The notes beneath the pieces were generated by a model. It was not told the origin of the DNA, ran no database searches, and saw only the letters and a program-made list of their open reading frames with translations. A stretch of DNA of 34,876 nucleotides from Myxococcales bacterium. GTDB taxonomy: Bacteria > Myxococcota_A > Polyangia > Polyangiales > Polyangiaceae. Location: positions 1-34,876 of the forward strand of contig CAHJWM010000052.1 in assembly GCA_903642325.1 (NCBI GenBank), written 5' to 3'. Of this stretch, positions 1 through 34,876 are shown one piece after another (the first letter of the stretch is position 1; every line of letters starts with the position of its first letter). The translations under genes and the position numbers were made by a program.

Positions 1-2
1 CG

Positions 3-1361
3 GCCGAGCCGGCCGCGGGCGTGCCGCGTGATGACCGCGAGCTTCGCCGCGAATTAGTCGAGTTGCGCTCGCGACTCGACGAGATGGATCGCGCGCGTAT
101 CACGCCACCCCTTGCTCCATCCAGACCCGAGCGGTCGCCCCAGTCCAGCGCCGCCCCGGTCAACTTGGAGCGGAGCGCAACCTCGAGGCCGGTGCCAACC
201 GGTCTGCGCATTGGCGGCTACCTCCAGGGGCAGTTCGAAGCAAATCAGCTTTCCGAAAGCCAACTGGACCCGAGCGGCTCACCGCTGAACCAGGACCGCT
301 TCAGCGTGCGTCGTGCGCGGCTTCGGCTCGACCGCGGTTGGGACTACGCCAACGCCACGCTGGAGCTCGACGCGTCGACAACGCGCGGGGTCAATGTGGG
401 CATCCGTCGCGCCGAGGGCTCGCTGTTGTACCGCGGCAACAACAGCGAGGATCTGCCGCCGTTAGTCATGCTTTCACTCGGTGTCACGGATCTGCCTTTC
501 GGCTTCGAGCTCCTCGAGTCTTCGCGTACGCGCCCGTTCATGGAGCGTTCGCTCGGTTCGCTGGCCCTGTTTCCGACAGAGATGGATGCAGGGGTCAAGT
601 TCTCGGGCGCAGTTTCGTTCCTGCGTTACGCCTTTGCGATCACGAATGGGGAACCAGTCGACACTCTTCCGGGACGCTTCCCGCGCGATCCAAACGGAAA
701 GAAAGATTTTTCGGGTCGTGTCGGCGTCGAGGCGCAGCCCCTGAAACAGCTCGCGATCGGCGGTGGAACTTCTTTTTATCAAGGTACGGGCTTTCATCCC
801 GGCGCTGCGGCCACGAAGGCGTCGTTCAACTGGCTCGACATCAACGAGGATCGCACGATTCAACCGAACGAGCTGCAGGCCGTGCCCGCTACGGCAGCCA
901 CCCCGTCCTCGAATTTCGAGCGCTGGGCGTACGCGGTCGATGTGGAGGTCGGGCTTCGAACCCGTTACGGCAACACGCGCTTGGTCGCCGAGGGCTTTCT
1001 GGCTTCGAATATGGACCGGGCCTATCTCGTGGCAGATCCGGGCCTGAGCGGGATCGATCTACGCGAAGCGGGAGGGTATGTGGCGCTCGTGCAGGACGTC
1101 ACGCGCTTCGGCCAGGTCGGGTTTCGGTTTTCCTACTACGATCCCAATGCGGATTTTTTTCAAAGCCTGCGTGGGCATCAAGTGCCCTCCTCCTTGTCGG
1201 TGAGCACCCTGTCGCCGATGCTGGCACTGCGCCTGCCGGACCGAGCGCGGCTCTCCTTCCAGTATGATTTCGTGCACGACTCTCTAGCCAAAGATGCCCG
1301 CGGCGTGCCGACCGACGCCAAGAACAACCAGCTCACGCTGCGCCTTCAGGTAGAGCTATGA
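3..1361 (+). CDS. Phosphate-selective porin (OprO/OprP)-like outer-membrane protein, 5' end outside window
   Basis: The reading frame is open to the left edge, and the first in-frame start (GTG at 21) gives a protein without a signal peptide. The true start is therefore probably upstream and this is a partial gene. Counting from the GTG, residues 6-26 are a charged heptad-like coiled coil (RELRRELVELRSRLDEM), residues 27-60 a Pro/Ser-rich linker, and residues 61-446 a beta-barrel opening with GLRIGGYLQGQFEAN and an RRARLRLDRGW stretch, as in the OprO/OprP porin family. A short N-terminal coiled coil before the barrel is common in these trimeric porins. The last strand ends LTLRLQVEL. The stop overlaps the next start by 4 bases, so the genes are probably co-translated. 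Family assignment is fairly safe. Phosphate as substrate is not: the family name is broader than its proven substrates, and the neighbours are a TonB system. Confidence 0.75.
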   Translation, partial: AEPAAGVPRDDRELRRELVELRSRLDEMDRARITPPLAPSRPERSPQSSAAPVNLERSATSRPVPTGLRIGGYLQGQFEANQLSESQLDPSGSPLNQDRFSVRRARLRLDRGWDYANATLELDASTTRGVNVGIRRAEGSLLYRGNNSEDLPPLVMLSLGVTDLPFGFELLESSRTRPFMERSLGSLALFPTEMDAGVKFSGAVSFLRYAFAITNGEPVDTLPGRFPRDPNGKKDFSGRVGVEAQPLKQLAIGGGTSFYQGTGFHPGAAATKASFNWLDINEDRTIQPNELQAVPATAATPSSNFERWAYAVDVEVGLRTRYGNTRLVAEGFLASNMDRAYLVADPGLSGIDLREAGGYVALVQDVTRFGQVGFRFSYYDPNADFFQSLRGHQVPSSLSVSTLSPMLALRLPDRARLSFQYDFVHDSLAKDARGVPTDAKNNQLTLRLQVEL

Positions 1362-2347
1362 ACGGTTTGGCTGGAGGCTTTTTAGCGCTCTCCGTGCTCG
1401 CCTGTTCGGGCACCCCGCAAACGGCTGGGCTGCACGAGCCGTTGCGCGTCAATTATGGCGGCGGGCGCAACGCGCAATTCATTGCCGCCCCGCTGCCCGG
1501 ATGGAAGCCGTTGAGCGACGCGGAGACGCTGGCCAACGTCGTCCCACAGGCGCCGACGATTTCACTGAACGTGGCCGCCAGTGTGGTCCGCGTCTCCGAC
1601 ACGGGTCTCGTGATCAGTGGCGCGACCTCGAGCGAGGCCGTGGCCGTCGGCATTCGCTTCCTCGATTTGGGCAGCGGCTACTGGGTCTTGCCCGTGGCCG
1701 GCCAAGACCCAACCCGCCCGGGAACTTTCACTTGGTCGGCGACGCTGGATTTCGGCTCCGCCATCACAGCGGGGTTTCACCCCCTGACCGTCGTGGCGAT
1801 CGACAGCGCGGGTCACGCCGGTACCCAAACGGAGACGGAGCTATGCATACAGTCCGATATTCCCGACAACTTGAGCTCCTGCTCCGCGGGCTCAAAACCC
1901 CCGACGACCGTGCTCAGTATGGTGTGGGACACACCCGTTGACCTCGATTTGCGCGTGGTCACGCCCGCGGGCAAAACCGTGGATCCCAAACATCCGAGCA
2001 CAGCCGTCGCATTGAAAGGTGTCGTCGACCCCAGCCTGAAAGGCACGGGTATCTTCGACACAGACGCCGAACGCGGCTGCGTCGACACCGGACATCGGCG
2101 CGAAAACTTAGTGTGGCAGGACGCACCCGACCCGGGCCGCTACCTCGTGTACGCAAGCTTGTATTCCGCTTGCTCGCAGCCCGCGGTGCGCTTCACTGTG
2201 TCACTGAACCAGCCGGGCCCCGCTGAAGACGGCGGTGTGCACCATCTGCTCAGCACTTTCGAGCGCACGGGCGAGCTACTCGCCATGGACGCCGACGGAG
2301 GCACGAAGCTCGGGCTCTTCGTCACCGAATTCGTCGTGCAGCCCTGA
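1358..2347 (+). CDS. Outer-membrane or periplasmic lipoprotein with YfaP/DUF2135-like C-terminal domain
   Basis: This 329-residue protein begins with a short hydrophobic signal and a lipobox VLAC, with the lipidated Cys at residue 16. Residues about 65-160 form a beta-rich Ig-like segment. Residues about 183-286 resemble the YfaP/DUF2135 fold, with the characteristic WDTPVDLDLRVVTPAG opening and, later, ENLVWQDAPDPGRYLVYASLY, where the family usually has a VW...P.G.Y strand pair. Several cysteines (163, 175, 241, 272) could form disulfides. The ATGA overlap with the porin gene and the 16-base gap to exbB place it in the same operon. No enzymatic residues are evident. I infer a structural or substrate-binding accessory for the porin or the receptor; the precise role is unknown. 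Confidence 0.7.
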   Translation: MNGLAGGFLALSVLACSGTPQTAGLHEPLRVNYGGGRNAQFIAAPLPGWKPLSDAETLANVVPQAPTISLNVAASVVRVSDTGLVISGATSSEAVAVGIRFLDLGSGYWVLPVAGQDPTRPGTFTWSATLDFGSAITAGFHPLTVVAIDSAGHAGTQTETELCIQSDIPDNLSSCSAGSKPPTTVLSMVWDTPVDLDLRVVTPAGKTVDPKHPSTAVALKGVVDPSLKGTGIFDTDAERGCVDTGHRRENLVWQDAPDPGRYLVYASLYSACSQPAVRFTVSLNQPGPAEDGGVHHLLSTFERTGELLAMDADGGTKLGLFVTEFVVQP

Positions 2348-2363
2348 ACACAAAGGCAATGCC

Positions 2364-3125
2364 ATGTTGATCGAACGCTTACTCAAGGTTGCCCTGCTCG
2401 GCTCGAGCTGGGTGTTGTATCTGCTGCTCTTCCTTTCGGTGCTCTCGTTTTCCACGATGGTCGAGCGCTATTTGTACTTTCGCCGCAACAGCGGCGACTT
2501 CGAGTCGCTTCGCCGGCAGCTGCGGAACACTTTGCAAGAAGGGGACCTGGGCGCAGCCGAAAAACTGCTCGCCGCGAGCCAGGCAGTCGAGGCGCGGGTC
2601 GCGCTGGAAGCGCTGCACTGGGCCCACGGCGGTCCCGGCGCCATGACGGATGCGGTCGATTCCGAGCTGGCTCGCGTGAAACAAGAGCTCGAGCGCGGCA
2701 CGAACTTACTCGGTACGCTCGGTAACAATGCGCCCTTCGTCGGCCTGCTGGGCACGGTGCTCGGCGTCATCATCTCCTTCCACGCCCTGGGTGACGCCGG
2801 TCAAAACACGCAGGCCATGGGCGGGGTGATGGCCGGCATCTCGGAAGCGCTCGTTGCAACGGGGGTAGGCTTGTTCGTGGCGCTGCCTGCGGTCGTCGCC
2901 TACAACGCCATCCAGAGAAAGATCGGCGAGGTCGAAGCTAATTCTCTGTCCTTGACCAAGTTGCTCACGGCTTACGTGCGAGCGGCCGATCGCGCAGCCC
3001 AAGGCGGGGCCCCCGCGTTCGAGACTGACCCGCGTTCCGGCCTGCAGCCTGCGGATGAGTTCGAGCCCGCTAGCGCAGGCCACGCGAGCGTGCGCGCAGT
3101 GAAGCTCGCCGGGGCCACGGAGTAA
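2364..3125 (+). CDS. exbB: ExbB/TolQ-type proton channel subunit
   Basis: This is an inner-membrane MotA/TolQ/ExbB family proton-channel protein that, with ExbD, powers TonB. I chose ATG 2364 (253 aa) because the protein then starts with MLIERLLKVALLGSSW leading directly into the first membrane helix and an AAAGG ribosome-binding site lies 7 bases upstream. The longer open frame from 2235 runs inside the preceding gene. Helices lie at about residues 10-32, 115-140 and 155-185. The signature segments LGTLGNNAPFVGLLGTVLG and ISEALVATGVGLFVALPA are intact. The cytoplasmic loop between helices 1 and 2 is charged, and the C-terminal 50 residues are acidic and low-complexity. exbD follows after 4 bases. 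ExbB rather than TolQ is inferred from the adjacent TonB and receptor genes. Confidence 0.92.
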   Translation: MLIERLLKVALLGSSWVLYLLLFLSVLSFSTMVERYLYFRRNSGDFESLRRQLRNTLQEGDLGAAEKLLAASQAVEARVALEALHWAHGGPGAMTDAVDSELARVKQELERGTNLLGTLGNNAPFVGLLGTVLGVIISFHALGDAGQNTQAMGGVMAGISEALVATGVGLFVALPAVVAYNAIQRKIGEVEANSLSLTKLLTAYVRAADRAAQGGAPAFETDPRSGLQPADEFEPASAGHASVRAVKLAGATE

Positions 3126-3129
3126 GCCC

Positions 3130-3540
3130 ATGGCGGGCGTCACGCAAAGCGGTTCCCGGCGGGGTGGCATCGTCGGCATCAATGTCACACCGATGGTCGA
3201 CGTCGTGCTGGTGCTTTTGATCATCATGATGGTTTCGGCCACGTACATCGTGTCTCAAAGCCTCAAGGTGCAATTGCCGAAGACTGCATCCTCGGACGAG
3301 ACGGTGGCCAAGACGTACACCGTCACCGTGACCAAGGAGGGCAACTACTTTTACAACGACAAGCCGGTGAGTCGGGCCGGTTTGATTGCGCAGCTGCATT
3401 CCGCGGCCGCGCAAAGCAAAGACGTGAATCTCGTGATCACTGCAGATGAGGACGCGCACCACGGCAAGGTAGTGAGTGTGATTGATTTGGCGAAGGTCGA
3501 GGGCATCACCAAGTTCGCGATCAACGTCGAGAAAAAGTAG
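3130..3540 (+). CDS. exbD: ExbD/TolR-type proton channel subunit
   Basis: This 136-residue biopolymer-transport protein has a short cytoplasmic N-terminus, one membrane helix (about residues 17-40) and a periplasmic domain of about 95 residues. The helix holds the essential proton-carrying aspartate in the segment NVTPMVDVVLVLL, at Asp24. The periplasmic part (ITADEDAHHGKVVSVIDLAKVEGITKFAI) matches the ExbD/TolR fold, and its length is normal for the family. It is separated from exbB by 4 bases and from tonB by 2, so the three are almost certainly translated together and made in fixed ratio. Assignment as ExbD rather than TolR rests on the adjoining tonB gene. Confidence 0.92.
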   Translation: MAGVTQSGSRRGGIVGINVTPMVDVVLVLLIIMMVSATYIVSQSLKVQLPKTASSDETVAKTYTVTVTKEGNYFYNDKPVSRAGLIAQLHSAAAQSKDVNLVITADEDAHHGKVVSVIDLAKVEGITKFAINVEKK

Positions 3541-3542
3541 TC

Positions 3543-4250
3543 GTGGCGCGGCGTCCAGGGCTTCTCATCATCAGTCTGGCGGTGCACGGCGCACTGGCCG
3601 TGGCCATCGGCAGCATCGAGATCAAAAAATCCCGCGCCGCCACTGCCATCTCTTACGCAGAAACCCAGAAAAAAAAGCCACCGCCCCCGCCGCCTGCCAA
3701 AATCGATCCGACACCGGCCGAGAAGAACCCACCCGCGCACGCCCTCGCTCATCGCGCCGCGCCGGTTCCCGAGCAAGCGCCGCCACCGAAGGCCGCCGAA
3801 GCCGCGCTCGATGCCATGCCGGATTTTGGCGTCTCCCTCAGCGGTGGAGTCGACGGTACGGGCATCTCGTTGCCCGTGGGCGGCGGCGGCCTCGGTCGCG
3901 ATAAATCAGCGGTGGAGAAGGTCTTTCATAAAGCTGCGCCAGTCGCCGCGGTCTTACCCGGCGATGGTTGCGATGATCCGCCGGCCAAGCCCAAACCCAT
4001 CTCAGTGCCGCAGCCGGGGTACACGCCGGATGCCATCGCAAGCGCGGTGGAAGGTAAAGTTCGAGTCCAAATCACGGTCGATGAGACGGGCAAGGTGGTC
4101 GACGTGAAGCTCATTCAGGGGCTTGGTCACGGCCTAGACGAGGCGGCACTGCAAGCCGCTCGCAGCGCGACCTTCTCTCCCGCGGTTCACTGCGGCAAAC
4201 CGACGCGCGCCACGTTCACGCTCGGCATGCGCTTCAAGCTGCCGACCTGA
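3543..4250 (+). CDS. tonB: TonB energy transducer
   Basis: This GTG-started, 235-residue protein has the full TonB layout. Its N-terminal helix (residues about 6-24) carries the conserved S-x3-H motif (Ser11, His15) that couples to ExbB/ExbD. A Pro/Lys-rich periplasmic spacer follows (45-85, including a run of six prolines), then a Gly-rich stretch (94-120) and the C-terminal TonB domain (about 155-235, with KVRVQITVDETGKVVDVKLIQG and LDEAALQAARSATFSPA). Two cysteines bracket this domain (Cys143 and Cys217); an internal disulfide is possible but not shown. The gene follows exbD by 2 bases and precedes the receptor by 21 bases, so it is probably dedicated to that receptor. Confidence 0.9.
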   Translation: MARRPGLLIISLAVHGALAVAIGSIEIKKSRAATAISYAETQKKKPPPPPPAKIDPTPAEKNPPAHALAHRAAPVPEQAPPPKAAEAALDAMPDFGVSLSGGVDGTGISLPVGGGGLGRDKSAVEKVFHKAAPVAAVLPGDGCDDPPAKPKPISVPQPGYTPDAIASAVEGKVRVQITVDETGKVVDVKLIQGLGHGLDEAALQAARSATFSPAVHCGKPTRATFTLGMRFKLPT

Positions 4251-4271
4251 CCGCGTTTCTGGACATTCCTA

Positions 4272-6923
4272 GTGCGTCGCACGTCTCTCTGTCCGCTTCT
4301 GGCGCTAGCTCTCCTAGTATGCCCCCCGGCACGCGCGCAAAATGCTCCGCAAACGGGTGAGGACGCGGCGCGTCCACGCTTGACCCGCGCTCCGAAGCTC
4401 ACGAAATTCGTGGAGGCGGCCTATCCAGAAGCAGAAAAGGCGTCCGGCCGCACCGCGTCCGTCGTCGTGCAAATTGCGATCTCCGTAACGGGCACGGTCG
4501 ACGCCGTGAAGGTGATCGAGTCCGCCGGCCCCGCTTTCGATCAAGCGGCGATCGTCGCCATTCAGCAATTCGTCTTCGAGCCGGCGGAGGTCAACAATCG
4601 GCCTTCGCCGATCCGTATCAACTATCGCTACGATTTCGTGATTCAAGAACAGGCCCCGACCACCGCGCAATTCACCGGCCTTGTGAAAAATCACGAAAAG
4701 GGTGAGGCACTGGCCGGTGTCAGCGTGGCGCTCGACAACGGCATGACCGCCCTGACCGACGCCGCCGGTCACTTCGAAATCGATGGTGTCGAGCCGGGCA
4801 AACATCGCGTCACGTTGTCTCGAGCCGACCTCAAAGCGCTGCAAAGCGAGGAAGCCTTCGAGGCCGGTAAGAAAGTCGATGCAACCTACGAAGTCGACTT
4901 CAATACTCCGGAAAAGGAAGCCGAGGGCGACAGCGACGATCTGGAAATCGTGATCGTCGCTCCCACGCTGACCAAACAGGTTGTTTCGACCAAAGTCGAC
5001 GCCGACCAAGCGCGGCGCGTGGCCGGCACGCAGGGGGACGTGCTCAAAGTCGTCGAAAATTTGCCGGGCGTCGCGCGGGCGACGGCGGGCTCCGGGCAAG
5101 TCGTGGTCTGGGGCGCGGCGCCGGAGGACACCCGCGTTTACGTGGATGGCATGCGCATTCCGCTCCTTTACCACTATGGCGGTTTTCGGTCCGTGATCCA
5201 TTCCGACATGGTGCGCTCGGTCGAGCTCATTCCGGGCGGCTACGGCGCGCAGTACGGCCGCGGTTTGGGTGGGCTAATCCAAGTCGAGACGCGCGCCCCT
5301 GCGACCGACCGCTGGCATGGCAGTGCCGCGCTCGACACGATCGACGCGGCCGCCGCGGCGACGGGACCGATTGCCGACAAGGTTTCGTTCGCGATCGCAG
5401 GCCGGCGGAGCCATCTGGATTGGGTACTGAACCAGGTGACCACGAAAGACGTCGCCGCATTCTTCCCCATCCCGCAATATTACGACGGGCAGGCGCACGT
5501 TCGGTATCAACCCGCTAAAAACAGCTACTTAGAAGTGGGTGGTATGCTCTCTTCGGATCAGGTGTCGCGTCAGGTCGCCAACTCCGATCCGGCGTATCGC
5601 CGGGAGGAGAATCGTAGTCTCAGGTTCCAGCGCGCTTACGTGCGCTACGAAACCGAGACAGAAGGCGGCGGCAAGGTCAGCGTGCTGCCTTGGCTGGGCT
5701 GGGATCGCTCGACCTTGACCGGGCGATTCGGCGGCACGCCGACGGTGCTGCAGGTCGACTCGCGCGATTATGGCTTTCGGACCAGCTATCGCGGACGGGC
5801 GGCGCCATTCCTCACTACGGAGGTCGGCTTGGATTTGGAAGCCGCGAGCCATTCCGCGCGGCGCGTGGGGTCGGTTACCGCGCCGCCGCGCGAGGGCGAT
5901 GCGCGCGCGTTTGGCCAGCCGCCCTCTGACCAGGTGAATGTAGACACGTGGGACACGGCGGAGGGCAGTGCGGCGCCCTACATAGAAGGTGATTTTTCAT
6001 TGCTCGGCGATCACTTGCACATCGTGCCGGGGCTCCGCTTGGAACCACAGTTTACGAGCGTCAACAAGCGTGTACCGACCGAAGGCGTGTTCGCGCCGGT
6101 AGGCGTGTACACGTCGGATACTGCGCTCGAGCCGCGCTTGGCGGTTCGCTATGCGATGGCGCCGCGGGTCACGTTCAAGGCGGCCTTTGGTCAATATCGG
6201 CAAGCCGCGCAGCCCGAGGATCTCTCGGCTTCTTTCGGCAATTCCACGCTGCAGTCCTCGCGCGCGACGCACACCTTATTGGGCGGAGCGTTCCAGCTTA
6301 GTACCACCCTCAGTTTAGAGACGACCGTTTTTCACATCTCTTCCGACCGCCTCACCGTCAGAAATCCCTCGAGCTCGCCGCTGATCGCGCAAGCCCTCGT
6401 CAACGGGGGCGAAGGGCGCTCGTACGGCGCGCAGTTTTTACTGCGCCGCGAGATTGCGAGCGGCTTCTTCGGTTGGGTTGCGTACACGATTTTGCGCAGC
6501 GAACGTCAGGATGCGGCGGGCGCTGATTACCGCTTGTTCGACTATGACCAAACGCATGTGCTGACGGCGTTGGCTTCGTATGATCTAGGCAAAGGCTTCG
6601 ACGTCGGGGTGCGCGGTCGCTACGCAACGGGCTATCCACGTACGCCGGTCGTGGGCTCGTACTTCGAATCTCGCACGGCCAGCTATCAGCCAATCTTGGG
6701 TGCGAAAAACGCGATTCGCATTCCCGCCTTCGTGGAGCTGGACGTGCGCGTGTCCAAGCGCTTCAAGCTTCCGCGGAGCAGCATCGAGCTCTACCTGGAC
6801 GTACAAAACGTGACCAATCGCGATAACCCAGAAGAGATTGCGTACAACGCGGATTACACGCAACGGCGCTACATCGAGGGCTTGCCGATCTTGCCGGTGC
6901 TGGGGATCAAATGGGAGCTTTGA
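4272..6923 (+). CDS. TonB-dependent receptor with N-terminal TonB C-terminal-like domain
   Basis: This GTG-started 883-residue outer-membrane receptor has a signal peptide cleaved near ARA-QN (residues 20-23). Domains in order: a TonB C-terminal-like domain (about 42-122; FVEAAYPEAEKASGRTASVVVQIAISV, then VFEPA), a carboxypeptidase regulatory-like beta-sandwich (about 133-208; TGLVKNHEKGEALAGVSVAL), a TonB-box-like EIVIVAP (225-231), a plug (about 240-345; GDVLKVVENLPGVAR and YVDGMRIPLLYHYGG) and a 22-strand-type barrel to the C-terminus. Fusing a TonB-like domain to a receptor is unusual outside deltaproteobacteria, although related 'TonB family protein/TonB-dependent receptor' annotations exist. 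The substrate cannot be read from the sequence. The stop overlaps the next gene, so receptor and lipoprotein are probably partners. Confidence 0.88.
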   Translation: MRRTSLCPLLALALLVCPPARAQNAPQTGEDAARPRLTRAPKLTKFVEAAYPEAEKASGRTASVVVQIAISVTGTVDAVKVIESAGPAFDQAAIVAIQQFVFEPAEVNNRPSPIRINYRYDFVIQEQAPTTAQFTGLVKNHEKGEALAGVSVALDNGMTALTDAAGHFEIDGVEPGKHRVTLSRADLKALQSEEAFEAGKKVDATYEVDFNTPEKEAEGDSDDLEIVIVAPTLTKQVVSTKVDADQARRVAGTQGDVLKVVENLPGVARATAGSGQVVVWGAAPEDTRVYVDGMRIPLLYHYGGFRSVIHSDMVRSVELIPGGYGAQYGRGLGGLIQVETRAPATDRWHGSAALDTIDAAAAATGPIADKVSFAIAGRRSHLDWVLNQVTTKDVAAFFPIPQYYDGQAHVRYQPAKNSYLEVGGMLSSDQVSRQVANSDPAYRREENRSLRFQRAYVRYETETEGGGKVSVLPWLGWDRSTLTGRFGGTPTVLQVDSRDYGFRTSYRGRAAPFLTTEVGLDLEAASHSARRVGSVTAPPREGDARAFGQPPSDQVNVDTWDTAEGSAAPYIEGDFSLLGDHLHIVPGLRLEPQFTSVNKRVPTEGVFAPVGVYTSDTALEPRLAVRYAMAPRVTFKAAFGQYRQAAQPEDLSASFGNSTLQSSRATHTLLGGAFQLSTTLSLETTVFHISSDRLTVRNPSSSPLIAQALVNGGEGRSYGAQFLLRREIASGFFGWVAYTILRSERQDAAGADYRLFDYDQTHVLTALASYDLGKGFDVGVRGRYATGYPRTPVVGSYFESRTASYQPILGAKNAIRIPAFVELDVRVSKRFKLPRSSIELYLDVQNVTNRDNPEEIAYNADYTQRRYIEGLPILPVLGIKWEL

Positions 6924-7903
6924 GCACGCGCGCTTTCTTCGCTCTGACACTTGCGCTGTGCACGGCGTGCGTGCCGACCTTCGACGACAATCTATCGCTG
7001 ATCACGGACACGCAAGTGTTGGCCATCTCGTCCGAGCCCGCCGAGGCCGCGCCGGGCGAAGAAGTGCGGCTGAGCGCGCTGGCGGCGGTGCCCGGAGCCA
7101 GCGGCGCCTCTCCGAGGCTCAGTTGGGGCCTGTGCATTGCGCGAAAGCCACTCACCGAGCTTGGCCCAGTGAATCCGGCGTGCGTCCGCGCCCCCAGCGC
7201 GAGCTCGGATGCGAGCCTAGCGCTGGGGGCGGGCAGCAGCGTGAAAGCCACGCTGCCCATGGATGCCTGCCGCCTGTTTGGCCCTAGCCTACCCGAGCCC
7301 ATGAATGGCGAGCCCTCGGGCAGGCCGGTGGATCCCGATCCAACCGGCGGATTCTATCAGCCCGTGTCGGTGACGTTGCTCGAGGACTCGGTCACTACAT
7401 TGGGCGCTGTGCGGATTTTCTGTCCGCCGTCGGGCTTGGACCAAGAACAGTCTGCTGATTTCAATGCAGCTTATCGCCGCAATCAAAACCCGGTCATCGA
7501 CCAGATCGCTAGCCTCGGTGAAGGCGGCGAAGCGAGCCCCGTGCCAGATGAGCCGAGCTCACTGCGCGTGGCCGCCGGCCGACGCGTTGCTCTGCGCGCG
7601 ACCTGGGCTATCTGTCTTGCGGACGCCGCGTGCAGCGGTGCCGAGACGTACCCTGTATTCAATTTCGACTCCCGCGAGCTCGACACGCGCCACGAGTCCA
7701 TCCGCGTCTCGTGGTTCGCCAGCGCCGGCCATTTCGACAATGCCGTCACTGGCCGCGACGAAAACGAGTTCGCCACTGCGACCACCGACAACACCTGGCT
7801 CGCCCCCTCGCAAATTGGCACAACGCGGCTTTGGCTCGTGATCCGCGACGCCCGCGGCGGCCAGTCTTTTCGCACCTTCGAAGTTTCCGTGCAAGGCAGC
7901 TAA
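6911..7903 (+). CDS. Receptor-associated lipoprotein of unknown function
   Basis: This protein of up to 330 residues has a signal sequence and a lipobox-like LCTAC, with the lipidated Cys at residue 20. ATG 6911 overlaps the receptor gene by 13 bases. A TTG at 6920 would give the common 4-base stop/start overlap and keep the signal intact, so either start is possible. Two segments look Ig-like: about residues 35-80 (ISSEPAEAAPGEEVRLSALA) and about 215-310 (LRVAAGRRVALRATWAICL). Cysteines at 76, 94, 117, 165, 234 and 240 suggest disulfides. No catalytic motif is recognisable. By position it resembles lipoproteins that partner TonB-dependent receptors, but I see no SusD-type helical repeats. 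It is the last gene of the operon. Confidence 0.7.
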   Translation: MGALSTRAFFALTLALCTACVPTFDDNLSLITDTQVLAISSEPAEAAPGEEVRLSALAAVPGASGASPRLSWGLCIARKPLTELGPVNPACVRAPSASSDASLALGAGSSVKATLPMDACRLFGPSLPEPMNGEPSGRPVDPDPTGGFYQPVSVTLLEDSVTTLGAVRIFCPPSGLDQEQSADFNAAYRRNQNPVIDQIASLGEGGEASPVPDEPSSLRVAAGRRVALRATWAICLADAACSGAETYPVFNFDSRELDTRHESIRVSWFASAGHFDNAVTGRDENEFATATTDNTWLAPSQIGTTRLWLVIRDARGGQSFRTFEVSVQGS

Positions 7904-7911
7904 GCGCCAAT

Positions 7912-7934
7912 GTCGAGCTTTCGCCGCGCTCGAC
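7912..7934. terminator. Hairpin between convergent genes, possible weak terminator
   Basis: A perfect 7-base inverted repeat (GTCGAGC / GCTCGAC, 9-base loop) sits 8 bases past the lipoprotein stop and before the 3' end of the opposing regulator gene. There is no clear T-tract, so a factor-independent terminator is uncertain. Confidence 0.3.
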
Positions 7935-7958
7935 CGCTCCCGTAATCCGCTTCGCGCG

Positions 7959-8606
7959 CTATTCACGAATGTAACGAATCACGTTGAAGCAGCGGGTTTC
8001 GTGGGTGGCTCGGTTCTCGTAAACGTGCGGGACATCTGCTTTGAAGAAGATGGTGTCGCCGGCGGACAGCTCGTACTTCGTCTCTTGGACGTGAAGACGC
8101 AGTGCGCCAGTCATCACTACGAGTGTCTCCATGGTGCCCTTGCCGTGCGGCTCGCTGCGGTGCACGGCTTTGGGCACGAAGCGCAGCTCGTAAATCTCGA
8201 GGTCCGGCGAGGATCCCCCGGGGGACAGAAGCCGACTCTCCGTACGGCCGTCTGCGCTCTTCAGCGGCGGCGTGTCGCTGGTGCGCAGAATCTTCGCGCC
8301 TCCATCTTCCGAGACACCGAGTAGCTCATGGAAGGGCACGCCCAGGCCCACGGCGACTTTCCACAGTACGGACAGTGTGGGGTTCGTGCGTGAGCCTTCG
8401 ATCTGCGAGAGCGCCGCTCGACTCACGCCGCTCTTTGCGGCCAGGTCGTCGAGGGAGAGGTTTCGCGCCTTGCGGAAGCGCTTCAAGCCGTCGGCCACTC
8501 GTCGCGCGACCTCCGCGGCCCCGAGCTCGTCGCCCGATCCCTGCGCCACGCGTGGGCGCGCTTGCGACGCTGTTTCCGTCTTCGCGCTGGCTTTAGTCGT
8601 CGGCAC
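7959..8606 (-). CDS. XRE-family transcriptional regulator with C-terminal cupin sensor domain
   Basis: This 215-residue protein has a disordered N-terminus, a helix-turn-helix of the XRE/HTH_3 type (about 36-97; [21 protein letters not shown]) and a cupin barrel (about 138-205; [21 protein letters not shown] and [19 protein letters not shown]). Candidate metal or ligand residues in the cupin are His149, His154, Glu160 and His194. In this family the cupin binds a small molecule and alters DNA binding. The gene is divergent from the sulfate importer genes with 172 bases between the starts, so it is a plausible controller of sulfate uptake; CysB and Cbl, the usual regulators, are LysR proteins and absent here. 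The ligand is unknown. The link to the importer is inferred from position only. Confidence 0.85.
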
Positions 8607-8691
8607 AGCTCTTCCTAGCCGGTGTCGCCCCGCCGCGGCCAGCCCCGTTCATCACTATTCGAAGGCGCTCGCGTGTCGTGGGCTCGCTTGC

Positions 8692-8720
8692 TTGACGCCT
8701 CACCGCTCGGCCGCTAGGAA
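8692..8720 (+). promoter_or_regulatory. Candidate sigma-70-type promoter for the sulfate importer operon
   Basis: TTGACG (8692-8697) is followed after 17 bases by TAGGAA (8715-8720). The -35 is good and the -10 is weak (3 of 6). It lies 58 bases before the sbp start and immediately upstream of a palindrome that could serve as its operator. Confidence 0.4.
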
Positions 8721-8733
8721 CACCGCCTATCGC

Positions 8734-8747
8734 CTTAGTAGACTAAG
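8734..8747. promoter_or_regulatory. Candidate operator palindrome CTTAGT-AG-ACTAAG
   Basis: Two perfect 6-base arms separated by two bases lie about 7-20 bases downstream of the predicted transcription start of sbp, inside the region shared with the divergent XRE-cupin gene. XRE-family dimers commonly bind short AT-containing palindromes like this. The position downstream of the promoter would suit repression of the importer. Binding is inferred. Confidence 0.4.
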
Positions 8748-8778
8748 CGGCGCACTAACCGCCGCGTCCGGCTCATCC

Positions 8779-9909
8779 ATGCATCAACGCCCGTTATCCA
8801 CCCGCTTTTCCCGAGACGGCTCGTCGCCCAGCCGAAAGGCGCTGGTCTTTTTCCTAGCGCGGAGCGCCTGCCTGGTGATTGCCCTGTGCTCGCTCGTCAC
8901 CTCCTGCAAGAAGAGTGCTGGCGCCGGTACGGCTCCCGCGGCCTCTTCCTCAGGAAGCCGAGCGCCAGCGCCGATCACCCTCTTGAACGTGTCTTACGAT
9001 CCCACGCGCGAACTGTATCAGGACTTCAATGCCGTGTTCGCCAAGTACTGGCGTGACAAGGCTGGGCAGGAGGTGAAGATCAACCAGTCCCACGGTGGCT
9101 CCGGTAAGCAGGCGCGCGCCGTGATCGACGGTTTGGAGGCGGACGTGGTGACGCTCGCCCTCGGCTACGACGTCTCCGCGTTGCATGACAAGGGTCAGCT
9201 GCTCGCCGCCGACTGGCAAAGCAAACTGCCGAACAACAGCTCACCGTATACCTCTACGATCGTATTCGTGGTGCGCTCCGGAAATCCCAAGCACATCAAA
9301 GACTGGAATGATCTCGTGCGAGCCGGCGTGCAGGTGATCACCGCGAATCCGAAAACGGGCGGCGGCGCTCGCTGGAATTACTTGGCAGCGTGGGGCTACG
9401 CTTTGAAGCAGCCGGGCGGGAACGACGCCAAAGCCAGGGCTTTCGTCACGAAGCTGTACGAAAACGTGCCAGTGCTGGATTCCGGCGCTCGCGGCTCGAC
9501 CACCACCTTCGTAGAACGTGGCATTGGGGACGTGCTGATCGCTTGGGAAAACGAAGCCATGCTCAGCGTCAACGAGCTGGGCAAGGGCAAGTTCGAGCTG
9601 ATCGCGCCGTCGATGAGCATCTTGTGCGAGCCGCCCGTGGCGGTCGTCGACAAGAACGTGGACAAGCACGGCACGCGCGCCGTGTCCGAAGCGTATCTAA
9701 CCTATCTGTACTCGCCCGAGGGCCAGGCCGTAGTGGTCAAGCATTACTATCGCCCGCGCGACCCGGACGTGCTCGCCAAGCATAAGTCGGCCTTCGCCGA
9801 CATTCAGTTGTTCACGGTGGACGAGCTCTTTGGCGGCTGGACCAAGGCGCAAACTACGCACTTCAACGACGGCGGGATCTTCGACCACATTTATCAGCCG
9901 AAGAAGTGA
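8779..9909 (+). CDS. sbp: Sulfate-binding lipoprotein of the sulfate ABC importer
   Basis: This 376-residue extracytoplasmic sulfate-binding protein feeds CysT/CysW/CysA. I chose ATG 8779 because it yields an N-terminus, hydrophobic segment and lipobox-like VTSC (Cys43); the longer frame from 8272 runs through the divergent regulator gene. Family signatures are clear: [18 protein letters not shown] at about 70-87, [46 protein letters not shown], and [25 protein letters not shown], the loop that coordinates sulfate in Sbp/CysP proteins. Lipid anchoring, rather than a free periplasmic form, is inferred from the Cys after the signal. The next gene follows after 8 bases. Thiosulfate or a related oxyanion is also possible, since Sbp and CysP cannot be separated by eye. 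Confidence 0.9.
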
Positions 9910-9917
9910 GCTGAGCC

Positions 9918-10742
9918 GTGCGTTGGAAGACTCGCGGGGTGCTGCCTGGCTTTGGGCTGTCCCTGGGCTACACGTTGTTTTACGTGGGTCTGTTGGTCGT
10001 TCTTCCGCTGTCCGCGATGGTGATCAAAGCGAGCTCCCTCGGCCCGAGCGAGCTGTGGACGAAAGTCAGTGATGAGCGTGCGCTCGCAGCCTACCGTTTG
10101 AGCTTCGGGTCGGCGTTGGTCGGATCGCTGGTCAACGCGGTGTTCGGTGTGCTCGTGGCCTGGGTGCTCGTGCGCTATCGCTTTCCCGGGCGCGGCTTGG
10201 TCGACGCGCTCGTGGACCTGCCCTTTGCGCTGCCTACGGCGGTCGCGGGCATCGCCTTGACGACGGTCTACGCGGAGCACGGTGTGCTCGGTCAACAACT
10301 TGCGAAAATCGGCGTCAAGGTGGCTTTTACGCCCCTCGGCGTGACGATGGCGCTGACCTTCATCGGCATTCCGTTCGTCGTTCGCACGGTGCAGCCCGTC
10401 CTGGAAGAGATCGATCCCGACGTGGAGGAGGCGGCGGCCGTGCTCGGAGCCACACGCTTTCAGACCTTTCGGCGCGTGATCTTCCCCAGCATTTTGCCGG
10501 CGACGCTCACCGGTTTCGCGCTGGCCTTCGCTCGCGCTCTCGGCGAGTACGGGTCTGTGGTGTTCATTTCCGGAAATATGCCCATGCGCACGGAGATCAC
10601 GCCGCTCTTGATCGTGACGAAGCTCGAACAATACGACTACGCCGGTGCAACTGCGATCGCGGCCGTGATGCTCATGGCCTCTTTCAGTCTGCTCTTGCTC
10701 GTCAACTTGCTGGAGCGCTGGGCGCGTCGAGCCGAAGCATGA
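9918..10742 (+). CDS. cysT: Sulfate ABC transporter permease CysT (CysU)
   Basis: This GTG-started 274-residue inner-membrane permease has about six hydrophobic helices. It carries the ABC-permease EAA loop that docks on the ATPase, EEAAAVLGATRFQTFRRVIFP (within residues about 172-195), followed by the CysT-typical ARALGEYGSVVFISGN. Length matches the family. The 8-base gap after sbp and the ATGA overlap with cysW show operon organisation. CysT is distinguished from CysW by order and by the GEYGSVVFISGN segment, which in CysW reads GEFGAVSVVSG. It forms the transmembrane pore with CysW. Confidence 0.92.
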   Translation: MRWKTRGVLPGFGLSLGYTLFYVGLLVVLPLSAMVIKASSLGPSELWTKVSDERALAAYRLSFGSALVGSLVNAVFGVLVAWVLVRYRFPGRGLVDALVDLPFALPTAVAGIALTTVYAEHGVLGQQLAKIGVKVAFTPLGVTMALTFIGIPFVVRTVQPVLEEIDPDVEEAAAVLGATRFQTFRRVIFPSILPATLTGFALAFARALGEYGSVVFISGNMPMRTEITPLLIVTKLEQYDYAGATAIAAVMLMASFSLLLLVNLLERWARRAEA

Positions 10743-11677
10743 GCGGCATCATCGGGACCCGCGCGGCCAGCGCCCGGCGCCGGGATAGCCAGGTCGGCGA
10801 AAGCGTGTTCGTGCGCATGCTGCTGATCGTGATGGCCCTGGGGTTTCTCGGAATTTTTTTGGTCGCACCGCTCGTCACCGTATTTGCTTCGGCGTTCTCC
10901 CAGGGGTTGGGCCCGTACTGGGCCGCGCTTGCCCAGGACGAAACGCTCGACGCGATCGAGCTGACGCTGCTCACGGCGGGGATTTCGGTGCCGCTCAATG
11001 TGGTGTTCGGCATTGCGGCCGCGTGGCTCGTGACCAAGTACGATTTCTGGGGGAAGAGCGTGTTGATTACGGTGGTCGATCTACCGTTCAGCGTCTCTCC
11101 GGTGATCTCGGGCCTGATTTTCGTGCTTTTATTTGGGGCCCACGGTTGGTTCGGTCCGTGGCTGTCGGAGCGCGACATAAAAATAATTTTCGCGGTTCCG
11201 GGCATCGTCATGGCGACGACCTTCGTCACCTTTCCGCTCGTGGCTCGTGAGCTCATCGCGGTGATGCACGCCCAGGGCAACGACGAAGAGGAAGCGGCGC
11301 TCACGCTGGGCGCGGGCGGGCTGTCCATTTTGCTGCGCATCACCCTCCCAAAAGTGCGCTGGGGCTTGTTGTACGGCGTCATTCTGTGTAACGCGCGTGC
11401 CATGGGTGAGTTCGGCGCGGTTTCGGTGGTCTCCGGGCACGTTCGCGGACTGACCAACACGCTGCCGCTGCAGGTCGAAATATTGTACAACGAGTACAAC
11501 TTCGTGGGCGCGTTCGCGGTGGCCTCCCTCTTGGCGTCGCTTGCGCTACTTACGCTGCTCGTGAAAAAGATAGCGGAATGGTCGGTCTCGAACCGCCAGG
11601 CCAAACGCGACGCGTTGCGCAGCGCAGAAGCGCGGCCGCTAGCCGCGAGCGCAGAGCTGGAAGGGGTCAGACCGTGA
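10739..11677 (+). CDS. cysW: Sulfate ABC transporter permease CysW
   Basis: This 312-residue inner-membrane permease pairs with CysT. Its N-terminus is charged, with about six hydrophobic segments from residue 23 onward. The EAA loop reads EEEAALTLGAGGLSILLRITLP and is followed by the CysW hallmark NARAMGEFGAVSVVSGHVRG and LPLQVEILYNEYNFVGAF. The ATGA overlap with cysT and the GTGA overlap with cysA imply translational coupling through all three core subunits. The C-terminal 40 residues are a charged cytoplasmic tail. Nothing is missing or broken. Confidence 0.92.
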   Translation: MSGIIGTRAASARRRDSQVGESVFVRMLLIVMALGFLGIFLVAPLVTVFASAFSQGLGPYWAALAQDETLDAIELTLLTAGISVPLNVVFGIAAAWLVTKYDFWGKSVLITVVDLPFSVSPVISGLIFVLLFGAHGWFGPWLSERDIKIIFAVPGIVMATTFVTFPLVARELIAVMHAQGNDEEEAALTLGAGGLSILLRITLPKVRWGLLYGVILCNARAMGEFGAVSVVSGHVRGLTNTLPLQVEILYNEYNFVGAFAVASLLASLALLTLLVKKIAEWSVSNRQAKRDALRSAEARPLAASAELEGVRP

Positions 11678-12735
11678 CGGTGCGCGTTGAGAACCTGGTC
11701 AAGCGCTTCGGCAACGCGGGTGGGCCGGCGGCCGTGGCGGAGGTGTCGTTCGAGGCCCGGCCCCAAGCCATCACCACCCTGCTCGGCCCTTCGGGCTCCG
11801 GCAAATCCACTCTCCTGCGTCTGATCGCGGGCCTCGAAACACCGGACGCCGGGCGTGTATTGATCGATGGCAAAGACGTGAGCGCGCTTTCGCCGCAGCA
11901 TCGCAACGTAGGCTTCGTCTTCCAGAGCTACGCGCTCTTCAAGCACATGACCGTTGCCGACAACATCGCGTTTGGGATGAAGATTCGGCGCTTGCCCAAG
12001 GCGCAGACCAAGGCGCGGGTCGCAGAGCTGCTCGAGCTCGTGCAGTTGCCGGAATATGGCGCCCGGTTTCCGTCTCAACTCTCCGGTGGCCAACGGCAAC
12101 GTGTGGCTCTCGCGCGCGCGCTCGCGATCGAACCCAAGGTGCTGCTGTTGGACGAGCCCTTTGGCGCTCTCGACACCCAAGTTCGCGTCGAGCTGCGTGA
12201 ATGGCTCGTGACGCTGCACGAGCGCACAGGCATCACCACCCTACTCGTCACGCACGATCAAGAGGAGGCGCTCGAGCTATCACAGCATGTCGTGCTTTTG
12301 AATCAAGGCCGAGTCGCGCAAGCGGGCAGCCCGCACGATCTCTACGACCACCCGGCGGATGAATTCGTGGCCTCGTTCCTGGGCGGCGCCAACGTAATGA
12401 AGAGCCGCGTCAGCGATGGAGAAGCCAAACTCGGAACTAAGTCCGTGCCCGCGCCGAGCGGTGCACGAGACGGCACCCCGGTGCAGGCCTTCGTGCGGCC
12501 GCATAACATTCGCGTTCGCCGTCCCGATGGCGAAGATCCGGCCGAGCTTGGCAAAATAGAACGGCTCACACGGGTCGGCGGTTACGTCAAAGTGTACGTT
12601 TCGCTGCCCAGCGGTGAAAGCATCGTGGTGCTCACGTCCAAGACCGACTTGGATGCGCTCGGCGTCGAGCCCGGGGATCCCGTGGCCGTTGAAGTGGTCG
12701 ACGCAAAAGTCTTCGTGCAGAGCTACTCAATCTAG
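11674..12735 (+). CDS. cysA: Sulfate ABC transporter ATPase CysA
   Basis: This 353-residue ATP-hydrolysing subunit starts at GTG 11674 (MTVRVENLVKRFG), overlapping the cysW stop by 4 bases; the open frame from 11578 lies within cysW. All ABC motifs are present: Walker A GPSGSGKST (about 38-46), Q-loop Gln84, signature LSGGQ (136-140), Walker B VLLLDEP (156-162), D-loop GALD and switch His194 (VTHDQEEAL). Residues about 240-353 form the CysA-type C-terminal regulatory domain (FVRPHNIRVRRP). It ends the importer operon. The neighbouring HemD-like gene converges on it with only 31 bases between, and no strong terminator is visible there. Confidence 0.93.
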   Translation: MTVRVENLVKRFGNAGGPAAVAEVSFEARPQAITTLLGPSGSGKSTLLRLIAGLETPDAGRVLIDGKDVSALSPQHRNVGFVFQSYALFKHMTVADNIAFGMKIRRLPKAQTKARVAELLELVQLPEYGARFPSQLSGGQRQRVALARALAIEPKVLLLDEPFGALDTQVRVELREWLVTLHERTGITTLLVTHDQEEALELSQHVVLLNQGRVAQAGSPHDLYDHPADEFVASFLGGANVMKSRVSDGEAKLGTKSVPAPSGARDGTPVQAFVRPHNIRVRRPDGEDPAELGKIERLTRVGGYVKVYVSLPSGESIVVLTSKTDLDALGVEPGDPVAVEVVDAKVFVQSYSI

Positions 12736-12766
12736 CTAGTCAAAGCTCGGCCTACGCGCAGGTGCA

Positions 12767-13642
12767 CTATTTGCCGATGCGCAGCGCGCTCGTTTCCACG
12801 TGGCGCTCGCGCTTGTGACCGAGGAGTGTCGGGGCACGCCGCGCCACCGCCAGCACCAAGTGTCCGAGCTTGGGATGCCCAGGGACGATGTCGGGGGTGA
12901 TGCCGTGCCGTCCGAGCGCCTCGCTGGTCATCGGCCCCATCGACGCGGTCACGACATCGTTGACCAATGCGCGGCGCACCGCTGGCGCGAGCCCGAGCTC
13001 TTGCGCGACCTGAAGCAGATGATCGATCTGCGGGCCGCTCGTGAACAGCGCAACCTGCGCCTGACCGCGCACGAGCTTCAGGACGGCGGCCTTGAGCGGC
13101 CCCGTGTCTTCAGGGAGCTGCCAAGTGCAGACGCCGAGGGAGGTCACGAACGCACCCCGGTCGCTCAACGCTACAATCAGCTCTTCATTTCGGAGGCCGT
13201 ACTCTTGAATCGCGACGCGGCGACCGCGAAGCGGCCAGTCACTGTCGAGCTTGGCCACGAGCTCGCGCCACGTGCTCGGCTCGGGTACGTGGATCTTGGC
13301 TCTGAGCCCATAGGGCTTCAGCGCGGCCGCTGGCTTTGGGCCTCGACATACGATCGTCATCTTGGCAAGCGCGGCCACCAGCTCCCCCCGGGGCCGATGC
13401 GTCGCCGCCGCTTTCAGAAGCAGGCCAGTGCCGACGCCGGTGAGCAAGATCAACGCGTCGACCAAGCCTGCGCACACGTTATCTGCGAAGGGTTTGGCGT
13501 CAGGAGAGTCGGCGATCGACGTTTCACGCAAGGCAGGCGCGGAGATGACGCGGGCGCCGTGCTTTTCGAGCAATTCGACGGCGTCTTGCCTGAGAAGACT
13601 CTCGAAGGAGATCACCTGCAGGCCTGTGAGAGATTGCGTCAA
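12767..13642 (-). CDS. HemD-like uroporphyrinogen-III synthase family protein
   Basis: This 291-residue protein matches the two-lobed HemD fold. The first lobe starts GLQVISFESLLRQDAVELLEKHGARVISAPAL, with the DALILLTGVGTGLLLKAA segment where HemD has its 'TSxNGV' region. The second lobe is LRGRRVAIQEYGLRNEELIVALSDRGAFVTSLGVC, followed by VALFTSGPQIDHLLQVAQELG and a C-terminal IASMGP-like TASMGPMTSEALGRHGI. HemD closes hydroxymethylbilane to uroporphyrinogen III, the precursor of heme, siroheme and cobalamin. No other tetrapyrrole gene is nearby, so it may be a second copy or serve siroheme supply for sulfite reduction next to sulfate import. Catalytic residues are poorly conserved in this family, so activity cannot be judged by eye. 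Confidence 0.75.
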   Translation of the reverse strand: MTQSLTGLQVISFESLLRQDAVELLEKHGARVISAPALRETSIADSPDAKPFADNVCAGLVDALILLTGVGTGLLLKAAATHRPRGELVAALAKMTIVCRGPKPAAALKPYGLRAKIHVPEPSTWRELVAKLDSDWPLRGRRVAIQEYGLRNEELIVALSDRGAFVTSLGVCTWQLPEDTGPLKAAVLKLVRGQAQVALFTSGPQIDHLLQVAQELGLAPAVRRALVNDVVTASMGPMTSEALGRHGITPDIVPGHPKLGHLVLAVARRAPTLLGHKRERHVETSALRIGK

Positions 13643-13801
13643 AACCGACCTAGCTGAACGCTCCCTGGTAGCGTGCCGGCCATTTCGCGCTCGTTTCTGG
13701 ACGGATTTCAGACGCTAATTCTAGCGCTCGCCCCTGGAACCTATCCTCGGCGCGCGCCGGAGCCTCGCTAAAACAGCGGAATTGCAAACGTTATTGAATG
13801 G

Positions 13802-13830
13802 TTGACAGCGCGCTGGTAGCTCATTATATG
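13802..13830 (+). promoter_or_regulatory. Strong sigma-70-type promoter for the merR-isc operon
   Basis: A perfect -35 TTGACA (13802-13807) is separated by 17 bases from TATATG (13825-13830). The predicted start near 13837 leaves a leader of about 47 bases before the MerR-family gene. The spacing is a normal 17 bases, not the 19-20 typical of classical MerR-activated promoters. Confidence 0.65.
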
Positions 13831-13839
13831 AGGGTGGTG

Positions 13840-13869
13840 CCTAACCCTTACCCATACGTTAGGGTTAGG
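13840..13869. promoter_or_regulatory. Perfect 9-base inverted repeat in the isc leader (candidate operator or RNA hairpin)
   Basis: The arms are CCTAACCCT (13840-13848) and AGGGTTAGG (13861-13869), with a 12-base spacer. The repeat starts right after the predicted transcription start and ends 14 bases before the MerR-family ATG. It could be the binding site of the downstream regulator acting as a repressor, or a leader hairpin. No clear Shine-Dalgarno sequence is seen between it and the start codon. Confidence 0.5.
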
Positions 13870-13883
13870 GTCACAATGTAATC

Positions 13884-14486
13884 ATGAGCGAGCGCAACTC
13901 CCACCGTCACCTCGTCATCGTTGCGCCCGGGTCCACCCCGGAAGCCGCGGCGCACGCATCGGACGTGGCGAGCCGCGCTGCCTCGTCGCTATCCAGCGCC
14001 TCTGTCTTTTCCGATGGCGAGCTGCTTTTGGTCGGAGATCTAGCCAAGGCAGTCGGCAAGACCGTGCGCGCCATACACTTGTACGAGGAGCTCGGCCTCG
14101 TGCGCGCTCATGAACGCTCGAAAGGCCGCTATCGCCTGTTTACGCGAGATGCGCTGGTGCGCGTGCGTTGGATAATCAAGCTTCAGAGCTTGGGCCTGTC
14201 CCTGTCCGACATCCGGGCCCTGGTGCGCGGCCAAAACGACGCCGCTTCCGCCAAGTTTGCGGCCATGCGCCTGCGTGAAGTGTACGTCGCCAAGCTGGTC
14301 GAGACCCAGCACAAGCTGAGCGAGCTCAAAGCGCTCGAATCGGAGCTCGAGGCGAGCCTGAGATTTCTGTCTACCTGCCACAGCGCGTGCGAGTCCGAAG
14401 CTTCGGTTGACTCGTGCCCGACTTGCGAGCGGCATCCCGAACAGTCCAATCCCCCGGAGCTCGTCGCGGGTAGCCGCGTCAACTGA
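13884..14486 (+). CDS. MerR-family regulator with C-terminal cysteine cluster, first gene of the isc operon
   Basis: This 200-residue protein has a 45-residue Ala/Ser-rich N-terminal extension, a MerR helix-turn-helix plus wing (about 47-115; [24 protein letters not shown] and [18 protein letters not shown]), a dimerisation coiled coil (about 125-162) and a tail with four cysteines, C165-x3-C169-x8-C178-x2-C181, plus His166 and His184. Such a tail could bind an Fe-S cluster or a metal. The pattern is not the CX2CXCX5C of SoxR. It sits 34 bases before iscS, where IscR is found in gammaproteobacteria, so I infer it controls Fe-S assembly. The start is uncertain: no good ribosome-binding site precedes ATG 13884, and the extension is not needed for the fold. 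Confidence 0.85.
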
Positions 14487-14520
14487 CGGCAATCACGAGC
14501 GAGCTCGAACAGGTCAGCAC

Positions 14521-15744
14521 ATGACACTAAAATTCCCGATCTACATGGACAACCACGCCACCACCCCGCTGGATCAGCGCGTGCTTGCGGCAATGTTGCC
14601 CTATTTCACTCAGGACTTCGGCAACGCCGCCAGCCGCACCCACGCCTACGGCTGGCAGGCGGAGGCCGCAGTGGAAGACGCGCGTGAGACCATCGCCGAT
14701 TACATCGGCGCGGAGTCCGGCAAGGAGATCGTATTTACCTCCGGCGCTACGGAGAGCGACAACCTGGCCATCAAGGGCGTCGCCGAATACTACAAGGGCA
14801 AAGGCAACCACATCATCACCACGACCATCGAGCACAAGGCCGTGCTCGATTCGTGCAAACGCCTCGAAAAAGAGGGCTACAGCGTTACTTACGTGAACGC
14901 GGGTCCGGACGGACTGATCAGCCCGGCCGATATCGAAAAGGCGATCACCGACAAGACCATCCTCGTCTCCGTCATGCTCGCCAACAACGAGGTCGGAACC
15001 ATCCAACCCATCGCAGAAATCGGCGCGATCACCCGAGCGCGCGGCGTGCTGCTGCACTGCGACGCGGTGCAGGGTTTCGGCAAAACGCCGTTCGACGTGC
15101 GAGCCATGAACGTGGATCTGGCGTCGCTCACGGCGCACAAAGTTTACGGACCAAAAGGCGTCGGCGCGCTGTACGTGCGCCGCTCCAAGCCCCGCGTGCG
15201 GCTCGTCGCACAGATGGATGGCGGCGGGCACGAGCGCGGCAATCGCTCCGGCACGCTGAACGTGCCCGGTATCGTCGGCTTCGCCAAGGCCGTGCAAATT
15301 TTCAAGCAAGAAGGCGTTGCCGAAGCCGACCGCATTCGCGGCCTGCGCGATCGGCTGCACGGCAAGATCAGCAAGGAGCTGGATGCCGTGTTCTTGAATG
15401 GCCATCCGGAAAAGCGGTTGCCGGGCAACCTGAACCTCTCCTTCTCTTTCGTCGAAGGAGAGGGGCTGATGATGGCAATCAAGGACGTGGCGGTCTCCAG
15501 CGGTTCCGCGTGCACCAGCGCCAGTTTGGAACCCAGTTACGTCCTCCGGTCCATGGGCTTGGATGAGGAGCTCGCCCATTCTTCGATCCGTTTCGGCCTG
15601 GGCCGCTTCAATACCGAAGAAGAAATAGACTACGTTGCGGAGCTCGTGATCGCCAAGGTCAAGCGGCTCCGCGAGCTGTCACCGCTGTACGAGATGCATC
15701 AGCAAGGCATCGACATCAAATCCATCCAATGGGCAGCCCACTAG
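14521..15744 (+). CDS. iscS: Cysteine desulfurase IscS
   Basis: This 407-residue PLP enzyme removes sulfur from cysteine, makes alanine and passes persulfide sulfur to IscU. ATG 14521 gives [20 protein letters not shown], which aligns with the start of Escherichia coli IscS; the longer frame from 14407 overlaps the regulator gene. Key residues are visible: PLP lysine Lys207 in [12 protein letters not shown], His105 ([10 protein letters not shown]), Asp181 and Gln184 (HCDAVQGFG) and the catalytic Cys331 in [21 protein letters not shown], the long mobile loop of IscS-type (group I) enzymes. The C-terminus ends in the IscU/TusA-contacting tail region. iscU follows after 18 bases with an AAGGA ribosome-binding site. 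Confidence 0.97.
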
Positions 15745-15762
15745 GCAATTAAGGAATACACC

Positions 15763-16212
15763 ATGGCCTATAGCGAAAAACTCCTCGACCACTATGAAAA
15801 CCCACGTAATGTCGGCTCTTTGGATAAAGACGATCCGAGCGTGGGTACCGGGCTCGTGGGCGCGCCGGCGTGCGGTGACGTGATGCGTCTGCAGATCCGC
15901 GTCAGCCCGGAAGGCGTGATCGAAGACGCGCGCTTCAAAACCTTTGGCTGCGGCTCTGCCATCGCTTCGTCGTCGCTCGCGACCGAGTGGATCAAAGGTA
16001 AGAACATCGACGAGGCGGCGACCATCAAGAATAGTCAGATCGCCGAAGAGCTCAGCTTGCCCCCGGTCAAAATTCACTGCTCGGTGTTGGCCGAGGACGC
16101 CATCAAGAGCGCGATCGAAGACTACAAGGCCAAGCGCGCGGCGCGTGCGGCCCTGAATGCCGAGCTGCCTCTCTCGAGCGCTGACGAAGCGGCTTTGCCC
16201 GCAAGCCTCTGA
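15763..16212 (+). CDS. iscU: Fe-S cluster scaffold protein IscU
   Basis: This 149-residue scaffold assembles [2Fe-2S] clusters from IscS sulfur. Residues 1-127 closely follow the canonical protein (MAYSEKLLDHYENPRNVGS). The cluster ligands and the modulating acid are present: Cys37 and Asp39 (APACGDVM), Cys63 (FGCGSAIASSS), His105 and Cys106 (KIHCSVLAED). The LPPVK motif (99-103), recognised by the chaperone HscA, is intact, consistent with hscB and hscA downstream. An extra C-terminal stretch of about 20 Ala/Leu/Ser-rich residues is not in the usual 128-residue proteins. iscA follows after 29 bases. Confidence 0.97.
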   Translation: MAYSEKLLDHYENPRNVGSLDKDDPSVGTGLVGAPACGDVMRLQIRVSPEGVIEDARFKTFGCGSAIASSSLATEWIKGKNIDEAATIKNSQIAEELSLPPVKIHCSVLAEDAIKSAIEDYKAKRAARAALNAELPLSSADEAALPASL

Positions 16213-16241
16213 GAGCGCTCAAGGAACCGCGAGTAACGCCC

Positions 16242-16646
16242 ATGCATCCTTCTGCAGTTTCCGCATCGCCCGAGAACAACCCTGCGGCGCCTTCCGAAAA
16301 CTCCAAGCCTCGGCGCGAGATCACCATCTCGGATAAAGCCGTGGATTTTGCGAAGAAGAAGCTCGCCGCGCGGGGCACTCCCGACGCGGCCGTGCGCTTG
16401 GGGGTAAAGGGCGGCGGTTGCTCGGGTTTCTCGTACGTCATCCAGTACGAGGACACGCCGCCGCGTGAGCGCGATACCGTTTACGACGCGGGCGGCGTGC
16501 GCTTTTACGTCGACAAGAAGAGCTTCGTGTATCTAGCGGGCTCCGTTCTGGACTACGAGCAGACGTTGATGTTCCAAGGCTTCAAGTTCAAAAATCCGCA
16601 GGAAGCTTCGAGCTGCGGCTGCGGTCATTCCTTCACGGTTCGCTGA
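16242..16646 (+). CDS. iscA: A-type Fe-S carrier protein IscA
   Basis: This 134-residue A-type carrier accepts or delivers Fe-S clusters or iron. The conserved fold spans about residues 25-134, with the three cluster cysteines: Cys60 in VKGGGCSGFSYVIQY and Cys125/Cys127 in SSCGCGHSFTV. A low-complexity N-terminal extension of about 23 residues (SPENNPAAPSENSKPRR) is absent from the usual 107-residue IscA, so a later start cannot be excluded, but no good in-frame start precedes the domain. hscB begins one base after the stop, so translation is probably coupled. Confidence 0.93.
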   Translation: MHPSAVSASPENNPAAPSENSKPRREITISDKAVDFAKKKLAARGTPDAAVRLGVKGGGCSGFSYVIQYEDTPPRERDTVYDAGGVRFYVDKKSFVYLAGSVLDYEQTLMFQGFKFKNPQEASSCGCGHSFTVR

Positions 16647-16647
16647 T

Positions 16648-17163
16648 TTGGATCCGTTCGAGGCGCTCGGCGTCGAGCCCGCTTTCAGTCTCGACCTCGG
16701 GCTCCTCGAGCAGCGTCATCGGGACCTGAGCCGGGCTTTACACCCCGACCGCCACGCGAGCTCGGGTGTGGCTGAACGGCGTATGGCGCTCGGGCGAGCG
16801 ATCGAAGTCAATGAGGCGTTCCGCACGCTGAAGGATCCGGTGCGGCGCGCCGAAGCCCTGCTCGCCCGCCGCGGCGTTGCCAGTGGTGAAGGCAAGGAAC
16901 CCGCCGCGTCACCCGCGTTCCTGCTGGAGGTCATGGAGCGGCGGGAAGCTCTGGCAGAGGTCCGGCAAAGCAAGGACCAGGCGGCGCTGGCTCGTCTGAT
17001 CGGCGAAGTGGGCGGGGAAGTGGCGCGGAGCGAGCGCACCCTGACCGAGCAGTTCGCGCGGGCCGCTCATGAATCCGCGGAAATTCTGAAGCACATTGCC
17101 GAGTTGCGCTACTACCGCCGCTTCCTCGAGGAAGCCGCCTCTATCTCCGACGAGTTATTCTGA
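16648..17163 (+). CDS. hscB: Co-chaperone HscB (Hsc20), J-domain protein
   Basis: This 171-residue co-chaperone brings IscU to HscA and stimulates its ATPase. It begins at TTG 16648 ([16 protein letters not shown]), one base after iscA; no ATG or GTG start is compatible with the J-domain N-terminus. The J-domain covers about residues 1-75 and contains the essential HPD motif (32-34, in ALHPDRHAS). The C-terminal three-helix domain (about 85-171) holds the IscU-binding face ([14 protein letters not shown] and [10 protein letters not shown]). Length matches the family (171 in E. coli). hscA starts one base after the stop. Confidence 0.93.
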
Positions 17164-17164
17164 C

Positions 17165-19075
17165 ATGCTGCTCGATATTTTCGATCCCAAGGCGCCGCCC
17201 CAAGCCATCGGCATCGATCTGGGTACGACCAATTCGATTGTTGCCCACGTACGTGATGGCCGACCGGTACCGCTGACCACGTGCGACGGCACTCCGCTCT
17301 TGCCCTCGGTCGTCCATTACGGGGTCGAGGGCTCGGTGTTGGTTGGGCGCACGGCGGCCGCCTACGCGACGCGGGAGCCCGAGCGCACGATCGCCAGTGT
17401 GAAACGCTTCATGGGACGCGCCGCGGGGGACGTAGAAACCAAGCGGCTCGGCGCGTACAAGTTCGTGCCCGGGGACGATGCGGTGGTGCGCTTCGATCTG
17501 GGAAACCTGCGGCCAAGCGCGGTCGAGGTCAGCGCCGAGATTTTGAAGAGCCTGAAGCAGAGCGCGCTCGACCAATTAACGCACGTGGGGGGCGCGGTGA
17601 TCACCGTGCCGGCGTACTTCGACGACGCCCAGCGCCAAGCCACGCGAGACGCGGGCCGCGTCGCGGGGCTGGAAGTACTCCGCTTGCTCAACGAGCCCAC
17701 CGCCGCCGCGCTCGCCTACGGGCTCGATAAGCGTCAAAATGGCTTATTTGCGGTGTATGACTTGGGTGGCGGCACGTTCGACGTGACGATCCTGCGGCTC
17801 GATGACGGCGTGTTCCAGGTCAAGAGCACGGGCGGTGATAGCGCCCTAGGCGGCGATGACATGGATCGCGAGATCGCCGAGCGCATGTTGACGGCCATGG
17901 GTGCGAACGAGCCGCGCCTGCGCACTCCGGAAGTGGTCAGCATCGCGCTGGAAGCGGCGCGCCACGCCAAGCACGCTTCGACGGAAGCCGCCGAGGTGAA
18001 CATCGAGCTGCCGAAGCGAGGCGGGGGAGAGCTACGATTCGTTCTGCGACGCGGGGACTTCGAGGACTGGATCCAGCCGCTCTTGGAGCGCACCGGTAAA
18101 TCCTGCCGGCGCGCGTTGCGCGATGCCGAGGTGGAGGCGAGCGCGCTCGACGGCGTCATCTTGGTGGGAGGCTCCACCCGCGTGCCGCGCGTGCGGGCCT
18201 TCGTTCAGGAACTGTTCGGCAAGGCGCCTTTGGCGGACATCGATCCAGACCTGGTAGTGGCTTACGGCGCCGCCATTCAAGCCGACCTGCTGGCGCGAGA
18301 CAGCGATGAAGTCTTGCTCTTGGACGTTCTGCCACTGTCGCTCGGCATCGAGACCATGGGCGGCGGAGTCGACAAGATTTTGCCCAGAAACACTACGATT
18401 CCCGCGGGCGCACAGGCCACCTTCACGACGTACGCCGACAACCAGACGGGCTTCGACCTGCACGTCGTGCAGGGCGAACGCGAGATCGCCAGTGACTGCC
18501 GGTCTCTGGCTCGCTTCAAGCTGGGCGGCATCCCGCCGCTGCCGGCGGGCGTCGCCCGCCTCGAAGTCAGCTTCGACGTGGACGAAAACAGCCTGCTGCA
18601 CGTGAAGGCGGTGGAGCTAACGACGGGCATCACTCAAAGCGTCGAAGTGAAGCCGAGCTATGGCCTGACTGACGAGCAAGTCGAGCAGATGTTGACGGAA
18701 GCGCTCGACCACGGCGAAAGCGACTTCGAATTACGCCGCTTGCGCGACGCGCAGGTCGAAGCGACGCGCATCTTACTGGCCACGGAGAAAGCCTTTGCCA
18801 GTGACGCGGACCTGCTCGAAGACGCGGAGCGCGCGCGAATAGAGCGCGCTCTGCTCGCGGTTCGCCAAGCCGCGTCGTCGGCGAGCCAGGCCGCGAGCAT
18901 CCAAAGCGCGGTAAGCGCGCTCGACGATGCCACCCACGGTTGGGCTGGGCGCCGCATGAACCGCGCGATTCAATCTGCAATCGCGGGTAAGAACCTGGGC
19001 GCGGTGGAGCGGAGCGTGGCGCATGCCGCCGGCGTGGAAGCTCACCTGGCCAAGCACGGAGACCACGAGCGATGA
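17165..19075 (+). CDS. hscA: Fe-S assembly Hsp70 chaperone HscA
   Basis: This 636-residue specialised Hsp70 acts on IscU to release or transfer clusters. ATG 17165 ([24 protein letters not shown]) was chosen because it sits one base after the hscB stop and matches the HscA N-terminus; the longer frame from 17096 runs inside hscB. The nucleotide-binding domain (about 14-395) has the phosphate-1 loop [10 protein letters not shown], phosphate-2 [14 protein letters not shown] and adenosine motif [16 protein letters not shown]. The peptide-binding domain follows (about 400-520; [24 protein letters not shown]), then a helical lid. The stop overlaps fdx (ATGA). Specific assignment over DnaK rests on operon position and the absence of the DnaK EEVD-like tail. 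Confidence 0.95.
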
Positions 19076-19416
19076 CCAAGGTACGGTTTCTCGAGCACGA
19101 CCTGGAAATAGACGTGCCGCTCGGCACCACCTTGCTCAAGGCCTCGAAGCAAGCGGGGGCTCCAGAGGGCGATGCGTGCGGGGGGGTCTGTGCGTGCTCG
19201 ACCTGCCACGTTTACGTCGAAACAGGCCCAGATCTGCTGTCCTCGGCCGAAGAGGGTGAGGAAGACATTCTGGATAAAGCGTTCGATGTGCGGATGAGCT
19301 CCCGCCTCGGCTGCCAGGCTAAAATCGTGGGCGAAGGTCTGATTGAGCTGCGCATCTCCAATGAGAGCTTGGATGCCTATTACAACGAGCACCCGAACGT
19401 GAAGCGCCCCCAATAG
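19072..19416 (+). CDS. fdx: Isc-type [2Fe-2S] ferredoxin
   Basis: This 114-residue adrenodoxin-type ferredoxin supplies electrons for Fe-S assembly. Cluster ligands Cys36, Cys42 and Cys45 lie in [16 protein letters not shown] (C-x5-C-x2-C), with Cys81 in LGCQAKI as the fourth. The extra Cys40 is also present in many Isc ferredoxins and has been linked to in vitro function. The gene overlaps hscA by 4 bases and ends the recognised isc operon; no iscX follows. The acidic stretch after the cluster loop ([14 protein letters not shown]) suits docking to IscS. Confidence 0.96.
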
Positions 19417-19463
19417 AGCCGGCGATTTGCAATGCGCAGGCCATTTGGAGGAAGCTCGACACC

Positions 19464-19775
19464 ATGAAAGCCAAGCCCAAGGCAAAGTCTAAAGCCGCTC
19501 AAGAGCCCGCCGTCGCCAAAAAGACGGCCAAGAAGGTCGCGAAGAAGGTGGCCAAGGCCGCTACGAACGCGCCCGAAACCGTGAAGAAAGTCGTGAAGGC
19601 CGCCAAGCCTGCGGTCACGAAGACCAAAAAAAGCCCGCCCAGCAGCAGCAACGGCATCATGGACACCGTCAGGCGGGAGGTCGCGCGAGTGACGGCCGTA
19701 GCTGAAGCCGTCAGCGAGGTCGTGCAGGAAGAGCTCGGCAGGCGCGTTCCGAAGAAAGCAGCGCGCAAAAACTGA
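19464..19775 (+). CDS. Small Lys/Ala-rich histone-H1-like protein
   Basis: This 103-residue, very basic protein starts at ATG 19464; GGAGG at 19447-19451 is 12 bases upstream, a rather long spacing. Residues 1-62 are built of AKKTAKKVAKKVAKAA-like repeats, as in the C-terminal tail of eukaryotic H1 and bacterial H1-like proteins. Residues 63-96 are a predicted amphipathic helix (MDTVRREVARVTAVAEAVSEVV), and the end is again basic (KKAARKN). It has no enzyme motif; a nucleoid or RNA-binding role is inferred from composition. It lies 47 bases after fdx on the same strand, so it may be read through from the isc promoter, but a functional link is not shown. Confidence 0.75.
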   Translation: MKAKPKAKSKAAQEPAVAKKTAKKVAKKVAKAATNAPETVKKVVKAAKPAVTKTKKSPPSSSNGIMDTVRREVARVTAVAEAVSEVVQEELGRRVPKKAARKN

Positions 19776-19859
19776 CCTGCCGGCCCCGGCACGGGCGCTT
19801 GCACGACTAGCGATTGGCTCGGGCCCATGGTCGCAGGCGCTGCTTCGGCTTCGCGGACC

Positions 19860-19961
19860 TCACCGTTGCTTCGAGCGCGGCGGAATCTTCGGCTTCTTCT
19901 TACCGGCGTCGAATTTCGATGCTCTCGCCGTCAGCGCTTGGGCACGCAAGGCTTTCGGCAA
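19860..19961 (-). CDS. Possible 33-residue basic small protein (or remnant of one)
   Basis: A TTG-started frame encodes a 33-residue basic peptide beginning MPKALRAQALTARASKFD and ending GKKKPKIPPRSKQR. The composition and codon choice (AAG-AAG-AAG-CCG-AAG-ATT) look coding rather than random. An in-frame TGA directly precedes the TTG, and the codons before that stop also read as basic, SR-rich sequence (SRRPRSHQSPRRK), so this could be the 3' end of a decayed basic protein rather than an intact gene. No good ribosome-binding site is seen. Confidence is low. Confidence 0.25.
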   Translation of the reverse strand: MPKALRAQALTARASKFDAGKKKPKIPPRSKQR

Positions 19962-20086
19962 TCACTTTCTTCGAGGCGATTGGTGCGAGCGCGGGCGACG
20001 GCTGATGAAGCCCTTCCCTGCGACCTACACTTGCCCACCGACCTGAGCTCTCGCGTCTTATCTCATCCTGAGACGGCGCCGTATCG

Positions 20087-20106
20087 GAAAGGGTCGAGAC
20101 CCTTTC
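20087..20106. promoter_or_regulatory. Perfect 9-base-arm palindrome 3 bases before the OmpA start codon
   Basis: The arms are GAAAGGGTC and GACCCTTTC with a two-base centre. The left arm contains the only purine-rich stretch (GAAAGGG) that could serve as a ribosome-binding site, although at 17 bases from the ATG it is far away. The element could be an operator, or a hairpin that controls access to the start codon. Confidence 0.5.
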
Positions 20107-20109
20107 ACG

Positions 20110-21611
<1,502 letters not shown>

Positions 21612-21615
<4 letters not shown>

Positions 21616-22919
21616 GCGCGAGGGTCGTAAAACAGACGGCATTCTGGAGCGCGCTCGCCGCGCTCGCGTTTCCCGCCGCGTGTGGCAGCAGCGGCGTCGT
21701 CGGTGGTGACTGCTCGGCGAGCTACGTGGCCTGCGATGGGCGCTGCGTCGACACCGTGAATGATCCAAACAACTGCGGGGGCTGCGCGCAGCCCTGCAAG
21801 GCGGGCGTTGCCTGCCACCACGCCATCTGCACCGGCACGCGGGGTGACGGTTCCTCTGGCGCGAGCAGCGGGGGCGAAAGCGGCGAGGGCGGCGCAAGTG
21901 CTGGCGCTTCCGGCAATGACGGTGCTTCGGGTGCAGGCATGAATGGGGGCGAGGCCGGGGACGACACGGACGGAGGTAAGGCGGGCGACGGCAAGCCCGA
22001 CGCCGACCCGGCTTGTGCGCCGCCCTACAAGCGTGCTGAGGCGTGCGGCAACTGCCTAACCAAATGCGGCGGGGCGGCGCCGACCTGCTCGCCCGACGGC
22101 ATGGGGAACTACGCGTGCGTGCTCTCGTGCGACGCACCACTCGAGCAATGTAGCGGGCAGTGCGTCGACTTCAATATCGATCCGGAAAACTGCGGACGTT
22201 GTGGCAACGTCTGTCCGTCGAACATCTGCCAAGGTGGAAAGTGCGTGGGGGCAAACGTGGGGCACGTCGTGCTCGCGTGCATTGACTATCAGCAACCGGC
22301 CAAAACTAGCGCTCAAACAACGCTCTTGGGCAACGCCGTGCTGCTGCCTTCACACAACCCAGTGCGCATCCTTGGCTATACGGAATACGCGCCCGCCGCC
22401 GAGCGCGCCCGCGTCGACCAAAACATCGCGTATGCGGCCGCGGGTCGCGGGCGGGGTTATTCGGTGACCGCGCTCGACCTGTACACGAGCGCGACGGCGA
22501 CCCTGAACATCGATGACTACGACGTATTCTTGATCTACGATCAGACAGCCGCGCCCAAAGGGCAGCTGGCACGGGTAGGCGGGGCCTGGCAGAAAAGCTC
22601 GGTCGTCGCGTCGTTCGCGGCCGCAGGCGGCACGGTCATCGTGCTGAGCGGTGATACGGGGGAGATGGGCGCTTTCCTGAGCAGCTCGGAGCTGCTCCCG
22701 GTGACTGCTCAAACGGCGCTGGGGGGCATCAAGTTGTACAATCGAGCGCCCGCGGATGCGCTCGGCATCAACGTCATTTCACCCTTCCTGGCGCCTAGCG
22801 ATTCCTGCACTTTCACGACCAGCCAAGCTCCAGACGCCGCCGATATCTTCGTCGTCTCGGACGCGGCCGGGCCTGCGGCGGGATCGCCGGTCGTCGTTCA
22901 TCGCGTGATAGAGCCGTAA
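21612..22919 (+). CDS. Cys-rich lipoprotein with C-terminal Rossmann/ThuA-like domain
   Basis: This 435-residue secreted protein has a signal and a lipobox-like PAAC (Cys24; the -3 position is atypical). It carries two Cys-rich motifs of the myxobacterial CxxxCVDxxxDPxNCGxCxxxC type: about 41-73 (CDGRCVDTVNDPNNCGGC) and about 180-211 (CSGQCVDFNIDPENCGRC). A Gly/Ser/Ala-rich linker (about 74-130) separates them. Residues about 215-435 look like an alpha/beta fold (VGHVVLACIDYQQ, IDDYDVFLIYDQTAA, GGTVIVLSGDTGEMGAF) resembling ThuA/glutamine-amidotransferase-like domains, without a recognisable catalytic Cys-His-Glu triad. The ATGA overlap with the OmpA gene suggests the two surface proteins act together. 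Function unknown. Confidence 0.8.
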
Positions 22920-22966
22920 CGCCACGCATCGGTCGCCGTGAACCGATCGACTATTCGGGTAGGTGC

Positions 22967-22991
22967 GCGGCCGCGAGCGACGCGCGGCCGC
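22967..22991. terminator. Hairpin between convergent genes
   Basis: A perfect 9-base stem (GCGGCCGCG / CGCGGCCGC, 7-base loop) lies between the ends of two convergent genes, 48 bases after the lipoprotein stop and 12 before the acyltransferase stop. The right arm is followed by TTCT only, so termination in the plus direction would be weak; it may work in both directions. Confidence 0.45.
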
Positions 22992-23002
22992 TTCTAAGTG
23001 CC

Positions 23003-23809
23003 TTAGCTCGTCTCTCGAGAGGCCGTAAGCGGCAAGATTTCCGCGCGCAGTGTCATGATTTGCTCGCGCGCGGCGGCTCTGAGCTTTGGTACATCGGCGT
23101 GGGTCATGCCTTGCGTGGAGATGGCCTGGCCGATGCTCAAGATCCCCCGCGCGGAGCCCGGGCGCCAATCGTGCTTCGAAAGCGCTCCGTCCGTTCCCGC
23201 GACGGCCATCGGCAGAACGTCCGCCCCGGTGTCGATGGCCAGGCGAAACGCGCCATCCTTGAAGGGCTGCATTTCGCCGGTTTTGGAACGCGTGCCCTCG
23301 GGAAAAATCATGACGGGCACACCTTGGTCCAGCCAGCGCGCGCATTTCCCTAGCGCGGCTTTGGCCGCGGAGGGTGATGCGCGATCGATGGGGACGTCTT
23401 TCACGAGACGCATGCTCCAGCCGATGAACGGAATATCGAAGAGCGAGCGCTTCGCAAGCCACTTCATTTCCCAAGGCACGTGGCAGATCAGAAACACGTC
23501 CGTGTGTGAGCAGTGGTTGCTGACGCACACGGTCTTACCTGGGTTCTTGGGGATTCGACCGTGAATGCGGAATCGCCAAACTGGCGAAAACGTGCAGGCC
23601 GCCTGCGCCGTGCGGCGCAGCGCGCGGCCGCTCCAGATGCGCCGGGGGTCGAACCAAAAGGTGAGCCCGTACACTAGAACAACCGCCGCCCAGCCGATGA
23701 TTGCCACCAAGAGCAGCTGTATACAGGCAATGATCGCGAGCAGCGTACGCACGGTTGGACCCGGGCGCGTCCTAACATACCCTCGGCCACGGGTTGCAAG
23801 CTGACGCAA
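23003..23809 (-). CDS. 1-acyl-sn-glycerol-3-phosphate acyltransferase (PlsC family)
   Basis: This 268-residue membrane enzyme probably transfers an acyl chain to lysophosphatidic acid in phospholipid synthesis. A hydrophobic helix (about 22-52) anchors it. Acyltransferase motif I is NHCSHTD (98-104; His99-x4-Asp104), motif III is FPEGTRS (169-175), and a basic region (IDRASPSAAK) follows motif II. A proline in ADVLPMAVAG fits motif IV. The usual length is 240-270. It is a single gene between convergent and tandem neighbours, with no obvious operon partner. Lysolipid acyltransferases of other specificity share these motifs, so the substrate is inferred from the family norm. Confidence 0.88.
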   Translation of the reverse strand: MRQLATRGRGYVRTRPGPTVRTLLAIIACIQLLLVAIIGWAAVVLVYGLTFWFDPRRIWSGRALRRTAQAACTFSPVWRFRIHGRIPKNPGKTVCVSNHCSHTDVFLICHVPWEMKWLAKRSLFDIPFIGWSMRLVKDVPIDRASPSAAKAALGKCARWLDQGVPVMIFPEGTRSKTGEMQPFKDGAFRLAIDTGADVLPMAVAGTDGALSKHDWRPGSARGILSIGQAISTQGMTHADVPKLRAAAREQIMTLRAEILPLTASRETS

Positions 23810-23861
23810 AAATGACTCTATCGCCGCGAACGGGAACGGGCCCGGCTCGTTTCGTGCCCGA

Positions 23862-23890
23862 GACGCGCGCCGGAGCTACCGCGCGCCGTC
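23862..23890. repeat. GC-rich imperfect hairpin between phosphatase and acyltransferase genes
   Basis: GACGCGCGC and GCGCGCCGTC pair with one bulged base around a 10-base loop, in the 112-base gap. In the plus direction it is followed by CTGTTTTTGCGG, a short T-run. Both flanking genes run minus, so it may be the end of the phosphatase transcript, but the U-run is on the wrong side for that strand. Confidence 0.25.
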
Positions 23891-23921
23891 AGTTGCCCTG
23901 TTTTTGCGGCGAGTATGAAGC

Positions 23922-25361
23922 TCAGACCTCGCGATAGCGCGCGATGAGCAGGGTCACGTCATCGTCCGCGGTTTGGTTGCAAAAATCGAGCACTTCGCCG
24001 TGGATCAGGTTGCATAACTGCTCCGCGGGCATCTCAGCGTTGGCCTTGACGAGCTCGGTCAAGCGCTCGAGACCGAATTGCTGCCGTTCAGAATTCATGG
24101 CCTCGGTCACGCCGTCCGTGTAGAGCACGAGCAGATCACCGTGCTCGAGCTGAAGCTCGCTGTCGGTGGTGAACTTGCTGACGTCTTTCATCGCCCCGAG
24201 CCAGGTGCCGGGTGTTTGCACGAGCTCGATGCGGCGCGTGCGTTTGCGGTACACGACCAGCTCTTCGTGGGCCCCCGCGAACCGCAAGCGACCATCTCTA
24301 AAGTAGCGAAATAGCGTGAAGGTGACGTGCTCCTTGTTGTGCAAGCGGTGACGAATATTGTCGTAGAGCACGGTATTCAGCGCGCTGACGATGTCTCTCG
24401 GCGCCGCATCCGGGTAGCGGCGACCGAGCGCCCCGACGACGCTTTGCACCATCAACATCACGAGGCCCGAGGTGAGCCCGTGGCCCGCCACATCGCCGAT
24501 GCCGATGAACGCTCCGCCGCCCGGCGCCGGGAAAACATCGTAATAATCCCCGCCGACCTCACTCGCGGGGGTCATGCGCGCGGCGACCTCGAGCCCCGGA
24601 ATGTCGATCGCGTCGGGCAACAAGCAAGTTTGGATGCGCGCGCCGATCTCCAGCTCCTTCTCGAGCCGCTGCTTTTGGACCATGTCTTGCGCCGCGCGCT
24701 CCAATGCTTCGAAGGCGCGGCCCGTAACGCGTAGCACCGGACCGACATACAAGGTCACGAAGGAGAAGCTCAGCGCGAGCCCGAACAAGCCCGCGCCAAA
24801 GGTCAACCACAGCAGGCGCTGACGCAAATTTTCGCCGGCTTCCAGGCGAGCCGTCGAGGCAATCATGGCCACGCGTCCTATGAGAGCGCCCTCCACGCTG
24901 CGACTGCTCCAAGAAGAGATGAAGCTGCCCGATACGTTCAGCTTGCGCTCCGGCCCTCGAAAGAAGCTCTCGCTCGGTCCGGGCAGCTCACCTTGCAGGG
25001 CCAATACCTTGCCCTGGGCATCGGTGACGACGATCGCCTGCACGTCGCTATCGGTCGCATAATGTTCGAAAGAATCGCGGATCACGGGCCCGTCTTCGAG
25101 CAGCATGCCGAGCTCGGCGTGCTCGGCCACCTCGGCCGCGCCTTGAGCGACTTTCCAGCCCAAATCTTGCCGGATCGAAGGCGTGAGCCAGTGAAAAATG
25201 TGCGTCACGAGTAGGATTACGAAGGTGCACAAGGCCGCGAGCAACAGCGCGATGAAGGCGGTCAAGGTGATCTTCAAGCGTGAGCTCGAGAGCATCCGCT
25301 TGCGCTCGGCGAGCGGTAATAGCGTCGCGGGCGCAGAGGCGAGGGACAGCGTCGCGGCCAT
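23922..25361 (-). CDS. Membrane-anchored PP2C/SpoIIE-type serine phosphatase
   Basis: This 479-residue protein starts at ATG 25361, two bases after the stop of the upstream cyclase gene; the longer frame to 25580 runs inside that gene. Layout: cytoplasmic N-terminus, transmembrane helix (about 33-56), periplasmic sensor of about 125 residues (57-182), second helix (184-206), a HAMP-like/coiled linker (207-240) and a PP2C catalytic domain (about 258-479). Metal-binding acids are visible: Asp272 in GGDYYDV, Asp290 in GIGDVAGHG, Asp416 in YTDGVTE and Asp468 in ADDDVT. The domain resembles SpoIIE, RsbU and SiaA, which dephosphorylate STAS-type proteins. The nearby STAS-like gene (27627-28013) is its likely target; what the periplasmic domain senses is unknown. 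Confidence 0.88.
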   Translation of the reverse strand: MAATLSLASAPATLLPLAERKRMLSSSRLKITLTAFIALLLAALCTFVILLVTHIFHWLTPSIRQDLGWKVAQGAAEVAEHAELGMLLEDGPVIRDSFEHYATDSDVQAIVVTDAQGKVLALQGELPGPSESFFRGPERKLNVSGSFISSWSSRSVEGALIGRVAMIASTARLEAGENLRQRLLWLTFGAGLFGLALSFSFVTLYVGPVLRVTGRAFEALERAAQDMVQKQRLEKELEIGARIQTCLLPDAIDIPGLEVAARMTPASEVGGDYYDVFPAPGGGAFIGIGDVAGHGLTSGLVMLMVQSVVGALGRRYPDAAPRDIVSALNTVLYDNIRHRLHNKEHVTFTLFRYFRDGRLRFAGAHEELVVYRKRTRRIELVQTPGTWLGAMKDVSKFTTDSELQLEHGDLLVLYTDGVTEAMNSERQQFGLERLTELVKANAEMPAEQLCNLIHGEVLDFCNQTADDDVTLLIARYREV

Positions 25362-25363
25362 GC

Positions 25364-26998
25364 TCAGATCCGAATGCGATCGCGCCCCGCGAGCTTGGCC
25401 GCATACAGCCGCTGGTCGGCAATCAGCACCAAGTCGTCCAAGTTTTGGCCGTCGACCGGAAAGGTGGCGATGCCGCCGCTTACCGTGACGCGGAACGTTC
25501 CAGGGCCGCCGCCGTCGAAGGTCATGCTCGAAAATTCCGCCATCACCCGCGACAAGATCTCGCGCGCGCTCTCCGCCCATTCGCCATAGAAGGCCACTAC
25601 GAATTCTTCGCCGCCCCAGCGGCCGCGCAGGTCCGGCAAGCGAAAGCGCGAGCCGAGCAGCGCGCCGAAGCCGGCCAGCACCTTGTCACCTACGGCGTGG
25701 CCGTAAGTATCGTTGATGTTCTTGAAGCGATCGATATCCAGAAAACAGACGGAAAGATGGCGTTTGGCGCGCTCGGCCTCGGCCAATCGCGCCTGCATCG
25801 ATTCAGTGAAGGCACGGCGCGTCAATAAGCCCGTCAGCGGGTCCCTATTCGACTGCTCGCGGAACACGCGCGTGCGCTCTAGGCGCACGCGCAAGCGGCC
25901 GATCAGCTCCCGGTCGGAGCACCGCTCGGACAAGGCATCGTCGGCGCCGGCGTCGTAGGCCACTAGGCGCCCGGACTCGCCTTTGACGCGCACCAAAATG
26001 GGTAGATCTCGCCATCTCGGAATGGCTCGCACCAGGCGGCACACGTGCTCCGAGTTGTCCTCGTTGCGATCGATCAAGAGGGCCGCGGGCTGGGTGGCAT
26101 CGAGCGTCTCCACGATTTGCTCGCGCTCGTCGAACGTGTTCATGCTTACCCCCAACGGAGCGAGCAGGGCAGAGAGGCGCGCCGCCTCGACCTCGTCTTG
26201 ACTCAAAAAGAGCAGGCGCGGGCGCTCCGGTCTATCACGCACGTCCAAGCTCTCGAGCATGGCCATGAGCTTGTCGCCAGCGAGGGGCTTGGGCATCACC
26301 ATCGCCGCTCGGCTTTCCGCGGCCGCCAAGCGCTGCGCGTAAGTCGGGCTTTTGGCCACGACGATCATCGGGCAATGACGGCTGCCGAGCAACTCGCGAA
26401 GGCTCGAGGCCAGCGTGCGGTTCGCCTCCGGCGTGTCGTCGTCGAAGTCCATCACCAAGCCGTTGAAGCTCGCGCCCGTTGCCATTGCCAGCGCCTCGGA
26501 CGCGTTGCCGGCGATCGAGACCGCGAACTTACGGCGCGCGGCCGCGCGCGCAATCTCTTCCGCCAGCCCTTCGTCGTGAATGACGAGCAAGATGCCGCGG
26601 CGGGCGGCGGCCTCGGACGAGGGCACGGGCGCGGCCTCGAGCTCGCAGGCGGCCCGCGCGGCACGGTACGCGGCGTCGATCTGACGCCAAGTAGCGTCGT
26701 TCGACTGGAGCTCGCCGTCGGCCATCGCGGCGAGCGCGTCCTCGATGTGAAAGACGGCGTTGGCGACTTCGGTGAACGCATTCTGTTCGGCGCGGATCAT
26801 CAGATCGTGGGCGACCTTTTGACTCACGCGCAGATCTTCTTTGGCGCTCGTGCGCCGTGTCGCGTCGAGCGCAACGCCGAGCGCTCTCACCGCCGCATCT
26901 AAGCTGGAAGCGTCGTGCCCCAGCGCCCGCAGCTCCAGCTGCGGACCCTTTGAGGGCTCGACCGGCTGTACTGACAGGGCCGCCGGAACCGGTACCAT
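25364..26998 (-). CDS. HPt-REC-REC-GGEEF diguanylate cyclase
   Basis: This 544-residue cytoplasmic protein should make c-di-GMP. The catalytic domain (about 382-544) has RWGGEEFVVAF (GGEEF at 462-466) and an intact RLPD inhibitory site (453-456), five residues upstream as in PleD. Two receiver-like domains precede it. REC1 (about 134-250) keeps a candidate phosphoacceptor Asp184 and Lys237 (MPKPL). REC2 (about 260-378) keeps Asp310 but lacks the switch lysine (DALSERCSD). The first 125 residues are helical and resemble a histidine phosphotransfer domain, with His64 in KVAHDLMIRAEQNAFTEVANAV where HPt proteins have AHxLKG. Its stop is two bases from the phosphatase start, so the two are co-translated. 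Confidence 0.88.
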   Translation of the reverse strand: MVPVPAALSVQPVEPSKGPQLELRALGHDASSLDAAVRALGVALDATRRTSAKEDLRVSQKVAHDLMIRAEQNAFTEVANAVFHIEDALAAMADGELQSNDATWRQIDAAYRAARAACELEAAPVPSSEAAARRGILLVIHDEGLAEEIARAAARRKFAVSIAGNASEALAMATGASFNGLVMDFDDDTPEANRTLASSLRELLGSRHCPMIVVAKSPTYAQRLAAAESRAAMVMPKPLAGDKLMAMLESLDVRDRPERPRLLFLSQDEVEAARLSALLAPLGVSMNTFDEREQIVETLDATQPAALLIDRNEDNSEHVCRLVRAIPRWRDLPILVRVKGESGRLVAYDAGADDALSERCSDRELIGRLRVRLERTRVFREQSNRDPLTGLLTRRAFTESMQARLAEAERAKRHLSVCFLDIDRFKNINDTYGHAVGDKVLAGFGALLGSRFRLPDLRGRWGGEEFVVAFYGEWAESAREILSRVMAEFSSMTFDGGGPGTFRVTVSGGIATFPVDGQNLDDLVLIADQRLYAAKLAGRDRIRI

Positions 26999-27012
26999 GG
27001 TGTAGTCGTAAC

Positions 27013-27025
27013 GGCCTTCGAGGCC
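27013..27025. promoter_or_regulatory. Short palindrome GGCCT-TCG-AGGCC between divergent signalling gene pairs
   Basis: A perfect 5-base-arm inverted repeat lies 15 bases upstream of the cyclase start, inside the 107-base divergent promoter region (26999-27105). It could be an operator shared by both gene pairs. No convincing -10/-35 boxes are seen nearby. Confidence 0.25.
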
Positions 27026-27105
27026 CTGGATTAAGCGACCGTGGCCGGCACGCTCGGGTCTTAACGTTTGGGCGCGGTGCGCCGTTGCATGGTCGGCGAG
27101 GAACC

Positions 27106-27630
27106 TTGAAAAACGACGACGATCTAGGCTTCTGTGAGCTCAGCTTCCAACGAAGACCAGAGCTCGTGTCCATCGTACGCCGTTTCGTCTCGGACTTTTA
27201 CGACCGCACCTTGGCTGACGCGGATGCGTGCTCGCGGGTGGCACTGGCTACGCACGAGCTGCTGGAAAATGCGGTCAAATATGCCAGCGACGGCATGGCC
27301 ACCGTGCGCATCGAAGTCACCGCCCGAGGCGCCGCCGGCGCCCACATCCGCATCCGGACCCGCAATCACGCGGCGCCCGAGGACGCGGCCTACATCCGGC
27401 GTACGATTGACGAGCTGCGCGGGAGCCCGGACCCCAACCTTTATTACCTGGATGTGATTCGCCGTAATGCGAGGCGAACGGATGGTTCTGGCCTAGGGCT
27501 CGCGCGGATCGCCGCCGAAGCGGAGATGGAAGTCAGCGTGAAATGCGGAGCTCGCGGGACCGTCACCGTGATCGCCGAAACCGATGTGAAATTGAGCGCC
27601 GTCGCCGTGAGCGCCCGAGGTATTGCATGA
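27106..27630 (+). CDS. GHKL-ATPase serine kinase / anti-sigma-factor-like (RsbW/SiaB-type)
   Basis: This 174-residue protein probably phosphorylates the STAS-like protein encoded next. I chose TTG 27106 because a GAGGA ribosome-binding site ends 4 bases upstream and the product starts just before the domain; the frame stays open to 26857 without a better start. The N-box HELLENAVKYA (about 50-60; Glu51, Asn55) and the G-box DGSGLGLARI (126-135) are the ATP-binding motifs of the GHKL fold. There is no histidine-kinase dimerisation helix, which supports an RsbW/SiaB-like serine or threonine kinase. It overlaps the next gene by 4 bases (ATGA). Alternative role: an anti-sigma factor for an unseen sigma factor. 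Confidence 0.8.
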   Translation: MKNDDDLGFCELSFQRRPELVSIVRRFVSDFYDRTLADADACSRVALATHELLENAVKYASDGMATVRIEVTARGAAGAHIRIRTRNHAAPEDAAYIRRTIDELRGSPDPNLYYLDVIRRNARRTDGSGLGLARIAAEAEMEVSVKCGARGTVTVIAETDVKLSAVAVSARGIA

Positions 27631-28013
27631 GCGCCCTGTCTCAGCCCATTCAGTCTGCCGAATTGAACGCCACCGTGACCATGGTCGATCACGCTATGGT
27701 CGTGCGCATGTCGGGAACCGCCGACCTTCGCGTGACCGATACGGTGGAAAAGTTATTGTCCAACGTTCATGCCCAGGCCACGCGCGATCACGTCGGAGAG
27801 GTAAAGGTAGACTTGCGTACGTTGGAGTTCATGAACTCCTCCTGCTTCAAGAGCTTCGTCAGCTGGATCAGCCAGGTCCAAGACCTTGCCGAGAGCGCTC
27901 AGTACCGCATCCATTTCTTCTCGAATCCGGCGATCCTCTGGCAACGGCGCAGCCTGAACGCACTGTCCTGTTTTGCCGCGCACTTGATCACCATCGATTC
28001 GACCGCGAACTAG
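27627..28013 (+). CDS. STAS/SiaC-like regulatory phosphoprotein
   Basis: This 128-residue small protein starts at ATG 27627, overlapping the kinase stop by 4 bases; the longer frame from 27543 runs inside the kinase gene. Its core, VKVDLRTLEFMNSSCFKSFVSWI (positions 59-81), matches the STAS-type phosphorylation loop, where anti-sigma antagonists have DSSG and SiaC has an NTSS-like motif. Ser71 or Ser72 is the likely phosphorylated residue, and the usual Gly is replaced by Cys73. The second half (IHFFSNPAILWQRRSLNALSCFA) is less like RsbV/SpoIIAA. With the adjacent kinase and the nearby PP2C phosphatase it forms a partner-switching set. The target partner, possibly the cyclase, is inferred. 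Confidence 0.75.
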   Translation: MSALSQPIQSAELNATVTMVDHAMVVRMSGTADLRVTDTVEKLLSNVHAQATRDHVGEVKVDLRTLEFMNSSCFKSFVSWISQVQDLAESAQYRIHFFSNPAILWQRRSLNALSCFAAHLITIDSTAN

Positions 28014-28100
28014 GACGGCGGCGGCAGCTTTGGCCGCTAAAGAATCGCGCGGCGAAACACCGGTTGAAAGATGGCGAGGCTCGGGCTTACATGCCCGGCC

Positions 28101-28841
28101 ATGCGAATAAGTATCGGTGGGCTCGTGCTTTTGGTAGCGACCGTCTCGACTTTGGGCTGCTCGGAGAAGGACGCCACGAAGTGCCAAGAAGCGCTCGACG
28201 GTACGCGCAAATCCGTGACCGCTGATGATGCTTCGTTGACTACGCAGTGGCGCGCGCGCGCCTACAAATACTGCGCGGATAGCGGCCCCCTTACCTCGCT
28301 CGACAAAGAGATCAGCGAGAAGCAGACCGCTCAAGCTGCGGCCAAGACGCTCGAGACTCGGCGCGTGGCGCTGAACGCAGGACTGCTCAAGACCTTCGTC
28401 ACCTGGGCGGGCGACAACAAGGTCGCCCCTGATCACGCGTCTGTTTCGCCGAAGTGCGATGGGGACGATCCGGACGCGGGCGCGCCCAAGCCGCCATCGA
28501 CCGATCCCAGGGCGAGCGATCGTTTTTGCACCGCAACCCGGGCCGCCGGCAACAACGTCCTCAGCGCGCGCTACTGGGAGGCAGACAAGACCATCGAGCT
28601 GTTCATGACCAAGGCCCCGGCGCCCGCCAGCTGCGACGACCTCGGCCCCCATAACGTGATCAGGACCTGGGATGTTCCCGCCGCCAACGGCGCGAGCGTG
28701 AAACGAACGCGCTGTGCGCTGAGTGGCGCGCTGACCGGTATGCAGGCCGTAGTCAGCCAAGCCGCCAACGCCGCCGTATATGTCTTCTCGCCGAGCTACT
28801 TGCTCAAGGACCCCGCGCTCAAGAAAATCGCGGGCGAGTGA
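28101..28841 (+). CDS. Putative lipoprotein of unknown function
   Basis: From ATG 28101 this is a 246-residue protein with a signal peptide and a lipobox-like TLGC (Cys20); the -3 residue is Thr, which is atypical. An upstream in-frame ATG at 28071 has a GAAAG stretch before it and gives a longer n-region, so that start is also possible. A small hairpin (CGGGC...GCCCG) lies between the two starts. The mature protein has a Lys/Ala-rich helical segment (about 65-115; SEKQTAQAAAKTLETRRVAL), an Asp/Pro-rich linker (about 118-140) and several cysteines. I recognise no family. It is not obviously connected to the signalling genes upstream. Confidence 0.7.
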   Translation: MRISIGGLVLLVATVSTLGCSEKDATKCQEALDGTRKSVTADDASLTTQWRARAYKYCADSGPLTSLDKEISEKQTAQAAAKTLETRRVALNAGLLKTFVTWAGDNKVAPDHASVSPKCDGDDPDAGAPKPPSTDPRASDRFCTATRAAGNNVLSARYWEADKTIELFMTKAPAPASCDDLGPHNVIRTWDVPAANGASVKRTRCALSGALTGMQAVVSQAANAAVYVFSPSYLLKDPALKKIAGE

Positions 28842-28923
28842 GGCTCGCGCCCTCTATCGTGCCTCGCGTCTCGATGTCTTTACGCTGACTTGGAGGTGGG
28901 GTCCCATTTGGCCCACCACCTTC

Positions 28924-28951
28924 GAGGGGCCTTAGGCCTCTTTGGTTTTTT
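28924..28951 (+). terminator. Rho-independent-type terminator after the lipoprotein gene
   Basis: GAGGGGCC-TTA-GGCCTC forms a stem with two unpaired Gs, followed directly by TTTGGTTTTTT. It is about 83 bases after the lipoprotein stop and overlaps the 3' end of the opposing prfC gene, whose stop codon lies in the loop. Confidence 0.55.
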
Positions 28952-30515
28952 GAAACTTGAGGCCTGGCCATTCCTTGATGGTCGTTTCCAAGTGCCAAGA
29001 GTTGCGCGCGAGAAAGACGGGCGCGCTCAGGTGATCGTCGGCCATGTAACCTTCGTTGCCGTTCAGGAATTTTTTCATCACGGCCTGATCGTCGCACTCC
29101 ACCCAGCGCGCGGTATATAGGCCGGAAGGTTCGAAGACCACCGGAATTTCGTACTCGGACTTGATGCGATCGGCGAGCACGTCGAACTGCAAGGAGCCGA
29201 CCACGCCGACGATCCAATTGCCGCCGATGCGCGGCTTGAAGATGCGGGCTGCGCCCTCTTCCGCGAGCTGCTCCAAGGCGCGGCCCAAGTGCTTGGCGCG
29301 CATGGGGTCAGTCGGGCGAACGCGCTGCAGGAGCTCGGGCGCGAAGCTCGGAATGCCCTTGAAATGGAGGTCTTCGCCCTCCGTCAAAGCGTCGCCAATG
29401 CCCAGCTTGCCGTGATTGGGGATGCCGATGATGTCGCCGGCGAACGCTTCTTCGGCTAGCTCGCGATCTTGCGCGAGGAACAAGACCGGATTGTGCACGG
29501 CCAACAGCGTGTCGCTTCGCACATGCTTGAGCTTCATGCCTCGCCGAAAATGCCCCGAGCACAGCCTTACGAAAGCGACGCGGTCCCGATGCTTCGGGTC
29601 CATGTTGGCTTGAACCTTGAACACGAAGCCGCTGACTTTGTCCTCGGTCGGCACGATCACGCGTTCGCGGGCGGGCTGGGGGCGTGGCGACGGCGCAAGC
29701 TCGCCGATGCCGTGCAGTAGCTCACGAACGCCGAAATTACTGATCGCGCTGCCGAAGAAGACGGGCGTCATGTGCCCGCCGCGGTACGCCTCGAGATCGA
29801 AGTCGGGGCACAGCCCGCGGGCCATCTCGACCTCTTCACGCAGCGTGCGGACGGCGTCTTCGGGCAGCAACTGATCGAGCTTGGGGTCGTCCAAACCTCG
29901 ACACTGCTCGCCGGCCTCGCCGATGCGATCTTTGACCCGCTGCAGGAGCACGAGGTGGTCGTGAAGCAAGTCGTAGCAGCCCAAAAAGCGCCGGCCCATG
30001 CCGATCGGCCAGCTCGCGGGGGTCACGTCCAAGGCGAGCTTCTGTTCGATCTCGTCCATCAAATCGAAGGGGTCTCGCCCTTCGCGATCGAGCTTATTGA
30101 CGAAGGTAATAATCGGCACGTCGCGCAAGCGGCACACCTCGAACAACTTGAGCGTTTGCTCTTCGATACCGCGCGCGGCATCGATCACCATGATCGCGCT
30201 ATCCACCGCCGTCAGCGTGCGGTAGGTGTCCTCGCTGAAGTCTTGGTGGCCTGGCGTATCGAGCAGGTTGAAGGTGTGATGACCGTAATCGAACGTCATC
30301 GCCGAGGCGCTCACGGAAATGCCGCGCTCCCGCTCGACCTTCATCCAGTCGGAGCGGGCGCGCCGCTGCTCGCCCCGGGCCTTGACCGCGCCCGCCAACT
30401 GAATAGCGCCGCCGAAGAGCAAGAGCTTCTCCGTGAGCGTGGTCTTTCCCGCGTCTGGGTGGGAAATGATGGCGAAAGTTCGCCGACGTTCAACGGAGTC
30501 GACCAGGGTCGTCAT
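28932..30515 (-). CDS. prfC: Peptide chain release factor 3 (RF3)
   Basis: This 527-residue translational GTPase recycles RF1/RF2 from the ribosome after termination. Start ATG 30515 (MTTLVDSVERRRTFAIISHPDAGKTT) matches the family N-terminus and length (529 in E. coli); a 15-residue longer frame is less likely. GTPase motifs: G1 HPDAGKTT (19-26), the switch region with the RGISV segment, G3 DTPGHQDF (86-93) and G4 NKLD (140-143). Domains II and III follow, with RF3-typical VFKVQANMDPKHRDRVAFVR and SGLYTARWVECDD. It stands alone, as is usual. A housekeeping gene, not transferred. Confidence 0.95.
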   Translation of the reverse strand: MTTLVDSVERRRTFAIISHPDAGKTTLTEKLLLFGGAIQLAGAVKARGEQRRARSDWMKVERERGISVSASAMTFDYGHHTFNLLDTPGHQDFSEDTYRTLTAVDSAIMVIDAARGIEEQTLKLFEVCRLRDVPIITFVNKLDREGRDPFDLMDEIEQKLALDVTPASWPIGMGRRFLGCYDLLHDHLVLLQRVKDRIGEAGEQCRGLDDPKLDQLLPEDAVRTLREEVEMARGLCPDFDLEAYRGGHMTPVFFGSAISNFGVRELLHGIGELAPSPRPQPARERVIVPTEDKVSGFVFKVQANMDPKHRDRVAFVRLCSGHFRRGMKLKHVRSDTLLAVHNPVLFLAQDRELAEEAFAGDIIGIPNHGKLGIGDALTEGEDLHFKGIPSFAPELLQRVRPTDPMRAKHLGRALEQLAEEGAARIFKPRIGGNWIVGVVGSLQFDVLADRIKSEYEIPVVFEPSGLYTARWVECDDQAVMKKFLNGNEGYMADDHLSAPVFLARNSWHLETTIKEWPGLKFQKTKEA

Positions 30516-30658
30516 GGCGAAAGCTCGCGGCGTCGTAGCAGTCGGTGCCAAGGAGAACAAGCAATGGCCCTGTTTACCAGGGGAAGCGCGCGAGACCGCG
30601 GCTTCGCGGCTCGCTTGGGCCGCGCGCCGGAGTGGGGCGACACGACTCGACGATGGCT

Positions 30659-31618
30659 TCAGCGCGCGGCTTTTTCGCGCAGGCCGAGCGTGATCGTCGG
30701 CTTCGAGCCATCGACCAGTACCTTGCGCGTGACATGCCCGGGCAGAAAAACCTCGTACGCATGCTGCTCGCCTGGCTTCAGTTCGACCACGAAGGGCGCG
30801 GTGCCCACTTGCCTGCCGAAGTGAAAGAATTTGCCCTTCGGCGGCACGGTGTTGACCGTGACGGTCACGGTGCCGGGCCGTAGTCGATCAGCACTTGCAA
30901 CGACGGACGCGGCCGCGTCGGCCGCGCGCGCTGCAGCCGGTTCGAGCGCGACCCCGGGCGCCGGGGGCCTCGTAATGACGCCGGCGGCCGGCTCGCGGCG
31001 AAGCACGGCGCTTTTCCGCGGATGCCAAGTGACGTAGCCCAAAACCACGGCGATCAGCGCGACTACGCCCAGCCCGAGCAACGCACGCCGCGCGCGCACG
31101 GACCTGTCGTGCATGCCGGTCCGCGCCACTTCGATCGGCATTGGCGTCTTGGGCCGCGCGAGCGGTGCCGCGGACAGCGCCGTCGCGCTGGGTGGCGGGG
31201 GGTTTCCGAACGGTGGGCGCCGCGGCGCGCTCTCGACCGACGCCCCGTTGAGCTCGCCGGGCGGGGCCGGCGGGCTCGGCAGGGTCGGAGCCATGCCGAT
31301 CAGAGTTTGTGACCGGAGCCGCGTGTTGCGTGGTGCGAGCTCGCCTGAGGGTGGCGCCGCCCCGGGCATGGGCAGCAGCGGCGGTGCGATCCCGAGCAGC
31401 GTTTGTGAAAGCCGCGGTGAACGCGCGCCCGTGGGGCGCGTCGTCAGCGACGCCGCGGGCGGCGCCTGGACGACCGCGGGAGGCGGCTCCGCGGTGCTAC
31501 CCCAATCGGTATCGATCTCCTCGGTCGAAGGCGGGGTGGACGGTAGCGTGCTTTGGCGCGACGGTACGGACGAGGCGCGCAGCTGAGTGCTCTCCGGCTC
31601 TCCTGACTCCTTAGTCAC
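30659..31618 (-). CDS. Proline-rich single-pass membrane protein with C-terminal PEGA domain
   Basis: This 319-residue protein has a long disordered Pro/Ser/Ala-rich N-terminal half (1-175), one transmembrane helix (about 179-197) and a C-terminal PEGA-type beta domain (about 249-314; TVTVNTVPPKGKFFHFG, then VGTAPFVVELKPGEQHAYEVFLPGHV). With no signal peptide the N-terminus should be cytoplasmic and the PEGA domain periplasmic. Two short repeats occur in the disordered part: RLSQTLLGIAPP (69-80) and RLRSQTLIGMAP (100-111). Such TLxGxAP motifs recur in disordered regions of myxobacterial kinases and their partners. I infer a docking function; the actual role is unknown. The 143-base gap to prfC suggests separate transcription. 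Confidence 0.75.
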   Translation of the reverse strand: MTKESGEPESTQLRASSVPSRQSTLPSTPPSTEEIDTDWGSTAEPPPAVVQAPPAASLTTRPTGARSPRLSQTLLGIAPPLLPMPGAAPPSGELAPRNTRLRSQTLIGMAPTLPSPPAPPGELNGASVESAPRRPPFGNPPPPSATALSAAPLARPKTPMPIEVARTGMHDRSVRARRALLGLGVVALIAVVLGYVTWHPRKSAVLRREPAAGVITRPPAPGVALEPAAARAADAAASVVASADRLRPGTVTVTVNTVPPKGKFFHFGRQVGTAPFVVELKPGEQHAYEVFLPGHVTRKVLVDGSKPTITLGLREKAAR

Positions 31619-31763
31619 GACTCATGTTGGGTCTCATACACCGCAAGTGAGGTCAAGGCGGCTCGCGCTTTCGGCTCGCGAATACTCGGGCAAGCGCGCT
31701 CCTTTGGAACCTTTTCACGCGAACGCAATCAGGGACCACGCGGCGCGGCTCGAGCTGCTGAGC

Positions 31764-33194
31764 TCAGACCGGGGGCGCCCCCAAAATCAAGACTTTCGGC
31801 TCGCTGAATTCTTCGACCGCAAAACGAACGCCCTCGCGGCCGAGTCCCGAGTCCTTCATGCCGCCATACGGATAGTTGTCGACGCGCAACATGGGTGTGT
31901 CGTTGATCAGCACGCCGCCGTAACGGAGCGCACGGAACGCCTGCAAGGCGTGCCCGACATGGGGCGTGAAGATGCCGGCTTGCAGCCCGAAACGCGCCCG
32001 ATTGCAGGCGGCGATCGCGTCATCGAACGAGTCCACCGACTCCACGACCGCCACGGGGCCGAACACTTCATCCCGCCGCACCCGCATCGCGTCCCGGGTG
32101 CCCGTGAGGATGGTGGGATACACGACGCGACCCTCCGCGTGTCCGCCGAGCAAGAGCTGTGCGCCCCCGCTCTGAGCTTCACGCACCCAGTCGAGCACGC
32201 GCGTCACGTGGCGCGCTTCGATCATCGGGCCCACCACGGTCTCCTCGTGCATCGGATCCCCGCACACCACGCGCTCGCTGTAGGCGACGAACGCGGCGAT
32301 GAAATCCGCGAACAGGCTCCTGTGCACGAAGATTCGCTGGGCCTTGATGCACACCTGACCGGCGTTCGCCCAACAGGCTTCGGCAACGCGCGGCACGACT
32401 GCGTCCACGTCGATGCCCTGATCGATCACGCACGGGGCGTTGCCCCCTAGCTCGAGCAGCACCTGCTTTTTCCCGGCTTGGCTCTTGAGGCGGTAGCCCA
32501 GAGTGTCGCTGCCGGTAAACGAAAGTACGGCGATGCGGTCGTCTTCGACGAGCTGCTGCGCGACGTTCGGCTGCATGTGCAGTACGCTCAGCAAGTAGCC
32601 GGGCAGGCCCTGCTCGAGCAGTAGTTCGCCGAGCGCGTGGGCGGTGAGGGGGCTTTGCTGGGCGGGCTTCGAGATCATCGGCGCGCCCAGCGCAAGCGCG
32701 GGCGAGAGCTTGTGGGCGAGCAGATTGAGCGGGAAATTGAACGGTGAAATGGCGGCAATGGGCCCGCGCGGCACGCGCTCGTACAGGCACAGTCTTCCCT
32801 CCGTGCCCGGCAATTGATCGATCGGCAGCACCTCTCCACCGATGCGACGGCTCTCGCCTGCACCGAGCGTGAAGGTGAGCACGGCACGGCTGACCTCCGC
32901 GCGCGCGTAGCGCAGTGGCTTGCCGCTTTCGCGCACAATCAGCTCCGCGAGCTCGGCTGATTTTTCCTGCACGGTGCGCGCGATGCGCTCCAGCAATTCT
33001 GCGCGCTGATAAGTGGCCGGGCGTTGCCCAGCTTCGAACGCCTCGTGCGCGGCGGCGATCGCACGCTCCAGGTGAGCCGAGCTCGCTTGACCCACTTCGG
33101 CCACCGGCTCGTTGTCGAAAGGGCTGCGGATCAGCGCAACTTCATCCGTGTCCTGCCGCTCACCTGCGACCTGCGTCCTATATCGCTGCAACAT
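31764..33194 (-). CDS. NAD(P)-dependent aldehyde dehydrogenase
   Basis: This 476-residue enzyme oxidises an aldehyde to an acid. ATG 33194 (MLQRYRTQVAGERQ) was chosen because an AGGG ribosome-binding site precedes it and the length is normal; the frame remains open to 33479 but the extra 95 residues are low-quality sequence. Signature residues are present: Asn153 in SPFNFPLNL, Lys176 in MISKPAQQ, Glu248 in LELGGNAP and the nucleophile Cys282 in NAGQVCIKAQRIFVH. The NDTPMLRVDNYPYGGMKDSGLGREG segment resembles non-phosphorylating glyceraldehyde-3-phosphate or lactaldehyde dehydrogenases. The substrate cannot be fixed by eye. It is divergent from the hydrolase gene, 186 bases away. Confidence 0.9.
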   Translation of the reverse strand: MLQRYRTQVAGERQDTDEVALIRSPFDNEPVAEVGQASSAHLERAIAAAHEAFEAGQRPATYQRAELLERIARTVQEKSAELAELIVRESGKPLRYARAEVSRAVLTFTLGAGESRRIGGEVLPIDQLPGTEGRLCLYERVPRGPIAAISPFNFPLNLLAHKLSPALALGAPMISKPAQQSPLTAHALGELLLEQGLPGYLLSVLHMQPNVAQQLVEDDRIAVLSFTGSDTLGYRLKSQAGKKQVLLELGGNAPCVIDQGIDVDAVVPRVAEACWANAGQVCIKAQRIFVHRSLFADFIAAFVAYSERVVCGDPMHEETVVGPMIEARHVTRVLDWVREAQSGGAQLLLGGHAEGRVVYPTILTGTRDAMRVRRDEVFGPVAVVESVDSFDDAIAACNRARFGLQAGIFTPHVGHALQAFRALRYGGVLINDTPMLRVDNYPYGGMKDSGLGREGVRFAVEEFSEPKVLILGAPPV

Positions 33195-33251
33195 TCCAGT
33201 ACCCTCTCGGATTATCAGCGCCACCGGGCGCGCTGTATTTTTCGCATCTTG

Positions 33252-33277
33252 GTGCTTCGTCGTGAGCACCGAAGCAC
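33252..33277. promoter_or_regulatory. Inverted repeat in the aldehyde dehydrogenase / hydrolase divergent region
   Basis: Perfect 8-base arms GTGCTTCG (33252-33259) and CGAAGCAC (33270-33277) flank a 10-base spacer, about 58 bases upstream of the dehydrogenase start. An overlapping GGTGCT / AGCACC repeat shares the site. It is a candidate operator; the regulator is not in the window. Confidence 0.35.
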
Positions 33278-33341
33278 GCCGCTGTCCGACATGTAGGAGC
33301 CAGATAGCGCGCAACTGCGAGGCGTGATCAGTCGAACGCGC

Positions 33342-33371
33342 TTTACACACCCGCATCGCGAACCGTATAAC
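33342..33371 (+). promoter_or_regulatory. Candidate promoter giving a leaderless hydrolase mRNA
   Basis: TTTACA (33342-33347) and TATAAC (33366-33371) are 18 bases apart. The predicted start near 33378 is only about 3 bases before the ATG at 33381, and no ribosome-binding site precedes that ATG. Confidence 0.45.
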
Positions 33372-33380
33372 TCTGTACGC

Positions 33381-34334
33381 ATGAGGATATTGGCAGCGCT
33401 CGTCCTCGGATACTTTTTCGTCGTGGGTCGGGTTGGCGCTGAGCTCGGCGCCCACCCATCCGGGGCCGAGACGCTTCATTCGGGTCTCACGAGCGCCGCG
33501 CGCGGCGACCTAGATCATGCGCTTGGCCTCGGCCTGAACGAGCCCGTGGAATTCTTCGACACCGCGCTCGACACGCCCAAGCGCAGCGTTGCTCCCGGCA
33601 GTCGCGTCGTTTCGCTACTCAATGGCTGTCGCACGGTTTCCAAACCCTATGATCTACTCGTGCACTTTCACGGCGCGCCCGCGGTCGTGGAAACTGCGTT
33701 CGAACGGTCGGGCATCGAAGGCGCGCTCGTCATCTACAATTTGGGCATCGGCTCGGGCGCGTACGAGGACCCTTACTCCTATCCCAACAGCTACGATCAC
33801 ATGCTGGCCAGCATCACGATCGCAGTGCGTGAGCTTTGCCCCGGCGCAGCCGCCCCCAAACGGGTCGCACTCAGCGGTTGGAGCGCGGGTTACGGAGCCA
33901 TTTTGCACATCATCGATCGCGCTAAGGACGCCGGGCGCGTCGACGCCGTGCTCTTGGCCGACGGCATGCACGTCGGGTTCGAGCCGACCGGCAAACGCAA
34001 GGTGAATGCCACGAGCATGGCCCCGTTCACGCTCTTCGCCGACGAAGCCATCGCCGGGCGCAAGCTGTTTGCCGTGACTCACTCGTCGATTCGAACCCCG
34101 TACGCGAGCACCAGCGAAACAGCCGAGTATCTGTTAGATATCGAAGGTCTGCGCGTGGATCGGCGAGAGCTGCCAGGTCCGCGACCGAGCATGACCCTCA
34201 CCTCGCGCGCCGACGCGAACGGCTTTCACATGCGCGGCTTCGCCGGTGACGACAAGGCCGCGCATTGCGATCACTTGTTCGCCTTTGGCGAGCTGCTCTT
34301 GACCCCTCTGCACGAGCGTTGGTCGAACAACTGA
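33381..34334 (+). CDS. Secreted alpha/beta-hydrolase-like protein
   Basis: This 317-residue protein starts at ATG 33381; the signal peptide-like N-terminus (MRILAALVLGYFFVVGRVGA, cleaved near residue 20) and the overlapping promoter argue against the upstream in-frame ATG at 33324. Residues about 90-200 show a serine-hydrolase core: an oxyanion-type HFHGAP (95-100), central strands and the nucleophile elbow GWSAG (166-170, Ser168). Asp135 and His140 are nearby acid/base candidates, and late histidines (CDHLFAF) are also possible. Length and layout suggest an esterase or lipase-like exported enzyme. The substrate is unknown, and catalytic residues beyond Ser168 are uncertain. Confidence 0.75.
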   Translation: MRILAALVLGYFFVVGRVGAELGAHPSGAETLHSGLTSAARGDLDHALGLGLNEPVEFFDTALDTPKRSVAPGSRVVSLLNGCRTVSKPYDLLVHFHGAPAVVETAFERSGIEGALVIYNLGIGSGAYEDPYSYPNSYDHMLASITIAVRELCPGAAAPKRVALSGWSAGYGAILHIIDRAKDAGRVDAVLLADGMHVGFEPTGKRKVNATSMAPFTLFADEAIAGRKLFAVTHSSIRTPYASTSETAEYLLDIEGLRVDRRELPGPRPSMTLTSRADANGFHMRGFAGDDKAAHCDHLFAFGELLLTPLHERWSNN

Positions 34335-34469
34335 GCGGCGCCGCCGGCACTGGCCGAGGGTGCTGGTCTTTTGTTGATGGTCACCCGGCCGCGCGAAGTC
34401 ACGCTCTGCCTTCGGCGTCACTGTTCGCCGACGAGGTCGCCGCTCTCTGCGGGGCATAGCCGCGCTACC

Positions 34470-34876
34470 CTACTTTTTCTTGGCCGGCACGGGAGGAGCG
34501 GCCTTCGTCGCGGCCTTCACGGGTAGAGGGGCGGCGGGCAACCTGGCCGCGCTCGCTGACGCAGGCTTACTTGGCGTGAGCGTCGGCCTGGTGTTCGTCA
34601 TGGCGGGCTTGCTGGTGGGTACAACGACCTTCGCGACTGGGCTGGCCGTTCTCACGGCGGCGGCTTTCGACGCGACGAGGACCGGTTTCGCGCTCGCAGC
34701 GGCGGCGGCTTTGACCTTTGGCGTGGCGGTTGTTTTTGCCGCGGCCTTCGCGCCTAGCGCCGGCGCGGCTGGCATGGCTGGCGGCGCGGTCGTCTTTGTG
34801 GCGCTCACCTCGGGTGCGGCCGATGCCACGGCGGCATCGAGCGAAGCCGCTGGCGGGGCCGAGGCGGCAAGCGCGA
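34470..34876 (-). CDS. Ala/Lys/Pro-rich low-complexity protein, N-terminal part outside window
   Basis: The frame is open to the right edge, so this is the 3' end of a longer gene; the first in-frame start inside the window is a GTG at 34829. The visible 135 residues are almost entirely Ala, Pro, Lys, Thr, Ser and Val, with repeated AKAA, KPA and ATKTT units, ending PVPAKKK. It resembles the disordered basic tails of histone-H1-like proteins or of cell-envelope proteins. No domain is visible, so function is unassigned. The codon pattern (GC-rich third positions) looks coding. It converges with the hydrolase gene, leaving a 135-base gap in which I see no strong terminator. Confidence 0.55.
   Translation of the reverse strand, partial: ALAASAPPAASLDAAVASAAPEVSATKTTAPPAMPAAPALGAKAAAKTTATPKVKAAAAASAKPVLVASKAAAVRTASPVAKVVVPTSKPAMTNTRPTLTPSKPASASAARLPAAPLPVKAATKAAPPVPAKKK

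Follow-up and report, generated by a model that had tools for sequence, protein, structure and literature searches.

A predicted PP2C-GHKL-STAS partner switch beside a diguanylate cyclase gene in a myxobacterial genome

The stretch of DNA analysed here, which we call the window, comprises 34,876 nucleotides of a contig from a Myxococcales bacterium (GenBank assembly GCA_903642325.1, contig CAHJWM010000052.1). Between positions 23922 and 28013, four genes form two divergent pairs, encoding a membrane phosphatase and a diguanylate cyclase on one strand, and a GHKL kinase and a small STAS-fold protein on the other (Table 1). An earlier note had described this layout from the sequence, and its description proves exact: the coordinates hold on re-check, the phosphatase and cyclase genes are exactly 2 bases apart, the divergent gap measures 107 bases, and the kinase and STAS genes overlap by the 4 bases ATGA. 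The kinase gene starts at a TTG codon, after GAGGAA. A consensus scan of positions 23700-28200 for promoters found 1, against a mean of 0.8 in shuffled sequences; the scan for terminators found 5, against 3.5; and no Rfam family matched at its gathering threshold. The GC content of the contig varies from 0.61 to 0.69, with no step suggestive of a chimera. A cupredoxin profile match in the window begins at the start of a TonB-receptor-like reading frame; we take it to reflect a shared carboxypeptidase-regulatory-like domain.

Table 1. Features of the four-gene locus, in window coordinates.
Feature	Position	Strand	Length	Remarks
Membrane PP2C (SpoIIE-type) phosphatase	23922..25361	-	479 aa	ATG start
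Diguanylate cyclase (GGDEF protein)	25364..26998	-	544 aa	Hpt-like region, REC1, degenerate REC2, GGDEF
GGEEF motif of the cyclase	25601..25615	-	residues 462-466	each of the five positions matched in 28 to 30 of 30 relatives
I-site RxxD (RLPD) of the cyclase	25631..25642	-	residues 453-456	R and D kept in 30/30 relatives
Divergent intergenic region	26999..27105		107 bases	presumed promoters for both pairs
GHKL serine/threonine switch kinase, slr1658/SiaB type	27106..27630	+	174 aa	
STAS-fold small protein, slr1659 type	27627..28013	+	128 aa	ATG start; candidate phosphoacceptor
Asn70-Ser71-Ser72 of the small protein	27834..27842	+		triad predicted to serve for phosphorylation and docking; SiaC counterpart Asn67-Thr68-Ser69 by alignment

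The kinase matches the HATPase_c_2 family (E = 1.7e-9) and, as its best family, the slr1658 superfamily (E = 5.3e-13), in the latter case below the curated cut-off (48.8 versus 100 bits). Its motifs include an N-box (HELLEN, residue 50) and a G2 box (GSGLGL, residue 127). Asn87, within RNHA, occupies what we take to be the position of the G1 box, where Asp would be expected; Asn stands at this position in 9/9 aligned kinase sequences. The structure model of the kinase (pLDDT 87.9) has as its best fold match SiaB, the kinase of the SiaABCD system of Pseudomonas aeruginosa, with Z 15.5 over 150 residues against Z 14.3 for the next match. The protein misses the curated cut-offs of the corresponding sequence families, scoring 22.7 versus 26.6 bits for DUF6272 and 19 versus 85 for SiaB_fam_kinase.

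The small protein scores best against the slr1659 superfamily (E = 6.5e-10), also below the curated cut-off (39.3 versus 100 bits). The earlier note had proposed comparing it with STAS and SiaC profiles. The STAS match (E = 0.0033) lies under its cut-off; the SiaC profile (DUF1987, PF09345) finds no match in the protein at E up to 10, and none in the genome of the window at E up to 1e-5. A distant link to SiaC does appear in profile-profile comparison: 33 relatives of the small protein, compared with six SiaC proteins from Myxococcota, give a probability of 96%, which is unchanged when one bridging protein (L197) is removed, and which falls to 79% and 58% when only the closest relatives (10 and 13, respectively) are used. 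In fold, the model of the small protein (pLDDT 91.5) is about as close to SiaC as to anti-anti-sigma factors, at Z 12-13. The SiaC chains provide the longest matches (Z 12.9 over 122 residues and 12.8 over 124), and a plain Foldseek search places SpoIIAA-type chains first and SiaC at rank 30. Sequence searches of solved structures with the STAS and kinase alignments returned weak matches only, and a plasmid search with the STAS protein returned none. The Asn-Ser-Ser triad is invariant in 10 aligned sequences, and the profiles align it with the motif YMN[ST]SS of SiaC, in which a triple mutant of N67-T68-S69 is reported to have lost SiaD binding (PMC8457831).

The phosphatase has an unambiguous SpoIIE/PP2C match (E = 1.4e-40), and its catalytic motifs are intact: GGDYYD (270), GDVAGHG (289), YTDGVTEA (414) and DDDVTLL (466). 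Two hydrophobic segments, identified by eye, flank a presumed outside sensor region, and the PP2C domain follows. Although the domain itself is present, the protein misses the curated cut-off for SiaA-type phosphatases (57.2 versus 700 bits). Its catalytic domain is 59% identical to that of a PP2C in another genome (G021), where the gene adjoins GHKL and STAS genes (locus L027). Proteins of HisKA-HATPase-REC-Hpt type (L122 and L124) share the sensor region, which was otherwise seen in our data on hybrid histidine kinases.

Sequence profiles and structure models, then, suggest a distant kinship of the kinase with SiaB and of the small protein with SiaC. All three proteins are encoded together, with their catalytic or phosphosite motifs intact. 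Given the combined evidence from family, fold and the N-[ST]-S site, we therefore predict that the PP2C, the kinase and the STAS protein form a SiaABC-like partner switch. The locus is not a true SiaABCD system, a label that we reject because the cut-offs for PF09345, DUF6272, SiaA, SiaB and SiaD are all unmet.

The survey of the surroundings of such switch genes covered Myxococcota loci with 98 distinct STAS-family domains, that of the window included. A GHKL gene lies within 2 kb of 79 of these domains and a PP2C gene within 5 kb of 72; the PP2C-GHKL-STAS trio is a recurring myxobacterial module. Among 34 loci, the seven nearest to the window are the same whether STAS, GHKL or PP2C is compared, which indicates that the PP2C goes with the trio; the similarities of the window's PP2C correlate with those of STAS at only 0.44 and with those of GHKL at only 0.46. 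The kinase tree places the window beside L032 (82/83), and in the STAS tree six of the seven nearest loci fall outside the window's group; these placements and the low correlations were counted against the reading favored below. Neighbors of the trio across loci include multihaem cytochromes, class III cyclases and hybrid kinases. In the window we found none of the redox-type genes that adjoin its nearest relatives.

Class III nucleotide cyclases were tallied over 77 of 80 loci: nine of the 317 genes near the switch genes (within two genes) encode one, all confirmed by Pfam, versus none of 264 genes farther away. One more, at L179, is Pfam-confirmed and stands outside this tally, and two PP2C genes that our custom class III profile also tagged (L137 and L169) were left out. 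Since class III cyclases recur beside the switch, the coupling of this type of switch to nucleotide cyclases would not in itself be odd.

The pairing with a diguanylate cyclase is a different matter. The earlier note had proposed an analogous or distantly related version of SiaABCD, and had named a lack of conservation of the four genes together in related genomes as a result that would refute it. The kinship to SiaB and SiaC is supported, by fold and profiles, and the four-gene conservation is not: a GGDEF gene occurs within 5 kb of just one STAS domain in 98, that of the window itself (1/66 among loci with 5 kb of sequence on both sides). GGDEF genes are not enriched near the switch genes (1/317 near versus 1/264 far), and 60 GGDEF matches in eight genomes of about 79 Mb in total lead us to expect some 0.7 such loci in 98, so that the observed adjacency is at about the chance level. 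L185, a STAS locus with a GGDEF gene 6.6 kb away, was tried as a second module and is not counted as one because of that distance and because no PP2C or GHKL gene was found there. Conversely, when we searched around relatives of the cyclase (30 checked of 39 found), no STAS, GHKL or PP2C gene appeared within about 1.5 kb, nor within flanks of about 6 kb for L119-L121.

The reading we favor, to which we assign a probability of about 0.45, is a SiaABC-type partner switch whose most likely output is the neighboring cyclase. The survey bears directly on its strongest competitor, according to which the switch is real but acts on a different target (a phosphorelay protein or histidine kinase, an anti-sigma-like factor or a serine/threonine kinase), and the cyclase is a chance neighbor that shares transcription with the PP2C. 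We regard this as well within reach, at somewhat below even odds. In its favor are the adjacency at about the chance level and the absence of the switch around the cyclase family in the loci examined. It also gains from related loci in which a gene for a hybrid or Hpt-type histidine kinase adjoins GHKL or STAS, such as L032, L052, L054, L055, L056 and L223-L226 (called by custom profiles, with L032, L052, L054 and L056 checked with Pfam), and from L227 and L228, where a single reading frame encodes a STAS domain together with receiver and histidine-kinase domains (by Pfam for L227). It accounts less well for the 2-base spacing between cyclase and PP2C and for the shared divergent intergenic region, and GGDEF genes are sparse in this genome: with 16 in 5.83 Mb, the chance of finding one within 5 kb of a given point is about 3%.

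The cyclase itself (GGDEF, E = 1.1e-37) retains both its GGEEF active site and its RxxD product-inhibition site (I-site). It had been described earlier as a phosphorelay-type cyclase. The architecture agrees, with an Hpt-like region, two receivers and a GGDEF domain, where the Hpt domain is named from the relatives L119 and L121, which have REC and Hpt domains, and not from a Pfam match in the window. The phosphorelay residues, in contrast, are partly lost. Around His64, the Hpt-like box reads AHDLMIRAE, versus AHRLRGTAG in intact relatives. In REC1, Asp184, Lys237 and the acidic-pocket residue Asp142 are kept, and Ala215 stands in place of the conserved Ser/Thr. REC2 keeps Asp310 and lacks the usual Lys and Thr as well as one or two acidic residues, so the conserved Ser/Thr is absent from both receivers; the Pfam REC score (27.3 bits) is below the cut-off of 30.2. 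As proof of a lost phosphorelay this degeneracy is weakened, because many of the 30 aligned relatives also lack the Hpt His (H in 13, a gap in 3) and the REC1 Asp is present in 12. That the cyclase answers to a phosphorelay through REC1, perhaps with the Hpt-like region, while the trio acts on another process and both are co-expressed in the service of one response, would suit the retained REC1 pocket, the sensor region of the PP2C and the REC and Hpt domains of the relatives, but is distinctly unlikely given the degenerate Hpt box and REC2, the missing Ser/Thr and the low REC score.

Among known systems, SiaABCD (PP2C SiaA, kinase SiaB, SiaC and cyclase SiaD) comprises the same four activities as this locus; the kinase is closest in fold to SiaB, and the small protein has a SiaC-like fold and the N-[ST]-S triad. 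It differs in that the small protein has no SiaC/DUF1987 Pfam match, in that SiaABCD is one operon whereas the genes here form two divergent pairs, and in that SiaD has a stalk-GGDEF architecture rather than Hpt-REC-REC-GGDEF. The cyclase misses the SiaD-type cut-off (148.3 versus 290 bits), aligning over the GGDEF end only, and no SiaD-type stalk was recognised on reading its sequence. SiaC loci of Myxococcota have GHKL, PP2C and GGDEF genes in two of the six examined (L246 and L248, both from genome G110). The best NCBIfam match of the cyclase is the PleD profile, yet at 159.8 versus an equivalog cut-off of 474 bits. Like PleD-type response regulators, it has two receivers (weak ones here) before a GGDEF domain with intact GGEEF and I-site; unlike them, it has an extra degenerate Hpt-like N-terminus, and its REC2 has lost the phosphorylation residues except Asp310.

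The best-scoring superfamilies for the kinase and the small protein, both below cut-off, are the NCBIfam entries NF047703 and NF047705 (slr1658/slr1659). Disruption of slr1658 in Synechocystis is reported to influence how the cells recover from iron limitation and also to affect the expression of Pgr5, a redox protein, and the retrieved parts of that paper mention no cyclase (PMC7555055); in the retrieved parts of PMC12589917, slr1658 occurs once, in the reference list. STAS proteins are reported to control diguanylate cyclases in the BgrU/BgrW/BgrV-BgrR system of Sinorhizobium meliloti and the HsbR-HsbA-HsbD system of P. aeruginosa (PMC7647112, PMC8457831), two partner switches that resemble our locus by described function. 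In Moorella thermoacetica, the stressosome kinase MtT is reported to act on the cyclase MtG (PMC7647112). There too a STAS/switch-kinase system meets a cyclase, and the STAS protein 3ztb resembles our small protein in fold (Z 10.6), but it is the kinase itself that binds the cyclase, on a stressosome scaffold. Precedents in which a diguanylate cyclase is under the control of a STAS or SiaC protein were counted in favor of the cyclase as output. Searches for the present arrangement under slr1658/slr1659, SiaC, partner switches with cyclases, BgrR/BgrV, Myxococcus, and multihaem cytochromes with SpoIIE, which covered titles and the beginnings of abstracts and few subscription journals, returned no description of it.

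Control of the cyclase by the switch, which is the reading we favor, would work as follows. Family membership suggests that the GHKL kinase would add a phosphate to the STAS protein, at Ser71 (or Ser72), and that the membrane PP2C would strip it off under the direction of its own sensor region. By analogy with SiaC and SiaD, and from gene position, the unphosphorylated STAS protein may then bind the cyclase and alter c-di-GMP synthesis in one direction or the other. Since the pairing of switch and cyclase is seen only in the window, control of the cyclase, suggested by one operon-like arrangement and by analogy, is a testable guess. The locus resembles a rewired PP2C-GHKL-STAS module, with no redox-type neighbors found, with a hybrid-kinase-like sensor on its PP2C, and with a cyclase, from a distinct REC-REC-GGDEF family, placed upstream of the PP2C. 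A broader version of this idea, which we consider rather unlikely, is that the myxobacterial slr1658/slr1659/PP2C switch serves as a plug-in controller for the synthesis of cyclic nucleotides and is coupled, in several lineages, to class III cyclases. Here it would have been rewired from a redox-linked setting of porin, cupredoxin and multihaem cytochrome to a REC-REC-GGDEF cyclase with partly lost phosphorelay input, and the resulting c-di-GMP switch would have arisen independently of SiaABCD.

Even without control of the cyclase, the neighbors of the trio, namely multihaem cytochromes, class III cyclases and hybrid kinases, offer clear candidates for the output of this recurring module. Should the cyclase prove to be under the control of the switch, there would be a target for a second branch of SiaC-like proteins, those of slr1659 type, and a cyclase with several receivers would emerge as one that responds to serine phosphorylation instead of a phosphorelay.

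We put at about 0.9 the probability that three of the four genes considered here, encoding a PP2C phosphatase, a GHKL protein and a small STAS-like protein, form a partner switch like SiaABC of Pseudomonas aeruginosa. The module lies exactly as the earlier note described it, to the base in coordinates, strands, 2-base gap, 107-base spacing and 4-base overlap, on a contig (G000:C52, 34,876 bases) that spans the entire window. Polyangium species and other Myxococcota are the named relatives of its genome, which suggests that it belongs to this phylum.

Genes of the module, and reading frames at other Myxococcota loci mentioned in the text
Feature	Coordinates	Strand	Arrangement
PP2C, membrane, 479 aa	23922-25361	minus	2 bases behind cyclase
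GGEEF cyclase, 544 aa	25364-26998	minus	2 bases from PP2C
GHKL protein, 174 aa, TTG start	27106-27630	plus	107 bases from minus-strand pair
STAS-like protein, 128 aa	27627-28013	plus	4-base overlap with GHKL gene
SiaC-type protein	L197:7073-7369		
STAS-kinase-receiver frame	L227:5294-7228		
STAS-kinase-receiver frame	L228:7119-9062		
STAS-methyltransferase-like frame	L170:5616-6785		

The best NCBIfam score of the GHKL protein is to the slr1658 superfamily (5.3e-13, below the curated cut-off), followed by SiaB_fam_kinase (7.8e-4), and Pfam returns HATPase_c_2 (1.7e-9) and DUF6272 (8.5e-5). The structure closest to its predicted model (pLDDT 87.9) is SiaB, with Z 15.5 over 150 residues against 14.3 for the next. 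What we take to be the N-box and G2-box are present, and at the presumed G1 Asp position stands an Asn, found in all nine aligned sequences. The phosphatase carries the PP2C motifs, and matches SpoIIE in Pfam (1.4e-40) and SiaA in NCBIfam (1.2e-15, far below the SiaA cut-off).

For the small protein, the family search proposed by the earlier note gave a weak STAS match and no Pfam match to the SiaC family (PF09345); its top NCBIfam score is to the slr1659 superfamily (6.5e-10, below the curated cut-off). The predicted model is a confident STAS fold (pLDDT 91.5), for which RsfB (Z 13.0, 105 residues) and the SiaC chains from the SiaD complex (Z 12.9, 122 residues) and the SiaB complex (Z 12.8, 124 residues) tie by Z; plain Foldseek places SpoIIAA-type chains on top and the best SiaC chain at rank 30. 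When 33 STAS relatives are compared as a profile with six SiaC proteins from Myxococcota, the probability of a match is 96%, with or without the L197 protein; profiles of the 10 and 13 sequences nearest the window match more weakly (79% and 58%). The alignment sets FMNSSCFK of this family over YMN[ST]SSxK of SiaC, so that Ser71 falls on SiaC Thr68; a SiaC triple mutant of Asn67, Thr68 and Ser69 is described as having lost SiaD binding (PMC8457831). The L197 protein, above the Pfam SiaC cut-off and with an slr1659 match below the cut-off of that family, bridges the two families by sequence.

We compared kinship across 35 loci, each with exactly one STAS, one GHKL and one PP2C gene. The seven loci nearest the window are identical for all three proteins (places seven and eight of the GHKL ranking tie to two decimals), despite the window PP2C lying on the opposite strand, behind the cyclase. 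Judged by sequence, the phosphatase thus appears to belong to the switch, although six of the seven loci are Polyangium-type and mutually close, and so are not seven independent cases. In the PP2C tree the window joins these seven (support 88/91); in the STAS tree it pairs with one of them, L219 (99/94), the other six falling outside its small group, and in the kinase tree it joins L032 (82/83). Across loci, similarity to the window PP2C tracks similarity to its STAS and GHKL proteins only loosely (correlations of 0.44 and 0.46).

Conservation of all four genes together, by contrast, was not borne out. The neighbourhoods of STAS relatives taken from Myxococcota comprise 80 loci and 98 non-identical STAS domains, the window included and 6 identical copies left out. 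A GHKL gene lies within 2 kb of 79 of the 98 domains, a PP2C gene within 5 kb of 72, and a GGDEF gene within 5 kb of one, the window's own; for the 66 domains whose flanks extend 5 kb either way, the counts are 54, 51 and 1. The GGDEF profile was validated on the window cyclase and those of three loci of cyclase relatives (L119-L121), all of which it picks up. In a control covering 77 of the 80 loci there was no GGDEF excess among near genes (1/317) over far genes (1/264), and 60 GGDEF matches in 8 genomes (the window genome has 16, plus one class III cyclase match) lead us to expect about 0.7 occurrences per 98 loci by chance. Of 376 other Myxococcota genomes, 36 contain relatives of the cyclase, at 39 places in total; none of the 30 places taken as loci of about 4 kb contains STAS, GHKL or PP2C, nor do the wider flanks of L119-L121. 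Viewed from both sides, therefore, cyclase and switch are in this sample two separate families joined here.

The cyclase is built of Hpt-like, REC1, REC2 and GGDEF domains, and 28 to 30 of its 30 aligned relatives share the GGEEF and RxxD motifs. REC1 retains Asp184 and Lys237, REC2 lacks the Lys and the Thr as well as one or two of its acidic residues, and the Hpt box is disrupted past His64. Since that box is degenerate in many relatives too, there is only mild support for an input other than a phosphorelay.

Other partners recur beside switches of this type. Class III adenylate/guanylate cyclase genes, each Pfam-confirmed, occur at ten loci (L170, L171, L174, L176, L179, L181, L192, L193, L194, L198); leaving L179 outside the tally, nine lie within two genes of slr1658/slr1659-type switch genes and none among the far genes of the loci counted. 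Hybrid kinases, Hpt kinases and serine/threonine kinases are further recurring neighbours. At L227 and L228 a STAS domain of the window's family is encoded in one frame together with domains of histidine kinases and receivers (Pfam being applied to L227 only), and at L170 one is fused to a methyltransferase-like domain; the cluster there also includes PP2C and GHKL genes and another STAS gene. Of 377 Myxococcota genomes, 5 carry genes for SiaC itself (PF09345); two of six fetched SiaC loci (L246, L248) combine SiaC with GHKL, PP2C and GGDEF, and both belong to G110, a genome assigned to the window genome's family.

A cluster of redox-type genes is found at L027, L049, L050, L051, L053, L188 and L219, and in differing order at L055, L131 and L226. 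In all seven loci nearest the window the order is beta-barrel-like, cupredoxin-like, multihaem cytochrome, PP2C, GHKL, STAS, with 4 or 5 CxxCH motifs per cytochrome (2 in the more distant L226); at L049 the Pfam match is above cut-off for the cupredoxin and below for the beta-barrel and cytochrome. This recurring cluster resembles a redox conduit of the envelope that feeds into a partner switch. By comparison, the module in the window looks rewired. Searches of the window with the beta-barrel and multihaem profiles gave no match down to an E value of 1, and its genome has one multihaem relative (1.4e-11) at another place; the window PP2C instead has its sensor region in common with hybrid histidine kinases (HisKA, HATPase, REC, Hpt) at L122 and L124. 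Slr1658 of Synechocystis is described as tied to recovery from iron limitation and to redox regulation (PMC7555055).

Partner-switch control of diguanylate cyclases is already known, the described cases including SiaABCD, HsbA-HsbD, BgrUWV-BgrR and Moorella MtT-MtG (PMC7647112, PMC8457831); we found no publication on the present four-gene arrangement in the literature searched, outside which most subscription papers fall. Of the SiaABCD-like switch proposed in the earlier note, the link to the cyclase is seen in one genome only (1 of 98 STAS domains), and the adjacent cyclase is accordingly a plausible though tentative output; the part that stands is the trio itself, which is SiaABC-like.
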